Below, piece by piece: positions 1 through 64,000 of a DNA stretch of 64,000 nucleotides. A model generated the notes under the pieces. That model was not told the origin of the DNA and did not search any database. It worked only from the letters and a program-made list of their open reading frames with translations. A program made the position numbers and the translations under genes. How positions within the stretch are numbered: the stretch's first letter is position 1; every line of letters starts with the position of its first letter. The DNA lies in contig JACDDA010000002.1 in assembly GCA_013817245.1 (NCBI GenBank), forward strand, positions 156,252 through 220,251, read 5' to 3'. Source of the DNA: Gammaproteobacteria bacterium. Lineage in GTDB: Bacteria > Pseudomonadota > Gammaproteobacteria > HTCC5015.

Positions 1-12
1 CCCCCCCCCCCC
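1..12. repeat. 12-base poly-C run at window edge
   Basis: The window opens with twelve consecutive C residues, immediately downstream of the stop codon of the minus-strand SDR gene. Nothing else in the window has a homopolymer of this length. It could be a contig-edge or base-calling artefact, or a real intergenic homopolymer; the sequence to its left is not visible. Confidence 0.5.
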
Positions 13-14
13 AT

Positions 15-881
15 TTACTTTTCTAATAAAGACGCTTTAATACCTTCAGCTAAATTTCTATATCGCAATACCGGCGCAATTTCTTTTTCCAGTTTATTAA
101 TCCGCAAACGCCGCGCTTCGTTGATGAAGCTTAAACGCATGGCGGAAAATTGCTGTTGCGCTTCTGTTAGTGAAATAAACGACGGGATCGGTAAGCCTGC
201 AAGTTTTGCGACGGCTAAATAATAATCGCTGTTACGAAGCGGTGTGCCGTCGCTGACGTTGTAAATGCCTTTGCCTTTGGTTAGCGCGGCGACACAAATA
301 CTGGCGAGATCATCGGCGTGAATTAAATTGGTATACGGTGCTTCGGCGGGATCAATAATCGCTTCGCCGCTTTGTAAGCGTTCAATGGGCAAACGTCCTG
401 GTCCATAAATGCCAGGAACGCGTAAAATAACCGCAGCGCAGTTTTGTTGTTGCGCGAATGTTTGGATGTGTTGTTCTGCGTCAACTCGGCGTTTAGCGCG
501 CTCAGTTTGTGGATTAACCAGCGTGGTTTCGTCTACCCAATTACCTTTGTGGTCACCATACACACCGCTAGTACTAATATAGATAATGCGATTAACGCTT
601 TGTGTGTTGAGTGCGCGTAAGAAATTTTGCAGTCGTGTGTCGTGCATGCCCTGTTGTGCTGGCGGCGCGGTGTAAATAATCGACAGCGCATCGGTAAATG
701 TTGGCAGTGTAATGGTTTGATCAAGATCCGCTAAAACAGGTTTTATATTTTGCTTAGTTAAATGGCTTGCTGCATTTGCGGAACGCACTAAGCCGTAGAT
801 TTGTTCAGAGTGTTGCGCGTGTAATAATTGTTGCGCGATACGTAAACCGATGTCGCCACAACCAATGATTAATACGCTCAT
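15..881 (-). CDS. SDR-family NAD(P)-dependent oxidoreductase (YeeZ-like)
   Basis: A 288-aa Rossmann-fold protein of the extended SDR / NAD-dependent epimerase type. The N-terminus reads VLIIGCGDIGLRIA, a GxGxxG-type dinucleotide-binding loop. STSGVYGD near residue 105 resembles the catalytic Ser/Tyr region, and VPGIYGPGRLP near residue 155 is typical of extended SDRs. It resembles the YeeZ group, whose substrate is not established. The start codon overlaps the hemY stop by 4 bases, so it is probably translationally coupled as the last gene of the hem operon. The substrate cannot be inferred from the context. Confidence 0.8.
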   Translation of the reverse strand: MSVLIIGCGDIGLRIAQQLLHAQHSEQIYGLVRSANAASHLTKQNIKPVLADLDQTITLPTFTDALSIIYTAPPAQQGMHDTRLQNFLRALNTQSVNRIIYISTSGVYGDHKGNWVDETTLVNPQTERAKRRVDAEQHIQTFAQQQNCAAVILRVPGIYGPGRLPIERLQSGEAIIDPAEAPYTNLIHADDLASICVAALTKGKGIYNVSDGTPLRNSDYYLAVAKLAGLPIPSFISLTEAQQQFSAMRLSFINEARRLRINKLEKEIAPVLRYRNLAEGIKASLLEK

Positions 882-2125
882 AAAGTGCTGTTACGAAAAT
901 CTGCTAATGTGCGGCGATTATAATTGCGACGTTTAGAATCAGCGGTGAATAATTGTAAACCTTTGCGATAACATTCAAATGCGGAATCGGCTTCGCCTAA
1001 AGTTTCTAACAAATCGCCTAATTCTGCATACGCGTCAATACTGGCTTTGAGTTCGATGCTGCGTTCGTAATAAACACGTGCGCGCCCCCATTGTTGTAGG
1101 CGCGCACTAAAACGCGCGAGCGATAAATACAGCATGGGGCTGCGGCCTTGGTCTTTAAGCCATTGTTCAGTAGTTTCTAATTGTTTGTTGGTGTCTGCGT
1201 CAGGAATCAGCGCGTATAAACGCACTAAGTCTTCATCCCATTCTTTGTTTAAAAATTCACGCACAGGTCGTTCGGCTAATTGCGGATCGGGCGATGCTAA
1301 TAAGCATTGCACATAGACCCGTAAAATTTCTACATCTTCACGATATTGTTTGGGCAGCGCTTCCCAATGTTGTTCTAGCGAAAGTGTGGCGGGTGATTTT
1401 GCTACAGAACGTAAAAGTTCAGCATAGGTTTGGCGTTCTAATAAAAGTAATTTTTCATCAGGAAGAATTTTTTGGCTACGCAGTGCGGGCAATATATCCG
1501 CCAGTTTGCGCCATTCGCCAAAATTGCTATAAGCACGGCTGATGAGTTTTAAAACATGCTGATGTTTAGGCGTGTGTTCACGTAAATGATTTAGAGTGGC
1601 AAGTGCTTGTTCATATTGACCGTGTTGCAATTGTAATTCAGCTTGCGTTAAACCAATGGCTAGATTTGCTTCGGGCGTGATCGTGCTGGCTTTTTGTAAA
1701 TACATATCACGGCGGCTATCCGCGTTTTGTTGTTGGGCGGCGCGCGCGGCTAATAAATAATTTAACAAAGGAGTTTCGCTGCTTTGTACGTTACGCAATA
1801 ACAACCGTTCGCTTGTGGCCCAATCGCCTTCGCTTAATGCAATCAAACCTTTCACCAAAAATCTGCGCGCTTTTTCAGTATGACGGCGGCGATTGTGACG
1901 GCGCCATTCGCGGGGTGCGCGCCATAATTTAAGACTTAAACGAATCAAAAAATAACTAATAAAAAACAAAGGCAGCGCAATAATCAAACTGCGATTAAGT
2001 GAATTTTCAAACGTCCATTTACCATTGGTGATAAATACCAAGCCAAAAGGTTGTTGCCATTGTCCTATCAGCCAAAGAAGGGCCAAAATTAACGCAAGCG
2101 TAATTAATAATAAACGACGGTTCAT
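878..2125 (-). CDS. hemY: HemY, TPR-containing inner-membrane protein of the hem operon
   Basis: A 415-aa protein with two N-terminal membrane segments (about residues 4-22 and 45-65). A basic stretch (APREWRRHNRRRHTEKARR) follows, then a long tetratricopeptide-type helical region to the C-terminus (for example RAYSNFGEWRKLADILPAL and AYAELGDLLETLGEADSAFECYRKGL). This is the HemY architecture; in the family it is inner-membrane anchored and linked to haem synthesis, with no proven enzymatic activity. Its position after hemC-hemD-hemX is the classical order. It overlaps hemX by 4 bases upstream and the SDR gene by 4 bases downstream. Confidence 0.9.
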   Translation of the reverse strand: MNRRLLLITLALILALLWLIGQWQQPFGLVFITNGKWTFENSLNRSLIIALPLFFISYFLIRLSLKLWRAPREWRRHNRRRHTEKARRFLVKGLIALSEGDWATSERLLLRNVQSSETPLLNYLLAARAAQQQNADSRRDMYLQKASTITPEANLAIGLTQAELQLQHGQYEQALATLNHLREHTPKHQHVLKLISRAYSNFGEWRKLADILPALRSQKILPDEKLLLLERQTYAELLRSVAKSPATLSLEQHWEALPKQYREDVEILRVYVQCLLASPDPQLAERPVREFLNKEWDEDLVRLYALIPDADTNKQLETTEQWLKDQGRSPMLYLSLARFSARLQQWGRARVYYERSIELKASIDAYAELGDLLETLGEADSAFECYRKGLQLFTADSKRRNYNRRTLADFRNSTL

Positions 2126-3138
2126 AGTGCGGCAGGCGATGGGTGAGTGATTTGACGAAGTTTTTGTAAAGATCCACTAATGTTAGGCGGCGCAGGGAAA
2201 GTGGATTTTGTTAACAAGGTATCAAGCTGAGTGATGAGTTGCGCGATAACGGCATTTTTTTGATCATAATGCGCGTTTAAAAGATTTAAGCAGGTTTGCA
2301 AATGCATCGTAAAATTTTCTTTATCTAATCGATACAATGCAAAACGTGCGCCGTCTAATTCTAAGCGCAATTGTTCTTTAAGATAAAAAACTTGTTGCAA
2401 GCTAAGCTTGTCAGGAAAAGCTGAGAATCGATGAAAGCCTAGTGCGTTTAATAAACGCTCAAACCAGTTGGGATTTTGATTGGCCGCGATGGGCGCGGTT
2501 ACAAAAGAATAAGCATCAGGTGACAAGGTGTTAAGCAGTTGATTCGCCGCCAATAAATTGCTGCTAATTTCGTCGACGGCAGGATTTTGCATTTCATTTA
2601 AGGCATTAATTTCAGTAGCCAATATTTCTCTTACCGGTAGGAAGCGTGGATTTGCTAAAGAAGCTAAACGTTGATCGGCAATTTTTAAAGCTTCGCGTGC
2701 GCTGGGTGCGTCGTAGGCTAAATTCAAGCGGACTTGTGCTAGCCGTAATAGATATTCAACTTCGGTAATAATCCAACCGGTTTGATCGCGATTAATAAGT
2801 TCGCGCGTTTTTTCAAATGAATCTTCCAGTGTTTTTTGGCGCGTTTGCGCAGATGCTAATTCGTTCTGCAAACGAGTTTCGTTATCGCTAATGCGATGCT
2901 TGATGCCAATAATTGCCGGATGGTCGTCTAGATTGCGAATATTTTTACGCACTTCAGACAATGCGCGTTTATAGGTTTTTTGGCGTTCATAAAACCAAAT
3001 GGCCGTCAGTATATAAAAAGTAAAACTGGATAATAAGATTATCCATAATAATCGCGAAGCAGGTTTTGACGGTGACGCAGCGCTAAACAGTGGAAATCTT
3101 TTGTTGCTGCGAGGTGTCGTATTCGATTCTTCAGTCAT
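2122..3138 (-). CDS. hemX: HemX-type membrane protein
   Basis: A 338-aa protein with a cytoplasmic N-tail, one transmembrane segment (about residues 30-48, LLWIILLSSFTFYILTAIW) and a long helical, coiled-coil-like periplasmic part (residues 55-110 are rich in E/Q/R heptads). ITEVEYLLRLAQVRLNLAYD is the conserved HemX signature (WxxxEAEYLLRLA type). It is often mis-annotated as uroporphyrinogen-III methyltransferase, but no SAM-binding methylase domain is present. It lies between hemD (50-base gap) and hemY (4-base overlap). Its precise role is unproven; it is likely a partner of HemY. Confidence 0.88.
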   Translation of the reverse strand: MTEESNTTPRSNKRFPLFSAASPSKPASRLLWIILLSSFTFYILTAIWFYERQKTYKRALSEVRKNIRNLDDHPAIIGIKHRISDNETRLQNELASAQTRQKTLEDSFEKTRELINRDQTGWIITEVEYLLRLAQVRLNLAYDAPSAREALKIADQRLASLANPRFLPVREILATEINALNEMQNPAVDEISSNLLAANQLLNTLSPDAYSFVTAPIAANQNPNWFERLLNALGFHRFSAFPDKLSLQQVFYLKEQLRLELDGARFALYRLDKENFTMHLQTCLNLLNAHYDQKNAVIAQLITQLDTLLTKSTFPAPPNISGSLQKLRQITHPSPAAL

Positions 3139-3188
3139 AACGTTATCAATTCTTTAAGTATAAATTCTTTAATATAATAGGGGAAAGT

Positions 3189-3986
3189 TTAGGCGTGGAA
3201 ACCATTTTGTAAACAATTAATTATGGCTTCATCACTTGCCGTTTGCGCGATCCAAATGTCGCCGTTAAATCCTAGCGAACGAGCAACAGTATATAAACGC
3301 TCGCTGATGACGACTAAACGTGTTTGCCACACAGGCGGCGTATCTTTAATTGCCAAGGCATCTATTAAAGCATGCAAACTGGCTTCGCTAGTAATAATCA
3401 AAGCATCAATAGTATGTTGCGCAAGCGCATTACTAAGTTGCGTGATTAGCGCGATGGGTAAATCGGCAGCATCACGGCGGTAGACTTCTAGATAACTAAC
3501 ATGAGCGCCGCGCTGTTCTAGCGTTTCGCGTAATAATTCACGGCCGCCTTGACCCCGAACAATCAGTATTTGTTGATGCTGTACGTGCTGCAATAATTCA
3601 TGCGCAAGTAATGCTTCGCTGTTATACGGCGCAGGCGGCGCAAATGTTAATGCGATACCTAATTCCTGCAAGCACTGCGCGGTAGCTGCGCCGACCGCAA
3701 TAATACGCGGACGTTCTGTCGTTTGCAGATATTGCAACAAATGAGTTGCGGTCAACGTTACGGCATTACGACTAACAAATAATAACCAATCATGCGGTTT
3801 TAGTTTTTGCAAAGCCGCTTGTATGTGTGCCGCGTCAACCAGCGGCGTAATGTCCAAACTTGGAAATCGCCACACAACAGCGCCAGCTTTTTCTAATTGC
3901 GCACATAAATTATCCGCTTGATGCGCAGGACGAGTGACAACAATGTGTCGTCCGGCGAGTGTGCCGTTCAACGCATCTATCATCAT
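3189..3986 (-). CDS. hemD: uroporphyrinogen-III synthase
   Basis: A 265-aa single-domain HemD, which cyclises and inverts ring D of hydroxymethylbilane to give uroporphyrinogen III. The protein begins LAGRHIVVTRPAHQADNLCAQLEKAGA (conserved VTRP near residue 18). WLLFVSRNAV and IIAVGAATAQCLQELG match the usual fold landmarks, and IDALIITSEASLHAL is the late conserved segment. Two ATGs stand in tandem at the start (3986 and 3983). It begins 2 bases after the hemC stop, so coupling is likely. Length is normal for the family, which is poorly conserved, so gene order adds most of the certainty. Confidence 0.92.
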   Translation of the reverse strand: MMIDALNGTLAGRHIVVTRPAHQADNLCAQLEKAGAVVWRFPSLDITPLVDAAHIQAALQKLKPHDWLLFVSRNAVTLTATHLLQYLQTTERPRIIAVGAATAQCLQELGIALTFAPPAPYNSEALLAHELLQHVQHQQILIVRGQGGRELLRETLEQRGAHVSYLEVYRRDAADLPIALITQLSNALAQHTIDALIITSEASLHALIDALAIKDTPPVWQTRLVVISERLYTVARSLGFNGDIWIAQTASDEAIINCLQNGFHA

Positions 3987-3988
3987 GG

Positions 3989-4918
3989 TTACTCGTTGCT
4001 TAAACCAAGTTTGGCGAGAATTTTATCGCCACCGCGACGGAGCAAATCATCTGCTAAGGTGATACCTAACTGCACAGCATTTTGTTGCGGCCCGCGAATT
4101 TCGCCGTCAACTAAAGCACCGCCTGCAGGATCGCCAACTAAACCGCGTAACCATAAATTATCATTTTCCAATAAAGCAAAACCCGCAATCGGAACTTGGC
4201 AGCCACCGTGCATGCGTTTGTTTAAAGCGCGTTCGGCGGTAACGCAGATAAATGTTTTTGGATCATTTAACGGTGCGATTAAAGCCAAAATCGCGCTATC
4301 GTTGACGCGCGCTTCAATGCCTAAAGCGCCTTGGCCAATCGCAGGCAAACTAATTTCCGGTGGGAGCTCGGCGCGAATGCGCGCATGTAAACCTAAACGC
4401 TTTAAACCGGCGGTGGCAAGAATAATCGCATCGTAATGCCCGGCATCTAATTTACTTAAACGAGTGCCAACATTGCCGCGCAAACTATCCACGATTAAAT
4501 GCGGAAACCGATTCCGAATTAACGCTTGGCGACGCAAACTAGATGAGCCAATTTTTGCACCCGCCGGTAAACTTTCTAATGAGTCATAGTGGTTCGAGAC
4601 AAAACTATCCGTAGGCGCTTCGCGTGCCATGATGACTGGCAAACCTAAACCTTCAGGAAAATCCATCGGCACGTCTTTCATCGAATGCACCGCAATATCG
4701 GCACGACCTTCTAATAACCCTTGTTCGAGTTCTTTAACGAATAAGCCTTTGCCACCGATTTTACTTAAAGGCGAATCGAGAATGATGTCGCCTTGAGTTT
4801 GCATTTTAATGAGTTCAATTTCTAAACCAGGATGTAAGCGTTTTAATTCAGCTGAAACAAACTCAGCTTGCCACAAAGCCAATGGACTTTGACGGGTGGC
4901 GATTTTTAATATGTGCAT
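3989..4918 (-). CDS. hemC: hydroxymethylbilane synthase (porphobilinogen deaminase)
   Basis: A 309-aa cytosolic enzyme that polymerises four porphobilinogen molecules into hydroxymethylbilane. Visible landmarks are the N-terminal [23 protein letters not shown] with the catalytic Asp at residue 82, [17 protein letters not shown], and [18 protein letters not shown], whose Cys240 is the expected attachment site of the dipyrromethane cofactor. The length matches the family (about 310 aa). It follows algR by 14 bases on the same strand, the order known from Pseudomonas (algZ-algR-hemC-hemD), and so may be co-transcribed with the two-component pair. Confidence 0.97.
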
Positions 4919-4932
4919 AGTTTCTCGATTTC

Positions 4933-5664
4933 TTAACCGCGCAAAAATTTACGCACAGTGGGTAAATGACGACGACTAACATCCAAGCGATCATCGACAG
5001 AATTGAGTGTGATGCGATGTACGCCCGACGTATTTTTTTCTAAGCCATGAATTTCGCTAATGCCGACTAAGGCGTTGCGATGCACACGTAAAAAACGTTC
5101 GCCAAATTCTTGTTCAAGATTAACTAATGATTCTTCGATTAACGCTTCGCCTTGTTTATGACGAATCGTGACGTATTTATGTTCCGCTTGGAAATACACA
5201 ATGTCATCAATTGGAATCAATTCCAAGTTGCCGCGCAGTCGTACACAGATATGCGTACGGATCGCATCGCCGCCGGCCGTGTCATGCACCCGTTCGATTT
5301 GTGCACGGGTATTACGTTTGGCAGTGGTTAAGGCTTCTTGTAAACGTTCAATGCGAACGGGTTTTAATAAATAATCTACCGCGTGAGCTTCGAACGCTTC
5401 TAAAGCATGATCACTATAAGCGGTGGTAAAAATAATGGCCGGAGGCGTTTCGTTGCGCATTAAATGACGGGCTGTTTCCAAGCCATCCATTTCAGGCATG
5501 CGAATATCGAGCAAAATAACATCAGGATGGCAGCGATTAAACTCGGCAATCGCTTCTACGCCATTGCTCGCTTCACCAACCACTTGGCATTCGGTTTCGC
5601 TCAGAATTAAACGCTTTAAACGTTCGCGCGCCGGACTTTCGTCATCAACAATTAAAACTCTCAT
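4933..5664 (-). CDS. algR: LytTR-family response regulator AlgR
   Basis: A 243-aa response regulator. The N-terminal receiver domain (1-120) has the acidic pair DD at 7-8, phospho-acceptor Asp53 ([13 protein letters not shown]), Thr in FTTAYS and Lys in [11 protein letters not shown]. The C-terminal half (about 138-243) is a LytTR DNA-binding domain with the conserved [12 protein letters not shown] and [13 protein letters not shown]. Together with the overlapping sensor gene upstream (4-base overlap) and hemC downstream, this is the AlgZ/FimS-AlgR arrangement. In Pseudomonas AlgR controls alginate and type IV pilus genes; the targets here cannot be known from the window. Confidence 0.93.
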
Positions 5665-6704
5665 TCAAGCTCCATCACTTTAGGAATCACTAAAAACACC
5701 CGGTATTCACCTTCGTCTTCTTCCATGCGCAGACTGGCTGCGTCACCGTAGGCCAGTTTAAGCCGTTGGCGAATATTGTCTACTGCCATGCGGTTACCAC
5801 GGGCATGCGTTTGCGAGGGACGTTTTTCGCGAACCGGGTTTATCACCGATAAAATCAGGCTCTTGGTGGTGTCGTGGCCATTAATGACAACTTGGCCGCC
5901 GTCTCGCAAGGGCTCGATGCCATGGTAAACCGCATTTTCTACCAATGGCTGCAAAATTAATGCGGGCAAAGGGTATTCCAGTAAATAGTCGGGGATATTC
6001 CATTGAACGCTGAGCCTATCACCTAAGCGTAATTGTTCCATGCGCAAATAGCGTCGCACGATATCGATTTCTTCGGCTAAGGAAACCGCGCGTTGTTCGC
6101 TGAGGGTGGAGCGAAATAAATCCGCCAAATCTAAGACGGCGCTTTCCGCTGCATCGGGTTTGTCATGCACCAAACTGGCGATGGTATTCATACTATTGAA
6201 TAAGAAATGTGGACGAATGCGTGCTTGCAAGGCAGCCACGCGTGCCTCGGTTTCGGCGCGTTGGTGCAAGTCTTGTTGGTGCCGAATATAAAAATAGCGC
6301 ATGGCGACTGCCGTGATAATGGCGCTGATGCACAGGTTATGCAGCAATAAATGAAAGTGACGCACGCCGCTGGCAGCGCCTACATATTGCATGACCCACC
6401 AGCTTATTTCGGACAGGAGCAGCGTCACGCATTGCAATAAAATATAAACGAAGGCGGCTAATGACCAGCCGCGTAACATGTGCAAATACTGACGGGCTAA
6501 ACACAATAAGCCCGCGTCGCATAATGCGACGCTTTGAATAAACATCGAGGCGTAGGCAAAATAAATGATCATGGTTTCCGCACTGCCGCCACGGCCTAAG
6601 GTCAGCACCATCGCTAATAATTCTGCAATTAAAACAACCAGTAAGACCCCACGATTACTACAAAAATTGGGGAGCAAATCCGCTGAAATGGTTTCATCAG
6701 TCAT
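5661..6704 (-). CDS. algZ: AlgZ/FimS-type sensor histidine kinase (LytS-like)
   Basis: A 347-aa sensor with about four transmembrane helices in residues 20-140 (no large periplasmic loop). A short coiled coil follows (DLHQRAETEARVAALQARIRP), then the His_kinase domain RPHFLFNSMNTIASL with putative phospho-His166. The C-terminal ATPase part shows LQPLVENAVYHGIEP (N box) but no canonical glycine-rich G boxes, as is usual for the AlgZ/FimS group. It overlaps algR by 4 bases. It is divergent from argH; the 123 bases between the two starts must contain both promoters. Confidence 0.9.
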   Translation of the reverse strand: MTDETISADLLPNFCSNRGVLLVVLIAELLAMVLTLGRGGSAETMIIYFAYASMFIQSVALCDAGLLCLARQYLHMLRGWSLAAFVYILLQCVTLLLSEISWWVMQYVGAASGVRHFHLLLHNLCISAIITAVAMRYFYIRHQQDLHQRAETEARVAALQARIRPHFLFNSMNTIASLVHDKPDAAESAVLDLADLFRSTLSEQRAVSLAEEIDIVRRYLRMEQLRLGDRLSVQWNIPDYLLEYPLPALILQPLVENAVYHGIEPLRDGGQVVINGHDTTKSLILSVINPVREKRPSQTHARGNRMAVDNIRQRLKLAYGDAASLRMEEDEGEYRVFLVIPKVMELE

Positions 6705-6827
6705 ATGTTGTTGCAGCGTCCTTGAGCGATGCCGGCATTATACACGGACAATTCAAGCAAACGCCGAGGGGATGCTTTAGATAAGGGCATGACACTGATA
6801 TATTGCGCAGCTTGTGTGGAGAGCTTT

Positions 6828-8216
6828 ATGAGTGAGCAACAGAAAAAATTGTGGGGCGGTCGCTTTGCTGAAAGCACCGACGCCTTTGTCGAAGCCTTCA
6901 CGGCGAGCGTGACATTTGATCAACGTTTATATCGTCAAGATATTGCAGGTTCTAAAGCGCATGCGCGCATGTTGGAAAAAATCGGCGTATTAACCACTGC
7001 AGAATGTACCGCGATTGTTGATGGCTTGGATGTGATTTTACAAGAAATTGAAAGCGGTCAATTTGAATGGCGCGTAGATTTAGAAGACGTGCATATGAAT
7101 ATCGAAGCGCGTTTAACCGATCGCATTGGCATTGCCGGTAAAAAATTACACACCGGTCGTTCGCGTAACGATCAAGTGGCAACCGATATTCGTTTATATC
7201 TGCGTGATGCGATTGACATAATTTTGCAGCAAATAAATCGTTTGCAACAAGGTTTGATTGGTTTGGCAGAACAACATGCCGACACGATTATGCCGGGCTT
7301 TACGCATTTGCAAACCGCGCAACCCGTTACTTTTGGCCATCATGTATTGGCGTGGTTTGAAATGTTAGTGCGCGATCAACAACGTTTAATTGATTGTCGT
7401 AAACGCGTGAATGTGTTGCCTTTAGGCGCCGCTGCATTAGCGGGCACTACTTATCCTATTGATCGCGCTTATGTTGCACAACAACTTGGCTTTGATAGCG
7501 TCACTGAAAATTCATTAGACGCGGTCAGTGATCGTGATTTTGCCATTGAATTTTGCGCGGCGGCAGCTTTATGTATGACGCATTTATCGCGTCAAGCAGA
7601 AGAACTAGTGAACTGGTCGTCGGCACAATTTAAATTTATTCGTTTGCCCGATCGTTTTTGTACTGGTTCATCCATCATGCCGCAAAAGAAAAATCCCGAC
7701 GTGCCGGAATTGGTACGCGGCAAAGCGGGCCGTGCTAGTGGTAATTTAATGTCCTTATTAATGTTAATGAAAGCGCAGCCCTTGGCTTACAACAAAGACA
7801 ATCAAGAAGACAAAGAACCACTGTTCGATTCAATTGACACCTTGCACGATAGCTTGCGCGCGTTTGCCGATATGATTCCGAACATACATGTAAACAAAGA
7901 TGTTATGTATAGCGCCGCGGCACGTGGTTATGCTACGGCCACTGATTTAGCCGATTATTTAGTAAAGCGCGGCGTCGCGTTTCGTGATGCGCATGAAATT
8001 GTCGGTAAAGCGGTCGCGTGGTGCGAAGCGCAAAATAAAGATTTAAGCGATATGCCGATAACTGTTTTACAAACGTTTAGTAACGTCATTCAAGAGGATG
8101 TGTTTGCGGTCTTAACCTTAGAAGGCTCAGTGGCTGCGCGTGACCACATAGGTGGCACCGCACCCGCACAAGTGAAAGCAGCGATTGCACGCGCTAAACA
8201 ACGCATTAAAGGATAA
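6828..8216 (+). CDS. argH: argininosuccinate lyase
   Basis: A 462-aa enzyme of the fumarase/aspartase superfamily that splits argininosuccinate into arginine and fumarate (last step of arginine synthesis). Seen: [10 protein letters not shown] at the N-terminus, HTGRSRNDQ at 108-116, FTHLQTAQP with His160, and the superfamily signature [11 protein letters not shown] at 280-290 with the catalytic Ser281. The ATG at 6828 is chosen over an open frame reaching back to 6729 because it has a GGAGAG ribosome site at 6818-6823 and yields the family's standard N-terminus and length. It is divergent from algZ, as in Pseudomonas. Confidence 0.97.
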
Positions 8217-8221
8217 TGGTT

Positions 8222-8566
8222 ATGAGTACAAAAAAAACCAATCCAGCAAAAGTAAGAAAAGCAGCGGCAGATCCTAAACGTCCGGGTGAAGCGTGTTTAG
8301 CGCCTGCGGGCAAATGGGTGCCGGTCATTGATCGTGATCGTTGTGAAGGCAAAGCCGATTGCGAAGAAGTGTGTCCTTATAATGTATTTGAAGTCGGACA
8401 ATTAACCGATACGGATTATCGTGCCTTGCCATTTGGTTTGCGCATTAAAGCACGACTGCATGGTAAAAAAACCGTGTACACGCCACACGCCGATGCGTGC
8501 CAAGCGTGTGGTTTATGTGTTGTCGCTTGTCCTGAGCGTGCTATAACATTAGTGGCTGTTGCTTAA
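8222..8566 (+). CDS. 4Fe-4S ferredoxin-type protein
   Basis: A 114-aa bacterial-type ferredoxin. Two iron-sulfur cysteine clusters are visible: CEGKADCEEVCPYNVFEV (spacing altered from the usual CxxCxxC, with five residues between the first two Cys) and the canonical CQACGLCVVACPERAI. They are separated by about 45 residues containing a basic insert (GLRIKARLHGKKTVY). The start at 8222 is preferred to the ATG at 8216, which overlaps the argH stop, because AAAGGA at 8208-8213 is well spaced only for the former. The protein is soluble, with no signal peptide. The redox partner is unknown; the two genes that follow are on the same strand and close. Confidence 0.85.
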   Translation: MSTKKTNPAKVRKAAADPKRPGEACLAPAGKWVPVIDRDRCEGKADCEEVCPYNVFEVGQLTDTDYRALPFGLRIKARLHGKKTVYTPHADACQACGLCVVACPERAITLVAVA

Positions 8567-8604
8567 CGTTTTTTATTTTTTAATGGTTATTTGAGGGATT
8601 GCCT

Positions 8605-9000
8605 GTGCATCGCTTGCCTTTTAGTTTATTTCTTTTGCGCTTGTCGATATTTGTAGTGATGTTTATTTCCGTCGTTAATAAATTTATTAACCCGGGCGAT
8701 ACCGCAGCAGTGTGGGCACGTTATTACATGGTGAATAATTTAAATGAACTGATGGTGTATGTGATCGGCTTAGTCCAAGGTTTTTTTGTGTTGGCATTCC
8801 TGTTAGGCGTTAAAAAAGGTGTCAGCTATTTTGTAGTGTTGTTTATGCAAGTTGCTTTTGTGGCCGCAACGTACACGCAGTATCTGCACCCTTGGTCGGT
8901 AAACGGCCGTTGGTTTGATGCGTGGGTGGTGTTGATGGCTTGTCTTGCGTTGTATATCTTGCGTGATTCAGATACTTTCGCGTCTACTAATATCCGTTAA
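8605..9000 (+). CDS. DoxX-like four-helix membrane protein
   Basis: A small integral membrane protein of about 131 aa with four predicted hydrophobic helices (roughly residues 7-25, 45-66, 72-92 and 105-121) and very short loops. The size and topology recall the DoxX/DoxD-like superfamily, but no residue motif fixes the function. The GTG at 8605 is chosen because GAGGGA at 8593-8598 lies 6 bases upstream, whereas a TTG at 8599 would abut the ribosome site. It follows the ferredoxin by 38 bases and may be co-transcribed with it. A role in electron transfer or quinone chemistry is conjecture. Confidence 0.7.
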   Translation: MHRLPFSLFLLRLSIFVVMFISVVNKFINPGDTAAVWARYYMVNNLNELMVYVIGLVQGFFVLAFLLGVKKGVSYFVVLFMQVAFVAATYTQYLHPWSVNGRWFDAWVVLMACLALYILRDSDTFASTNIR

Positions 9001-9052
9001 TGTCATACTTGAGCAGGCGTTTTGCCAAGGACCACACAGAGGTTGTTTTAAT

Positions 9053-9283
9053 ATGAGTATTGCCCACCGACAACGCGTGATTATTTTGACAGACTCTTAT
9101 CTTATTAAAGGTGAGATTGATTTAATCCCGGGCGCTCGTTTAACGGATTACATGTTAGACGCTAAAGGTTTTTTAGCAGTAACCGCGGCGCAGATCTGGG
9201 ATTTAAATGGTGAGCAAATTATGCAAACACCTTTTATGGATGTTGCCCGCGATCAAATCCACATCATTTCGCCAGAAACTTAA
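9053..9283 (+). CDS. small conserved-looking protein (DUF6812-like)
   Basis: A 76-aa protein with no signal or membrane segment. It reads HRQRVIILTDSYLIKGEIDL then GARLTDYMLDAKGFLAVTAAQIWDLNGEQIM and ends in a PFMDVARDQIHIISPE segment. The pattern (short beta strands, RLTDYL-like core) resembles the DUF6812 type of small domain, whose function is unknown; this is a recollection, not a search. The ATG at 9053 has AGAGG at 9038-9042 upstream. An open frame extends further 5' into the preceding gene but without conserved character. It is the last gene of the argH-ferredoxin strand run. Confidence 0.65.
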   Translation: MSIAHRQRVIILTDSYLIKGEIDLIPGARLTDYMLDAKGFLAVTAAQIWDLNGEQIMQTPFMDVARDQIHIISPET

Positions 9284-9322
9284 TATATCCAGCAATACCC
9301 AGCGACGTTACGCAATAGTAAA

Positions 9323-10015
9323 TTATTGCCAATTCCCCAACGCCTCTTTAGCAGTGTCATTGGCTGGCCGCGCTAATAAACCGCTATAACTCATACGTAA
9401 TTCATACACGGCTTTATCCGCCATCGGCACATACGTCGCGCTACCATACTGCGTATCAATCCACGGTAACCATTTACTAAAGCGTACTAACAACGGCGCG
9501 ATTTCGATACCGCCTACTTCTCTTAGATCATAGACCGAACGGGTTTTGCTATTTTCATCCATCACATCACGATATCGACCACTTAATCGTTCGAGGCGAT
9601 ACAGCGGCGTCCAACCCAGTGCTGCGGTCAAGCGCGGGTCCCATTTAATAACACGCGCATCTATTTGCCATTCATCACCATAAACCACCCAATGTTTATC
9701 CGTTTCTGTTGCGTCTTTGCCAGTGAGAGGATCTACGGAATTTGCGGGTATAAATTTCAAAGCATAGGTTTGTGATTCGACGAATTCAGTTTCTAATGTG
9801 CCGATGACGGTTTCGCTAGTGAGATTTTTATAGGTATACAAATTAGCCGTCAGCGCCAATAAACCACCACCGACGCCCATAAAGGCAGCAGTGAGCAATA
9901 GATTAAGAAAAGAGTGACCGAAGCGGCGGTAATAAACACTGCGCAAGCATTGAAATAAGGTCAGGATGCTCATCAATATCAATAACACAGCGATGGCGAG
10001 GATATGATTAAACAT
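9323..10015 (-). CDS. membrane-anchored protein of unknown function
   Basis: A 230-aa protein with two N-terminal transmembrane helices (about residues 3-22 and 38-60) and a C-terminal extracytoplasmic domain of roughly 165 residues. The domain contains KHWVVYGDEWQIDARVIKW, WTPLYRLERLSGRYRD and a tail ELRMSYSGLLARPAN. Proteins with this layout occur in gammaproteobacteria under the name cation/multidrug efflux pump-like, but two helices cannot form such a pump and no transport motif is visible. It is convergent with the gene at 9053 and divergent from lptM. Function unassigned. Confidence 0.7.
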   Translation of the reverse strand: MFNHILAIAVLLILMSILTLFQCLRSVYYRRFGHSFLNLLLTAAFMGVGGGLLALTANLYTYKNLTSETVIGTLETEFVESQTYALKFIPANSVDPLTGKDATETDKHWVVYGDEWQIDARVIKWDPRLTAALGWTPLYRLERLSGRYRDVMDENSKTRSVYDLREVGGIEIAPLLVRFSKWLPWIDTQYGSATYVPMADKAVYELRMSYSGLLARPANDTAKEALGNWQ

Positions 10016-10096
10016 GTGTTATTTTCCTGTTGAATTCCCTAGGCCTAAGCGCCCCGGTATACTGCCCGTTTTCCAACCCACACTCACGGTATACAC

Positions 10097-10255
10097 ATGA
10101 GCATTAATGGATATGGATGGATTTTATGGTGTGTGATTATGAGTAATCTCGCCGCGTGTGGCAATAAAGGTCCTTTATATTTACCGAAGGATGAAGCCGC
10201 GGTAATCACGCCTGGTCAAGCCACTGACGCAGTAGCAATTCCACCGATTAAATAA
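10097..10255 (+). CDS. lptM: LptM (YifL-type) small lipoprotein
   Basis: A 52-aa lipoprotein. A hydrophobic signal (WILWCVIMSNLAA) ends in the lipobox LAAC, with Cys21 as the lipidated residue, followed directly by the family hallmark GNKGPLYLP. In E. coli LptM (formerly YifL) binds the LptD/LptE LPS translocon and assists LptD oxidative maturation in the outer membrane. Its place just upstream of lysA-dapF-DUF484-xerC matches the classical order (yifL-dapF-yigA-xerC). The gene is short enough to be missed by length-limited gene finding. Start is the ATG at 10097; it ends 15 bases before lysA. Confidence 0.92.
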   Translation: MSINGYGWILWCVIMSNLAACGNKGPLYLPKDEAAVITPGQATDAVAIPPIK

Positions 10256-10270
10256 GTAGGCATAGGCACT

Positions 10271-11524
10271 ATGGATTTCTTTAATTTTAAAAACGGCGCA
10301 TTGCATGCGGAAAACGTTTCCTTGGAAACAATTGCTCAGCAACACGGCACGCCGTGTTACGTGTATTCGCGCGCCACATTAGAACGACATTGGCACGCCT
10401 TTGATGTGGCGTTTGGTAAAACGCCGCATTTAATTTGTTACGCCGTGAAAGCCAATTCGAATTTAGCCGTGTTGAATTTATTTGCGCGCTTAGGTTCGGG
10501 TTTCGACATCGTGTCTATTGGCGAATTAGAGCGCGTCTTAGCTGCAGGCGGCGTGCCTGAAAAAATAGTTTTTTCCGGTGTAGGCAAACAAGCGCATGAA
10601 ATTCAGCGTGCTTTAGAGATTGGCATTAAATGTTTTAATGTCGAATCCGAAGCGGAGCTTGCGCAAATTCAGCTCATAGCTGCGCGGTTAAATAAACAAG
10701 CGCCGATTTCGATTCGTGTGAATCCGGATGTTGATGCGCAAACGCATCCGTATATTTCTACCGGTTTAAAAGAAAATAAATTCGGCATAGACATTAACGA
10801 AGCCGCACGTGTTTATCGTGATGCGCAAAAAATGCCGAATATTCGGATTGAAGGCGTGGATTGTCATATTGGTTCACAGCTCACGCGCATTGCACCGTAT
10901 ATGGATGCACTGGATCGTGTGTTGAGCTTGGTAGCAAATTTAAAAACAGCGGGCATTCATTTAACGCATTTAGATATTGGTGGTGGTTTAGGCATTCGTT
11001 ATGACAATGAAACGCCGCCGTTGCCGCGCGAATTAATTGAAGCGGTGTTAGAAAAAGTGGCCGGTTTAGATATGCAAATTTTAATGGAACCCGGCCGCGC
11101 CATTGTCGGTAATGCGGGTGTGTTATTAACGCGCGTTGAATATTTAAAACACAATCAAGAAAAACATTTTGCCATTGTTGATGCGGCGATGAATGATTTA
11201 GTGAGACCAACACTGTATGACGCATGGCAAGACATTGTGCCGGTGCAATTAAATAGTGATAGCCCTGCGCATACGTATGATGTTGTGGGTCCTATTTGTG
11301 AAACCGGTGATTTTTTGGGTAAAGAACGTCTGTTGTCGATTAAAGCCGGCGATCTATTAGCGATTCGCTCGGCGGGCGCGTATGGTTTTGCGATGAGCTC
11401 TAACTACAATTCAAGACCCCGCGCCGCAGAAATTATGGTGGATGATGAAACCTTGCATGTTGTGCGCGCGCGCGAAACCATTGCTGAATTATTTGCGCAT
11501 GAACATATATTGCCGGAGGCGTGA
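10271..11524 (+). CDS. lysA: diaminopimelate decarboxylase
   Basis: A 417-aa fold-type III PLP enzyme that converts meso-diaminopimelate to L-lysine. Seen: YAVKANSN with the PLP Lys60, [30 protein letters not shown] (glycine-rich phosphate-binding loop), [13 protein letters not shown], and the late catalytic [11 protein letters not shown] with [10 protein letters not shown]. The length is typical. Its stop TGA shares its A with the dapF ATG. It is the first enzyme gene of a lysine/cell-wall operon; dapF supplies its substrate. Confidence 0.97.
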
Positions 11525-12360
11525 TGTTACGTTTCGCTAAAATGCACGGTTTAGGGAATGACTTCGTCGTATTCGACGGCGTCACTCAAAACCTGCAACT
11601 GACGAGCGAACAATTACGTTTTATCGCCGATAGACGTTTTGGTATTGGTTGCGATCAAATTTTATTAGTCGAAAAAGCCGAACAAGCTGGCGCGGATTTT
11701 AAATATCGCATTTTTAATGCAGACGGCGGCGAAGTTGAACAATGCGGCAATGGCGTGCGTTGTTTTTATCGTTTTGTACGCGCTCAAGGTTTAACGAAAA
11801 AATCCGAAGTGATTGTCGACACGGAGAGCGGACGTTTAGTGCTCAGCGGAGAGCCTAATGGTTGGGTGAAAGTGAATATGGGCGTGCCGCGTTTAGAACC
11901 GCAAGAAATCCCTTTCCAAGCTGAAAAACGCGCAACCCGTTATGAATTAATGGTGGCCGATAAATTATTAACCATCGGCGCAGTGTCGATGGGCAATCCA
12001 CATGCAGTGTCGCAAGTGGAAAATGTAAATAGCGCGCCGGTTAAAGAATTAGGTGCATTAATCGAACAACACGCGCGTTTTCCAAAACGTGTTAATGCGG
12101 GTTTTATGGAAGTCGTGGATGCTACGCATATACGCTTGCGGGTATTTGAGCGCGGTGTGGGTGAAACCTTAGCGTGTGGCACCGGTGCTTGCGCCGCCGT
12201 CGTGGTTGGACAGTTACAAGGTTTGCTGAAACCACAAGTAACCGTATCACTTCCTGGCGGAGACCTTATAATCAACTGGCAAGGTGAAGGTCATCCCGTG
12301 TGGATGACGGGCCCCGCCGAACATGTGTTCGATGGCAGCATTGACCTAAAGGCAACCTGA
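11524..12360 (+). CDS. dapF: diaminopimelate epimerase
   Basis: A 278-aa cofactor-independent epimerase interconverting LL- and meso-diaminopimelate. The two catalytic cysteines lie in the paired motifs [15 protein letters not shown]-like (QCGNGVRC) and [26 protein letters not shown] is the N-terminal signature. The ATG at 11524 is chosen over the GTG at 11521 because GGAGG at 11515-11519 is correctly spaced for it. It overlaps lysA by one base and the next gene by one base (TGATG junctions), so translation of the operon is likely coupled. Confidence 0.97.
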
Positions 12361-13076
12361 TGAAAACGCACACAACTGAAAACGATAATGCGGTGCTTGC
12401 CGCTACGCAAATAGCCGAAAGTAATTTAAGCGCCGAACAAGTAGCCGAATATTTATTTAACCATCCTGATTATTTTGCGGAACATACGGATGTGTTAGCG
12501 AAATTAGTTTTACCGCACCCCGGCGCTGGCACCGCAGTTTCCTTAATGGAACGCCAAGCGGCCGTGTTGCGCACTAAAAACCAAGAATTAGAAGCCAAGT
12601 TATTAGAACTCGTGCATATCGCGCGTGATAACGAACGTTTGAGTAATCAATTACATAATTTAGCCAGTGAACTATTAGCAACCCAAAGTTTGAGTGACGT
12701 AATTGCGGTCGTGCAAGACAGCCTGCGTGATGCATTTAAAACCGATTTTATTAGTTTGCGTTTATTACCTGCGGTAACGGATGACACAGATTTGTTATTG
12801 TCCGCACACGCACAATCTATTTTGTTTTCAGAAGTATTGCGCAGCGGCAAACCTATTTGTGGACGCTTGAACGACGCGCAGATTAATTATTTATTTAGCG
12901 GTCATACAGATGAAGTGGCGTCTGCTGCTTTAGTACCTTTAAAAGCAGTGACTTTATTAGGCGTATTAGTGTTGGCTAGTCGTGATCCACAACGGTTTCA
13001 TCCTGGCATGGGCCATTTGTTTTTATCGCATCTGGGTGATTTGATTAGCAGCGCAATAACAACGTATCAAAAATAA
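12360..13076 (+). CDS. DUF484 family protein (YigA-like, GAF-type)
   Basis: A 238-aa cytosolic protein. The N-terminal helix region (LSAEQVAEYLFNHPDYFAEHTDVLAKLVLPHP) is the DUF484 signature. It is followed by SLMERQAAVLRTKNQELEAKLLELVHIARDNERL (a coiled coil) and a GAF-like domain (about 95-235) ending GMGHLFLSHLGDLISSAI. The family always sits between dapF and xerC in gammaproteobacteria; its biochemical role is unknown. It overlaps dapF by one base and is followed by xerC after 10 bases. Confidence 0.9.
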   Translation: MKTHTTENDNAVLAATQIAESNLSAEQVAEYLFNHPDYFAEHTDVLAKLVLPHPGAGTAVSLMERQAAVLRTKNQELEAKLLELVHIARDNERLSNQLHNLASELLATQSLSDVIAVVQDSLRDAFKTDFISLRLLPAVTDDTDLLLSAHAQSILFSEVLRSGKPICGRLNDAQINYLFSGHTDEVASAALVPLKAVTLLGVLVLASRDPQRFHPGMGHLFLSHLGDLISSAITTYQK

Positions 13077-13086
13077 CTCACTTAAT

Positions 13087-14007
13087 ATGGCGGACAATAG
13101 TCCAAGTGTTTTGCAGCAAGCCGTATTAAAATTTATCGACTATCTTCGTATTGAGCGACGTTACTCGCCGCACACCATCAGTAATTATCAGCGCGACCTT
13201 ATTCATTTCACCGACTATATAAATCAATTGCCGCGCGCACAGTGGTGCGATATCACGCATCATGATGTGCGCAGTTACGCAGCGCGTTGTCATCGCCAAG
13301 GGTTAAATGGCAGCTCCATCGCGCGACATCTATCAACCGTGCGTGGTTTCTATAAATTTTTATTGCGCGAAGGTTTAGCAAAACACAACCCGGCCGTTGA
13401 TATTCTTGCGCCGAAGTCCGCCAAAAAATTACCCAATGTTTTAGATGTCGATCAAATTCATCAGCTGCTCGATCACAAACCTGACAACGCCGCCGACATT
13501 CGCGATTGGGCAATGTTGGAATTAATGTATTCCGGTGGTTTGCGTTTAAGCGAATTAACCCAACTCGACATTCACGATATTGACTTAACTGCCGGAGAAG
13601 TACGCGTGCAAGGCAAAGGCTCTAAAGAGCGCGATGCCATTGTTGGCGCAAAAGCCGTTACCGCCATTAAATTATGGTTACAACAACGCCAACAATGGCA
13701 AACAGCCGACACCGGCGCTGCGCTGTTTATTAACCAACGCGGTAAACGCATCAGCGCGCGCGGCGTACAACAACGTTTTGATCAATGGGCGATAAAACAC
13801 GGCTTAGATAGAAACCTACATCCGCACATGCTGCGCCATTCATTTGCAACGCACATGCTGGAATCATCGAGCAATTTACGCGCAGTGCAAGAATTACTCG
13901 GCCATGCCGATATCAGCACCACACAAATTTATACACATTTAGATTTTCAGCATCTTGCTAAAGTGTATGATGCAGCGCATCCACGTGCGAAAAAGAAAGA
14001 TAGCTAA
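13087..14007 (+). CDS. xerC: tyrosine recombinase XerC
   Basis: A 306-aa site-specific tyrosine recombinase; with XerD it resolves chromosome dimers at dif. The N-terminal SAM-like core-binding domain (about 10-95, YLRIERRYSPHTISNYQRDL) precedes the catalytic domain. Visible catalytic residues: Arg in SGGLRLSELTQL, Lys in GKGSKERDAI, His-x-x-Arg in HPHMLRHSFATHML, His in LLGHADIST and the nucleophile Tyr in TQIYTHLDF. Synteny (dapF-DUF484-xerC) favours XerC over XerD or a phage integrase. The usual downstream yigB phosphatase gene is absent here. Confidence 0.95.
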   Translation: MADNSPSVLQQAVLKFIDYLRIERRYSPHTISNYQRDLIHFTDYINQLPRAQWCDITHHDVRSYAARCHRQGLNGSSIARHLSTVRGFYKFLLREGLAKHNPAVDILAPKSAKKLPNVLDVDQIHQLLDHKPDNAADIRDWAMLELMYSGGLRLSELTQLDIHDIDLTAGEVRVQGKGSKERDAIVGAKAVTAIKLWLQQRQQWQTADTGAALFINQRGKRISARGVQQRFDQWAIKHGLDRNLHPHMLRHSFATHMLESSSNLRAVQELLGHADISTTQIYTHLDFQHLAKVYDAAHPRAKKKDS

Positions 14008-14027
14008 CACAGTTGGCTATTTTTCTT
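14000..14027 (+). terminator. intrinsic terminator of the lysA-xerC operon
   Basis: A stem ATAGC ... GCTAT (14000-14004 with 14016-14020), extended by an AA/TT pair, is followed by TTTTCTT. It overlaps the xerC stop codon, a compact arrangement. The downstream gene is convergent. Confidence 0.6.
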
Positions 14028-14053
14028 AAATTGCTGTCTGAAGAAATTATAAT

Positions 14054-14578
14054 TTACTTAGTTTGTTGACGTTTAAAATTAAGCGTTGTCGTTGGAGTCG
14101 CTTTGCCATTAACATAGTTCGTCCATTCTTGTACCAGCGTATTCGAGTCTTTTAATGTGAGTTTAAGCGCATGCATATGCATCTCATTTTTTGATTGCAA
14201 ACCCATCTCATCGACTATTTCAAAACTTAAACTATTAGCGGTGGCTTGTTTAAGTTTCATGTACGGTTGATTACCCATCGAGCAATAATGCGTTAATGCC
14301 ATGGAATTACCGCTTTGATGATACATGGTGGTCATTTCGTGTGAGGTATCGGGCGCTAAGGTTTCGATAACGGCCGTGCCGCCTGATGTGGGTTTATAAG
14401 TGACACGTGTTAGTTCTGCTTTATCACTTCCCATCTTGTTCAGTCCTTCCCAACTACCGGTCAAGCTTGTCATGAAATTTAATTCTTGTGATGCTGGAGG
14501 TGCGGCATGATGTTCTTTAGCAAATACAAACTGAGAGCCTATTAAAGCAGCGGAAATTAAGATAATTTTTATGTTCAT
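14054..14578 (-). CDS. secreted protein, lipocalin-like fold likely
   Basis: A 174-aa protein with a Sec signal peptide (MNIKIILISAALIGSQFVFA, predicted cleavage after Ala20). The mature part begins with MTSLTGSWEGLNKMG, resembling the FxxLxGxWxG opening of DUF1579/lipocalin-type domains. It continues with YHQSGNSMALTHYCSMGNQPYMKL and ends LVQEWTNYVNGKATPTTTLNFKR. This is consistent with an export-bound small beta-barrel domain, ligand unknown. It is third in a minus-strand run after an ArsR regulator and an SRPBCC protein, 22 bases from the latter, so is probably co-regulated by the ArsR repressor. Confidence 0.7.
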   Translation of the reverse strand: MNIKIILISAALIGSQFVFAKEHHAAPPASQELNFMTSLTGSWEGLNKMGSDKAELTRVTYKPTSGGTAVIETLAPDTSHEMTTMYHQSGNSMALTHYCSMGNQPYMKLKQATANSLSFEIVDEMGLQSKNEMHMHALKLTLKDSNTLVQEWTNYVNGKATPTTTLNFKRQQTK

Positions 14579-14600
14579 ATAAAATACTCCTTGGATTTAA

Positions 14601-15065
14601 TTAAAGTGTTGCAATATAGTGATTGAGCTTGTCTAAACAGCCATGCCAACCAGCATTATGTTGTTCTGCGCTTTCAACAGTAATAAAGCGTTCATGAGTT
14701 AAAATAACATTCGTGCCATTATTGAGATCTTTAAATTCGATAGTGACTAATGTTTCAACACGATCTTCACTCTCCGAGCCCCAGGTAAAAACTAATTTTT
14801 CGTTAGGAATAATCTCTTTATAAACCCCCGACAATTTATGTAATTTCTTTTGAGATTCATCTTGTACATTCGTTAAACAACGACCATCCATATGCACCAC
14901 ATAATGTCCACCTACGCGTGGATCACATTCCGCATGCGCTACCGTCATCGCGCCCGGGGCAAACCAATTTTTGATATGCTCAACCGAAGTCCATGCGGCA
15001 AACACTTTTTCGCGTTTTGCTTGAATAAATTGCGTGACTTGAGTTTGGTACGTTTTTGTAGACAT
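14601..15065 (-). CDS. SRPBCC (AHSA1/START-like) domain protein
   Basis: A 154-aa single-domain protein of the activator-of-Hsp90/SRPBCC hydrophobic-ligand-binding superfamily. It has VTQFIQAKREKVFAAWTSVEHIKNWFAPGAMTVAHAECDPRVGGHY near the N-terminus and the closing NAGWHGCLDKLNHYIA helix typical of the group. The stop of the upstream arsR and the start share one base (15065), a strong sign of coupling. ArsR-SRPBCC pairs are a recurrent gammaproteobacterial operon; the ligand is generally unknown. Confidence 0.88.
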   Translation of the reverse strand: MSTKTYQTQVTQFIQAKREKVFAAWTSVEHIKNWFAPGAMTVAHAECDPRVGGHYVVHMDGRCLTNVQDESQKKLHKLSGVYKEIIPNEKLVFTWGSESEDRVETLVTIEFKDLNNGTNVILTHERFITVESAEQHNAGWHGCLDKLNHYIATL

Positions 15066-15397
15066 TAGGGATTATCCTGTTCTAAATAATTTTTCAATGA
15101 ACGTAAATTGTGAGTCCAAAACTGCTGGTAATACGCCATCCATTCTTCCGCGCTTTGCAAAGCGTCCGGATTTAAGCTGATGTAATAAGTACAGCCTTGT
15201 TTTTCTCGGTGCAGCAAACCCGCGCGTTCCAACACTTTTAAATGTTTGGAAATCGCCGCCAACGACATTTTAAAAGGCCGCGCAACCTCACTGATGCTGC
15301 GTTTTTGTTGTGAAATCTCACGCAAAATAGCCCGGCGCGTGGGATCGGCCAGCGCCTGAAATACGAAATCTAAATTGTGCGGAGATAATTCAACCAT
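15065..15397 (-). CDS. ArsR-family winged-helix regulator
   Basis: A 110-aa ArsR/SmtB-fold repressor. It has the family opening LDFVFQALADPTRRAILREI and recognition-helix region MSLAAISKHLKVLERAGLLHREKQG. No Cys/His metal site (for example CxCxxC) is present, so it is probably not metal-sensing. The ATG at 15397 is preferred over a TTG at 15433: related proteins begin close to MVxxS..LDxxFxALADPTRR. That ATG lies inside one of two palindromes that look like its own operator. It heads an operon with the SRPBCC and secreted-protein genes. Confidence 0.85.
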   Translation of the reverse strand: MVELSPHNLDFVFQALADPTRRAILREISQQKRSISEVARPFKMSLAAISKHLKVLERAGLLHREKQGCTYYISLNPDALQSAEEWMAYYQQFWTHNLRSLKNYLEQDNP

Positions 15398-15404
15398 ATG
15401 GTTA
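15391..15404. promoter_or_regulatory. palindromic operator candidate 1 (ArsR autoregulation)
   Basis: CAACCATATGGTTA contains the perfect 12-base palindrome AACCATATGGTT (15392-15403) and covers the probable arsR start codon. A second copy of the same half-sites lies 40 bases upstream of the gene. Paired short palindromes at the start of an ArsR gene are typical self-operators; binding by this protein is inferred. Confidence 0.6.
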
Positions 15405-15430
15405 ACTTTAGGCGAGTCGGTTCTTGAAGT

Positions 15431-15444
15431 CAACCATTTGGTTG
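15431..15444. promoter_or_regulatory. palindromic operator candidate 2 (ArsR autoregulation)
   Basis: CAACCATTTGGTTG has perfect half-sites CAACCA/TGGTTG around a TT centre. It matches operator candidate 1 in 12 of 14 positions, with 40 bases between equivalent positions (about four helical turns), compatible with two dimers bound on one face of the DNA. Confidence 0.6.
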
Positions 15445-15599
15445 AATTGCTTAATGGAAGGGATTTAAAGGCATTTTGATCGTTAAGAGCTGATGCGTTG
15501 CCTTAATGCAACATCTGACTACCATGGATGGCATGAATGCAGATTTTGCAGAAGCAAAAATCTGCTGTCGTCATAAATGTATTTTCTATAAAAGCATTT
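15445..15599. other. gap between the ArsR operon and the repeat cluster
   Basis: AT-rich, non-coding stretch upstream of the ArsR operon. It must contain the arsR promoter on the minus strand. No open frame with a ribosome site and no convincing repeat was seen. Confidence 0.4.
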
Positions 15600-16140
15600 T
15601 ATTAGCCGGTTGCGCACCGGCGGGCGGTTACTTTCTTGTCGCGACAAGAAAGTAACCAAAGAAACGCTCCCCCATGTCTCGCTGCGCGTAAACAAACACG
15701 CGCAGTGCCCTCGTATTGCACGACTTGTAACGGGTCGTCCCGACGCGACGTCCTTGTCGCGGCGGGACTAAAACAAACCTCCTGTTTGTTTTTCCCGACA
15801 AGCCTTGCAACACTTGGCGAGCCATGAGGGGAATGTTCCTTTGTTTAAATTCACGAATGAATAAATATCTTGAGAAGTTAAAAATCTCTTTGTGCTCAAA
15901 CGAAGGGATAATGCCCGTTATGGTGTGCCGAGTGGTGATTAAGGGGTAGCGACACATGAACAGGGATGTTCATGTGAGCCGATCGCAACAGGATGTTGCG
16001 TTGAGGCGGCGCGTCAGCCCTTAAACGCGACGAGGACATGCGTTAATGGAATTCAATTCCATTAACGCACACGGCATACGGGTAAGTATTTTTTGGTGAC
16101 TTTTTGTTACAACAAAAAGTTACTCGCTGTAGTCGCGTAG
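15600..16140. repeat. palindrome-rich intergenic repeat cluster
   Basis: About 540 bases of non-coding DNA holding at least seven inverted repeats: a perfect 32-base palindrome at 15626-15657; 15738-15749 with 15756-15767 (one mismatch); AAAACAAAC/GTTTGTTTT at 15770-15792; CACATGAACA/TGTTCATGTG at 15953-15976; CGCAACA/TGTTGCG at 15984-16000; a 15-base-arm hairpin with one-base loop at 16039-16069; ACTTTTTGTT/AACAAAAAGT at 16099-16120. It is GC-richer than the flanking genes. Open frames in it are low-complexity translations of the repeats. It recalls the repetitive palindromic intergenic elements scattered in gammaproteobacterial genomes; whether it is transcribed is unknown. Confidence 0.7.
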
Positions 16141-16227
16141 CGACGAGCGAAACGCTTCTGCTTTTATAAGTAACGTAGCGTGGGTGAGCAACGCGATACC
16201 CACAGAAATAACTCAAACAATTAAAAT

Positions 16228-16326
16228 GTAGCCCGGATGGAGCGAAGCCGGAATCCGGGAGTATTCTTTAATGCTTATTATTTATCCTCGGCTTACGCCG
16301 AATCAATTCGACTTTATACGGGCTAC
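16228..16326. repeat. GTAGCCCG-ended repeat element
   Basis: A 99-base segment bounded by inverted ends GTAGCCCG (16228-16235) and CGGGCTAC (16319-16326). It contains internal partial repeats (CCGGATGGAGCGAAGCCGG followed by AATCCGGG, and CTCGGCTTACGCCGAATC). Elements beginning TAGCCCGGATGGAGCGAAGC are widespread intergenic repeats in proteobacteria. It ends 7 bases before the stop of the SieB-like gene and could fold into a long hairpin at the 3' end of that transcript. Confidence 0.65.
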
Positions 16327-16332
16327 GTTACT

Positions 16333-16806
16333 TTAATTCCTAGGGTAGTCTGCATAACTATTGAGTAAATGCGGATTTTTTTCAAGATATTCTCGTGCCC
16401 AAGGTTCTAAGTTGAATGCAAAACCCTCAATTATATTGCCCATTACCGTTGGACAATAAGTAATATTTTTTGAGCGTAAGCCCGCCATAACACCATCTTC
16501 TAAACCAATGTATTGGGTATTTTTTTGATCTTTTATATACGGTATAAGGTAATTTTTTTCTTCTGGAGTTAGTGTATGTAGATTTTTCTGCATTTTTTTA
16601 AGGTTTTGATTTTGCTTAAATTGTTGCATTAAAAAATGCAAGCATCGTTCAGCACAAAAAAATAAAGCCGCAAGGAAAGCGAGACCCAAGAATTTTTTGT
16701 ACTCATTTCTGATGTCGTCTATAGCAAGAATTTGTGCATATTCTTCGGATAAAAAAAGAATTAATCCAAGGACTGAAATAATTGCAATTAGAAATGCTAC
16801 GGACAT
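16333..16806 (-). CDS. SieB-like superinfection-exclusion protein
   Basis: A 157-aa protein with two hydrophobic helices (about residues 2-20 and 39-58) separated by the short loop EEYAQILAIDDIRNEYKKF. A linker of charged residues and a C-terminal domain follow: LTPEEKNYLIPYI, then an AGLRSKNITY element and FAFNLEPWAREYLEKNPHLLNSY. This layout matches the SieB (superinfection exclusion B) family, first known from lambdoid prophages, whose members block growth of incoming phage from the inner membrane. The gene is markedly AT-rich, has no clear ribosome site and sits beside repeat elements with no other phage genes, so it is probably laterally acquired. Family assignment is by pattern, not search. 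Confidence 0.68.
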   Translation of the reverse strand: MSVAFLIAIISVLGLILFLSEEYAQILAIDDIRNEYKKFLGLAFLAALFFCAERCLHFLMQQFKQNQNLKKMQKNLHTLTPEEKNYLIPYIKDQKNTQYIGLEDGVMAGLRSKNITYCPTVMGNIIEGFAFNLEPWAREYLEKNPHLLNSYADYPRN

Positions 16807-16956
16807 TTTTTTAAAATAGTTAAAAAATTTTGTTAAATTTCTATCATTGTTTTGAATTCTCTTAAAAGCTATGTCTTATTGTAGAGCTAATTAAAGAAGG
16901 TAGAATAAACCTGCCCCGTTGAAATGCCCACTTCGAAAGCGATATTAACATTTTCC

Positions 16957-18448
<1,492 letters not shown>

Positions 18449-18451
18449 CGC

Positions 18452-20761
18452 TTACTCGATCTCAGTGATATCAGCCGGTGCTTCTGCTAAATGTTCAGCG
18501 GGTTCACTAAAGCCACATTCTTCTTGTGGGCAGACGCGTTCAGTGCCGTTACGCTTGGTCGTCTTAATCGTCGTGATTGGCCAATGACAACTAGGACATG
18601 GATCGGCAATGGGTTTGTTCCAAGTAGCATACGTACAGCTTGGATAATCAGAACACGAAAAAAATGTTTTGCCGCGACGTGAACGACGCTCTAATAAATT
18701 ATGCTTTTTGCAAACAGGACACACCACACCGGTGTCGGCAGGTTTATTTAACGGTTCGATGTGTTTGCATTTTGGATAATTACTACAGCCAATAAATTTG
18801 CCATATTTACCGCTGCGAATTAATAAATCAGAGGTGCATTCAGGGCATTTACGATCGGGAATAATTTCTGGTTCGCTGCTGCTGTCGTCTAAGTTGCGCG
18901 TGTAATCGCATTCGGGATACGCCGTGCAGCCGATGAATTTGCCGCGCCTGCCGAGTTTGATTTCTAAGAAGCTATTACACTTCGGGCAATGTTCCTCAAT
19001 TTGTTCGGCGGTTACATCTTTGCGCGAAACATCCGTTTCGGTGCTATCCACTAATAGTTTGAACGGTGACCAAAAATCTCTTAAGACCGGCACCCACTCT
19101 TTTTCACCGCGTGCGATGGAGTCGAGTTCGTCTTCGAGCTGTGCGGTGAAATCATAATCGACGTATTGCGTGAAGTATTGAGTTAAAAATTTATTAACCA
19201 CTTCGCCTACATCAGTCGGTGTAAAACGTTTTTTGTCGAGTTCAACATATTCGCGTGCTTGCAAGGTTTGAATAATGCTCGCATACGTTGAAGGTCGGCC
19301 AATACCAAATTCTTCCAATGATTTTACCAAAGTCGCTTCGGTGTAACGCGGTGGCGGTTCGGTGAAATGTTGGTCGGCACGAATATCTAATAATGAAACT
19401 TTTTCACCTTCTTTTAAATCAGGTAATAATTTTTCATCCTCATCTTCATTATTGTTATCGTCTTTGCCTTCTTGATAGACATTCATAAAACCGGCGTGGC
19501 GAATAGTAGAACCACTGGCGCGAAAACTATTGCCCGGCGATGCTTCTAAATCAATGCCCACGGTATCTAAAGTAGCGTGCATCATTTGACAAGCCAGCGT
19601 ACGTTGCCAAATAAGATTGTAAAGTTTGAATTGATCAAGCGATAAAAAAGATTTTATTTCTTCAGGAACATGGCGAATCGATGTAGGACGTATCGCTTCA
19701 TGCGCTTCTTGTGCGTTTTTTGATTTGTTTTTAAACACGCGAATTTCGTCTGGCAAATTATCTTTGCCATAACGTTCGGTAATAAATGCGCGAATATCAT
19801 CTAAGGCTTCTTGCGCTAAGGTGACCGAGTCCGTACGCATGTAGCTGATTAAGCCAATCGATTCGCCATTAATTTCTACGCCTTCATACAACTGTTGCGC
19901 GACGCGCATCGTGCGCGAAGCAGTAAAGCCTAATTTACGCACGGCTTCTTGTTGCAGTGTTGATGTTGTAAATGGGGCAGAAGGATTACGTTTGCGTTGT
20001 TTTCGTTCGATTTGCGTAATCGTTAACGTGCCGTTAGCGAGTTTCAATAATTTATCGCGGACTTGATTAGCGGTTTTGTCATTGTTAACGGTAAATTGTT
20101 TAACTTTGTCATTTTCGAGCAAGTTGAGTTTGGCGCTGAAATTTTGTTTGGCTTTATTTAAATCCGCTTCGATGCTCCAATATTCTTGTGGATCAAAACG
20201 ACGAATTTCATTTTCACGTTCACAAATCAAACGTAAAGCAGGACTTTGAACGCGACCCGCCGATAAACCACGACGAATTTTTTTCCATAACAAGGGCGAT
20301 AAATTAAAGCCTACTAAATAATCTAACGCGCGCCGTGCTTGTTGCGCGTTAATTAAATCCATTGAAAGTGCGCGTGGATTCGCAATCGCGACATTAACGG
20401 CTTTTTTGGTGATTTCATGAAACACCACGCGAAACACTTCTTTGTCTTTAAGGAGTTTTTCCTTATCCAGTAATTCTTTTAGATGCCATGAGATCGCTTC
20501 ACCTTCGCGGTCAGGGTCAGTTGCCAGAAAAAGCGTATCGGCTTTTTTAATAGCTTTTTTAATGGCCGCAACATGTTTGTCATTTTTTTCAATGATTTGG
20601 TATTTCATGGAAAAATCATGCGCCACGTCAACCGCGCCTTCTTTCGGCACTAAATCGCGCACATGTCCGTAAGAGGCCAGGACTTCAAAGTCCTTGCCGA
20701 GGTATTTTTTGATGGTCCGCGACTTGGCCGGGGACTCTACGATCACAAGGTTTTTTGCCAT
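18452..20761 (-). CDS. topA: DNA topoisomerase I
   Basis: A 769-aa type IA topoisomerase that relaxes negative supercoils. The N-terminal TOPRIM domain (1-115) has LVIVESPAKS and the acidic TDPDREGE (81-88). The active-site Tyr307 lies in IGLISYMRTDS, and GIGRPSTYASII is the late core motif. Four zinc-ribbon modules fill the C-terminus: CPKC...CTAYPEC, CPEC...CSNYPKC, CPVC...CSDYPSC and a final CPSC...CPQEEC. The acidic linker DDNNNEDEDEK falls around residue 440. In many gammaproteobacteria smg lies between dprA and topA; it is absent here. Confidence 0.97.
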   Translation of the reverse strand: MAKNLVIVESPAKSRTIKKYLGKDFEVLASYGHVRDLVPKEGAVDVAHDFSMKYQIIEKNDKHVAAIKKAIKKADTLFLATDPDREGEAISWHLKELLDKEKLLKDKEVFRVVFHEITKKAVNVAIANPRALSMDLINAQQARRALDYLVGFNLSPLLWKKIRRGLSAGRVQSPALRLICERENEIRRFDPQEYWSIEADLNKAKQNFSAKLNLLENDKVKQFTVNNDKTANQVRDKLLKLANGTLTITQIERKQRKRNPSAPFTTSTLQQEAVRKLGFTASRTMRVAQQLYEGVEINGESIGLISYMRTDSVTLAQEALDDIRAFITERYGKDNLPDEIRVFKNKSKNAQEAHEAIRPTSIRHVPEEIKSFLSLDQFKLYNLIWQRTLACQMMHATLDTVGIDLEASPGNSFRASGSTIRHAGFMNVYQEGKDDNNNEDEDEKLLPDLKEGEKVSLLDIRADQHFTEPPPRYTEATLVKSLEEFGIGRPSTYASIIQTLQAREYVELDKKRFTPTDVGEVVNKFLTQYFTQYVDYDFTAQLEDELDSIARGEKEWVPVLRDFWSPFKLLVDSTETDVSRKDVTAEQIEEHCPKCNSFLEIKLGRRGKFIGCTAYPECDYTRNLDDSSSEPEIIPDRKCPECTSDLLIRSGKYGKFIGCSNYPKCKHIEPLNKPADTGVVCPVCKKHNLLERRSRRGKTFFSCSDYPSCTYATWNKPIADPCPSCHWPITTIKTTKRNGTERVCPQEECGFSEPAEHLAEAPADITEIE

Positions 20762-20850
20762 AACAATCTCTGACTATATAAGGAGGGCTTGCCGCCCCTT
20801 TTTTATTAATTGCACAAAAAGTAGGGTTTAGGCAAATCTAGTTGTGAAAT
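20762..20850. other. dprA-topA gap with plus-facing hairpin
   Basis: An 89-base gap between two minus-strand genes. On the plus strand it carries GGGC TTGCC GCCC (20785-20797) followed by C and six T, which reads as a small terminator facing against both genes. In the topA mRNA the same bases would form a leader hairpin. Its function is unclear. Confidence 0.4.
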
Positions 20851-21972
20851 TTAGGCTAAACGGCTGAAACGACCACCCGGCAAGGTTTCGACTAAACCTT
20901 GTAATTCGAGAATCAGAAGCACCGAAGATAGCTCTTGAGTGTTTAACGAGCTGCGCGCTAACAGGCTATCAAAGTCGATCGGATCAAAGCCTAAGTTATC
21001 TAAAACTTGTTGATGATCCGCTGGTAATGCGGAGGTGGAATGATTGTCTGTGGCTGGCTTGGTTGCCGGTTGCAGATAACTTTTTATATGCGGCGCGAGT
21101 TCTTCCAAAATCTGTTGGCTGGTTTCAATTAATTTAGCGCCTTGCCGAATTAAGTGATGACAACCTTTGGCGGTGGGATTGTGAATGGAACCTGGAATCG
21201 CAAAAACTTCGCGACCTTGTTCCATCGCATGATGCGCGGTGATCAGTGAACCGCTTTGAGCAGCGGCTTCTACCACTAAGGTGCCTAAACTCAAACCACT
21301 GATGATGCGATTACGTTGCGGGAAGTGATACGGTTTTGGTGCAGTACCTAATGGCATTTCGGTCACGAGTGCGCCGCGTTGAATGATGCGTGCCGCGAGT
21401 GCTTGATGTTGTTTGGGATAAATTAAATCAATGCCAGTAGCCATCACCGCAATCGTTGGCGCTGATGCAGCTAGCGCGCCTTCATGTGCCGCGCCGTCAA
21501 TGCCGGCAGCTAAACCACTGGTGATGATTAAACCGCGTTGACTGAGATCGCGTGCAAAGGCAGTGGCGGTTTCTAAACCGCCGCGTGAAGCATGGCGACT
21601 GCCGACCATGGCTAGCTGTGGTTCGTTTAATAAATTTGCATCGCCCTGCACGTAGAGTAAACACGGAGGCGTAGAAATGCTGCGCAGTCTTTCGGGATAA
21701 CGTACATCATCCCAACAGATTAAATGCTGTTGCGCGCCTTGTGCCCAAGCCAGCGTGGCATCTACCGCGGCGGAGTTGGGTTGTTTGATGGAATCAATGC
21801 AATCGTCGCTTAAGCGATAGTGTTGCAGGCGGGATCGAGGCGCTGCCAGAATAGCGTGGGCGCTACCCAATTCAGCTAATAAGGCTTGCACGGTCGCCGG
21901 ACCTAAGCCCGGCGCTAAGTGCAAAATGATCCAATCCGATAAGTTAGGATTGTTGGGCAAGTGGGCGTCCAT
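20851..21972 (-). CDS. dprA: DNA-processing protein DprA (Smf)
   Basis: A 373-aa protein that loads RecA onto incoming single-stranded DNA during natural transformation. There is an N-terminal SAM-like region (1-80), then the Rossmann-like DprA core with LAMVGSRHASRGGLE, ITSGLAAGIDGAAHEGAL, VMATGIDLIYPKQH, FPQRNRIISGLSLGTLVVEAA, SGSLITAHHAMEQGREVFAIPGSIHNPTAKGCHHLIRQGAKLIE. The C-terminal winged-helix DML1-type domain is at about 305-373. Full length and intact motifs suggest a functional gene. It follows the LysM lipoprotein gene by 21 bases on the same strand. Confidence 0.95.
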   Translation of the reverse strand: MDAHLPNNPNLSDWIILHLAPGLGPATVQALLAELGSAHAILAAPRSRLQHYRLSDDCIDSIKQPNSAAVDATLAWAQGAQQHLICWDDVRYPERLRSISTPPCLLYVQGDANLLNEPQLAMVGSRHASRGGLETATAFARDLSQRGLIITSGLAAGIDGAAHEGALAASAPTIAVMATGIDLIYPKQHQALAARIIQRGALVTEMPLGTAPKPYHFPQRNRIISGLSLGTLVVEAAAQSGSLITAHHAMEQGREVFAIPGSIHNPTAKGCHHLIRQGAKLIETSQQILEELAPHIKSYLQPATKPATDNHSTSALPADHQQVLDNLGFDPIDFDSLLARSSLNTQELSSVLLILELQGLVETLPGGRFSRLA

Positions 21973-21993
21973 GCCAGGATCGTTCGCGTTTAA

Positions 21994-23349
21994 TTACTTG
22001 AGTTTATCGCCACCCACGGGCGCAGGATTACGGACAAAATCATTCAAGCGTACCGGCCGTGATGATTGCATCACCAATGCGTAACTCACTCTTTCAAAGG
22101 CTTTAAATACCATCAACAAACCCGCGCGCGCATCGGGCATGCGAACTTTTTCGCCTACGTAATGGTCTTGCATGGATTTGCCTGCATGATCAATCGCTAA
22201 CACCGTACCCGGTTCCATGCCATCACGTACTCCAAGGTCAATGACGACAACTTGGTTTTGGCCGGTCTGTGTCAACGCATCCATCAACGCAATAATGTGG
22301 CCTTCAATAAAAGCTTTCGGCGCTTTAGGCACAAAGTTGTAAGACACTTGGCCTTCATCTGGCGGCAAGATGCGATCACCGTTCAAGGTTTCGCGCACAC
22401 TGCGAACCACTTCTAATGTGGCAGGATCACCGACCTTCTTTAAATCAGCTTCACTGACCAACACAGCTTCATAACCTAATACTTCACGACTATTCGCGCG
22501 TTTGAGTTTGCGACCCGGGCGATAAATCTTGAAGCGTGTTTGTTCATTTTTGACGTCAAGACCGCGCACATAAAGGGTGTGCCCCATGCCGTTGACTAAA
22601 TGCTCATCCAAACTGCTGACCACATACGGCGCTTTTTCCAGTTGTTTTTTAGTGACCACTAAAGTGTCGATTAAAAACGGTTGAATAGCCCCGATGGGAA
22701 TAGTGGGAATCGCGCTTTCTAAACTTTGCGCGTGCGCGCGAGGATTTAATTTAACGGTCTTGATACCTTGTGGTGCATCCGGTGTCATCGTGCGCGTGAC
22801 GATACCTTGTGGCACGTCGGCTTGCGGTACGGTAGTGCCATCACGCGCTAAGCGCAGTTGCGGTTGGCCATCGACATAGACCAGCTGAATAACATCGCCG
22901 GGATAAATTAAATGAGGGTTTTGGATGTTGTTATTGAAGTACCAAATTTCTGGCCAGCGCCACGCATCTTTTAAGAACATCGTCGCAATCGCCCACAATG
23001 TATCACCGCGTTTTACCGTGTAACGATCAGGCACGTTTTCGCGTAGCGCGATGCGGGAAGTCGTTGATGGTTGCGTAGCCGCTACGGGAGCCTTAGTAGC
23101 AGGCGGCGTATTTTCTGCGCTTGTTTCTAAAGCAGTGGCTTCTACGCCGGTATTGTCAGTGGGATCGGCAGTGGGAATAGCGTCCGTATTGGCGCCCGCA
23201 TTAAAGTCAGGTGCGCTGGTCTCGTTCGCAGTTTGTCCAAAATCAATTGGCGCTTGGTTATTTGTTTGTCGCACATGGCCGTCTGAACAGGCCGTGAGAA
23301 AACTTGCTACAATTAACGCCGAGAGGCCGGTTAATATACGCTCTACCAT
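21994..23349 (-). CDS. LysM-domain lipoprotein
   Basis: A 451-aa envelope protein. The start at 23349 gives a lipoprotein signal MVERILTGLSALIVASFLTAC with lipobox LTAC; GAGG lies about 9 bases upstream, and the frame open to 23475 adds no conserved sequence. After a T/A/P-rich linker (about 25-100) comes one LysM domain, YTVKRGDTLWAIATMFLKDAWRWPEIWYFNNNIQNPHLIYPGDVIQL. An approximately 270-residue C-terminal domain of unknown function follows. It corresponds to the LysM protein beside def and dprA in Pseudomonas (PA0020 type), thought to bind peptidoglycan. It is divergent from def. Confidence 0.9.
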   Translation of the reverse strand: MVERILTGLSALIVASFLTACSDGHVRQTNNQAPIDFGQTANETSAPDFNAGANTDAIPTADPTDNTGVEATALETSAENTPPATKAPVAATQPSTTSRIALRENVPDRYTVKRGDTLWAIATMFLKDAWRWPEIWYFNNNIQNPHLIYPGDVIQLVYVDGQPQLRLARDGTTVPQADVPQGIVTRTMTPDAPQGIKTVKLNPRAHAQSLESAIPTIPIGAIQPFLIDTLVVTKKQLEKAPYVVSSLDEHLVNGMGHTLYVRGLDVKNEQTRFKIYRPGRKLKRANSREVLGYEAVLVSEADLKKVGDPATLEVVRSVRETLNGDRILPPDEGQVSYNFVPKAPKAFIEGHIIALMDALTQTGQNQVVVIDLGVRDGMEPGTVLAIDHAGKSMQDHYVGEKVRMPDARAGLLMVFKAFERVSYALVMQSSRPVRLNDFVRNPAPVGGDKLK

Positions 23350-23526
23350 TATGTTCAACCTCGCCTTAAACCCACGTAAGAAAATGTAATTGGAGCGACA
23401 AGTGAGTTGCTCCCGGTGTGTCCGGCTTTGAGCGTATAGCGGCTCAATGGCAAGACATAATTCATGTAGGATCATAGTGTTACGAAAAGTATTTGTAAAA
23501 CCACACGAAATAATATTGTAAAACCG

Positions 23527-24069
23527 ATGGCGATACTAGAGATTTTGCATTTCCCGGATGAACGTTTGCGTAAAACCTGCGTTCCGGTGACCCAAATTGA
23601 CGCTGATTTACAGCGCGTCATCGACGATATGTTCGCAACCATGTATGCGGCGCCCGGCATTGGCTTGGCGGCTATTCAAGTGAATGTGCATAAACGCTTT
23701 ATGGTCATTGATGTTTCTGAAGATAAAAATACACCCTTGGTTTTCATTAATCCCGTCATTGTTAGTAAAGACGGCATGGAAGAAATGGATGAAGGCTGTT
23801 TATCGGTGCCCGGTTTTTATGAAAGCGTGCAGCGCGCCGAGCGCATTAAAGTTCAAGCTCAAAACCGTCACGGTGAAAATTTCGTAATCGATGCGGATGG
23901 TTTATTAGCCGTGTGTATTCAACATGAAATCGATCATCTCGATGGTAAATTATTTGTTGATTATATTTCGTCGCTCAAGCGCAATCGGATTCGCAAAAAG
24001 TTAGAAAAACAAAAACGTCAGGGTCAATTAGATCAACCCTCCGACACTAAAAATAGCAACGTCTTATAA
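23527..24069 (+). CDS. def: peptide deformylase
   Basis: A 180-aa metalloenzyme that removes the N-formyl group from nascent proteins. All three deformylase motifs are present: GIGLAAIQV (motif 1), EGCLSVPGF with the metal-ligand Cys (motif 2), and [12 protein letters not shown] with the two metal-binding His and catalytic Glu (motif 3). It begins a def-fmt-rsmB run on the plus strand, divergent from the LysM lipoprotein gene. Confidence 0.97.
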
Positions 24070-24077
24070 AGTCCCAC

Positions 24078-25037
24078 ATGCGCATCGTGTTTGCGGGCAC
24101 TCCCGCGTTTGCGGTACCCACTTTAGAAATTTTATTGCAGCTGCCGCGCGCCCAAGCAGAAGTGGTTGCGGTTTATACGCAACCTGATCGTCCTGCTGGT
24201 CGTGGTCGTCATGCACAAGCGAGTCCCGTTAAAAGCTGCGCGATCGCGCACGACATTCCTGTTTATCAACCACTGCATTTAAAAAGTCCTGAAGCGCAGC
24301 ATGAGTTAGCGGCTTTGCAAGCAGATTTAATGATTGTGGTTGCGTATGGTTTGCTGTTGCCGCCCGCCGTCTTAGCGATGCCGCGTTTAGGTTGTATGAA
24401 TTTGCATGCATCATTGTTACCGCGTTGGCGCGGTGCTGCGCCCATTCAATACGCGATTTTGCAGGGCGACACACGCACGGGTATTACGCTGATGCAAATG
24501 GATAAAGGTTTAGATACCGGCGCAATGTTAGCAACAACAATCATAAACATTGGTGCACACGAACTCGCGAGTGAATTGCATGATCGTTTAGCCGTCAGCG
24601 CTGCACATTTATTGCACGAACAATTTAACGCACTCGTGAAGGGTCAATTGTCTGCACAAACACAAGACGACACTCACGCAAGTTACGCGCACAAAATTCA
24701 AAAAAACGATGCGTGGTTAGATTGGCAACAATCCGCCAACACCTTGGCGAATAAAGTACGCGCCTTTAATGCGTGGCCTGTTGCACAAACTTTGTGGGCG
24801 CACAAAGATAAAGATGAAACTTTGCGCATTTGGCAAGCGCAGGCTATTGCGGGCGATTATTCTGCGTATGTTAAAGGCAGCGTAATTAAAACGGATCAAC
24901 AAGGTATTTGGGTTGCAACCGCCGATGGCGCACTAGTCATTACGCAATTGCAACGCGCAGGCGGCAAACCGTTATTGGCGCAAGATTTTGTAAATGCTTT
25001 TCCACTCAACAACACCGTGTTTCATTCTGCTATTTAA
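24078..25037 (+). CDS. fmt: methionyl-tRNA formyltransferase
   Basis: A 319-aa enzyme that formylates Met-tRNAfMet using 10-formyl-THF. The N-terminal formyl-transferase domain has RIVFAGTPAFAVPTLE, YTQPDRPAGRGR, the catalytic NLHASLLPRWRGAAPIQYAIL and GDTRTGITLMQMDKGLDTGAML. The C-terminal OB-like domain begins near 205 with KIQKNDAWLDWQ and FNAWPVAQT. It begins 8 bases after def, the enzyme that removes the formyl group it adds. Confidence 0.97.
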   Translation: MRIVFAGTPAFAVPTLEILLQLPRAQAEVVAVYTQPDRPAGRGRHAQASPVKSCAIAHDIPVYQPLHLKSPEAQHELAALQADLMIVVAYGLLLPPAVLAMPRLGCMNLHASLLPRWRGAAPIQYAILQGDTRTGITLMQMDKGLDTGAMLATTIINIGAHELASELHDRLAVSAAHLLHEQFNALVKGQLSAQTQDDTHASYAHKIQKNDAWLDWQQSANTLANKVRAFNAWPVAQTLWAHKDKDETLRIWQAQAIAGDYSAYVKGSVIKTDQQGIWVATADGALVITQLQRAGGKPLLAQDFVNAFPLNNTVFHSAI

Positions 25038-25038
25038 T

Positions 25039-26406
25039 ATGTCGCAAATTCCTCCCGATAAATCAGCTAAAGCTACTAAAACCGGCAAAACGCAAGCGCG
25101 TTTATTGGCGTTGCAAGTGTTGCAACAAGTGTTGGCCGATGGCGCTTCATTAACCGATGTTTTGCAGCGGCTACAAAGTAAAACCGATGGCGTTAATTTG
25201 GCGATGGTGCAAGCGTGGTGTTTTGGCGTGTTGCGCGATTATTGGCGTTTAGATTTAGTGTTAGAAAAATTACTCACCAAACCTTTGCGCGAACGTGATG
25301 ACGATGTGTATTTATTGTTGTTGCTAGGTTTGCATCAATTACGCGCGGCGCGTGCTGCCGAGCATGTGATTGTGAATGAAACCGTCGCCGTAACAGAGAG
25401 CTTAAAAAAACCCTGGGCAAAAGGTTTGGTTAATGCAGTGTTACGTAATTACTTGCGACAGCACGAAAGTTTACACGCAGAATTGTTGAGCAATCCTTTG
25501 TATCAAAGCGCATGGCCTGCATGGTTAGTGGAGCGCGTACAACAAGATTGGCCAACACAGGCGCAAACGGTGTTTGATGTTTGGCGCATTCAAGCGCCCA
25601 TGACCTTGCGCGTAAATACGCGTTTGCTCAGCGTTGCGGATTATCAAATGCAATTAGCGCAAGCAAACATTAGCGCACAGCAACATCCGCATGTTGCAAG
25701 CGCATTAGTGCTTGCGCAGCCGATTGATGTAGAACAGTTGCCCGGTTTTCAACAAGGTTTTGTTTCGGTGCAAGACGCAGCGGCGCAACATGCGGCGGTG
25801 TTATTAAATCCGCAAGCCGGTGATCGCGTGTTAGATGCTTGCGCAGCACCGGGTGGTAAAACTTTGCATTTGTTAGATCAACAAGCTGAGCTAGCAGAAT
25901 TGTGGGCGTTAGATATTGATGCGCAGCGCTTGCAACGCGTCCAAACTAATTTAGCGCGTTATGGCGAACATGCTGCCAAAATTCATTTGCGCGCCGCAGA
26001 CGTCAATCAAATTAGCAGTTGGTGGGATGGACAATTATTTGATCGAATTTTATTAGACGTACCGTGTTCCGGCACCGGCGTGATTCGCCGTCATCCCGAC
26101 ATCGCGCACTTACGTCGCGCTAGCGACATTCAAGATTTACAACTGCGCCAACAAACTTTGTTGCGCGCCTTGTGGCCGTTATTAAAAGTGGGCGGAAGTT
26201 TGTTATATGTGACCTGTTCGATTCTTAAAGCCGAAAACGAAAATCAAATCGCCGATTTTTTACAACAAGAAAGCAGCGCAAGTTTAATTCCGTTTGAATT
26301 AAGCAATGGCTTAGCGCGCCCACAAGGATGGCAGCTATTACCGAGTCAAGGTGACGCAGGTGAAATGGATGGTTTTTATTATGCGTTGTTGTGCAAGAAA
26401 AATTAA
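25039..26406 (+). CDS. rsmB: 16S rRNA m5C967 methyltransferase RsmB
   Basis: A 455-aa SAM-dependent methyltransferase (RsmB/Sun/Fmu). An N-terminal NusB-like RNA-binding domain (about 15-150) precedes the Rossmann methylase domain. There the SAM-binding VLDACAAPGGKTLHLL, the first cysteine in LDVPCSGTGVIRRHPDI and the catalytic cysteine in LYVTCSILKAENENQI are visible. The start at 25039 directly follows the fmt stop (one base between); an open frame to 24994 overlaps fmt and is not conserved. In relatives trkA follows; here the block ends and an accessory region begins. Confidence 0.95.
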   Translation: MSQIPPDKSAKATKTGKTQARLLALQVLQQVLADGASLTDVLQRLQSKTDGVNLAMVQAWCFGVLRDYWRLDLVLEKLLTKPLRERDDDVYLLLLLGLHQLRAARAAEHVIVNETVAVTESLKKPWAKGLVNAVLRNYLRQHESLHAELLSNPLYQSAWPAWLVERVQQDWPTQAQTVFDVWRIQAPMTLRVNTRLLSVADYQMQLAQANISAQQHPHVASALVLAQPIDVEQLPGFQQGFVSVQDAAAQHAAVLLNPQAGDRVLDACAAPGGKTLHLLDQQAELAELWALDIDAQRLQRVQTNLARYGEHAAKIHLRAADVNQISSWWDGQLFDRILLDVPCSGTGVIRRHPDIAHLRRASDIQDLQLRQQTLLRALWPLLKVGGSLLYVTCSILKAENENQIADFLQQESSASLIPFELSNGLARPQGWQLLPSQGDAGEMDGFYYALLCKKN

Positions 26407-26670
26407 AAGATCTCTATCTATAATATTTAGTATGGGACGTTATTGAATAACGTTAGAAATGCGGCAGGCTTGGCTTATGACGATACATGCAGAAAACAGG
26501 AAAATTAAAGGGTTTTATCTTTTGATTTGGGTTACTCGCATCCATGAAGAAAATTTTTGAGGCAGTTTACTCGTGCCATTTGTAACCTCGTTGAAATATA
26601 TAGCTGCTTAAAAACAACAACTACTGCATTTATTCGCTTTTTAACCAAGCACTGGTTAATATCCCGCGTC
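26407..26670. other. AT-rich intergenic DNA with two inverted repeats
   Basis: No gene found. Two clean inverted repeats stand out: ACGTTATT/AATAACGT around one base (26437-26453), and TTAACCA/TGGTTAA with loop AGCAC (26641-26659). The latter is 11 bases before the heptamer tract. No T-run follows the second hairpin, so it is not an obvious terminator and may be an operator. Confidence 0.5.
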
Positions 26671-26774
26671 ATTACTCATTACTCATTACTCATTACTCAT
26701 TACTCATTACTCATTACTCATTACTCATTACTCATTACTCATTACTCATTACTCATTACTCATTACTCATTACT
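26671..26774 (+). repeat. 7-bp tandem repeat (ATTACTC) x ~15
   Basis: A perfect head-to-tail array of the heptamer ATTACTC, about 14.9 units over 104 bases with no visible interruption. It ends 45 bases before the ATG of the HAF-repeat autotransporter gene. The unit length is not a multiple of 3 and the tract lies outside the coding sequence, so slippage would change spacing rather than protein sequence. A frame running through it would encode a meaningless ITHYSLL repeat. Confidence 0.95.
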
Positions 26775-26819
26775 GGTAATTTTTACATTGCCACAAAACA
26801 CTATAAAACAGGACAGATC

Positions 26820-28874
26820 ATGAAGTTTCCCATTAAGTCATTCGCACTATCAACAGCCGTTGCACTGTGCTGGGCATTACCGACATTATCCGCTCAAGCG
26901 GCTGATATTCTTACGGGCTTAGGCGATTTGCCGGGCAACAGTTTTTCTAGTATCGCTTATGGCGTCAGCGCGGATGGTTCCGTGGTGGTGGGCAATGGCT
27001 ATAGCACTAGCGGTTTTGAGGCATTCCGTTGGACAGAGGCGGGTGGCATGGAGGGCTTAGGCTATTTAACAGGTGGCAGTTATAGTCAAGCCTCCGACGT
27101 TAGCGCCAATGGTTCGGTCGTGGTGGGCCAAGGCAATAGTGCTAGCGGCACTGAGGCATACCGTTGGTCCCAGGGCGGTGGCATGGTCGGCTTGAGCGAT
27201 TTGGCAGGCGGCGTTTTTGAGAGTTCAGCCAGGGGTGTCAACGCCGATGGTTCGGTGGTGGTGGGCTATGGTACTAGCACAGTGGTAAGGAGGCATTCCG
27301 TTGGACCCAAGGCAGTGGCATGGTTGGCTTGAGCGATTTGGCAGGCGGTGTTTTTGAGAGTTTCGCCGAAGCGGTCAGTGCGAATGGTTCGGTGGTTGTA
27401 GGCTATGGCAGTGGCGTTAGTGGTCAAGAGGCATTCCGCTGGACTCAAGCGGGCGGCATGATCGGCTTAAGCGATTTGCCCGACGGCGGTTTTGGTAGTG
27501 CTGCCTACGCTGTCAACGCCGATGGTTCGGTGGTGGTGGGTGAAGGTTATAGCCTTGACGGCCGAGAGGCATTTCGTTGGACGCAGGCGGGTGGCATGGT
27601 CGGCTTGGGCGATCTGCCAGGTGGCATTTTTAGTAGTACGGCCTGGGGTGTCAACGCCGATGGTTCCGTGGTCGTAGGTGATAGTGTTACCGCTAACGGA
27701 AGTGAGGCCTTCCGCTTGGACCCAAGCGGGGGGCATGCAACGCGTACAAGATTGGTTGGCCGCTGCTGGTGTCAGCGTCGCTGGCTGGACGAAGTTAAAT
27801 GTTGCCACCGATGTGAATGCGAATGGCAATGTGGTGGTGGGGAGGGGAACCAGTACGAACGGTGACGAAGCCTTCATCGCTCGCGTAGGCCCAGCTACTT
27901 CAGGGCTTGTTGGTCTCACCGATCTTAGTAATAGTCTTGCCTCGACCGTCGCAACCCATATGCAGTTCGAAGGGCTTAACGCTCTAACCCTCAACGGCGC
28001 GCACCATCGTACTTTAATGGACATCGCCATGACCGATAGCAATAGCGGTTACTGCGGCTGGGCGAGTGGCGATATAGGCATACTCAATCGCACCGATAAC
28101 GCGCATGGTTGGATGACCTTGGGCGAAGTGGGCGCTTGTCATGATTTCAAGACGCAAAACCTACGTGCCGGTCTCGGCATTGGTCACAGCCAAGCCAGTC
28201 AAGACCAAGTTTATGGCGGTAAAAGCAAGATCAATGGTGAGTATGTTTTAGGCGAACTCGATTGGGCGATTCCTCTTTCGACGTCAGACAGCAGCCTTGT
28301 CGCCTCAGCATTGGGCATGATCGGTCGCTGGGATGCAGACCTTAGACGTGGCTACTCTTTTGGTGCTGTTCAATCGAACGGCAACACTGATCTGGACGCT
28401 TGGTCGCTGCGTGCTCGTCTTGATTGGCGCGATGCGTTTAAGCTCAGTAGCATCAGCTTCACCCCGATCGTTCAATACACCACTACCCAAACCGACGTAG
28501 ATGGCTACCAAGAAAGCGGTGGCACCGCGCCTGCGCGCTTTGATAGCCAAAGCCACACTGCTAAAGAAAGCCGTGTAGGCTTGACCGGTGCTCACCCCAT
28601 GAGCGAAGCCACGACGGTGCGCGGTCATGTGGAATGGGTGCATCGCTTTGACGACCAAGGCGCTACGGTCAGTGGTAACGCCAATGTATTGCAAGTCGTT
28701 GCCCTTCCCTTCAGCTTCGAAGGCAACGAGATCCGTCAGGATTGGGGTCGTGTTGGTGCTGAAGTTGAGCATCAACTCAGCAAAAGCAGTGTGATTCTTG
28801 TATCGGGCAATGTCGCCAGCAAGGGACAAGATGCTGATGCCAGTATTGGCGCGAGCTGGAAGTTGTGGTTCTAA
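26820..28874 (+). pseudogene. HAF-repeat autotransporter, two compensating frameshifts
   Basis: A surface-protein gene with a signal peptide (MKFPIKSFALSTAVALCWALPTLSAQA) and six roughly 45-residue HAF-type repeats (GLGDLPGG...SADGSVVVG...EAFRWTQAGGM). A divergent seventh follows, then an autotransporter-like beta-domain of about 300 residues ending in Phe (SIGASWKLWF). The frame breaks twice. Near 27279-27280 one base is missing (STV VRRH instead of STSGKEAFRW), leading to a stop at 27332. Near 27716 one extra T (CGCTTGG for CGCTGG) returns to the original frame. AGGA at 26810-26813 serves the ATG. Bases appear more GC-rich than in neighbours, hinting at acquisition. It could be a decayed gene or carry two sequencing errors. 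Confidence 0.8.
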
Positions 28875-28937
28875 AGACGGAGAGTTTTTAAATACCCGAT
28901 TTAGAAGAAGACTTTAAAACAAGATTTAAGCAGTGAA

Positions 28938-28979
28938 AAAACGGTCAGACTTGGGTGCGAACTCAATCTGGCCGTTTTG
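28938..28979. terminator. bidirectional terminator
   Basis: A stem of AACGGTCAGA pairing (with a G-U) with TCTGGCCGTT across a roughly 20-base loop, followed by TTTTG on the plus strand and by a six-T run on the minus strand. It separates the HAF autotransporter gene from the convergent repressor gene. Confidence 0.65.
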
Positions 28980-29043
28980 TTATGAAGGCCTACCTGATGA
29001 ATCAAGTTGACTGCTTGATTTTCCTGTTTTCTGCTTTTTATGT

Positions 29044-29730
29044 TTACGCTGCGGGCGCTCCCCACCAAATAACGTTGCCTAACCATTCAAGCTGCGCAGC
29101 TTGCGCGCTATTAATTTCAAATTCGCGATAGGCGTGATTATCGGCGGCAATTAATAAATTGCCATTGAGTGCGCGTTGCACGCGACGACAAATAATCTCT
29201 TGATTCATGGCTAATATATAAACGCCTTCGTTTTCATAACGACGTTGCGCGGTATTAATTAACAGCAGTGCATGATGATTAAACGTCGGTAACATGCAAT
29301 CGCCGGGCGCTAACATCAAACGTAAATTTTCCGGAATAACATCAAATTGAGCTAACCAACTGCGACGAAAAGCAAATTCGCCCACTTGTTTAGAGTCGAG
29401 CTTGGCCGAAAGCAAGTGATGGGTGAGCGTGGGAATAGTAATGAGATCTGCCGCGAAGGCATAACTGCCGCTAGGATCAGCCACGGTTAATGCGGTTTGG
29501 TTGTGATCATGAGGCGTTCCATTAACCAACCATTCGAGTGAAATATGGCCAGCTTTGGCGATCGCAACTAGCGGTTCTACCGTCGGTTTACTTTCGCCGC
29601 TGATATAACGATAAAGTTGTGATTCGGAAATGCGGGCTACATCAGCAAGTTGTTTTTTGCCGCCTGTACGCTGCGCAATCCAGTTAATGCGCGCACCTAA
29701 GGCATGAAGAAATTCAGAGTTGTCTGTCAT
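29044..29730 (-). CDS. HTH / S24-type repressor with degenerate catalytic dyad
   Basis: A 228-aa protein. The N-terminal XRE-type helix-turn-helix (about 15-70, KKQLADVARISESQLYRYISGESKP) is followed by a C-terminal LexA/CI-like S24 fold (about 135-225, LRLMLAPGDCMLPTF ... GVYILAMNQEIICRRV ... AADNHAYREFEI). In self-cleaving members the Ser of GDSM and a Lys of VKR form the catalytic pair; here these positions read Cys145 and Arg182, so autoproteolysis is doubtful. The ATG at 29730 has AGGAT upstream; the frame open to 29862 is unconserved. It may have been phage-derived. Targets unknown. Confidence 0.85.
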   Translation of the reverse strand: MTDNSEFLHALGARINWIAQRTGGKKQLADVARISESQLYRYISGESKPTVEPLVAIAKAGHISLEWLVNGTPHDHNQTALTVADPSGSYAFAADLITIPTLTHHLLSAKLDSKQVGEFAFRRSWLAQFDVIPENLRLMLAPGDCMLPTFNHHALLLINTAQRRYENEGVYILAMNQEIICRRVQRALNGNLLIAADNHAYREFEINSAQAAQLEWLGNVIWWGAPAA

Positions 29731-29913
29731 CGCGATCCTGCTCAAATTTCGCGTAATTTTTTTATCATGTGCGTGGTGATCAATTTCGTCATCGCACCGA
29801 CAGTGTTTGCAGCATGCCTGTCGTGCTTTGGTAGATGCAATGTAGTGAATACAAAAATGCACTAAATGAAGGCGTTTTAGTATTTCAATGCGGACGAAAT
29901 AAAGCAGCCCAAT

Positions 29914-29942
29914 AAAAAAGCCCCAGTGGAGGCTGGGGCTTT
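29914..29942 (-). terminator. intrinsic terminator of the CsrB/RsmZ-like RNA
   Basis: A perfect 10-bp stem AAAGCCCCAG/CTGGGGCTTT (29917-29926 with 29933-29942) with a 6-base loop. It is followed on the minus strand by a run of six T (three within the stem). The T-run exists only on the minus side, which fixes the direction of transcription. Confidence 0.9.
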
Positions 29943-30080
29943 AAATAACCGTCCTGGCTATTTTAGGTGATGTTGAGCATCCTATAGCGTCCTGCTAAGC
30001 TCGTCCTTGGCTTTTGTTCACGTTCCTTCGTGAACCTTCCTTGAACTTCCATGATTTCGTCCCTGACACAGTCCTTGTGT
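29914..30080 (-). ncRNA. CsrB/RsmZ-family regulatory RNA (CsrA/RsmA-sequestering)
   Basis: An approximately 167-nt RNA read on the minus strand. It carries nine GGA motifs, at least three displayed in hairpin loops: ACACA-AGGAC-TGTGT (30066-30080), a perfect 7-bp stem with loop AAGGAA (30016-30035), and TAGC-AGGAC-GCTA (29985-29997) nested in a GAGC/GCTC outer stem. It ends in a strong intrinsic terminator. A promoter (TTGTTA, 17 bases, TTCTAT) and a perfect GacA-type palindrome lie upstream. In the family, each looped GGA binds CsrA/RsmA and the RNA titrates the protein away from mRNAs under GacS/GacA control. No protein frame explains the region. The 5' end is inferred from the promoter and may be off by a few bases. 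Confidence 0.85.
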
Positions 30081-30086
30081 ACGGTC

Positions 30087-30115
30087 ATAGAATGGCACTC
30101 TAAGGTAAATAACAA
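30087..30115 (-). promoter_or_regulatory. sigma70 promoter of the regulatory RNA
   Basis: On the minus strand: -35 TTGTTA (30110-30115), a 17-base spacer, and -10 TTCTAT (30087-30092). This predicts initiation near 30080, directly before the first GGA hairpin. Confidence 0.65.
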
Positions 30116-30138
30116 TAGCCAATATTGTCTGAATGCTG

Positions 30139-30156
30139 TGTAGGATAAATCCTACA
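30139..30156. promoter_or_regulatory. GacA-type upstream activating sequence
   Basis: TGTAGGATAAATCCTACA is a perfect inverted repeat (TGTAGGA/TCCTACA around TAAA). It fits the GacA box layout TGTAAG-N6-CTTACA with one symmetric substitution. Its centre is about 67 bases upstream of the predicted RNA start, a distance usual for rsm promoters. Confidence 0.8.
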
Positions 30157-30207
30157 AACCCTGCTCCAACTTATTGATTTTATTGAAATTCTAATGAAGG
30201 ATATTTG

Positions 30208-31185
30208 ATGTCACATTTATCATCCCAGCCTGTGACCTTTTATCCGCCAATTGAACCATTTAGTACCGGTCAGTTGCCGGTAGGTGATGGGCATTTATTG
30301 TATTTTGAACAAACAGGTAACCCACAAGGCATTCCCGTTTTGTTCTTGCACGGAGGCCCGGGTGCGGCGTGTGCTGCGTGGCAACGACGATTTTTTGATC
30401 CGCAGTGTTATCACATTATTTTATTTGATCAGCGGGGTTGTGGGCGTTCTCAGCCGCATGCGGAATTGCAGCACAACAGCACGCAACATCTCGTTAACGA
30501 TATTGAATTACTGCGTCAACATTTAAGCATTGCGCAATGGTTGGTGTTTGGTGGTTCATGGGGTTCAACCTTGGCCTTGGTTTACGCACAAACGCATCCG
30601 GCGGCGGTGTTGGGTTTAATTTTGCGCGGTATATTTTTATGTCGCCCTGCTGATATTGATTGGTTTTATCAGTTTGGCGCGTCGGAAATTTGGCCAGATG
30701 AATGGGCGCATTATTTAGCGCCGATTCCAGTGTTAGAGCGTCAGCAAATGGTGGCCGCTTATTATCAGCGATTAATTAGTGATGATGCGGTGATTAAACT
30801 AAACGCGGCAAAAGCATGGTCGCGCTGGGAAGCGGCAACGGCGCGGTTGCAGCAAGATCCACAGTTGTTGAATAACATGACGGCGGATGCCGCCGCCTTA
30901 GCGATGGCGCGTATTGAATGTCATTATTTTATGCAGCAAAGTTTTTTACGGCCGAATCAAATCATCGAAGACATCGCTAACATTCGCCATATTCCCAGTG
31001 TGATTGTGCATGGCCGTTATGATGTGATTTGTCCGCTGCGCCAAGCGTGGGATTTGCATTGTGCTTGGCCCGAAGCGTATTTCCAGATTATTAATACGGC
31101 CGGACATTCAGCGATGGAAGTGGATATTACGCAGGCTTTAATTTTAGCTACGCAACAATTTGCGCGCACCTCAACATTCGTATGA
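30208..31185 (+). CDS. pip: prolyl aminopeptidase
   Basis: A 325-aa cytosolic alpha/beta hydrolase of peptidase family S33 that removes N-terminal proline. Seen: FLHGGPGAACAAWQRRFFDPQCYHIILFDQRGCGRS (oxyanion-hole HGGPG and the family DQRGxGRS), the nucleophile serine in FGGSWGSTLAL, and a late VHGRYDVICPL with the catalytic Asp and TAGHSAMEV with the His. The ATG at 30208 is preferred to a TTG at 30205 because AAGGA at 30197-30201 is 6 bases from it. It overlaps dtd by 4 bases. The GacA box of the divergent RNA lies just upstream. Confidence 0.95.
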   Translation: MSHLSSQPVTFYPPIEPFSTGQLPVGDGHLLYFEQTGNPQGIPVLFLHGGPGAACAAWQRRFFDPQCYHIILFDQRGCGRSQPHAELQHNSTQHLVNDIELLRQHLSIAQWLVFGGSWGSTLALVYAQTHPAAVLGLILRGIFLCRPADIDWFYQFGASEIWPDEWAHYLAPIPVLERQQMVAAYYQRLISDDAVIKLNAAKAWSRWEAATARLQQDPQLLNNMTADAAALAMARIECHYFMQQSFLRPNQIIEDIANIRHIPSVIVHGRYDVICPLRQAWDLHCAWPEAYFQIINTAGHSAMEVDITQALILATQQFARTSTFV

Positions 31186-31619
31186 TTATTTTATTGCAAC
31201 GTGTGAGCCAAGCCGCGGTGGTGGTGGAAGAACAAATCATCGGTCAGATCGGCGCGGGTTTATTGTTGTTATTGGCGGTAGAACCACATGACGGCATCAA
31301 TGAAGTCGTAAAACTGGCAGAGCGCGTGCTGAATTATCGCGTGTTTGCCGATGACGCCGACAAAATGAATTTAAGTGCCCGCGATGTGCAAGCGGAGTTA
31401 CTAGTGGTGTCGCAATTCACCTTGGCCGCTGATACGCGCAAAGGTTTGCGACCGAGTTTTGCGCAGGCCGCTGCGCCTGAGCAAGGTTTATATTACTACG
31501 AGGCGTTTGTGACTGAATTACAGCGCAGTGGTTTGCGCGTGGCCACCGGCCAATTCGGGGCTAATATGCAAGTGAGTTTGATTAATGATGGGCCTGTGAC
31601 TTTTCGGCTGCAGGTTTAG
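31182..31619 (+). CDS. dtd: D-aminoacyl-tRNA deacylase
   Basis: A 145-aa homodimeric editing enzyme that hydrolyses D-aminoacyl-tRNA. It begins with the conserved [15 protein letters not shown], has [21 protein letters not shown] (the SQFTL motif) and closes with [20 protein letters not shown], whose [15 protein letters not shown] includes the cross-subunit NxGPxT-type motif (here NDGPVT). The ATG lies inside the end of pip (4-base overlap), indicating coupling; this pairing is common in gammaproteobacteria. Confidence 0.96.
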
Positions 31620-31690
31620 CGTCGCGGCCGGCGCGGCGCTGGTGTATCCTATGCGGCCTTATCGAATACGCATTACGGCGGAGAAATCGC

Positions 31691-32284
31691 ATGTCAGCAC
31701 GGCGCGCAAGTGTCAGTCGGAATACCCGCGAAACCCAGATAACGGCTGCTATTAATATTGATGGCACCGGCGTTTCGCAATTTAATACTGGCTTGCCTTT
31801 TTTTGATCACATGCTCGATCAAGTTGCACGTCACGGCATGATTGATTTACACATTGAAGCCAAAGGTGATCTTGAAATTGATGCGCATCACACCGTCGAA
31901 GATGTCGGCATCGTGCTTGGACAAGCCTTTAATCAAGCGTTGGGCGATAAAAAAGGTTTGCGTCGTTATGGTCATGCGTATGTACCATTAGATGAAGCGT
32001 TGTCGCGAGTCGTGATCGATTTTTCTGGTCGGCCGGGTTTGGAATATCGCGTTAATTATCCGCGTTCGCATGTGGGTGAATTTGATTTGGATTTATTACA
32101 CGAATTTTTTCAAGGTTTTGTAAATCATGCGATGGTGACTTTGCACATTGATAATTTACAAGGCAAAAATGCGCATCACATTGCTGAAACAATTTTTAAA
32201 GCGTTTGGTCGTGCGCTGCGCGCTGCTGCAGAACTTGATCCCCGCATGACGGGCATCATGCCGTCTACTAAAGGCAGTTTGTAA
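31691..32284 (+). CDS. hisB: imidazoleglycerol-phosphate dehydratase
   Basis: A 197-aa Mn-dependent dehydratase of histidine synthesis (IGP to imidazole acetol-phosphate). The two pseudo-repeated metal motifs are visible, [11 protein letters not shown] and [12 protein letters not shown], with [13 protein letters not shown] and [15 protein letters not shown]. It is the monofunctional form, without the phosphatase domain fused in E. coli. GGAG stands upstream of the ATG. It begins the hisB-hisH-hisA-hisF run. Confidence 0.96.
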
Positions 32285-32303
32285 ATCGGTATTATAAAGT
32301 CGC

Positions 32304-32951
32304 ATGATTCGCTTAGTAGTTGTTGATTATGGAATGGGTAATTTGCGTTCGGTGGCAAAAGCCATTGCGCATGTTGCGCCTAATGACATGCGCGTTGAAA
32401 TTAGCGCCGATGCAAAAATTATTGCACGCGCTGATCGCGTTGTGTTTCCAGGTCAAGGTGCGGCGCGTGCATGTATGGACGCGTTGCGTGAAAATGATTT
32501 GATTGATACGTTAAAAAATGTTGCCGCTCAAAAACCTTTCTTAGGTATTTGCATGGGCTTACAAGTGTTGTTAAGTCGCAGCCAAGAAAATGCCGGTGTG
32601 GAATGTTTAAATTGGATTGCGGGCGAAGCGCAACATTTCTCAAACAGTTTAGCGTCAGCGTGGCCAACGGAATTAAAAATTCCTCATATGGGTTGGAATC
32701 AAGTCGTGCAATTACATGCGCATCCTTTATGGCAAGGCATTGCGAATCACGAACGTTTTTATTTTGTGCATAGTTATCATGTAGTGCCGAATGACAAACG
32801 TTGGATTGCAGCTGAAACACCTTATGGTTTGTCGTTTGCTAGCGTGTTGGCGCGCGACAATTTATTTGCTATGCAATGTCATCCAGAAAAAAGTGGCGCC
32901 GTTGGTTTGCAATTGCTGCATAATTTTTGTCGGTGGGATGGCGCCGCGTGA
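32304..32951 (+). CDS. hisH: imidazole glycerol phosphate synthase, glutaminase subunit
   Basis: A 215-aa class-I glutamine amidotransferase that supplies ammonia to HisF. Seen: VVDYGMGNLRSVAKA, VFPGQGAARACM (P-loop-like oxyanion region), the nucleophile Cys in FLGICMGLQVLL, and His and Glu of the triad in FAMQCHPEKSG. It has the standard length and is 49 bases from hisA. Confidence 0.96.
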   Translation: MIRLVVVDYGMGNLRSVAKAIAHVAPNDMRVEISADAKIIARADRVVFPGQGAARACMDALRENDLIDTLKNVAAQKPFLGICMGLQVLLSRSQENAGVECLNWIAGEAQHFSNSLASAWPTELKIPHMGWNQVVQLHAHPLWQGIANHERFYFVHSYHVVPNDKRWIAAETPYGLSFASVLARDNLFAMQCHPEKSGAVGLQLLHNFCRWDGAA

Positions 32952-33000
32952 GTCGCTGTTAATAAATTTAGGTTTAACTTTTCACTAAAGGTTTTGCATC

Positions 33001-33732
33001 GTGTTAATTATTCCTGCAATTGATTTAAAAGAAGGTCGTTGTGTGCGTCTGCGTCAAGGCCGCATGGAAGACAGCACGGTATTTTCAGAAGATCCGGTGA
33101 AAGTAGCTGCGCAATGGATGGAAGCGGGTACGCAACGTTTGCACATTGTTGATTTAGACGGTGCGTTTGCGGGTAAGCCGCGTAATGCGGCGGTGATTAA
33201 TGCCATCATTAAAGCGTTTCCGAATTTAGATATTCAAGTCGGCGGTGGTATTCGTGATGAAGACACTATTCAACAATATTTAGATGCAGGTGTGCGCTGG
33301 GTCATCATCGGCACTAAAGCCGTCAGTGAGCCGCATTTTGTGAGTGATGTGTGTTTAGCATTTCCAGGTCATATTATTGTTGGTCTTGATGCCAAAGATG
33401 GCAAAGTAGCGATCGATGGTTGGAGCAAATTATCTCATCATGATGTGATTGATATAGCACAACATTTTGAACGCGATGGCGTAGAAGCCATTATTTACAC
33501 AGACATTGCACGCGATGGCATGTTAAACGGCGTCAATATAGATGCTACGGTTGCATTAGCGCGTGCAGTGAAAATCCCCGTCATTGCTTCCGGCGGCGTG
33601 ACTAATATTGATGACATTCGCAAACTCGTTGCGGTGCAAGACGAAGGTGTCGCGGGTGTTGTAATCGGACGCGCGTTGTATGAAGGTGGTGTTGATTTAA
33701 AAGAAGCCTTAGCACTGGCTGCAAAAAAGTAA
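33001..33732 (+). CDS. hisA: ProFAR isomerase
   Basis: A 243-aa (beta/alpha)8 barrel that performs the Amadori rearrangement in histidine synthesis. Seen: [18 protein letters not shown] with the catalytic Asp, [36 protein letters not shown] and the second catalytic Asp in [12 protein letters not shown], then ASGGVTN for phosphate binding. The start codon is GTG at 33001. HisA and HisF are homologous half-barrel duplications and follow each other here. Confidence 0.96.
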
Positions 33733-33753
33733 TTATTAGATTAGTAAACACAG

Positions 33754-34527
33754 ATGCCACTCGCCAAACGAATTATTCCTTGTTTAGATGTTGATAAAGG
33801 TCGCGTTGTTAAAGGCGTGAACTTTGTCGATATTCGTGATGCCGGTGATCCGGTTGAAATTGCCAAACGTTATAACGCGGAAGGCGCGGATGAAATTACT
33901 TTTTTAGATATCACCGCCAGCAGCGATGATCGACAAACAATGGTTCATGTGGTTGAACAAGTTGCAGAACAAGTATTTATTCCGTTGACAGTGGGCGGCG
34001 GTATTCGCACTTTTGAAGATGTGCGTCGCATGTTAAATGCAGGTGCTGACAAAGTAGGCATTAATACCGCTGCCGTTAGCAATCCTGAATTTGTTAAAGC
34101 AGCGGCTGATCGCGTCGGCAATCAATGCATCGTGGTTGCGATTGACGCAAAACGAGTCAGTCATCCGGGCGAAGCATTACGCTGGGAAGTATTTACGCAT
34201 GGCGGTCGTCGGGGCACGGGTTTAGATGTGGTCGAATGGGCAGCGCGCATGGCCGCCTATGGCGCGGGTGAAATTTTGCTGACGAGTATGGATCGTGACG
34301 GCACTAAATCCGGTTTTGATTTGGAATTAACCCGTGCGGTGGTAGACGCAGTGCCGGTGCCGGTTATCGCTTCTGGTGGCGTAGGAAATTTGCGGCATTT
34401 AGTGGATGGCGTAAAAATAGGCCATGCCGAAGCCGTTTTAGCGGCCAGTATTTTCCACTTCGGTGAATACACGCTGGCACAAGCCAAACATGCGATGGCG
34501 TGTGCGGGTATTGAAGTGCGGATCTAA
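33754..34527 (+). CDS. hisF: imidazole glycerol phosphate synthase, cyclase subunit
   Basis: A 257-aa barrel partner of HisH, producing IGP and AICAR. Seen: [20 protein letters not shown] with the catalytic Asp11, [24 protein letters not shown] with the second catalytic Asp, [16 protein letters not shown], and [11 protein letters not shown]. After hisF one would expect hisI; the sequence goes directly to hisE after 60 bases. Confidence 0.97.
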
Positions 34528-34587
34528 CACGGTAGGCAGATTGAAAAGAGGCTTGTGTTACACTAGCCGCCCCAATGGGACATCGTA

Positions 34588-34923
34588 ATGACTACGACTT
34601 CGACAAATTCCTCCGATACTTTGCAAGCGTTGATGGCTGTGATTAATGAGCGTCGTCAAGCCGATCCTGCGCATTCTTATGTGGCTAGTTTGCTGCAAGA
34701 TAATGAAGATAAAGTGTTAAAGAAAATTGGTGAAGAAGCGGTTGAAGTAGTGTTGGCCGCTAAAAGCACGGATGTCAGCGCAATTATTCACGAAACAGCG
34801 GATTTATGGTTTCACACCTTGGTATTGTTGGCGCGCCATGATTTAGCGGCAACGGATGTATTAACAGAACTGCGACGTCGTTTTGGCGTCTCAGGACATG
34901 AAGAAAAGCGCAACCGTAAATAA
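34588..34923 (+). CDS. hisE: phosphoribosyl-ATP pyrophosphatase
   Basis: A 111-aa all-helical MazG-like nucleotide pyrophosphohydrolase that converts PR-ATP to PR-AMP. ADPAHSYVASLLQDNEDKVLKKIGEEAVEVVLAAK shows the conserved KIGEEAxE metal site, followed by HETADLWFHTLVLLARH with the second ExxD pair. It is stand-alone, not fused to HisI. hisI (PR-AMP cyclohydrolase) is not present between hisF and hisE. tatA follows after 33 bases, as in Pseudomonas. Confidence 0.95.
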   Translation: MTTTSTNSSDTLQALMAVINERRQADPAHSYVASLLQDNEDKVLKKIGEEAVEVVLAAKSTDVSAIIHETADLWFHTLVLLARHDLAATDVLTELRRRFGVSGHEEKRNRK

Positions 34924-34956
34924 CGGTAATTAACGAAGTAATGAGTGGAGACATTT

Positions 34957-35154
34957 ATGTTCAGTCATATGGGTTTTGGTTCTGTGTTGCTGATTTTAGT
35001 GATTGTGTTGTTGTTATTCGGGACCAGTCGTTTGCGCAATATGGGTGGTGATTTAGGTAGCGCCATCAGCAATTTTAAGAAAGCGATGCGCGATGAAGAT
35101 GGCCAGAAAGCAGCAGACAAGAAACAGGTCGAGCAAAAGTCTGACGCGGACTAA
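34957..35154 (+). CDS. tatA: Sec-independent translocase protein TatA
   Basis: A 65-aa pore-forming subunit of the twin-arginine export system. It has one N-terminal membrane helix ([14 protein letters not shown]), the hinge [17 protein letters not shown], then an amphipathic helix and a charged tail ([20 protein letters not shown]). The ATG at 34957 has GTGGAG at 34945-34950; a GTG within that site would add four unlikely residues. First gene of tatABC. Confidence 0.95.
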
Positions 35155-35159
35155 TCAAG

Positions 35160-35561
35160 GTGTTTGAAATAGGTTTTTGGGAATTAGTGTTAGTAGGCAT
35201 CGTCGCTTTATTAGCAGTAGGTCCTGAACGTTTACCGGAGCTGGCTTATAACGCGGGTCGTTCTTGGCGTAAATTGCAGCGCATGATAAGCAATGTGCGC
35301 TTTAATATAGAAAACGAATTACATGAACACGAATTACATCAGTTATTAAAAAGTCAGGAACAAGAAATTGAACAACTACGTTCCTTAATGCAAGACACCG
35401 CTTCTGCGGTGCATCAACATATGACCTCACTACCTAAAACCATGGAACCTGATATAGCGCAATTAATTGCGCCGATTGTTCCTGCGGCAGTTGTAACGGT
35501 TGTTACTGGATCTACTTCGGAATCTACTTCGGCTGAAAAAACGCATGAGCCAAAATCCTGA
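35160..35561 (+). CDS. tatB: Sec-independent translocase protein TatB
   Basis: A 133-aa Tat receptor subunit. The N-terminal helix MFEIGFWELVLVGIVALLAVGPERLPELAYNAGRSWRKL shows the TatB-type Glu at position 8 and the GPERLP hinge. It continues with a long amphipathic and charged helix (to about residue 85) and an S/T/E-rich tail. The start is GTG at 35160, 5 bases after tatA. Its last 17 bases overlap tatC. Confidence 0.94.
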   Translation: MFEIGFWELVLVGIVALLAVGPERLPELAYNAGRSWRKLQRMISNVRFNIENELHEHELHQLLKSQEQEIEQLRSLMQDTASAVHQHMTSLPKTMEPDIAQLIAPIVPAAVVTVVTGSTSESTSAEKTHEPKS

Positions 35562-36321
35562 GCAGGATAAATCGTTCGGACAAAATTTCATGTCGCATCT
35601 TATTGAGTTGCGGCAACGATTAGTTCGTATCTTAATTGTGCTGGCGGTAATTTTGGCGTGCTTGTTACCTTTTTCAAATCCGCTTTATACACGACTGGCC
35701 GCACCGCTTACTAAACTGTTGCCAGTAGGCAGCACTATGATTGCAGTAGATGTGTCTGCGCCCTTTATGATTCCCTTTAAGCTCGTTACTTTGTTAGCGG
35801 TCTTTTTGGCGATTCCGTATTTATTATATGAGATTTGGGGATTTGTTGCGCCAGGTTTATATCGACATGAAAAAAGTTTAGTGGTGCCGATTCTGACATC
35901 TGCAACCATACTTTTTTATGCCGGTGTTGCGTTTGCTTATTTTGTGGTTTTCCCTTTGCTGTTTAGTTTCATCGTGAGCATGACGCCAGAGGGCGTGTCG
36001 ATGATGACAGACATGAGTAGTTATTTAGATTTTGTAATGGCGATGTTTTTAGCGTTCGGAGTGATTTTTGAAGTGCCCATTGTGATTATTGTATTGGTTT
36101 CATTGGGTATTGTGAGCATCCAAAAATTAGTGGCAGTACGCCGTTATTTTATTGTGTTCGCGTTTATTATCGGCATGTTACTGACGCCGCCGGATGTAAT
36201 ATCACAAACTTTATTGGCGGTGCCGATGTGCATTTTATTTGAAGTCGGTGTGTTATGCGCGCGCGTGATAGAAAAACGGAAAATTAAAATCAAAACCGAT
36301 CAAGCGTTAGATGTTCATTAA
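35545..36321 (+). CDS. tatC: Sec-independent translocase protein TatC
   Basis: A 258-aa polytopic receptor that recognises the twin-arginine signal. It has six predicted helices, the N-terminal FMSHLIELRQRLVRILI motif (SHLxELRxRL), the conserved LYEIWGFVAPGLYRHEK loop with its Pro and Glu, and a central FVVFPLLFSF. The ATG at 35545 is chosen because MSQNPEQDKSF precedes the conserved SHL motif at a normal distance; it overlaps tatB by 17 bases. Confidence 0.96.
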   Translation: MSQNPEQDKSFGQNFMSHLIELRQRLVRILIVLAVILACLLPFSNPLYTRLAAPLTKLLPVGSTMIAVDVSAPFMIPFKLVTLLAVFLAIPYLLYEIWGFVAPGLYRHEKSLVVPILTSATILFYAGVAFAYFVVFPLLFSFIVSMTPEGVSMMTDMSSYLDFVMAMFLAFGVIFEVPIVIIVLVSLGIVSIQKLVAVRRYFIVFAFIIGMLLTPPDVISQTLLAVPMCILFEVGVLCARVIEKRKIKIKTDQALDVH

Positions 36322-36365
36322 ACAAATTAAATAATTTGTATCATTAAAAATAAAGGAGAACGGTC

Positions 36366-37112
36366 ATTTATAAATTAGTGTTGATTCGCCACGGCGAAAG
36401 CCTCTGGAATAAAGAGAATCGTTTCACCGGTTGGCATGATGTTGATTTGACTGATAAAGGCATTGCCGAAGCGCGCCGCGCAGGACAATTGTTGAAAGCC
36501 GAAGGCTTCGTTTTTGATATGGCGTTTAGCTCCGTGTTGAAACGCGCCATGCGCACTTTATGGACCGCGCTTGATGAAATGGATCAATTGTATGTGCCGG
36601 TTGCACGTCATTGGCGTTTAAATGAACGTCACTACGGCGCTTTGCAAGGTTTGAATAAAGCCGAAACCGCCGCCAAACATGGTGAAGAACAAGTATTAGT
36701 GTGGCGCCGCAGTTTTGATATTCCACCGCCTGCCTTAGCAATTAATGATCAGCGTTATCCTGGTTTTGATCCGCGTTATGCCAGCATGGATAAAAATGCA
36801 TTGCCCTTAACAGAAAGTCTTAAAGACACCATCGCACGAGTTTTGCCGTATTGGCATGATGCGGTAGTGCCACGTATACGTGAAGGCAAACAAATTATTA
36901 TCGCAGCGCATGGCAACAGCTTGCGTGCGTTAGTAATGTATTTAGATCAGTTGTCAGAAGAACAGGTATTAAATTTAAATATTCCTACTGGCATGCCCTT
37001 GCTGTATGAATTAGATGCTGATTTGCGACCTTTGACGAGAAATTATTTAGGTGACGCCGACGAAGTAAAGCGCATGATGGATGCCGTTGCTAATCAAGGT
37101 AAAGCAAAATAA
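36366..37112 (+). CDS. gpmA: 2,3-bisphosphoglycerate-dependent phosphoglycerate mutase, AUU start
   Basis: A 248-aa histidine-phosphatase-fold glycolytic enzyme interconverting 3- and 2-phosphoglycerate. The catalytic LIRHGES and [37 protein letters not shown] and [15 protein letters not shown] are all present. The family N-terminus is [12 protein letters not shown]; here the bases preceding LVLIRH read ATT TAT AAA TTA, and AAAGGAGA at 36352-36359 sits 7 bases from the ATT at 36366. The first conventional start, GTG at 36378, would remove conserved beta-strand residues and lies 19 bases from the ribosome site. I infer an AUU start, or a base error of ATG. Confidence 0.93.
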
Positions 37113-37135
37113 CTATTTAGTTCGGTTGAAAGCAT

Positions 37136-37163
37136 AAAAAACCCGCCAAGCAGCGGGTTTTTT
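37136..37163. terminator. bidirectional intrinsic terminator
   Basis: AAAAAACCCGC (37136-37146), loop CAAGCA, GCGGGTTTTTT (37153-37163): a fully symmetrical stem that terminates both gpmA and the convergent response-regulator operon. Confidence 0.9.
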
Positions 37164-37164
37164 A

Positions 37165-38097
37165 TTAGTGAATTTTTTGATTTTTAACCATGTTTTGCAT
37201 ATTGCTAATGCCATTGCCAATGCGATCGAGTGCTGACTCTAAACGCTTGAACGTCTCTGGCACGCGTTCTTGAATATAACTTAGATTGCTATTGCCGTGG
37301 ACTTGGTCTAGTTGAGCTAACAAAGCTTGCTTGGCCGCATTTTCTGGGATATTACGCACGGCATTTTGCAAATTCGTGGTTAAGTTAATAATTTCGCCGA
37401 ACGCATTTTTTAATAAGCGCGAGCTATCTTGTAAGTCTTGAATGGGAACGCCTAATTCATTATCTAACGTGCCTACGAAAATTAATATTTTTTCTAGCTG
37501 AGATTTAAGTTCACCTAATTCTTGATGATCTTGCGAGCTACTGGTTGGATTGTTGCTGGTTTGTTGGCGAACGATAGCATCTAAGTCCATCAAACGTTGC
37601 TCTAAGCGAGTAAGCGTGCATTTTTGACACATCGCATGCGCCATTTGAATAATCTCAACATTATCAAAAGGTTTCTTTAAAATTAATAATTTGTCGCTAC
37701 TGCCTAAACGTTGAGAAATTTCTGACCAGGAATGATCGGAATACGCGGAACATATTACTATTTGTAACTCTGGATCAGCCTGCCAAATATGTTCAATGGT
37801 TTCAATACCATCCCAGCCCGGTGGCATGCGCATATCCACAAAGGCTAAAGAATAAGGCAAGCCTGTAGCGATAGCTTTTTTAACTAATTCGAAACCTTCT
37901 TGGCCTTGATAAGCAGAATCAATATCAAAATTATCAATTTGCCCATGGGTGTTACTCACACCAAATAATTCGGTTTCTAGAGAACCTAAAGCTGCGATAT
38001 TAATGTCGGGCACGAGGATTTTTTTATAATCTTCATGAATAGCGCGATTGTCATCAATGACAATAATGCGGTGTTTCTTTTTCGTTTCCCGTGTCAT
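37165..38097 (-). CDS. response regulator with inactive HisKA-like C-terminal domain
   Basis: A 310-aa protein. The N-terminal receiver domain (about 10-155) has acidic DD at 15-16, phospho-acceptor Asp88 (LAFVDMRMPPGWDG), CSAYSDH and LKKPFDN. It contains a roughly 25-residue insertion after the first helix. Instead of a DNA-binding or enzymatic output, residues 195-305 align by eye with a histidine-kinase dimerisation domain. GTLDNELGVPIQDLQDSSRLL corresponds to the usual AHEINTPIQ region, with Asn213 at the phospho-His position, and ERVPETFKRLESALDRIGNGISNM is the second helix. There is no ATPase domain. It overlaps the kinase gene by 4 bases and probably acts with it as a phosphate sink or scaffold. 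Confidence 0.85.
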   Translation of the reverse strand: MTRETKKKHRIIVIDDNRAIHEDYKKILVPDINIAALGSLETELFGVSNTHGQIDNFDIDSAYQGQEGFELVKKAIATGLPYSLAFVDMRMPPGWDGIETIEHIWQADPELQIVICSAYSDHSWSEISQRLGSSDKLLILKKPFDNVEIIQMAHAMCQKCTLTRLEQRLMDLDAIVRQQTSNNPTSSSQDHQELGELKSQLEKILIFVGTLDNELGVPIQDLQDSSRLLKNAFGEIINLTTNLQNAVRNIPENAAKQALLAQLDQVHGNSNLSYIQERVPETFKRLESALDRIGNGISNMQNMVKNQKIH

Positions 38098-40514
38098 GCC
38101 GCCACGTCCTTGTTTGAGTTGCTTGGTGATTTGTCAACAATAGATAAGGGTAGTTCTATTACGAAACAAGTGCCTTGGCCTTCGCCGGGGCTATTAAAAT
38201 ATAATTTCCCACCCATGGCTTTAATCGTATTTGCACAAGTATGCAAACCAAAACCGTGGCCATCACGTTTAGTGGTAAAACCAAATTCAAAAATTTTACT
38301 TTGGATGTCAGGAGGAATACCGCAGCCATTATCCGCTACTTCTACAACCACGCAGTTTTCATTTAATTTTGTGCGCAAGTAAATGTGTTTGTCTTGCTTG
38401 TCGATGCCGTCCATAGAATGTTTGGCATTACTGATTAAATTTCCAATGATTTGCATAATATTGTGTTTGTCGAGATTTATATTAGGTATTTCGGCATATT
38501 CTTTTATGACGCTGATTCGATGATGCTCAAGCTTTGGCGCATTCATTTCTAATGCATCATCAACTAATTCATTAATATTAATTTCTTCATTGACGGCGGC
38601 CATGCGCGCATAAGATTGTTGGCGATTGACTATATTTTTAATGTGATCAACATTGTGAACGACGGCGGCTAATTCCTCGTCGATAGATTTTTTCTGATCA
38701 CCAAGATGTTCGCCTAATGCAATTAAATAAGGCAATAACTTTTGGCCTTTAGGGTCATCATTAAGAAAATGCGCCAATTCATTTTTATGAGCTTGCAAAA
38801 GATCCGTGGCTCTAACTAAACCATCTACATTTAAGCTACGAGCTTTGTCAGACGCAATGGTTGCGGCAACAGTCACGCTGTTCAACACATTACCTACATT
38901 ATGCAGCACTCCCGACGCAACTTCTGCCATGCCAGCAAAACGCGAGGCTTGTAATAATTGCGTGTGTAAACGTTCTTTTTCACGGCCCGCCCAATGACGT
39001 TCAAATACGCGACCTAATAAAACTCCGGCTTTAGTGACCGCGTCTAACATATTGCGATCAACATCGCCTTCTTGATGAAAGAAAAATTCTAAGATAGCGA
39101 CCACGCGATCACCGGCTAACACAGGGAATGCCAGCATATAATTTAAATTTGCGCCGGCAAGCGCTTGTTGACGTTCACAACCCTGTGCATCAATTTTTCC
39201 ATAAACAGGCATGCCACCATCGTAGATTTTGCCAATTAACCCTTCGCCAGGGTGCATGCGGGTGGATTCAGATAATTGAACAAATGCGTTTAATGCGTCG
39301 CCGAATTGGTTTTGCCAGATTCGCGCAGAGTCTATATGGGTTTCTGTTTCACTTTGCGTGACGATAAAAGCGTGTCCTACTGGCCAACTACCATACACAC
39401 AAATCTTTTTGATAGCGCTACGCAACGCGCGAGTCGGATCGGGGCTGTCATTAGCGGCTGAGGCAATGTCATTAATCAGCGCCATGGTTCTAATTTGCTG
39501 AGCGCGTTGATTAACTTCGCTGTATAAACGATTGTTGATTAATTCTAATTCTTCGGTACGTTCAATTACGCGATTTTCTAATGATGCGAGCACTTGTTGT
39601 AGTTCGGCTTTTTTTAATGCGCTTTGATGTAAGGCCGCAGTAACAAAATAGGCAATTAGCATGCTAGGTACGCTGAAGACTTGTGCGCTGACAATGCCTT
39701 CTTGTAAGGTGATTGCTTGTGCTGCGATCGGACCTAAGGCCCATGTGGTTGTAGATACCATGATTACGCTTTCTAGCATATTAATAAAAAATACTTCGCG
39801 TGCTTTAAAACGAGCAATGGCCCATGCGAGCGCGATTAACATACCTACTGGAGGTTGAAACGGGGTTGATTTATCAATGTGCGCGCCGAATAAAAAAACG
39901 CCGTATACCAAAACAAAAATAACAAGCGCACCGTATTCGATCTTTTGGCGATGCGTCATGGTAGTCTTCATCGGTCCGGTGACTGCAATAATCGAAGACG
40001 CAATAACTAAGATGCTAGTGAAATCTGCAAAGAACCAAATTAAGATCGAGGTGCTTAATTTATCCGCTCCAACACCTCCTGGCATGGAAGCAGATAATAA
40101 AAGATTAATAGCCACAGACACCAAACTAACTAAGCCGGTGGCAGCAGTAAAAATAATAATATCGCGGGCTTTGTCCCAGATAACATTTGAAGAACAAAAA
40201 CGTCGAATAATATAAATAGCAATAAAACATTTAAGCACGCTAATGCTGCCAATGATCATGGCAACGCCAACGCTGGCTAATACACCGTGTCCCTCTACAC
40301 CATGCATCGCTAAACTAATGGCGGCGATCCCGCAAAACACCCCCGGTAAGACGCGATAGCCCCATAAATAAACCAAGGCAATTTCTAGTCCTGCGGGTAA
40401 CCACAGTGCAACCGCGATATCGCTGACCTTGAGGAAGGTTAGGCTAATAAATGCCATGCCAAAACTGCCAATCGCAACCAAAATGTTACGTTGCAGCAGT
40501 GTTAAGTTGGCCAT
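38094..40514 (-). CDS. MASE1-GAF hybrid-type sensor histidine kinase
   Basis: An approximately 806-aa membrane kinase. There are 8 or so N-terminal helices of the MASE1 type (VALWLPAGLEIALVYLWGYRVLPGVF is the signature) to about residue 310. A coiled coil, a GAF-like domain (about 340-510), the H-box FAGMAEVASGVLHNVGNVLNSV with the phospho-His, and an HATPase_c domain with NLISNAKHSMD, VADNGCGIPPDIQ and GHGFGLHTCA follow. The ATG at 40514 is taken, though neither it nor a GTG at 40544 has a strong ribosome site. The stop overlaps the response-regulator start (ATGA). The stimulus is unknown. Confidence 0.9.
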   Translation of the reverse strand: MANLTLLQRNILVAIGSFGMAFISLTFLKVSDIAVALWLPAGLEIALVYLWGYRVLPGVFCGIAAISLAMHGVEGHGVLASVGVAMIIGSISVLKCFIAIYIIRRFCSSNVIWDKARDIIIFTAATGLVSLVSVAINLLLSASMPGGVGADKLSTSILIWFFADFTSILVIASSIIAVTGPMKTTMTHRQKIEYGALVIFVLVYGVFLFGAHIDKSTPFQPPVGMLIALAWAIARFKAREVFFINMLESVIMVSTTTWALGPIAAQAITLQEGIVSAQVFSVPSMLIAYFVTAALHQSALKKAELQQVLASLENRVIERTEELELINNRLYSEVNQRAQQIRTMALINDIASAANDSPDPTRALRSAIKKICVYGSWPVGHAFIVTQSETETHIDSARIWQNQFGDALNAFVQLSESTRMHPGEGLIGKIYDGGMPVYGKIDAQGCERQQALAGANLNYMLAFPVLAGDRVVAILEFFFHQEGDVDRNMLDAVTKAGVLLGRVFERHWAGREKERLHTQLLQASRFAGMAEVASGVLHNVGNVLNSVTVAATIASDKARSLNVDGLVRATDLLQAHKNELAHFLNDDPKGQKLLPYLIALGEHLGDQKKSIDEELAAVVHNVDHIKNIVNRQQSYARMAAVNEEININELVDDALEMNAPKLEHHRISVIKEYAEIPNINLDKHNIMQIIGNLISNAKHSMDGIDKQDKHIYLRTKLNENCVVVEVADNGCGIPPDIQSKIFEFGFTTKRDGHGFGLHTCANTIKAMGGKLYFNSPGEGQGTCFVIELPLSIVDKSPSNSNKDVAA

Positions 40515-40823
40515 CTGGTGGTTTGTTAAACATGTAATTAACACTTTGAAACATCCATTGTTGTGTTAGCTGTACAATCAGCGGCCATTCCGTAGCAAAC
40601 TTTAAGCACTGCAGGGTGCTTATGGCGAAGATAATGACCGTCTTATAGCCATCGGCATGGTGGCATAGGTCTTTAGCGGCGTGTTTGCGCTTAAAAGGCG
40701 TGGGATGGAATGAAATTGAATAGCGATTATTTATAAGATTTCGCCGGTCTTGCAAAAAGATAGAAAATTGCAGTTTTATGCATTATTCTAGTTCTAATAT
40801 TTAACCCATAAGAGGATCTGGCG

Positions 40824-40925
40824 ATGAGTAAAGGCAAAGACGTTAAGAAAGAAAAAGACAAGAAAGAACCAAAGTTAAGCTTGAAAGAAAAACGCACCTT
40901 GAAAAAAGAAAAAAAGAATAGCTAA
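40824..40925 (+). CDS. 33-residue lysine-rich protein
   Basis: A very small frame, MSKGKDVKKEKDKKEPKLSL then KEKRTLKKEKKNS, with about 45% Lys and no hydrophobic segment. AGAGGA at 40811-40816 lies 7 bases before the ATG, an unusually good ribosome site, and the stop precedes the DUF883 gene by 44 bases on the same strand. Similar tiny basic proteins occur elsewhere in gammaproteobacteria, but I cannot name a family with confidence. The function might be nucleic-acid or membrane-lipid association; this is conjecture. A possible promoter is TTGCAG, 18 bases, TTCTAA around 40766-40795. Confidence 0.7.
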   Translation: MSKGKDVKKEKDKKEPKLSLKEKRTLKKEKKNS

Positions 40926-40969
40926 TTTTAATTAAAAAATTATCAGTATAGATAACGGAACGTATTGTT

Positions 40970-41272
40970 ATGTCTGTAAAAGATACTCATTCAAACAGTC
41001 TATTAGATAAGCTCGATAGCGCAGTTGTTGAGATTGATAATATGCTGAAAGCAGTGAGCGATGCATATTCGAATCAAGAATTTGCTGCGCAAGCCGCAGA
41101 AACCTTGGAGCTTGCGAAAGGAAAACTCGCAACTTTAGAAGCAGCTGTTGTTGCCAAAGCTAAATTTGTTGCGCAAGAAACCGATGAATATGTGCATGAA
41201 AATCCTTGGAAGAGTATCGGTATAGCAGCAGGGCTTGGCGTGCTGTTAGGCGTATTGTTGAGTCGTCGCTAA
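40970..41272 (+). CDS. DUF883 (ElaB/YqjD-like) membrane-anchored protein
   Basis: A 100-aa protein with a long N-terminal amphipathic helix region and a C-terminal membrane anchor, ENPWKSIGIAAGLGVLLGVLLSRR (the glycine-rich signature of the ElaB/YqjD family). In E. coli YqjD binds ribosomes through its N-terminus in stationary phase at the inner membrane. The next two genes correspond to the yqjE-yqjK neighbours of E. coli yqjD. Adjacent to yqjE with no gap. Confidence 0.9.
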   Translation: MSVKDTHSNSLLDKLDSAVVEIDNMLKAVSDAYSNQEFAAQAAETLELAKGKLATLEAAVVAKAKFVAQETDEYVHENPWKSIGIAAGLGVLLGVLLSRR

Positions 41273-41683
41273 ATGAGTTCGTCACCGGTAGATGCGCAAA
41301 ATAATCCCAGCACAGCGTGGCCACATTTTTTGGCTGGTTTTCTGGGATTGGTGCGAACCCGCATTGAATTGTTTTCCGTAGAGCTGCAAGAAGAAAAAAT
41401 ACGTGCACACCAAACCTTATTGCTGCTAGTAATTGCGGTAGTATTTTTGGGCATAACCGTTTTGCTTATTACTATTTTTGTGCTGGCGTTATTTTGGGAC
41501 ACCTATCGTTTGTGGGCGATTATCAGCATGACGTTGATCTATGCGAGCATTGGTTTGTTGGCCTTATGGATAATGCGTTGCCAATGGCAGAATAGCCCCC
41601 GCGCTTTTGCTATGACGATGGGCGAATTTGAAAAAGATATAACTATGTTTGCTGCTCGTGCACAAGATTCAGTTGATGAATAA
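41273..41683 (+). CDS. YqjE-type phage-holin-family membrane protein
   Basis: A 136-aa protein of the PF07332-like family (YqjE, putative actinobacterial holin-X). FLGLVRTRIELFSVELQEEKIRAHQTLLLLVIAV is the typical opening, followed by two helices (about 43-67 and 75-98). The ATG directly follows the yqjD-like stop, without its own ribosome site, so translation is probably coupled. Despite the family name there is no lysis context; it is a resident stress-associated membrane gene. Confidence 0.85.
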   Translation: MSSSPVDAQNNPSTAWPHFLAGFLGLVRTRIELFSVELQEEKIRAHQTLLLLVIAVVFLGITVLLITIFVLALFWDTYRLWAIISMTLIYASIGLLALWIMRCQWQNSPRAFAMTMGEFEKDITMFAARAQDSVDE

Positions 41684-41993
41684 AACACTTAAACAATTAG
41701 CGTTGCGCAAAACATTATTAACCATGCGTTCTGATGTGCATCGCTTGCAATTACAACAAGCGTGGATTGAAGTGCGAACGAGTATTGGCGGCAATGCTAC
41801 TCCTACGGGTATTTGGCAAAGCGGTTCGGTTTTATCAACGATAATAACGGTGTTGGGCGCGATTGCTGGTAATGGCCAATTAGGCGCCGTTTTGAAATTA
41901 GCGAGCCAGGGATTAGTGTTAATGAGATTCGTGCAATTTGCGATGAATCGTATAAAAGCCGGGAAGCCAGCAGAGAGTGCTGAATCAGCATAA
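41676..41993 (+). CDS. YqjK-like small protein
   Basis: A 105-aa basic protein. It starts at 41676 within the end of the yqjE-like gene (8-base overlap). The N-terminal helix MNKTLKQLALRKTLLTMRSDVHRLQLQQAW is cationic; residues 55-90 are hydrophobic with Gly/Ala (TIITVLGAIAGNGQLGAVLKLASQGLVLMRFV). Order and size correspond to yqjK, whose function is unknown. An alternative start at 41649 would lengthen the overlap and is less likely. Confidence 0.75.
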   Translation: MNKTLKQLALRKTLLTMRSDVHRLQLQQAWIEVRTSIGGNATPTGIWQSGSVLSTIITVLGAIAGNGQLGAVLKLASQGLVLMRFVQFAMNRIKAGKPAESAESA

Positions 41994-42009
41994 ATCAGTG
42001 ACTAAAAAA

Positions 42010-42086
42010 TGGTGGGCCCTGTAGGACTTGAACCTACGACCTATCGATTATGAGTCGACTGCTCTAACCAACTGAGCTAAGGGCCC
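42010..42086 (-). tRNA. ileX: tRNA-Ile2 (CAU anticodon, lysidine-dependent)
   Basis: A complete 77-base cloverleaf on the minus strand. The acceptor is GGGCCCT with AGGGCCC, followed by encoded ACCA (42010-42013); the D arm is GCTCAGTTGGTTAGAGC; the anticodon loop is CTCATAA (anticodon CAT) on stem GTCGA/TCGAT; the T arm is centred on GTAGGTTCAAGTCCTAC. The anticodon alone would suggest Met, but the acceptor and anticodon-stem bases follow tRNA-Ile2, whose C34 is changed to lysidine by TilS to read AUA. In E. coli ileX also lies next to rpoD. A TTTTTT run follows. Confidence 0.88.
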
Positions 42087-42103
42087 GAGAAATTAATGGA
42101 CAT

Positions 42104-42135
42104 AAAAATACCCGATACAGGAGGCCTGTATCGGG
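42104..42135 (-). terminator. rpoD terminator
   Basis: The stem CCCGATACAGG/CCTGTATCGGG (11 bp, 3-base loop, 42111-42135) is followed on the minus strand by TATTTTTAT. It lies between rpoD and tRNA-Ile2, which suggests that the tRNA has its own promoter or is processed from readthrough. Confidence 0.9.
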
Positions 42136-42151
42136 TGCGAAGAATAACGGA

Positions 42152-44002
42152 TTATTCGTTGTCGAGGAAGCTACGTAATAGTTCTGAGCGAGAAGGATGA
42201 CGCAATTTACGCAATGCTTTAGCTTCGATTTGACGAATCCGTTCACGGGTTACATCAAATTGTTTGCCGACTTCTTCTAAGGTGTGATCGGTATTCATGT
42301 CGATACCAAAACGCATACGCAATACTTTTGCTTCGCGAGGCGTTAAGCCTGACAAAACATCGCGTGTTGCTTCGGCTAAACCATCGTTTAATGCCGCTTC
42401 AATAGGCGATACAACATTGCTGTCTTCAATAAAATCACCTAAGTGAGAGTCTTCATCGTCACCAATTGGGGTTTCCATTGAAATAGGTTCTTTAGCAATT
42501 TTTAATACTTTGCGAATTTTGTCTTCCGGCATTTCCATGCGTTCAGCCAACTCTTCTGGTGTTGCTTCGCGGCCTTGTTCCTGTAGTACTTGGCGAGAAA
42601 TACGATTTAATTTATTAATCGTTTCAATCATGTGCACTGGAATACGAATAGTGCGTGCTTGATCGGCAATAGAACGAGTAATGGCTTGACGAATCCACCA
42701 GGTTGCATAGGTTGAAAATTTATAACCGCGACGATATTCAAATTTATCGACGGCTTTCATCAAACCGATATTGCCTTCTTGAATCAAGTCGAGGAATTGC
42801 AAACCACGATTGGTATATTTTTTCGCAATTGAAATAACCAAACGTAAATTAGCTTCCACCATTTCTTTTTTAGCGCGACGGGCTTTCGCTTCGCCGATAG
42901 AAATTTTACGATTAATTTCTTTGATATCGGTAATCAGTAAACCGCTTTCTTCTTCGATAGCAATTAATTTGGCTTGTAAGTCTTCAATGACGCGCGCATT
43001 TTTTTGTAATGCTTCAGCGAATTTGGTTTTACCGCCGCAATGATTTGTCACCCAGTCTGGATTGGTTTCATTTTGAGGAAAGCTTTCGATGAAGGTTTTG
43101 CGCGGCATGCCAGAGTCGCGCACACACACTGCCATGATTTCGCGTTCGTTGTTACGAATACGGCCAACGGCGGTGCGTAAATCACCGACTAAACGTTCAA
43201 CAAATACGGGAGCGAAACGGAACTCTAAAAAAGCCGCTGCCATTTCTTGAAAAGGTTTGCTGTCGGTAGATAAAAGTTTGCTACGACGTTTGGTGGCTTT
43301 AGCATACAGCGCACGCAACGCATCCATACGGGCTGCGACTTCTTCAGGATCGGGGCCAGTATCGACTACTGCGGTTTCTTCACCTTCTTCGTCTTCGATT
43401 TCGGGCGCTAATACCACCGCATCGTCGTTAGCCGCTTCCAGATCGATAGGTTCAGGCACAGTAACGGTGTCTTGATTGGGGTCGATAAACCCCGTGACGA
43501 GTTCGTTTAAACGACCTTCACCCGTGAGATATTTATCATACGAGGTCAATAAGCTGTTGATGGATTCAGGGAAAATGGCCAAGGCATTTAATACTTGTTG
43601 CAAGCCGTCTTCGATCCGTTTGGCAATTTCAATTTCGCCTTCACGCGTTAATAATTCGACGGTGCCCATTTCGCGCATATACATACGAACAGGATCGGTG
43701 GTACGGCCAAATTCACTATCAACAGTAGCTAAGGCAGCGGCAGCTTCTTCAGCTGCGTCATCGTCGGTGGCGGTAGAGTCGGATAACAACAAGCTATCGG
43801 CATCAGGCGCAGATTCGAGCACGCGAATGCCCATGTCGTTAATCATGCTGATGATGTCTTCTACTTGATCGGTATTGACCAAATCATCCGGTAGATGATC
43901 GTTTACTTCAGCATAGGTCAGGTAACCTTGTTCTTTGCCTTTGGCGATCAGTTCCTTGATTTGGGACTGTTGTTGTTGCTTGGCGGCAGCGGCTTCACTC
44001 AT
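42152..44002 (-). CDS. rpoD: RNA polymerase primary sigma factor RpoD (sigma 70)
   Basis: A 616-aa housekeeping sigma factor. Region 1.1 is at about 10-75 ([21 protein letters not shown]), region 1.2 at about 103-135 ([29 protein letters not shown]), a long non-conserved acidic segment at about 150-350, region 2 ([61 protein letters not shown]), region 3, and region 4 with the -35-binding helix [23 protein letters not shown]. The usual macromolecular-synthesis neighbours rpsU and dnaG are not upstream; tkt faces away after a long gap. Confidence 0.98.
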
Positions 44003-44583
44003 TTAGATATACCTGCGGGTGGCGCGCAAAAGCGCGGGGTTAAAGCGGCCTTCCGAAGCACATAAGGATTCGGATGACGGCGCGAAGTTCTGGTGTTTTT
44101 CAACAGATCGCATGGGCTGAATGTGCGCATGCTGTTTGTGAGACATCTATTTAGACGTTATTTCGCAGTATGCAAGGTAGAAAGTGAAATACTTTTAATT
44201 TAAAAGCATTTTCCTCGCATATCCACCAGCCGAAGGTGGTTTGGGGGGATATAAAACCGGCTTTGGCGTTACACCATATATATGGGTGAGGGGAAGGCGG
44301 AGCCGACAGCTTAGAAATTTCATTGGGGTATTCGGCTGAAATACGTAGTTCAGCTTGCGGCCACCGCCCATCTAAGCGAAAATTGCGCCCCGTTGCCGGC
44401 TGGCAATTCCCGTTGTTTATCTGTAAGTCGTGGTACTTGCTCGCGCCATCCCCGAATACGATGGCCGCGCCGGATAAATGGACGGAGATAAATATTGAGG
44501 CAGTTTGCCGCTGCTTATTGGCCTGAAATGATGGGGCGCAGGCGTACATTTTTTTCAATTGATCGATCTTGTTGGAGTTTTTC
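44003..44583. other. 581-base intergenic region between rpoD and tkt
   Basis: It must hold the divergent promoters of rpoD and tkt. Frames of 60-174 residues run through it on both strands, but none has a ribosome site or recognisable composition, and one overlaps the tkt start. A small inverted repeat CCACC/GGTGG (44223-44239) and CTTTTAA/TTAAAAG near 44184-44198 were noted. The central part (about 44330-44500) is richer in GC than the flanks. I see no known riboswitch or sRNA pattern. Confidence 0.4.
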
Positions 44584-46581
44584 ATGCCCACTCGCCGAAC
44601 CCTCGCTAATGCGATTCGTGCTCTTAGTATGGACGCTGTGCAGAAAGCGAATTCTGGCCATCCGGGTGCGCCCATGGGTATGGCAGATATTGCCGAAGTG
44701 TTGTGGAATCAATACTTGAAACACAATCCGCGCAATCCAAATTGGTGGAATAGAGATCGTTTCGTGTTATCCAACGGCCATGGTTCGATGCTGATTTATT
44801 CGTTATTGCATCTGACCGGTTATGCGCTTTCTATTGATGACTTAAAAAATTTCCGTCAGTTACACGCAAAAACTGCAGGCCACCCTGAATATCGTGAAGC
44901 GCCCGGTATTGAAACCACCACTGGACCTTTAGGCCAAGGATTAAGTAATGCGGTGGGCATGGCGTTGGCTGAAAAAATGTTGGCGGCTCAATTTAATCGC
45001 GATGAATTTGAAATTATTGATCATTACACCTACACCTTTTTAGGTGACGGTTGTTTGATGGAAGGTATTTCGCATGAAGCGTGTGCGCTTGCAGGGACTT
45101 GGCGCTTAGGTAAGTTGATCGCATTTTATGATGACAATGGCATTTCAATTGATGGTGAAGTAGAAGGTTGGTTTACCGACGATACTGCAACACGTTTTGA
45201 AAGTTATGGTTGGCATGTCGTGCGCGGCGTTGATGGTCATGATGCGGCAGCGATTAGTGCAGCAGTAGAACAGGCGCGTGCTGTTAGTGATAAACCTAGT
45301 TTGATTTGTTGTAAAACGATTATTGGTTGGGGCGCGCCGAATAAACAAGGTAAAGAAGAATGTCATGGTGCGCCGCTGGGTGCGGATGAAATTAATTTCA
45401 GTCGTACATTTTTAGAATGGTCACACGAACCGTTTGTAGTTGCTGATGACGTTTATGCCGCGTGGTCGGCGGTGGAGCGCGGCAAACAACAAGAAGCAGA
45501 ATGGCAAGCCTTGTTTGATGACTATCACGCAGAACATCCTGATTTAGCGATTGAATTAAAACGCCGTATCCAAGGTGAGTTACCGTCACATTGGGCAGAA
45601 AAAGTTAATGCATTGGTGCAACAAACCGTTACGGCTGCAAAAAATGATGCAACTCGAAAATCATCACAAATAGTTTTAGGTGGCATCGGTGCTTTGTTAC
45701 CTGAGTTAGTCGGTGGTTCGGCTGATTTAACCGGTTCAAATTTAACTGCGTGGTCTGGTTCTAAAGCGATAACCGCTGAAGATGCTAGCGGTAATTATAT
45801 TCATTATGGCGTACGTGAATTCGGCATGGTGGCGATTGCGAATGGCATTGCCTTGCATGGCGGTTTTATTCCTTATGACGGTACGTTTTTAGTATTTTCA
45901 GATTATGCGCGTAATGCTTTGCGCATGTCCGCCTTGATGGGGATTCGTACGATTCATGTATTAACGCATGACTCTATTGGATTAGGTGAAGATGGCCCTA
46001 CGCATCAACCGATTGAACACATCGCATCATTACGTTATATCCCCAATATGTCTTTATGGCGTCCTTGTGATGCAGTAGAAACGGCGGTTGCGTGGCAACA
46101 TGCGGTTGAACGTAGTACTGGCCCGACGTGTTTAGCGTTATCGCGCCAAGGTTTAGCGCATCAAATTCGCAGCGCAGAACAAATTGCTAACATCGCACGC
46201 GGCGCTTATGTGTTGTTGGAACCCAGTGCTGCACCACAAGCCATTATTATTGCAACGGGTTCAGAAGTTGAATTAGCGGTTGCAGCAGCACAAGCATTAA
46301 ATGCACAAGGTCAACAGGTGCGCGTAGTCTCGATGCCGAATCCAGAATTATTCGATACACAATCTGCGAGTTATCGTGACAGCGTCTTGCCATTAACCAT
46401 TCGTGCACGCGTGGCGGTAGAAGCCGGTGTTACTCATTATTGGCGTAAATATGTTGGTTTAGATGGCGACGTTATTGGTATCGATCGATTTGGTTTGTCT
46501 GCACCGGCTAAAGCTATCTATACAGAATTAGGCGTCACCGTTGAAGCTGTACAAAACGCCGTAGCAAAATTATTAAAGTAA
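44584..46581 (+). CDS. tkt: transketolase
   Basis: A 665-aa thiamine-diphosphate enzyme of the pentose phosphate pathway (and Calvin cycle in autotrophs). The N-terminal ThDP-binding domain has [49 protein letters not shown] and the [13 protein letters not shown]...[11 protein letters not shown] metal/ThDP motif. The pyrimidine domain has [38 protein letters not shown] and [19 protein letters not shown]. The ATG at 44584 has GGAG at 44574-44577. It begins the tkt-gap-pgk-pyk-fba row. Confidence 0.98.
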
Positions 46582-46615
46582 TAAAACACCGAATTTTTAA
46601 AGGAGAGTTGCAGCA

Positions 46616-47629
46616 ATGTCTATTAAAGTCGCTATTAATGGTTATGGTCGTATTGGTCGCAATGTGTTGCGTGCCCTTTATGAAGCAAATCGCACACAAC
46701 AAATTCAAGTGGTTGGCATTAATGATTTAGGCAATGCTGAAACCAATGCTCATTTAACACGTTATGACACTGCGCATGGCCGTTTTCCTGGCGACGTAAA
46801 AGTCGATGGCGATTATTTAATCATCAATGGTGATCGCATTCGTGTTTTCGCGGAACGCGATCCCGCTAAATTACCGTGGGGTGAATTAGGCGTTGATGTA
46901 GTTTTAGAATGCACCGGTTTATTTACCAGCAAAGAAAAAGCCAGCGCGCATTTAAAAGGCGGTGCGAAAAAAGTTATTATTTCTGCGCCAGGTGGTAATG
47001 ATGTTGATGCCACGATTGTGTATGGCGTTAATCATAAAACCTTAAAAGCCAGCGATACGGTTATTTCGAACGCATCATGCACCACTAATTGTTTAGCGCC
47101 TTTAGTTAAACCGTTGAATGATAAAATTGGTGTTGAAAGCGGCGTGATGACAACCATTCACGCTTACACCAATGATCAAGTATTAACCGATGTGTATCAC
47201 TCCGATTTGCGGCGCGCACGTTCTGCCACTATGTCGATGATTCCTACCAGTACCGGCGCGGCAAAAGCGGTGGGCTTGGTATTGCCAGAATTAGCGGGCA
47301 AGTTAGATGGTTTCGCGATGCGTGTGCCTACCATTAACGTGTCGATTGTTGACTTAAGTTTTATTGCTAAGCGTGACACCAGCGTTGATGAAATTAATAA
47401 AATTTTATTAGAAGCATCAAAAGGCGAATTAAAAGGCGTCTTAGATTATTGTGAAGCACCTTTAGTGTCCGTGGATTTTAATCACAACCCAGCATCATCT
47501 AGTTATGACGCCGCGTTGACTAAAGTTATGGATAAGCGGTTAGTAAAAGTATTATCGTGGTATGACAATGAATGGGGTTTCTCCAACCGCATGTTGGATA
47601 CCACTATTGCTTTGATGAACGCCAAGTAA
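46616..47629 (+). CDS. gap: glyceraldehyde-3-phosphate dehydrogenase, type I
   Basis: A 337-aa NAD-dependent enzyme. [15 protein letters not shown] is the Rossmann motif, [16 protein letters not shown] contains the catalytic Cys, and the catalytic His lies in [39 protein letters not shown] and [15 protein letters not shown] complete the signature. The adenosine-binding Asp after the second strand is provided by GINDLGNAE, favouring NAD. AAAGGAGAG precedes the start. A hairpin separates it from pgk. Confidence 0.98.
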
Positions 47630-47635
47630 GTTTTT

Positions 47636-47662
47636 CAAGCCCCGCCATTCTGGCGGGGCTTG
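47636..47662 (+). terminator. gap-pgk intergenic hairpin (terminator or mRNA stabiliser)
   Basis: A perfect 11-bp stem CAAGCCCCGCC/GGCGGGGCTTG with loop ATTCT, starting 7 bases after gap. Only TTCGTTTTG follows rather than a continuous T-run, so partial termination or 3'-end protection of the gap segment of the mRNA is as likely as full termination. Confidence 0.65.
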
Positions 47663-47704
47663 TTCGTTTTGGGTTTTGAAAAATGTTGTTACTGAGTTAG
47701 CCGC

Positions 47705-48883
47705 ATGACTACTTTGAAAATGTTAGATCTATCTTTAGCCGGTAAACGTTTGTTGATTCGGCAAGATTTAAATGTACCCATCAGTGAAGGTCGCGTAACG
47801 TCGGATGCGCGAATTCGCGCAAGCTTGCCGACGTTGCAAGCAGCCGTTGCGGCGGGCGCAAAAGTTTTAGTGTTATCGCATTTGGGTCGACCTACGGAAG
47901 GTGAATACGATAGCCAATATTCTTTAAAACCGGTCGCGGATCATTTACGCGGTTTATTGGATTGCGAAGTTAATTTTGCCGCTGACTGGATTGATGGCGT
48001 TGAATTAAAAGCCGGCACAGTAACCATTGCGGAAAACGTACGTTTTTTAGTTGGCGAAAATAAAAATGATGATGCGCTCGCAAAAAAAATGGCAGCCTTA
48101 TGTGATATTTATGTCATGGATGCATTTGGCACCGCGCATCGTGCGCAAGCATCGACGCACGGCGTCGCAAAATATGCGCCGACTGCATGTGCAGGTCCTT
48201 TATTAGCCGGTGAACTAGAAGCATTAGAGCGTGCACTCGCCAATCCTAAACGACCGTTGATTGCGATTGTTGGTGGTTCAAAAGTGTCTACCAAGTTAAC
48301 AGTATTAGAATCGTTGTCACATAAAGTGGACCAGCTTATTGTCGGCGGCGGGATTGCGAATACTTTTATTGCGGCCGCGGGTTACTCGGTTGGAAAATCT
48401 TTATATGAAGCCGATTTGTTAGATACCGCAAAACAATTAATTGATGGCGCGAAAGTGAATAAATGCGATATACCCGTTCCTTTTGATGTGGTATGCGGTA
48501 AACGTTTTGCAGCAGACGCTGAAGCGACTTTAAAAATTGTCGGTAAATTAGAAGTCGACGATATGATTTTTGATATAGGCCCACAAACTGCAAGTGCGAT
48601 AGCGGAAATGTTAAGTAGCGCAGGCACTATCGTATGGAATGGTCCCGTGGGTGTATTTGAGTTTGATCAGTTTGGTGCGGGCACTAAACTAATTGCTGAA
48701 GCCATTGCAGAGTCTGATGCGTTTTCAATCGCGGGCGGCGGCGATACTTTGGCCGCGATTGATAAATATGGTATTGCCGATAGCATTTCATATATCTCAA
48801 CCGGCGGCGGTGCTTTCATTGAATTTTTGGAAGGCAAAATATTGCCCGCAGTAGAAATTTTGGAAATAAGAGCAAAAGGATAA
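47705..48883 (+). CDS. pgk: phosphoglycerate kinase
   Basis: A 392-aa two-domain kinase (1,3-bisphosphoglycerate + ADP to 3-phosphoglycerate + ATP). Seen: [24 protein letters not shown] (signature RxDxNVP), [56 protein letters not shown], and the late nucleotide-binding [19 protein letters not shown] and GGGDTLAAI. It ends 2 bases before pyk, so both share a transcript. Confidence 0.98.
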
Positions 48884-48885
48884 TT

Positions 48886-50334
48886 ATGCGCCGTCGTACT
48901 AAAATTGTTGCAACACTAGGGCCCGCGACGAATTCGCAAGCTGCGATTCGTGAATTATTAGCGGCCGGTGTTGATGTAGTACGGCTAAATTTTTCGCATG
49001 GCTCTGCTAAAGATCATTTGCAACGCGCCGAGTGGGTGCGGCAAGCCGCGCAATCATTGCATCGTCCCGTGGGCATCTTGGTTGATTTGCAAGGTCCTAA
49101 AATTCGTTTGGAATGTTTTCAAGGCGGGGTTGCACAGCTAGTTGAAGGCGCAGAATTTGTTATTGATACACAGCATCCTGTGCATGCCGGCGACGCAAGT
49201 CGGGTGGGCGTTGCTTACAAAGAATTGCATCAAGATGTAAAGCCAGGAAATTTTTTATTAGTAGACGACGGACGCATTGAATTACAAGTAATGAAAGTAG
49301 TCGGTACTGCAGTGCATACCATTGTTGCAATGGGCGGCGAGGTTTCGGATCACAAAGGCATTAATTTACGCGGTGGTGGTTTATCTGCACCGGCGTTAAC
49401 GGAAAAAGATATTCATGACATGGCTATCGTTGCTGATATGGCGGCGGATTACGTAGCGATTTCATTCGTGCGCAATGCACAAGATGTACAAGAAGCGCGT
49501 CAGCGTTTATTAGCCTTAGGTTGTACTGCGGGCATCATCGCTAAAATAGAACGCACTGAAGCGTTACTTGTTATTGAAACCATTATTGATGCGAGTGACG
49601 GCATTATGGTGGCGCGTGGTGATTTAGGCGTAGAAATAGGCGATGCCGAATTACCTGCTGTGCAAAAACGTTTAATTGCCCAAGCACGCGAACGCAACAA
49701 AGTAGTCATCACTGCTACGCAAATGATGGAGTCAATGATTCATAGTCAAATTCCTACGCGCGCAGAAGTATTTGATGTGGCTAATGCCGTATTAGATGGC
49801 ACCGATGCGGTAATGTTATCGGCGGAAACCGCGACGGGTGATTACCCAGTTAAAGTGGTGCAGGCAGTAGATCGAATTTGTTTTCGTGCCGAACGTGAGA
49901 CCGTGGTTAAACAGTCTACGCATCGCATTAATACGCATTTTGAACGCATCGATGAAACCATCGCGATGGCAACCATGTACGCTGCCAATCATTTAGGCGT
50001 AACAGCGATTGCAGCTTTAACTGAATCGGGTTCTACTGCATTAGCAATGTCACGAATTAGTTCAGAAATCCCAATTTTTGCGTTAACACGCCATGACCAA
50101 ACCATGGGCAAAATGGCGTTGTATAAAGGTGTGCATCCGCTAAAGTTAACCGGGTTTTTTACCGATCATGCGCACGCGAATAAAGCGACCATCGATTTGT
50201 TGCAAGCGGAAAATGCGGTAGTTGATGGCGACAAAGTTATTATTACTAAAGGCGATTTGATGGGCGTGCACGGGGGTACGAACGCGTTGAAAATTGTCGA
50301 AGTCGGTAAATTGCTGGAACCCGGCAGTTTATAA
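48886..50334 (+). CDS. pyk: pyruvate kinase
   Basis: A 482-aa enzyme making pyruvate and ATP from PEP. Seen: RRTKIVATLGPATNSQ, VDVVRLNFSHGSAKDH, LVDLQGPKIRLE, ITEKDIHDMA-like LTEKD, IIAKIERTEALL with the catalytic Lys, MVARGDLGVEIGDAELPAVQKRLI, TATQMMESMI and DVANAVLDGTDAVMLSAETATGDYP. The C-terminal allosteric domain is at about 355-482. The sequence does not reveal whether it is PykA- or PykF-like in regulation. Confidence 0.97.
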   Translation: MRRRTKIVATLGPATNSQAAIRELLAAGVDVVRLNFSHGSAKDHLQRAEWVRQAAQSLHRPVGILVDLQGPKIRLECFQGGVAQLVEGAEFVIDTQHPVHAGDASRVGVAYKELHQDVKPGNFLLVDDGRIELQVMKVVGTAVHTIVAMGGEVSDHKGINLRGGGLSAPALTEKDIHDMAIVADMAADYVAISFVRNAQDVQEARQRLLALGCTAGIIAKIERTEALLVIETIIDASDGIMVARGDLGVEIGDAELPAVQKRLIAQARERNKVVITATQMMESMIHSQIPTRAEVFDVANAVLDGTDAVMLSAETATGDYPVKVVQAVDRICFRAERETVVKQSTHRINTHFERIDETIAMATMYAANHLGVTAIAALTESGSTALAMSRISSEIPIFALTRHDQTMGKMALYKGVHPLKLTGFFTDHAHANKATIDLLQAENAVVDGDKVIITKGDLMGVHGGTNALKIVEVGKLLEPGSL

Positions 50335-50398
50335 AAAATTGAAAATACATTCGTTTAAGTAAAAATGAAATAAAAGTAACACACTGGAGAGTACGGCG

Positions 50399-51424
50399 AT
50401 GAACTTAGAAGCACTGAAAAAAACCGCGCAAGCAATGGTTGCCGGCGGCAAAGGTATTTTGGCCGCAGATGAAAGCCATGGTACTTGCAACAAGCGATTT
50501 GAAAAATTAGATATTCAAACGACTGAAGAAAAACGTCGTGAGTATCGTGATTGTTTATTAACCACGCCAAAATTATCTGATTACATTGGTGGCGTGATTT
50601 TATTTGATGAAACTATTCGTCAATCCACCTTGAAAGGCAATGTACCGTTTGCAAAATATTTAGCCGATAACGGCATTGTTCCTGGCATCAAAGTGGATGC
50701 CGGCGCTAAAAATATGGCGGGTCACCCTAATGAAATTATTACCGAAGGCTTAGATGGTCTGCGTGAACGTTTGGCGGAATATTATGCTTTGGGCGCACGT
50801 TTTTCAAAATGGCGTGCCGTTATTACGATTGGTGCGAATATTCCGAGCACCGCTTGCTTAGAAGCGAATGCGCATGCCTTAGCGCGTTACGCATCGTTAT
50901 GCCAAGAAGCTAATATTGTGCCGATTGTGGAACCCGAAGTATTAATTGATGGTGATCATGATATTGCACGCAGTTATGAAGTTACAGAATTAGCACAACG
51001 TTTTTTATTCGCACAATTAAAAGCGCAGAACGTCGCGTTAGAAGGCATCATCTTAAAACCTTCGATGGTTATTTCCGGTAAGTCAGCAAAAAATCGTGCG
51101 GATCCAAAAACAGTTGCTAGTGAAACTATTCGTTGCTTATTAAATACAACACCTGCTGCTGTTCCTGGCATTGCATTTTTATCCGGCGGCCAAACAGATG
51201 CTGAAGCGGCGCACCATTTAAGTTTAATGCATAATTTAGGTGTGTCTTTGCCGTGGCATTTAACGTTTTCTTATGGCCGTGCATTACATCAAGCGGCTAT
51301 GGATGCATGGAAAGGTCAAGCAACCAATGTTGATGCTGCACAAAAAGTGCTTTATCACCGCGCTAAAATGAATTCTTTAGCTGCACAAGGTAAGTATGAT
51401 ACGAGTTTAGAAAAAGCGGCGTGA
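50399..51424 (+). CDS. fba: fructose-bisphosphate aldolase, class I
   Basis: A 341-aa aldolase of the class I (Schiff-base) glycolytic family, the type familiar from animals and plants. Seen: GKGILAADESHGTCNKRFEKL, NGIVPGIKVDAGAK, FSKWRAVITIG, VEPEVLIDGDHD, and ILKPSMVISGK with the putative Schiff-base Lys; FLSGGQTDAEAAHHL and LTFSYGRALHQAAMDAW follow. No class II zinc motif is present. In many gammaproteobacteria the gene after pyk is a class II fba, so this is a class replacement at the same locus. Confidence 0.96.
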   Translation: MNLEALKKTAQAMVAGGKGILAADESHGTCNKRFEKLDIQTTEEKRREYRDCLLTTPKLSDYIGGVILFDETIRQSTLKGNVPFAKYLADNGIVPGIKVDAGAKNMAGHPNEIITEGLDGLRERLAEYYALGARFSKWRAVITIGANIPSTACLEANAHALARYASLCQEANIVPIVEPEVLIDGDHDIARSYEVTELAQRFLFAQLKAQNVALEGIILKPSMVISGKSAKNRADPKTVASETIRCLLNTTPAAVPGIAFLSGGQTDAEAAHHLSLMHNLGVSLPWHLTFSYGRALHQAAMDAWKGQATNVDAAQKVLYHRAKMNSLAAQGKYDTSLEKAA

Positions 51425-51444
51425 TTGTTATTACGTTATAGAAT

Positions 51445-51473
51445 AAAAAAGGGCGCAGCAAGCGCCCTTTTTT
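51445..51473. terminator. bidirectional intrinsic terminator
   Basis: AAAAAAGGGCGC (51445-51456), loop AGCAA, GCGCCCTTTTTT (51462-51473). It closes the glycolytic row and also the convergent sensor-kinase gene. Confidence 0.92.
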
Positions 51474-51488
51474 ATGCCCGCGTATTAA

Positions 51489-53561
51489 TTAATCAATGGC
51501 AGGGAATTGCGTTATACGTTTAGGAATTTGTAATGTAATTTGAGTGCCACGATCGGCCAAGGGTTGAATGATAACTCGGCCACCAAATACACCTGCGCGT
51601 TCGCGCATACCAATTAAGCCAAGAGATTCGACGTGATATATTTTTTCTTCGCTAATGCCTTTACCGTTATCTTGAATTTCTAACGTAACTTCATCTGCGA
51701 CCAACGTTAGCCGCACAAAAACATTATTAGCGTGTGCGTGCCGCACAATATTAGTCAGTGATTCTTGAAAAATACGAAACACCGCGAGTTGAATGCCGCG
51801 CTCTAAGCCGGCTTCATCAATGTCAACATGTGAGGAATAATCGCAGCCTGTGCGTTCACTGAATTGTTGAAGTTGCCATTTAATGGCAGCGGATAAACCA
51901 AGATCATCCAGCAATTTTGGACGTAGTTCGGTCGCCACCCGCCACACCCGTTCCATAGTTGATTCGATCATCTCACCCATGGCATCAGTGCGTTCTAATA
52001 ATGTCGTTTGTTCAGCCGGTATGCGTTTTTGAATCCACTGCAAATCCAATTTTAAAGCGGTTAATATTTGTGCGAATTCGTCGTGTAATTCGCGCGCAAT
52101 CATTTCACGCTCTTCTTCGCGAACTTGCTGTAAGCGGGTTGCAAGATTACGCAGGCGCTCGCGCGAATCACGTAAATGTTTTTCATTGCGTTTTTGTTCG
52201 GTAATATCTTGCATCGAACCTATCATGCGGATGGCTTTTTTATTGTCATCATAAATAATATAGCCACGATCAAAAACGATGGCATAAGAACCATTGCCAT
52301 AACGAAAACGATATTCTGCCGACCAAAAGTTATGACCGCGTTGAGTCAGTTGGTGAATATCATCCAGAATACGTTTTTTATCGACGGGGTGCGTATTATC
52401 CAGCCACCATTTGGCCACAGGGCCAATTTCTTCGCTGCTATAACCGAACATAAGTTCGGCGCCAGTATTCATCCAGACTTGATTAGTGATCAGATCCCAG
52501 TCCCATATAGCGTCATTGGTTGCACGCGCCACGATTTGAAAACGTTGTTCACTTTCGCGCAACGCTTGTTCAGTATTTTTAAGCGGCGTGATGTCAGTTG
52601 CCGTGCCGGTGAAATGCGTTAAATCACCTTGTTCGGTGTAACTAGGAATGGCATTAAATATTAAAGTAATAATTTTATTATCGGCGCGCTTAAAAAATAA
52701 TTCGTGCTGACCAATTTGTTGCCCAGTCGCTAATTCACGGAGTAATTTTTTACCTAAGTAATGATGCGAGCTCGGGATAAAGTCTAAAACTGAGCGACCC
52801 AGCATGTCATTTAGTGAATAACCAAAGATTTCACTGGCTGCAGGATTTAAAAAACGCCAGCGTCCTTCGGTATCAGTTGACCAGATTAAATCGCGGGCGG
52901 TGTCGACTAAATAACGGTAACGCGCTTCACTACTGCGCAAAGCGGCTTCGGCCATTTTGCTTTCGATAACGGTGCCAAAATAAGAAGCGATCGCGCGTAA
53001 CATATCAATATCTTGCACAGTCCAATGGCGCGCAAAGCGCGTTTCTTCCATGCCTAAACTACCCCACCAACGGCCTTTAACAAAAATAGGAATAAGAGCG
53101 ACGCAGGTGGTGTTTTGAATGCGTAAAAAATCTTGTTCTGCTAGTGGGAAATCATCAATGGCGCCATACACGGGTTCGCCTGTCTGCAAAATATTTTGCC
53201 AACGTTGTAAACCATGTTGGTGATGGGAAAACACCGCATTTTGTTGCTCCATTAAATTTTTTAAGGCGGCCTTATGCTCTTCTATCGCCCAAAAAAATCG
53301 GGGTGCGGCTAAAACATCATCGCCAGTTGCGCTAATATTTTCAAACACCGTGACTTTGGCGACATCCACCGCTTGGCCAATGAGCGCTAACACATCATTA
53401 GTGACGGTTTCCCAGGTGTTGCTGCGTAATAACAATTGCGTGGCATTGGTGAGTGCTTGCAAAATGCGCGTACTATAATCGGCCGCATGATTGGTTTCGT
53501 GCACGCTATTGGCTAATGGAGTAGAGGGTGGATTATTGGAATTATTGTTAGGCGCAACCAT
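51489..53561 (-). CDS. GAF-PAS-PAS sensor histidine kinase (NarX-type)
   Basis: A 690-aa cytosolic sensor without membrane segments. An N-terminal GAF domain (about 35-205, with RWWGSLGMEETRFARHWTVQDIDMLRAIASYFG) is followed by PAS/PAC 1 (about 212-335, RYLVDTARDLIWSTDTEGRWRFLNPAASEIFGYS) and PAS/PAC 2 (about 340-465). Then come HisKA_3 with the phospho-His in EREMIARELHDEFAQILTALKLDL and an HATPase_c with FQESLTNIVRHAHANNV, IQDNGKGI and GLIGMRERAGVFGG. This class normally partners with NarL/LuxR-type regulators; none is adjacent, so it is an orphan here. Confidence 0.93.
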   Translation of the reverse strand: MVAPNNNSNNPPSTPLANSVHETNHAADYSTRILQALTNATQLLLRSNTWETVTNDVLALIGQAVDVAKVTVFENISATGDDVLAAPRFFWAIEEHKAALKNLMEQQNAVFSHHQHGLQRWQNILQTGEPVYGAIDDFPLAEQDFLRIQNTTCVALIPIFVKGRWWGSLGMEETRFARHWTVQDIDMLRAIASYFGTVIESKMAEAALRSSEARYRYLVDTARDLIWSTDTEGRWRFLNPAASEIFGYSLNDMLGRSVLDFIPSSHHYLGKKLLRELATGQQIGQHELFFKRADNKIITLIFNAIPSYTEQGDLTHFTGTATDITPLKNTEQALRESEQRFQIVARATNDAIWDWDLITNQVWMNTGAELMFGYSSEEIGPVAKWWLDNTHPVDKKRILDDIHQLTQRGHNFWSAEYRFRYGNGSYAIVFDRGYIIYDDNKKAIRMIGSMQDITEQKRNEKHLRDSRERLRNLATRLQQVREEEREMIARELHDEFAQILTALKLDLQWIQKRIPAEQTTLLERTDAMGEMIESTMERVWRVATELRPKLLDDLGLSAAIKWQLQQFSERTGCDYSSHVDIDEAGLERGIQLAVFRIFQESLTNIVRHAHANNVFVRLTLVADEVTLEIQDNGKGISEEKIYHVESLGLIGMRERAGVFGGRVIIQPLADRGTQITLQIPKRITQFPAID

Positions 53562-53674
53562 GTTGGAATATCCGTATTCTTTAGCGACGCCAAGGAAAGT
53601 AGCAGCAAGTTTAGTATAAATTAATCAGCGAGTCGGCAATAATGCTATATGCCCACTGATTTAGCCGATTAACC

Positions 53675-54259
53675 GTGAACTACCTTGCACATTTAAGTTT
53701 ATTGCAAGCTTATCCTGAACGCATGCCTGGCGGTTTGTTGGCTGATTATCTGCGCGGTCGTTTGCCTGAAGCGCCAATAGATCCATGGATGTTGGGCGCG
53801 CTGCATCACCGCATGGTAGATAGTTTTACCGATCAGCATGCACAGGTTTTAGCGGCGAAACAATATTTTTCTCCTCTGCGCCGGCGTTTTGCAGGCATTA
53901 TTTTGGATATTGTTTTTGATCATTTTCTCGCTAAAAATTTTGAAAATTATTATGCGCAAGCGTTAAATGTATTTATTGCCAAAAGCTATAAAATATTAGC
54001 GAGCGGTGAAAGCCGTTACCCAGCACCTATGCGGCGTGTAGTAAGACGCATGCAACAAATGGATTTGTTGGGAAGTTATTATTATTTAGAAAATTTGGAA
54101 ATGGTGTTTCAAGGATTAGCGTCGCGATTTAGTCGGCCAGTGCCGTTAATAGGATCAACTGAAGAAATTATGCAGCATTACGATAAATTAGAAAACCATT
54201 TCCAGTTGTTTTATCCCGATTTAATGCGCGTTTCGGATCAATGGTTAGCAAGCCGTTAA
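53675..54259 (+). CDS. acpH: acyl carrier protein phosphodiesterase
   Basis: A 194-aa metal-dependent hydrolase of the HD-like ACP phosphodiesterase family that removes the 4'-phosphopantetheine from ACP. It begins MNYLAHLSLLQAYPERMPGGLLADYLRGRLP and has GALHHRMVDSFTDQHAQV (His/Asp metal motif) and GIILDIVFDHFLAKNF. The start is a GTG at 53675 without a clear ribosome site, supported by the conserved MNxLAHL. Its 3' end overlaps the convergent bioD gene by 15 bases. Confidence 0.9.
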   Translation: MNYLAHLSLLQAYPERMPGGLLADYLRGRLPEAPIDPWMLGALHHRMVDSFTDQHAQVLAAKQYFSPLRRRFAGIILDIVFDHFLAKNFENYYAQALNVFIAKSYKILASGESRYPAPMRRVVRRMQQMDLLGSYYYLENLEMVFQGLASRFSRPVPLIGSTEEIMQHYDKLENHFQLFYPDLMRVSDQWLASR

Positions 54260-54934
54260 ACGTTGCCAGACGGCCGCAAAAATATTTTCTTGTGCCGCGC
54301 TGATGTGATTAGGATTTGCTGCATAAGGCAAAGACCAAATCGGTAAATCAGTATATTGGGCTAATTCCGCAGCATTATCTAAATCATTATTGCCAGATGT
54401 GTCAGCCGCGTGCGTTTGATTCAGCACAATGCCTGCAACACTGAGCTGTTGTTGAGCGGCGCTACGCAAACTTAATAAGCAGTGATTTAAACAACCTAAA
54501 CGATCGCTGGCGATAAGTAATAATGGAAAATTTAAAGCCACAGCCAGATCAATATTTAGCGCATCATGACTCAGTGGCGAACATAAACCACCCGCGCCTT
54601 CGATAATGCGAAATCCTGCTTGCGGAATAATGTTTAATACGTCTGCTAAATTTAAAGTTTGTGCGCTTAATGTTGCTGCGCGTGCTGGTGACGTTACTGC
54701 CGCATAACGAAAAGGGGTAATGTGTTGCCAAGCATCGGCTTGATTAATGGCGGCAGCATACGCTGCGCCATCAGCAGGAAATAAAAAACCTTTTTTAATC
54801 TGGCAACCCGATTCGATGGGTTTACACGGCGCGACGTGAATACCTTCTTTATATAAATAATGCGTAAAGCGGCTACCAAAAAAAGTTTTTCCGACATTCG
54901 TATCGGTGCCAGTAATAAAAACCCCGCTAGCCAT
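54245..54934 (-). CDS. bioD: dethiobiotin synthetase
   Basis: A 229-aa ATP-dependent carboxylase of biotin synthesis that closes the ureido ring of DAPA. The P-loop [21 protein letters not shown] is at the N-terminus; the substrate-binding KPIESGC and [20 protein letters not shown] follow, and [14 protein letters not shown] is the switch region. Other bio genes are not in the window. It overlaps purC by 8 bases (its start lies in the purC end) and acpH by 15 bases at the tail. Confidence 0.95.
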
Positions 54935-55811
54935 GTAATGGCGGCTGGGTTAAACGGCGAAAAGCTTCGGCATATTTAGCGGCGGTTTTTTCTACAATCA
55001 CTTGCGGTAATGCAGGACCTGGCGCGACTTTATTCCAATCTAAGGTTTCTAAATAATCACGCAAGAATTGTTTGTCAAAACTTGGCGGGCTTATGCCAAT
55101 ACGATATTCATCAGCAGGCCAAAAACGCGAAGAGTCCGGGGTTAGTGCTTCATCAATTAGAATTAATTGGTCGTTATTGTCTAAACCAAATTCAAATTTT
55201 GTGTCTGCGATAATAATGCCGCATTGCCGCGCATAACGTGCGGCTTCTTGATAAAGCTGCAACGTAATATTACGCACACGTTCTGCTAAAGGCAGACCAA
55301 TTAATTCTACGGTTTTTTCAAAGCTGATATTTTCATCATGCGCGCCAATGTCCGCTTTAGTAGCGGGCGTAAATAAAGCATTGGGTAATTGTTCGGCTAA
55401 CTGCAAACCAGCAGGTAATGTGATGCCACAAATTTGACCGCGACGTTGATAATCTTTCCAGCCCGATCCAATAATATAACCACGCGCAACCGCTTCAATC
55501 GGTAAAGGTCGAAGTTTTTTGACTAACATGCCGCGCCCATCAAGCGAGTTAATTTCTGTAGCGCTCAGATAGGTTTCTAAAGGTAAATCAATCCAGTGAT
55601 TGCTGATAATATTACGGGTGCGCTCAAACCAAAATTGTGAAATAGCGGTTAACAATTTGCCTTTACCCGGGATCGGAGTAGGCATGATCACATCAAAAGC
55701 CGATATACGATCAGTCGTGACGATCAATAAATGTTCAGCGCCGGCATCGTAAATATCGCGAACTTTTCCGCGATTAATCAGCGGCAAACTAGTGAGTTGG
55801 CTTTCGAACAC
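54927..55811 (-). CDS. purC: SAICAR synthetase
   Basis: A 294-aa ATP-grasp-like enzyme of purine synthesis that joins CAIR with aspartate. Seen: [130 protein letters not shown]. The GTG at 55811 is chosen because GAGGAA lies 5 bases upstream and it yields the family's roughly 295-aa length. The frame stays open to 56108 but that part overlaps the opposite-strand gene and is unconserved. Confidence 0.96.
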
Positions 55812-55858
55812 GGAGGTTCCTCGGGTGAAAATAGTTAAGCGTGGGGTGCCAGAAAACT

Positions 55859-55881
55859 TGACAGCTATGGTATAACATTTG
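55859..55881. promoter_or_regulatory. possible Zur box
   Basis: The right half, TATAACATTT, equals the half-site of the gammaproteobacterial Zur consensus (AAATGTTATA inverted), while the left half matches poorly (about 5 of 11). It stands directly upstream of the small gene at 55885 that precedes the ZnuD-like receptor. Tentative. Confidence 0.3.
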
Positions 55882-55884
55882 GTG

Positions 55885-56169
55885 ATGAACGTCTGGATTC
55901 GTAAGCTACTGTACGGTTTTTTGCTGCTGCTTTTGGCAGAGCAAAGTCTGTGGCTGTGGCATGCGCAAGAACATGTATTAAGTAAGGAAGCGCCCGTTTG
56001 CCAGTTATGTGTGGCAGCGGTGCATAGCGGCAATGGTGTATGGTCAGCGTCGACCGCACTTTCTATATTAATTTTGTTATTTTCCTGGTGGCTTTTTACC
56101 ACCAGCATTTATTTTCCCAACACCTTCTTCATTGCTTACCACAGCCGCGCTCCGCCTCCGCTTAATTAA
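55885..56169 (+). CDS. small membrane protein with CxxC (DUF2946-like)
   Basis: A 94-aa protein. An N-terminal hydrophobic segment ([21 protein letters not shown]) is followed by His-containing [10 protein letters not shown] and a CQLC pair, then a second helix ([14 protein letters not shown]) and a polar tail. Small proteins with an HxxxH...CxxC pattern next to metal-related TonB receptors are common (DUF2946-like); I cannot confirm the family. The ATG at 55885 is preferred over TTG/GTG codons just upstream. It is terminated by the hairpin at 56182 before the receptor gene. Confidence 0.6.
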
Positions 56170-56181
56170 CTCTGACATTTT

Positions 56182-56204
56182 TCCAGCCATGGCTGGATAT
56201 TTTT
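56182..56204 (+). terminator. intrinsic terminator
   Basis: The perfect palindrome TCCAGCCATGGCTGGA (stem of 6 with loop CATG) is followed by TATTTTTAT. It lies 13 bases past the small CxxC gene and 63 bases before the TonB receptor start. Confidence 0.7.
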
Positions 56205-56267
56205 ATACGCAAGGACTGACCCTGAATGTCGTCTTTGTCTGTCGAATTTAATTTGGAGATTTATCTG

Positions 56268-58277
56268 ATGTATCAATTTATAAGCGTTATTTTAACGCTA
56301 GTCATTACCATGTCTGTGATGGCCGCATCTTTGGAAGAAGTTACCGTTACTGCGAGTCCGCTGAAGTTATCTATAGATGAAACTGCGCAATCGGTGAGCG
56401 TGCTTGATGATGCGATCTTGCGCGCGCAAATGGCGCGTAACCTCGCGAGCACTTTGGAATCTCAAGCAGGTATTAGTGCAACAGATTTTGGCCCGGCTGT
56501 CTCAAGACCTATCATTCGTGGCTTTGCTGGCCCCCGCGTGTTGTTGTTAGAAAATAGTATGTCGGGCATGGATTTATCTTCCTTGAGTGATGATCATGCG
56601 CCCGCGATGGAAGCCGATAATGCCGTGCAAATAGAAGTATTGCGCGGGCCAATGACCTTGTTATATGGCAGCGGTGCAATTGGTGGTGTCGTGAATGTGG
56701 TGAATGCGCGTTTACCCAATAAGTTGCCAGCGCAATTTTCAGGTGAATTACAAGCATGGGGTGACACGGTTGCGAATGGTACTTTGCTTGCGTTAGCAGT
56801 CGATGATGCTTTTGGCAATTGGGCTGTACATGCCGATGCTAAAAAACAAAATGCGGATGATTATACTATTCCGACCGACGCCGGAATTACGGATGAAGAT
56901 GGCAATGTGCGTGATGTGCTCGCCAATAGCGCGAGTGAAAGTCAAGATGTGGCGGTAGGCACGAGTTGGTTTGGTGAAAATAGTCAGGTGGGCATTGCGC
57001 TGAATGAGTTAACTCAACAGTATGGTTTGCCTAATGAAGAAGATGCCAGCATTGATATGCGGCAACAACGAGTTCAATTAAAAGCAGCGCTATATTCATT
57101 TGATAGTTCTATTAAAAAAATAGAATTAGATGTTGCCGCCGCACGTTATAAACACACTGAATTTGAAGGCGAAGAAATTGGCACGCGCTTTAAAAATGAT
57201 GAGTGGCAAACACGCGTAGGTGTCACGCAATCTATAAATGATGCGATGCAGTGGATCTGGGGCACGGATCTAAAGCAGCAAGATTTTTCTGCGTTAGGCG
57301 CAGAAGCCTATATTCCAACCACCACTACCCAATCGCAGGCATTATTTGGTATCGCGCAATATCAGCAAAATGATTGGCGCTGGGAAACGGGATTGCGTGT
57401 GGAAAAGGCTAATTTAGAAAACACCACAGCCAATGAAGATTTTGATTTGTTGAATGGTTCCTTAGCCGCGCGTTGGTCGCTGACAGAGCCGTTGTCGCTT
57501 TCATTTTCATTGGGTTACGCAGAGCGCGCACCGACCGCAGAAGAATTATTTGCGTGTGGTGCACACATTGCGACATCGACGTATACCGTCGGTTTAATAG
57601 CCGATGCGTGCGTTCCAACCAATGTGGATGTTGCACCTGAAAGTTATACTAATTTGGATATAGGGTTACGTTGGCAAACAACGCAACAACGATTGTTGCT
57701 CACGTTATTTACTGGCCGTTCACAAAATTATCTTTATTTAGCGCCCACCGATACGGATATCGATGGTATTGCGGATCGTGTGGATGATGAAGGTGTGTTG
57801 GCCAGTGATGGAGAATTATTGCGGGCTCAATATCAACAACACACGGCCACGTTTCAAGGTTATGAAATAGAAGCGTTGTGGTCGCTGAGCGAACAATTAG
57901 GCGAGGGTTGGGATTTGCGTGTATTTACTGATCGTGTGCGTGGTCGTCTTACCGATGATCGTTATTTACCGCGTATGACGCCTCCGCGTGCAGGTGTGGC
58001 GATGTTGTATCAGGTGCAAGCATGGTCAGCGGTGTTAGAAAATATGTACATCGCACGTCAAAATGAGCTTGCTGAATTAGAAACGCCGACACAGAGTGCG
58101 ACCGTGTGGGGCGCGAAACTCGCTTATGATATTGCGTTGGGTGAGCAAACACTGAGTTTATATGCGCGCGGTGAAAATCTTACGGATGAAGTTGTGCGCC
58201 GTCATACTTCCTGGATCAAAGCACAAAGTCCGTTGCCGGGACGTAATTGGCAATTAGGGTTGAATTGGAAATTTTAA
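56268..58277 (+). CDS. TonB-dependent outer-membrane receptor (ZnuD-like, zinc)
   Basis: A 669-aa 22-strand barrel receptor. The signal peptide MYQFISVILTLVITMSVMA precedes a short TonB-box-like segment (LEEVTVTASP). The plug domain has RPIIRGFAGPRVLLLENSMSGMDLSSLSDDHAPAMEADNAVQIEVLRGPMTLLYGSGAIGGVVNVVN, whose DHA and SxxSxDH pattern is characteristic of ZnuD-type zinc receptors. The last strand ends LGLNWKF with terminal Phe. The ATG at 56268 has GGAG at 56255-56258. Zinc specificity is inferred from family resemblance. Confidence 0.88.
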   Translation: MYQFISVILTLVITMSVMAASLEEVTVTASPLKLSIDETAQSVSVLDDAILRAQMARNLASTLESQAGISATDFGPAVSRPIIRGFAGPRVLLLENSMSGMDLSSLSDDHAPAMEADNAVQIEVLRGPMTLLYGSGAIGGVVNVVNARLPNKLPAQFSGELQAWGDTVANGTLLALAVDDAFGNWAVHADAKKQNADDYTIPTDAGITDEDGNVRDVLANSASESQDVAVGTSWFGENSQVGIALNELTQQYGLPNEEDASIDMRQQRVQLKAALYSFDSSIKKIELDVAAARYKHTEFEGEEIGTRFKNDEWQTRVGVTQSINDAMQWIWGTDLKQQDFSALGAEAYIPTTTTQSQALFGIAQYQQNDWRWETGLRVEKANLENTTANEDFDLLNGSLAARWSLTEPLSLSFSLGYAERAPTAEELFACGAHIATSTYTVGLIADACVPTNVDVAPESYTNLDIGLRWQTTQQRLLLTLFTGRSQNYLYLAPTDTDIDGIADRVDDEGVLASDGELLRAQYQQHTATFQGYEIEALWSLSEQLGEGWDLRVFTDRVRGRLTDDRYLPRMTPPRAGVAMLYQVQAWSAVLENMYIARQNELAELETPTQSATVWGAKLAYDIALGEQTLSLYARGENLTDEVVRRHTSWIKAQSPLPGRNWQLGLNWKF

Positions 58278-58356
58278 AAACCAAATGTTTTATATTTTGC
58301 GGCCGACAATGACATTCTAAAGGTGCAATTAGGGTCGCTGGCGTGATAAATTTGAG

Positions 58357-58390
58357 CGAGGTATTGTTGCAAAGCGATACCTCGTTTTTT
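58357..58390 (+). terminator. intrinsic terminator upstream of the mltD-like gene
   Basis: The stem CGAGGTAT/ATACCTCG (58357-58364 with 58377-58384) is followed by six T. It ends the receptor transcript, but the T-run finishes only 14-23 bases before the next start codon, so the downstream gene depends on readthrough or on a promoter in the 80 bases before the hairpin. Confidence 0.85.
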
Positions 58391-58412
58391 ATTGCAGCGG
58401 ATAATGATCACG

Positions 58413-60668
58413 ATGAAAAAAATGTTGTTACGTACGTTCCTGTTATTAAGTTGCGCAGGGTCGGTATTATTTATTGATAGTGCACAAGCCGACGAAGAAA
58501 AAAATCCAACCGTATTTATCCGGCCCGCCATATTAGAGCCAGCGGTATTGTTTTGGCGGCGCATTTACACTGAAGTAACAACTAAGCAAGGCTTGATTCA
58601 TGATAATGAACGCCTTGATATTATTTATCAGGCCATTAATTTAGACGTGACTGTTTCTAGGCGTGAGCGTAGCGCTACGATTGAGCGCATTAAAGATCGT
58701 TATCGCGATGCTTTATTAAAATTAGCACGCGGTGAGCGTAATGACTTAACGCCTGAAGAGCGGCGTGTCTTAGCTTTGTGGGGCGAATCAACATCCGAAG
58801 ATGAGTTTAAAGCTGCCGCAGGGCGAATTCGTTTTCAATTGGGACAAGCAGATAAATTTCGCGATGGTTTAGTGCGTTCGGGTCGTTGGATGCCGTTTAT
58901 TCGTAAAACCTTGAAAGACGCGAACATGCCCTTGGAAATAGCGGCATTACCGCATGTTGAATCTTCTTTTAATCCTAGCGCGTATTCATCTGTTGGCGCT
59001 GCGGGGATGTGGCAGTTTACGCGTTCAACGGGTGAGCGTTATATGCGTGTTGATCATGTCGTTGATGAGCGACTTGATCCGTACGTTGCAACCGTCGCCG
59101 CGAGTCGCTTGCTGCAATATAACTACAATAATATTAAAAGCTGGCCATTAGCGATCACTGCTTATAATCATGGTCTGGCCGGCGTAACGCGCGCGGCACG
59201 AGAAACAGGTACTACGGATATTGAGACGATTATTAAGCAATATAAAGGTCGCGCGTTTGGTTTTGCATCACGGAATTTTTATACGGCATTTTTAGCGGCG
59301 GTTGAAGTTAATTCAAACCCTAAGCGTTTTTTAGGTGATATTGAATTGGAACCAGTGGAGCAATCTACCGCGCTAGCGTTACCTTATTATGTTCCTTCCT
59401 CACAATTAGCCCAAGTGTTCGCTCTCAGTCGCGAAGAATTACGCGGCTGGAACCCTGCTTTACGGCCACCCGTGTGGGAAGGTAGTAAACATGTGCCGAA
59501 AGGTTACTCTTTAAGATTGCCCGCAAAACAATATCCAGCAGCGCCTATGACGTTATTGATGGCTATGCAAGAACGGCATGCGCAGCAAAAACCAGATTTA
59601 ACGTATCGAGTACGACGGGGTGATTCTTTATCGGCGATTGCGGATCGTTTTAACGTGAGTCCGCGCACTTTAATGGCGTTAAATAATTTAAATAATCAAC
59701 ATCTGGTTCGTGAAGGGCAATTGCTGCGTTTACCAGCTGCGTCTAATGCGCCAGCTGCCGTAATTGCAACTACCAGCGCCACGTCAGTCAGTGATGTTGC
59801 AAGCGTTAACACTACTAATGCGCCGGTGATTACTCAGCCTTTAGTGAAGAGTGATGGTTTATATACAGTGCAACCAGGCGATGCAATTTCGACTATCGCC
59901 GCACGTTTTGGGGTTTCGCAAACTAATTTAATGTTGTGGAATAATTTAAGTCAGCCGCGTGCCTTATTAGCGGGGCAAGTATTGCGTTTACAAGCACCTA
60001 TAACAGATGTGAATGTTTTGGCGGGCAGCACAGCAAAAAGTCGTGAGAGTAATCGAGATAATAAAGTTCCTAAAGGTGCAGTCAGCACCGTGTTAGCGGG
60101 CACTCAAGCTGAATTACGAGTGCCGACAGAAGATAAAGTGGAAACCGCAGAACCAGTAACTGCGCAAGAAGCAGAATTGATCGCGCCGGTGCAACCCGCT
60201 GGTTTGCATCCAGGTTTATCAGCCGATCCTAGTGATTATACGGTTGCGAGTGATGGCACTATTCGTATGCAAGCGGTGGAAACGCTGGGGCATTATGCGG
60301 AATGGTTAGATATTCCTACGCAACAATTACGTGATGTCAATCGTTGGTCACGGAATAGCACGGTGAAACTGTATGCCAAAGTAAAATTGGATTTTAGTAA
60401 AGTTGATAAAAACACTTTTGAAGCGCGGCGTGCGGCTTATCATCAACAATTACAAGGCGAATATTTTAATCGTTATCAAATTGAAGGCTCTAAAAATCAT
60501 GTTTTGCGTAAAGGGGAATCGGTTTGGTGGTTAGCGAATAATCGTTACCATGTACCGGTATGGTTATTATTACAATATAATCCCGGTATGAGGTTGGACA
60601 AAGTAAAAGCAGGTGATGCAGTCGTCTTTCCTATTGTTCAGCTTAAAGCCGAATCCACGACACCGTAG
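58413..60668 (+). CDS. mltD: MltD-type lytic transglycosylase with LysM domains
   Basis: A 751-aa periplasmic or outer-membrane muramidase-like enzyme cutting the MurNAc-GlcNAc bond to form 1,6-anhydro ends. The signal peptide is at about 1-27. A helical domain precedes the SLT domain (about 165-310), whose catalytic Glu183 stands in ALPHVESSFNPSAYSSVGAAGMWQFT; AITAYNHG is the closing motif. Two clear LysM repeats (TYRVRRGDSLSAIADRFNVS and LYTVQPGDAISTIAARFGVS) are followed by a degenerate third near 690-745. ATG choices at 58404 and 58413 are both possible. Confidence 0.92.
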   Translation: MKKMLLRTFLLLSCAGSVLFIDSAQADEEKNPTVFIRPAILEPAVLFWRRIYTEVTTKQGLIHDNERLDIIYQAINLDVTVSRRERSATIERIKDRYRDALLKLARGERNDLTPEERRVLALWGESTSEDEFKAAAGRIRFQLGQADKFRDGLVRSGRWMPFIRKTLKDANMPLEIAALPHVESSFNPSAYSSVGAAGMWQFTRSTGERYMRVDHVVDERLDPYVATVAASRLLQYNYNNIKSWPLAITAYNHGLAGVTRAARETGTTDIETIIKQYKGRAFGFASRNFYTAFLAAVEVNSNPKRFLGDIELEPVEQSTALALPYYVPSSQLAQVFALSREELRGWNPALRPPVWEGSKHVPKGYSLRLPAKQYPAAPMTLLMAMQERHAQQKPDLTYRVRRGDSLSAIADRFNVSPRTLMALNNLNNQHLVREGQLLRLPAASNAPAAVIATTSATSVSDVASVNTTNAPVITQPLVKSDGLYTVQPGDAISTIAARFGVSQTNLMLWNNLSQPRALLAGQVLRLQAPITDVNVLAGSTAKSRESNRDNKVPKGAVSTVLAGTQAELRVPTEDKVETAEPVTAQEAELIAPVQPAGLHPGLSADPSDYTVASDGTIRMQAVETLGHYAEWLDIPTQQLRDVNRWSRNSTVKLYAKVKLDFSKVDKNTFEARRAAYHQQLQGEYFNRYQIEGSKNHVLRKGESVWWLANNRYHVPVWLLLQYNPGMRLDKVKAGDAVVFPIVQLKAESTTP

Positions 60669-60785
60669 TGTCATGTCGACGTGCCATAAAATGCGCAACT
60701 AAGTTCTAGAGTATTCCTAACGATAATATGACATTCATTCTCTAGATAAATGTAAAGCGAATGAATTAATAAAGACAGGTTGGCA

Positions 60786-61112
60786 ATGACAACAATCCAA
60801 AAAGACAATACTGTGTTTACCGTAATTATTGAAATTACGACTGAGCCTGAATATCAAGCAGAGTTAGTGCAGTTATCGCAGGGCAGTCTCGATATTATGG
60901 CGACGATGGAAGGTTTTTTGTCAGCCTCTTTATATCGTAGTCATGATGGTACAAAAATTATCCGTCATATTCATTGGCGTAACCGACAAGATCATGATAA
61001 CTGTATTAAGCACCCGCGTTGGATTGAAGAAGGCCGCGACATTAAGCGCTTCATCGACCAAGGCCGTGGCAACATTATTATGAAAACTTATGATTCAGTA
61101 ATCAATTTATAA
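60786..61112 (+). CDS. ABM-domain (putative quinol monooxygenase) protein
   Basis: A 108-aa dimeric alpha/beta-barrel type protein of the antibiotic-biosynthesis-monooxygenase fold. It has FTVIIEITTEPEYQAELVQLSQGSLDIMATMEGFLSASLYRSHDGTKIIRHIHWRNRQDHDNCIKHP, with the usual strand-helix-strand pattern and HWRNRQDHD loop. The ATG at 60786 has AGG at 60777-60779; a TTG at 60780 is less likely. The substrate is unknown: members include quinol monooxygenases and haem-degrading proteins. Confidence 0.8.
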   Translation: MTTIQKDNTVFTVIIEITTEPEYQAELVQLSQGSLDIMATMEGFLSASLYRSHDGTKIIRHIHWRNRQDHDNCIKHPRWIEEGRDIKRFIDQGRGNIIMKTYDSVINL

Positions 61113-61173
61113 CTCACAGCTGCTTTTTTTGAGCTAATTAAATAAGTAGAAATTTATTAATTGAGGTGAGCCG

Positions 61174-61431
61174 ATGCGCATTAAGTGGTTATTCCTCGGC
61201 CTAGCGCTGTTATTGGTAGGTTATGTATTTATTTTGTACGCTTTTTTTCAACACCATGCATTTGCATTTGATGTATTTCTGAAAATATCGATTTTATTCT
61301 TAGTTATTTTATTTTTGTTTTTTATCGCTTTAATGCACCGTCACATGTTTCCTACTGAGCCTTCAGAAGCAGAGAAATTGCGTGCAGACGAACGCAAAAA
61401 TGGCTGGGTTAATTTTAAAACCCGCGATTAA
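61174..61431 (+). CDS. small two-helix membrane protein
   Basis: An 85-aa protein with two hydrophobic helices (about 4-26 and 35-54, very rich in Phe/Leu/Ile) and a charged cytoplasmic tail (PTEPSEAEKLRADERKNGWVNFKTRD). The start ATG has GAGGTGA upstream. I do not recognise the family. It is separated by 61 bases from the ABM gene and may share its transcript. Confidence 0.65.
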   Translation: MRIKWLFLGLALLLVGYVFILYAFFQHHAFAFDVFLKISILFLVILFLFFIALMHRHMFPTEPSEAEKLRADERKNGWVNFKTRD

Positions 61432-61453
61432 TGTTTTTTTGGCAATGGATGAT

Positions 61454-61711
61454 TTATATGCCTAGATTGCTCAGCGTGACAGCAATGTCATTCAAAATGG
61501 CGGTTAGTCGCGGATATTCAGTTTCAAATTCGGTTATAGATTTTTTTAATTGCACTGCATTGTTATCGTTATCCGTGCTCGAATCTAGTTGGGTTTCAAT
61601 TTGATTGATTAAATCTAACAGTGCCGTGTGCCGTTCTGTATCAAGACCTTGTGTTTGCGCTAATTCTTGTTTAAGTGCCGCTAAATTATTGCGTATCGAT
61701 TCGCTAGACAT
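61454..61711 (-). CDS. DUF4404 family protein
   Basis: An 85-aa all-helical protein: MSSESIRNNLAALKQELAQTQGLDTERHTALLDLINQIETQLD, then SITEFETEYPRLTAILNDIAVTLSNLGI. The closing FExxYPRLTAxLNxIAxxLSNLGI is the DUF4404 signature. The function is unknown; coiled-coil character suggests oligomerisation. It lies 21 bases after the FG-GAP gene on the same strand, probably co-transcribed. Confidence 0.88.
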   Translation of the reverse strand: MSSESIRNNLAALKQELAQTQGLDTERHTALLDLINQIETQLDSSTDNDNNAVQLKKSITEFETEYPRLTAILNDIAVTLSNLGI

Positions 61712-61732
61712 AATAGGGTTCCCGTTTTTAAA

Positions 61733-63610
61733 TTAAGGTGCGCTTGCTTCGGGTGGCAAAGTCCCTAAATCGCTAGCCGGTAAAGGTGCAGGTAATACAG
61801 GCGGCGCGTCGATTATTGCTGCAGGCGCAGCGCTTGGTGTAGAGACTGGTTCAGGGGTTGGCGGATTTTCATTAGTAGGCGAGACGCTCTTAGCGGGCGG
61901 CACCGGAATATTTTTACGTGCTTCCAGCGCGGAAGGCCCACTAATGAAAGCGCGTGGAGGCAATGGGGCTTGCGCGGGGGGCGGTGCGATTAATCGTTCT
62001 TCAACGGTGACCGGCGTGCCTGCGAAAGCGAAATATTGATTAATCGGGGGTTTTTCATAGCTACGTACACGGCCATTGGTTTGAGTAATTTCTAAACGTG
62101 AAGCGGCGGTTTGCACACCTAATCCTAAATTCATTGTCCACGCTTGCGACGCGGTTAAACCTTGATTAACTAAAAATTGTTGATGAATAATTCGGCCATT
62201 ATTTTTTTCCACCATCACGCGCATGTTTAAATAATCCGGTGTGGTAGGAATAGGCAGACTGATTTGATTTGAATCAAAGCCGCCGGAATTAATAAAAGCT
62301 TGGCTAGTGCCATCAAAGTTTAGAAAAATAATATCGGTATAACCGTCGGCGTTAACATCTGCGATTAATGGTGAAATGCCGTAGCGTTGATTGTTGATGC
62401 CAGCGGCTTTTTCGACCGCAGCGAACATGTCGTTGTCAGTTTGAACTAATAAGCGTCCCGGTTGTTTATAAGCCCAATGCGGCGGAAAGCTCATGTAATT
62501 AGATGCAACGACAATATCTTGCAAACTATCTGAGTTGAAGTCGGCCATCACCGCACCCCAACCAAATTCATAATTGGCTAATTTGAGCGCGTCAGCTGTA
62601 TTGGTAAAATGAAAATCGCCATCGTTATGCAAGAATACCCATTGCGGATGATAACTTTGGCTATCACGTAAATCGCCGCGTGATAAATAGGGTAAAGACA
62701 TAGTGCCGATATTGGTTACTAAAATATCTACGAAACCATTGTTATCAATATCACCTAATGCGAGTCCCATCGGATAACCATAAAAATCTTGTGTAGGATT
62801 AGGTTTTTGTTCAAAGGTGAGATCATGATTATTGCGATAAGTTAAAACTTGTCCAGCATCTTGATTGATTACTAAGTCAGGCCAGTTGTCGTTATCTAAA
62901 TCCACAAAACTGGCCGTTAAGACATTGTGTTTGTCGCGTAAGCCAGCGGCTGTTGTAATATCACGGAACGTATTGTCGCCATTATTAAGTAACAATAAGC
63001 TGGTCGCGGCATATTCTGTGTCATTAAAAGCATGACGATGTTTAAAATAATTTTTTGGATGCATATTGGTGCTAATAAATAAATCTACTTTGCCATCTAA
63101 ATTAATATCTCCCAATGCAATGGCGGTTGGTACGGAATTGTCATCAAAGGCCACGTCGATTTTTTCGCTAACGAACACACCATTCTGATTACGCAAAAAA
63201 TACAAGCCACTATCACGCGCGACAAATAAATCGGTAAAGCCATTGTAATCAGCATCAATCGCGGCGGCACCATAAGTCGCATCGCCGGCTTTTTTGGTAA
63301 TGCCTGATTCGGAATAGATATTAATGAAACTGTTATCTATGTACGTAAATAAACCATCGCCTTGTAAGGCTCCGCCGCCAATAAAAATTTCTGGTTTACC
63401 GTTATTGTCGATGTCGATGACCGCGCCGCCTATGAAGGGCAAGGCGCGTAAATGTTTGTAATCATGCGTAAAAGGGATGGGAATGGTCGCGAAAGTTGGG
63501 ATTTTGGAAACGTTAATGCTCACTGAATAGGGTGGACGATAAAAATAATAGCCCGCATAGCCTAGGCCGCCGAGGAGTAGGAGAAATATAAACAGTGTCC
63601 GCAAGCGCAT
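61733..63610 (-). CDS. FG-GAP/ASPIC-UnbV (CRTAC1-like) extracellular protein
   Basis: A 625-aa protein anchored or exported by an N-terminal hydrophobic helix (LFIFLLLLGGLGYAGYYFY). At least six FG-GAP/VCBS-like repeats (residues 50-430) carry Ca-binding DxDxNGxxD loops (IDIDNNGKPEIFI, IDADYNGFTDLFV, GDINLDGKVDLFI, VDLDNDNWPDLVI, GDIDNNGFVDILV, ADVNADGYTDIIF), indicating a beta-propeller. An ASPIC/UnbV-like segment is at about 470-530 (NLGLGVQTAASRLEITQTNGRVRSY) and a Pro/Ala-rich tail from 540. The role is probably cell-surface binding; the ligand is unknown. Confidence 0.88.
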   Translation of the reverse strand: MRLRTLFIFLLLLGGLGYAGYYFYRPPYSVSINVSKIPTFATIPIPFTHDYKHLRALPFIGGAVIDIDNNGKPEIFIGGGALQGDGLFTYIDNSFINIYSESGITKKAGDATYGAAAIDADYNGFTDLFVARDSGLYFLRNQNGVFVSEKIDVAFDDNSVPTAIALGDINLDGKVDLFISTNMHPKNYFKHRHAFNDTEYAATSLLLLNNGDNTFRDITTAAGLRDKHNVLTASFVDLDNDNWPDLVINQDAGQVLTYRNNHDLTFEQKPNPTQDFYGYPMGLALGDIDNNGFVDILVTNIGTMSLPYLSRGDLRDSQSYHPQWVFLHNDGDFHFTNTADALKLANYEFGWGAVMADFNSDSLQDIVVASNYMSFPPHWAYKQPGRLLVQTDNDMFAAVEKAAGINNQRYGISPLIADVNADGYTDIIFLNFDGTSQAFINSGGFDSNQISLPIPTTPDYLNMRVMVEKNNGRIIHQQFLVNQGLTASQAWTMNLGLGVQTAASRLEITQTNGRVRSYEKPPINQYFAFAGTPVTVEERLIAPPPAQAPLPPRAFISGPSALEARKNIPVPPAKSVSPTNENPPTPEPVSTPSAAPAAIIDAPPVLPAPLPASDLGTLPPEASAP

Positions 63611-63861
63611 AAGAAAACCTCTGGCAAGTATTAAGTCCCTATCTAGCCGTAGTAAGAATCATGGTCTAGGGGTCGTTTCAATGAAGCTAGCTATAATGTA
63701 AAGAAAAAATGCGCATGAAGCCAATTTTCCTAGCAATCAGTGCAGTGCTGATGTGATTTTAGGTCGATAACAGTCGGTTGTTTCGATAGAACTAATTCTT
63801 GTTAGGCCACTGTGCTCTCTATGACTACAATGCAGCCTGCATATTCAACAAGGAGTATTTT
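63611..63861. other. intergenic region upstream of peroxiredoxin
   Basis: Contains the divergent promoters of the FG-GAP gene and the peroxiredoxin gene. A TATAAT hexamer is at 63692-63697 but no matching -35 was found. No gene seen. Confidence 0.4.
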
Positions 63862-64000
63862 ATGAGCTTACGTTTAGGTGATATCGCCCCAGATTTTACG
63901 CAAGAATCTACCCAGGGCGTGATCTCGTTTCATCATTGGATAGGTGATAGTTGGGCAGTGCTGTTCTCTCACCCCGCTGATTACACGCCGGTTTGTACGA
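63862..64000 (+). CDS. 1-Cys peroxiredoxin (Prx6-type), 5' part only
   Basis: Only the first 46 codons are in the window; the gene runs off the right edge. MSLRLGDIAPDFTQESTQG, then SWAVLFSHPADYTPVCT shows the peroxidatic Cys in the PxxxTxxCT pattern, typical of the Prx6/1-Cys group (HPADYTPVCTTE) that reduces peroxides. AAGGAG at 63850-63855 precedes the ATG at 63862. OxyR control cannot be judged from the visible upstream. Confidence 0.9.
   Translation, partial: MSLRLGDIAPDFTQESTQGVISFHHWIGDSWAVLFSHPADYTPVCT

Follow-up and report, generated by a model that had tools for sequence, protein, structure and literature searches.

A perfect 15-unit heptamer array upstream of a HAF-repeat autotransporter gene in a gammaproteobacterium, and its possible role as an hmw-like slippage tract

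In the 64,000-bp stretch of gammaproteobacterial DNA analysed here (the window), a perfect array of ATTACTC heptamers lies shortly before a gene predicted to encode a HAF-repeat autotransporter, and this array is real and exceptional for its genome. The explanation that best accommodates it, judged from the arrangement of the locus and given a little under an even chance, is that the autotransporter gene has a tract prone to slippage in its leader or promoter, with the number of units grading expression in the manner of Haemophilus influenzae hmw1A and hmw2A. Units of 7 bp would be gained or lost by strand slippage, and their number would then grade surface-protein expression, as with hmw1A/hmw2A, rather than simply switching it. 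Transcription would start 5' of the array, or read through from the preceding gene, rsmB, in which case the array would be carried in 5' untranslated RNA. A sequence-only reading of this DNA had proposed phase variation at the site. Much of that proposal stands, as a perfect, slippable, intergenic array does precede a predicted surface protein, is exceptional in the genome and has a precedent in hmw, which that reading did not cite; among the points that weaken it are the two frame shifts of the gene as assembled and the lack of a promoter-like site above chance.

The array (Table 1) is 106 bp long and comprises 15.14 copies with a 100% match and zero indels in a tandem-repeat scan of the window. 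Its run of self-matching positions at an offset of 7 is 99 long; ten shuffled versions of the window gave 6–15, and self-match runs at the other periods from 1 to 12 within the window reach only 6–12. It is therefore an uninterrupted short tandem repeat, beyond chance length, in a promoter or leader region. The period-7 run confirms the earlier count of about 15 perfect units and the 45-bp distance to the ATG at 26820; of the extent first given (26671–26774), the right edge is correct, but the array begins two bases earlier. All three frames through the array are open on the forward strand, and every frame on the reverse strand has stops. No other ATTACTC array of at least three units is present in the 2.27-Mb assembly, and the array is absent from the other 368 of the 369 gammaproteobacterial genomes searched, in which the genus of the studied organism is represented by one genome. 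Within an 864-kb sample of the genome (38% of the assembly, window included), no other repeat with a 4–12-bp unit reached at least four units, the next best having 3.1–3.3.

Table 1. Features of the array locus, in window coordinates
Feature	Position	Strand	Remark
rsmB (16S rRNA methyltransferase)	24994–26406	+	Upstream neighbour, same strand
Mechanical open reading frame, TTG start	26557–26823	+	Read through the array; ends ATGA over the autotransporter ATG
Perfect palindrome TTAACCA-AGCAC-TGGTTAA	26641–26659	.	Nine bases upstream of the array
Perfect heptamer array (TCATTAC)15.1 = (ATTACTC)n	26669–26774	+	Period-7 self-match
Shine-Dalgarno-like AGGA	26810–26813	+	6 nt before the ATG
Autotransporter 5' piece	26820–27332	+	Signal peptide-like start and HAF repeats; loses frame near its end
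138-bp tandem repeats, 5.6 copies	26964–27737	+	Encode the HAF repeats
Autotransporter middle piece	27320–27865	+	HAF repeats, another frame
Autotransporter 3' piece	27678–28874	+	PF03797 beta-barrel, first frame regained

The downstream gene was recognised as a HAF-repeat autotransporter by a domain search, which returned both TIGR02913 HAF repeats (E 1e-13 and 3e-19) and a C-terminal PF03797 barrel (E 3.5e-30). These domains predict a surface or secreted product, although the frame is broken, and they uphold the label of HAF autotransporter given in the sequence-only reading, which had overlooked that the gene is split over three successive reading frames as assembled. Anchor sequences shared among the 138-bp repeats locate two shifts of opposite sign, near 27250–27290 and just after 27705 (27705–27730), and the first frame as assembled yields a 170-residue fragment. 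The shifts may reflect real decay, through which the gene may be inactive in the sequenced line independently of the array, or assembly error inside the 138-bp repeats, which is possible given that the assembly is a draft of 20 contigs with an N10 gap, flanked by homopolymers, just left of the window. This join, at the window's left edge (window 1–12; L212 1661–1764; G000:C2:156160-156263), is made up of 82 G in succession, ten N and 12 C, and probably arose in sequencing or scaffolding instead of representing a genuine tract. Another contig contains 5000 consecutive N (G000:C9:12501-17500, L159), which stand for masked or withheld sequence.

The condition of the gene bears on the main rival, which ranks close behind the hmw-like tract while standing appreciably below an even chance: an array with no regulatory role, which slippage has lengthened within non-coding DNA next to an autotransporter gene of foreign origin that is in decay. 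The split over three frames speaks for such a neutral microsatellite, as does the gene's base composition (GC 55–58%, third-position GC 54–55%), which is unlike that of most neighbours (43–51% and 37–55%) and so consistent with acquisition from elsewhere. The HAF repeats and barrel nevertheless remain coherent across the three pieces, so that any decay would be recent if real, or the shifts assembly errors in the 138-bp repeat. A neutral origin also sits uneasily with an uninterrupted 15-unit array that is an extreme outlier in its genome, and under it the presence of the array 45 bp from the start of a surface-protein gene would be a coincidence. Weak relatives of the barrel piece (26–31% identity) lie on plasmids of Shinella, Rhizobium and Hoeflea, and none was found in viral contigs. 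Convergent with the autotransporter gene is a gene for a CI/S24-type repressor-like regulator (29044–29862, reverse strand), which may be left over from a phage or may serve as a local regulator, and a perfect palindrome, TGTAGGATAAATCCTACA, at 30139–30156 between this gene and an alpha/beta hydrolase gene is a candidate operator.

Surveys of the repeat unit add to the case for neutrality. Among the matches listed from a scan of 84,980 species genomes for four ATTACTC units, most belong to filamentous cyanobacteria, with scattered matches in Bacteroidota, Chloroflexota, Campylobacterota and others. Most of the placeable arrays among these matches are intergenic, and those in tandem gaps show no orientation bias (17 versus 16), both of which favour a neutral microsatellite. 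Period 7 accounts for 177 of the 183 arrays of 5–9 bp in the listed loci, a share inflated by the choice of these loci for their heptamer. In the viral contigs of IMG/VR, ATTACTC was counted 7 times and the same-composition controls ACTATTC, CTTACAT and ATCATCT 12, 10 and 1 times, respectively, with TAACTGA (30) and ATCTTTC (0) for comparison. As two of the three controls were equally or more frequent, which again favours neutrality, the idea of ATTACTC as a special cross-phylum element was dropped. Among long microsatellites, heptamers form the most frequent class in the majority of bacterial genomes examined (Mrazek 2007, in PMC4679880; PMC4692102), and no significant excess of surface functions was reported beside these repeats (Mrazek 2007 and Guo & Mrazek 2008, in PMC4679880). 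The control frequencies fit this published abundance, and the ATTACTC unit seems to carry no message by itself.

The association of the array with its gene is likewise not conserved. No comparable array was found near HAF genes in eight further genomes belonging to the class, in loci reaching about 1.5 kb on each side of the repeat, a span that may miss some 5' ends. The studied genome contains a second autotransporter-barrel gene (E 1e-30; G000:C2:128684-129433, L139), 27 kb to the left of the window, and no tandem repeat was found near it.

How an hmw-like tract might act depends on where transcription begins. The gap from rsmB to the ATG, within which the array sits, measures 413 bp, and no terminator-like site was found between rsmB and the autotransporter gene. 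Two scans of this gap revealed no sigma-70-like sites scoring above shuffled sequence, under sigma-70 rules that may not be those of the host, and the best-scoring promoter pair 3' of the array has its predicted start beyond the AGGA, so that its transcript could not carry this ribosome site. As this leaves no credible promoter in the stretch from the array to the AGGA, the transcript most likely has its start 5' of the array or arises by read-through from rsmB, and the array probably lies within 5' untranslated RNA. A translational in-frame switch, by contrast, was rejected as unlikely, since none of the three frames has an ATG or GTG 5' of the array from which reading continues into it. The sole upstream start candidate is one TTG, lacking a clear ribosome site, and the open reading frame that it begins is probably not a gene. 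Recent insertion of a copied element was also rejected, as comparison with the rest of the genome gave no match to the gap. Comparison of gene order by trkA was set aside: in one relative (G001) a trkA-like gene follows rsmB, and no match to that gene was found in the studied genome.

The missing promoter also weighs on the proposal, made in the sequence-only reading, that each slipped unit would rotate upstream sites relative to the promoter. The arithmetic is correct, 7 bp being two thirds of a 10.5-bp helical turn and three units two full turns; with no promoter above shuffles in the gap, however, the rotation has no anchor. As a complete mechanism, the array would space an upstream operator from a downstream promoter, and expression would cycle every three units. 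The perfect 7-5-7 palindrome just 5' of the array, with no second full match in 864 kb of the genome, suits such a role and is a possible operator, or alternatively an RNA hairpin. No above-chance promoter 3' of the array would keep the AGGA in the transcript, and in hmw, which is the closest heptamer precedent, expression is reported to fall as units are added, with no three-unit cycle described (PMC8262952). Control by helical phase is accordingly considered very improbable.

Marginally less improbable is an effect exerted after transcription, whereby an unpaired, U/A/C-rich repeat RNA immediately 5' of the ribosome site would bind ribosomal protein S1 or another RNA-binding protein, with the number of units setting translation. 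The array RNA is predicted to be 95% unpaired, a comparable role has been put forward for the TAACTGA heptamers that precede start codons in Beggiatoaceae (PMC4679880), and the effect of the hmw1A repeats could be transcriptional or post-transcriptional (PMC8262952). The binding protein is purely hypothetical here, however, and TAACTGA is a different heptamer that occurs in many sets per genome, whereas the ATTACTC array occurs once.

To our knowledge, no repeat-based switch has been described for HAF-repeat autotransporters. That the array genuinely tunes the expression of such a gene, via leader length or helical phase and in a lineage outside the well-studied host-adapted pathogens, is regarded as rather unlikely. 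If unit number does vary and set expression, heptamer contingency loci, known from Haemophilus, would gain an example in a further gammaproteobacterial lineage and one among HAF-repeat autotransporters. The locus would then also discriminate between mechanisms, a period-three response pointing to helical phase and a steady response to leader or spacer length. If not, it would serve as a caution: heptamer arrays are so common in bacteria that lying near a surface gene counts for little by itself.

Several characterised repeat loci resemble this arrangement to differing degrees. Neisseria nadA has in common with the studied array a repeat upstream of a surface-protein gene, in its case a (TAAA)n tract that precedes both the adhesin gene and a promoter that has been mapped and whose regulator is known. 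Moraxella catarrhalis uspA2 encodes a trimeric autotransporter. Its (AGAT)n tract is similarly a short tandem repeat, in the 5' UTR of a surface autotransporter gene, but with a 4-bp unit and with copy number and expression tested (described in PMC4679880). Perfect 7-bp intergenic arrays are shared with cyanobacteria and, as TAACTGA, with Beggiatoaceae, in which there are many arrays per genome, in contrast to the one found here (PMC4679880, PMC4692102). The closest likeness is to hmw1A and hmw2A of H. influenzae, in which 13–38 heptamers lie 69–106 bp upstream of a surface adhesin (PMC2651432), compared with 15 copies at 45 bp in the studied locus; in both, a non-coding 7-bp unit precedes a large surface protein (PMC8262952, PMC2651432). 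A rising number of hmw units lowers both transcript and protein, and most expression comes from a promoter upstream of the repeats, placing them in the 5' UTR (PMC8262952). The systems differ in their unit (ATCTTTC versus ATTACTC) and in their product, a two-partner adhesin as opposed to a one-piece autotransporter; for hmw, changes in unit number and their effect on expression are proven, whereas the studied locus is known from the sequence of one genome. The layout of the array is already known from hmw1A/hmw2A, and the studied locus would be at most another case of that arrangement.

Follow-up and report, generated by a model that had tools for sequence, protein, structure and literature searches.

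Described Csr/Rsm RNAs and the candidate locus

Sequestration of RsmA requires multiple GGA motifs (PMC2375449), and in Shewanella the GGA-rich RNAs located behind a UvrY/GacA box depend on BarA/UvrY (PMC3171408). The GacA/UvrY/LetA box has the consensus TGTAAGN6CTTACA (PMC3171408, PMC4682653); it is an 18-nt palindrome bound by UvrY (PMC4682653). E. coli csrB contains 22 GGA motifs and has TGTGAGAGATCTCTTACA upstream, the box being centred at -183/-182 (PMC4682653).

The window (the whole 64-kb stretch of DNA analyzed) contains a candidate small RNA of this kind on its minus strand (Table 1). Judged by the function-defining features that are visible in the sequence, it can be assigned to the CsrB/RsmZ functional class: multiple GGA/ANGGA motifs, a palindromic upstream box, a non-coding stretch with its own terminator, and csrA, gacA/uvrY and gacS/barA in the genome. 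It resembles the RsmX, RsmY and RsmZ RNAs of Pseudomonas and the LetA-controlled RsmY and RsmZ of Legionella in size class, in several ANGGA motifs, some of them predicted in hairpin loops, in the upstream palindromic GacA/LetA box and the rho-independent terminator, and in the presence of GacS/GacA and CsrA/RsmA in the genome. It differs from them in having no significant Rfam match, in its pip-dtd location and in the motif ATCACC before the terminator. With CsrB and CsrC of E. coli and CsrB1 and CsrB2 of Shewanella it shares the GGA array and the 18-nt UvrY box, but it is half as long as E. coli CsrB (369 nt), has fewer GGA motifs and a spacing of about 60 bp between box and array. A sister RNA with 17 GGA in the same genome is nearer to CsrB in size.

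Rfam models of CsrB, CsrC, rsmX, RsmY and RsmZ applied to the window gave no gathering-level match at the RNA; at a permissive threshold the best Csr/Rsm model was rsmX, which scored 17.2 bits where 56 are required. The orthologues described below had no Csr/Rsm match in Rfam at E up to 1. The earlier note, which had called the RNA a member of the CsrB/RsmZ family and the local Gac/Rsm RNA, and had proposed a covariance-model search with CsrB, RsmY, RsmZ and CsrC as a check, is thus upheld as to functional class (GacA box; csrA, gacA and barA; conserved array) but not as to the CsrB, RsmX, RsmY or RsmZ sequence family, for which no Rfam model reached its threshold at the RNA. The RNA is accordingly regarded as a putative new, unmodelled family of the Csr class, and should not be named RsmZ or CsrB.

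Table 1. Positions of the features discussed (window coordinates, except for the sister RNA).
Feature	Position	Strand	Basis and remarks
Putative Csr/Rsm-type small RNA	29914..30088	minus	About 165-175 nt, nine GGA; 5' end placed at ~30080-30090
GacA/UvrY/LetA-type box TGTAGGATTTATCCTACA, 18-bp palindrome	30139..30156	minus	Predicted upstream activating site; consensus match
Hairpin GTTCACG-AAGGAA-CGTGAAC, 7-bp stem, GGA in loop	30018..30037	minus	MFE fold; GGA unpaired, P ~1.0
Hairpin TAGC-AGGAC-GCTA, GGA in loop	29985..29997	minus	MFE fold; GGA unpaired, P 0.97
Conserved 3' signature CATCACCTAAAATAGCCAGGACGGT, ATCACC and short GGA hairpin	29948..29972	minus	Motif count and model R1
Rho-independent terminator AAAGCCCCAG-CCTCCA-CTGGGGCTTTTTT	29914..29942	minus	Terminator scan (29942-29917) and fold
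pip-like alpha/beta hydrolase (proline iminopeptidase)	30205..31185	plus	Pfam Abhydrolase_1; divergent neighbour, syntenic marker
dtd (D-aminoacyl-tRNA deacylase)	31182..31619	plus	Syntenic marker; followed by hisB-hisH-hisA-hisF-hisE
TwoAYGGAY (RF01731) matches	15700-15829; 15947-16025	minus; plus	One element copy
Sister Csr-type RNA	L037 1501-1915 (G000:C3:188912 onwards)		17 GGA and terminator over ~390 nt behind an identical box

GGA array, fold and extent of the RNA

The RNA is located in a 342-nt intergenic region between a gene for an S24/CI-like regulator (29862-29044) and the pip-like hydrolase gene. All nine of its GGA motifs, the number given by the earlier note for 30080-29914, were recovered by counting between 30074 and 29952, and six of them are ANGGA; the second-best minus-strand stretch of the window has 6 GGA in 165 nt. 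In dinucleotide-shuffled versions of the intergenic region, 9 GGA in 123 nt were reached in 1/2000 cases, and 6 ANGGA likewise in 1/2000. Since 9 GGA were also reached somewhere in approximately 3/200 shuffles of the whole 64 kb, the GGA count alone, judged over a 64-kb search, is suggestive and not decisive.

The absence of a coding frame, also noted earlier, agrees with the ORF list of the window, where no ORF of at least 80 aa overlaps the RNA; a single 50-aa frame crossing it was rejected as a gene, as it is not kept in relatives. The strong minus-strand terminator with a T run was confirmed as a 10-bp stem, whereas the promoter with 17-bp spacing proposed with it found no support, the sigma-70 scan giving no site at its threshold.

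The RNA is predicted to fold more stably than its shuffles (z-score -3.06). Three GGA hairpins named in the earlier note are all present in the sequence, and two of them form in the MFE fold with GGA unpaired (Table 1); the one with the 7-bp stem is the best single CsrA site by prediction. The third and 5'-most, ACACA-AGGAC-TGTGT, competes with a long-range helix as an alternative structure (GGA unpaired, P 0.44). In the predicted fold, then, two GGA motifs are exposed in stable loops and one more is mostly unpaired, while the others compete with long-range pairing, some being paired in the MFE structure.

GacA-type box, proposed regulatory circuit and sister RNA

The best evidence is the GacA box, which is absent from the earlier reading made from sequence alone. 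The box is a perfect 18-bp palindrome with the half-sites TGTAGG/CCTACA, and it is the single match to TGTRRGN6CYYACA in 64 kb (0.01 expected). The first GGA of the RNA follows 64 nt downstream of it; the corresponding distance in the three closest orthologues is 57-62 nt. Like boxes are located upstream of the sister RNA and of the orthologues.

A search of the genome for csrA/rsmA, gacS/gacA and sister RNAs, as the earlier note had suggested, gave homologues of all three proteins and one sister. The csrA gene, without which that reading could not have stood, adjoins lysC; the GacA/UvrY homologue has 45% identity over nearly its full length, and the BarA/GacS homologue was found at E 2e-99.

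At one other place in the same genome (C3:188912) the 18 bases of the box recur unchanged and are followed by the GGA-rich sister RNA (Table 1), for which the Rfam search gave no Csr/Rsm match at E up to 1. A triple of closely spaced ARGGA motifs occurs in the whole 2.27-Mb genome only in this RNA, in its sister and in two simple tandem repeats. A third box (C2:269827) was rejected, being located at a gene start without a GGA array.

Synteny and orthologues

The neighbouring genes serve as syntenic markers (Table 1); dtd and the his genes are what we take them to be from their translated sequences and established knowledge of these families. A DNA search of the RNA in 55 relatives returned only a 32-nt piece in one genome (G003), and BLAST against plasmids gave no match. 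The 32-nt match opened a synteny route to the orthologues. Two genomes from other genera of the family (G003 and G001) and the MAG Gammaproteobacteria bacterium N1D-Bin_17 (L111) have a box, 6 to 15 GGA and a terminator at the corresponding place, divergent from dtd. The GGA array therefore recurs in related genomes, which settles the point of conservation on which the earlier note had made its reading depend. Among the named dtd loci (L041-L120) the RNA is found only in L111; weak model matches in L047, L109 and L101 were rejected for want of a box and GGA array. Also rejected was a GGA-pattern match in G001 (L028), which has a repeat-like context without box or terminator.

A class-wide search for TGTAGGN6CCTACA, covering 185 genomes, gave 28 loci beyond the set already known. 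Several of these have a dense ANGGA array on one side of the box, with at least 5 per 270 nt, a density reached by approximately 2% of background segments in the box loci. Six loci, representing six other families, are linked to pip and/or dtd (L228, L233, L239, L240, L248 and L249). In all six, and in a member from yet another family that was found via its pip gene and has a degenerate box (L015), pip adjoins the RNA; in four of the six, ttcA is located on the far side. The arrangement ttcA/trkH - RNA - box - (pip) - dtd - hisB thus looks old from gene order, and in the window only its far neighbour appears to have been replaced. Two further loci, L242 and L243, are doubtful members of the family: a box is present close to dtd, but ANGGA motifs are few and ATCACC is missing.

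Units of GacA box and GGA array were also observed in other families with no pip or dtd link in the stretch examined (L236, L244, L247 and L224). None of them has an Rfam Csr/Rsm model match, and they probably represent more unmodelled Csr RNAs.

The 3' signature and a possible second function

In most members the terminator is closely preceded by (C/A)ATCACC and then a small hairpin, which often resembles GCC-AGGA-GGC and often carries GGA. [ACT]TCACC was found 25-85 nt before the terminator in 9/12 linked loci retrieved via the box (0.48 expected), the exceptions being L228, L242 and L243, and the ATCACC columns are near-invariant in alignment A3. Model R1, built from ten other sequences with the window left out, has its best match of the 64 kb at 29980-29914 (E 1.7e-4, 29.7 bits); L003 of the same family is among the ten, so that independence of the test is incomplete. 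No covariation is claimed for the 3' hairpin, where the automatic alignment is of poor quality.

TCACC is absent from E. coli csrB, so that CsrA titration does not require ATCACC. The frequency and near-invariance of the motif could then point to a dual-function RNA, compatible with CsrA titration, in which ATCACC base-pairs with further RNAs or is recognized by some additional factor. AUCACCU is also found at the 3' end of 16S rRNA, so ribosome binding sites of the AGGUGAU type are possible partners for ATCACC. On the other hand, the motif may do no more than stabilize the 3' end, or may persist by descent without any function, and three linked loci do without it; a second function is considered unlikely.

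Proposed mechanism

RNA anatomy and the experiments on homologous systems (PMC3171408, PMC4682653, PMC7652899, PMC2375449) argue with high confidence for a small RNA of the CsrB/RsmZ functional class that is activated by GacA and sequesters CsrA/RsmA. From the same grounds we infer that its transcription, the binding of GacA and of CsrA, and an effect on targets are very likely. A BarA/GacS-type kinase would phosphorylate the GacA/UvrY homologue, which would then bind the 18-bp box and activate leftward transcription, starting approximately 50-60 bp beyond the box and ending at the terminator (29914). The resulting RNA of about 170 nt could offer as many as nine (A)NGGA sites, with several of these predicted in hairpin loops. 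CsrA dimers bound by it would be drawn off their target mRNAs, and CsrA control would be relieved. The longer sister RNA, behind the same box, would act in parallel. The further proposal of the earlier note, a global switch for surface and virulence-type traits, is a guess.

The S24/CI-like regulator is the next same-strand gene downstream and starts about 50 nt past the terminator, so the transcript might be regarded as its 5' leader or attenuator instead of a free-standing RNA. This is very improbable: a strong terminator separates the two, relatives keep the RNA but have trkH or ttcA on that side, and a GGA array behind a GacA box is more readily understood as a titrating RNA than as a leader. 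A chance combination, in which a purine-rich intergenic stretch with a terminator happens to have a palindrome beside it, might draw support from the nine GGA in 123 nt that also arise in shuffled windows. It is refuted almost beyond doubt by synteny and conservation, since the box with its spacing, the GGA array, the terminator and the 3' signature are found together at one locus across genera and families and model R1, built without the window, ranks the RNA first in the window.

Dispersed TwoAYGGAY element and other repeats of the window

TwoAYGGAY (RF01731) resembles the titrating RNA in having GGA-loop hairpins predicted, by motif match, to bind CsrA (PMC4333381), and it shares the Rfam clan CL00106 with rsmX. 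Unlike this RNA, it is a two-hairpin module, which here forms part of dispersed repeats elsewhere in the window; its model gave no match at the RNA and matches the window only at the two places listed in Table 1. These belong to one copy of a dispersed inverted-repeat element (15640-16110) with two divergent TwoAYGGAY modules. The same genome contains 30 matches to RF01731, which fall at about 19 places; divergent pairs account for 11 of these places. None was found in the three family members searched; unrelated gammaproteobacterial families do have matches, and 23/369 genomes of the class carry them.

Each arm of the element has two hairpins, whose loops (ACARGGAYGT) are close to the CsrA SELEX consensus RUACARGGAUGU (PMC7652899). 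Compensating stem changes occur between copies, the GGA being constant (CACATG/CATGTG vs CACCTG/CAGGTG; CGCAAC/GTTGCG vs CGCGAT/ATCGCG). The element is possibly a second, mobile CsrA sponge; a literature search gave no publication describing a dispersed repeat that titrates CsrA. A two-level titration of CsrA, by two GacA-controlled RNAs (one pip-dtd-linked and bearing ATCACC) together with approximately 19 dispersed elements of a repeat spread as a sponge, is a speculative and rather improbable extension. If it were true, the presence of ACARGGAYGT hairpins on both strands would provide CsrA sites whichever way a copy of the element is transcribed.

The window also has an autotransporter gene (26820-28874), whose repeats follow the pattern GLGDLPGGxFxSxAxGVNADGSVVVG, and just upstream of it a short tandem repeat (26557-26823) that translates as HYSLLITHYSLLITHYSLLI. 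The gene is frameshifted, phase-variable or misassembled, because it is split over three frames (26820-27332, 27320-27865 and 27678-28874).

Significance

Csr/Rsm RNAs stand at the head of global switches, and each lineage has its own, which sequence models miss. In the present case Rfam misses a whole group that synteny and the box easily retrieve. From this follows a simple recipe by which the Csr RNA of little-studied gammaproteobacteria can be located: one looks for a GacA box that is divergent from pip-dtd or dtd, for a GGA array, and for ATCACC before the terminator. The conserved 3' motif is a directly testable feature of the family.
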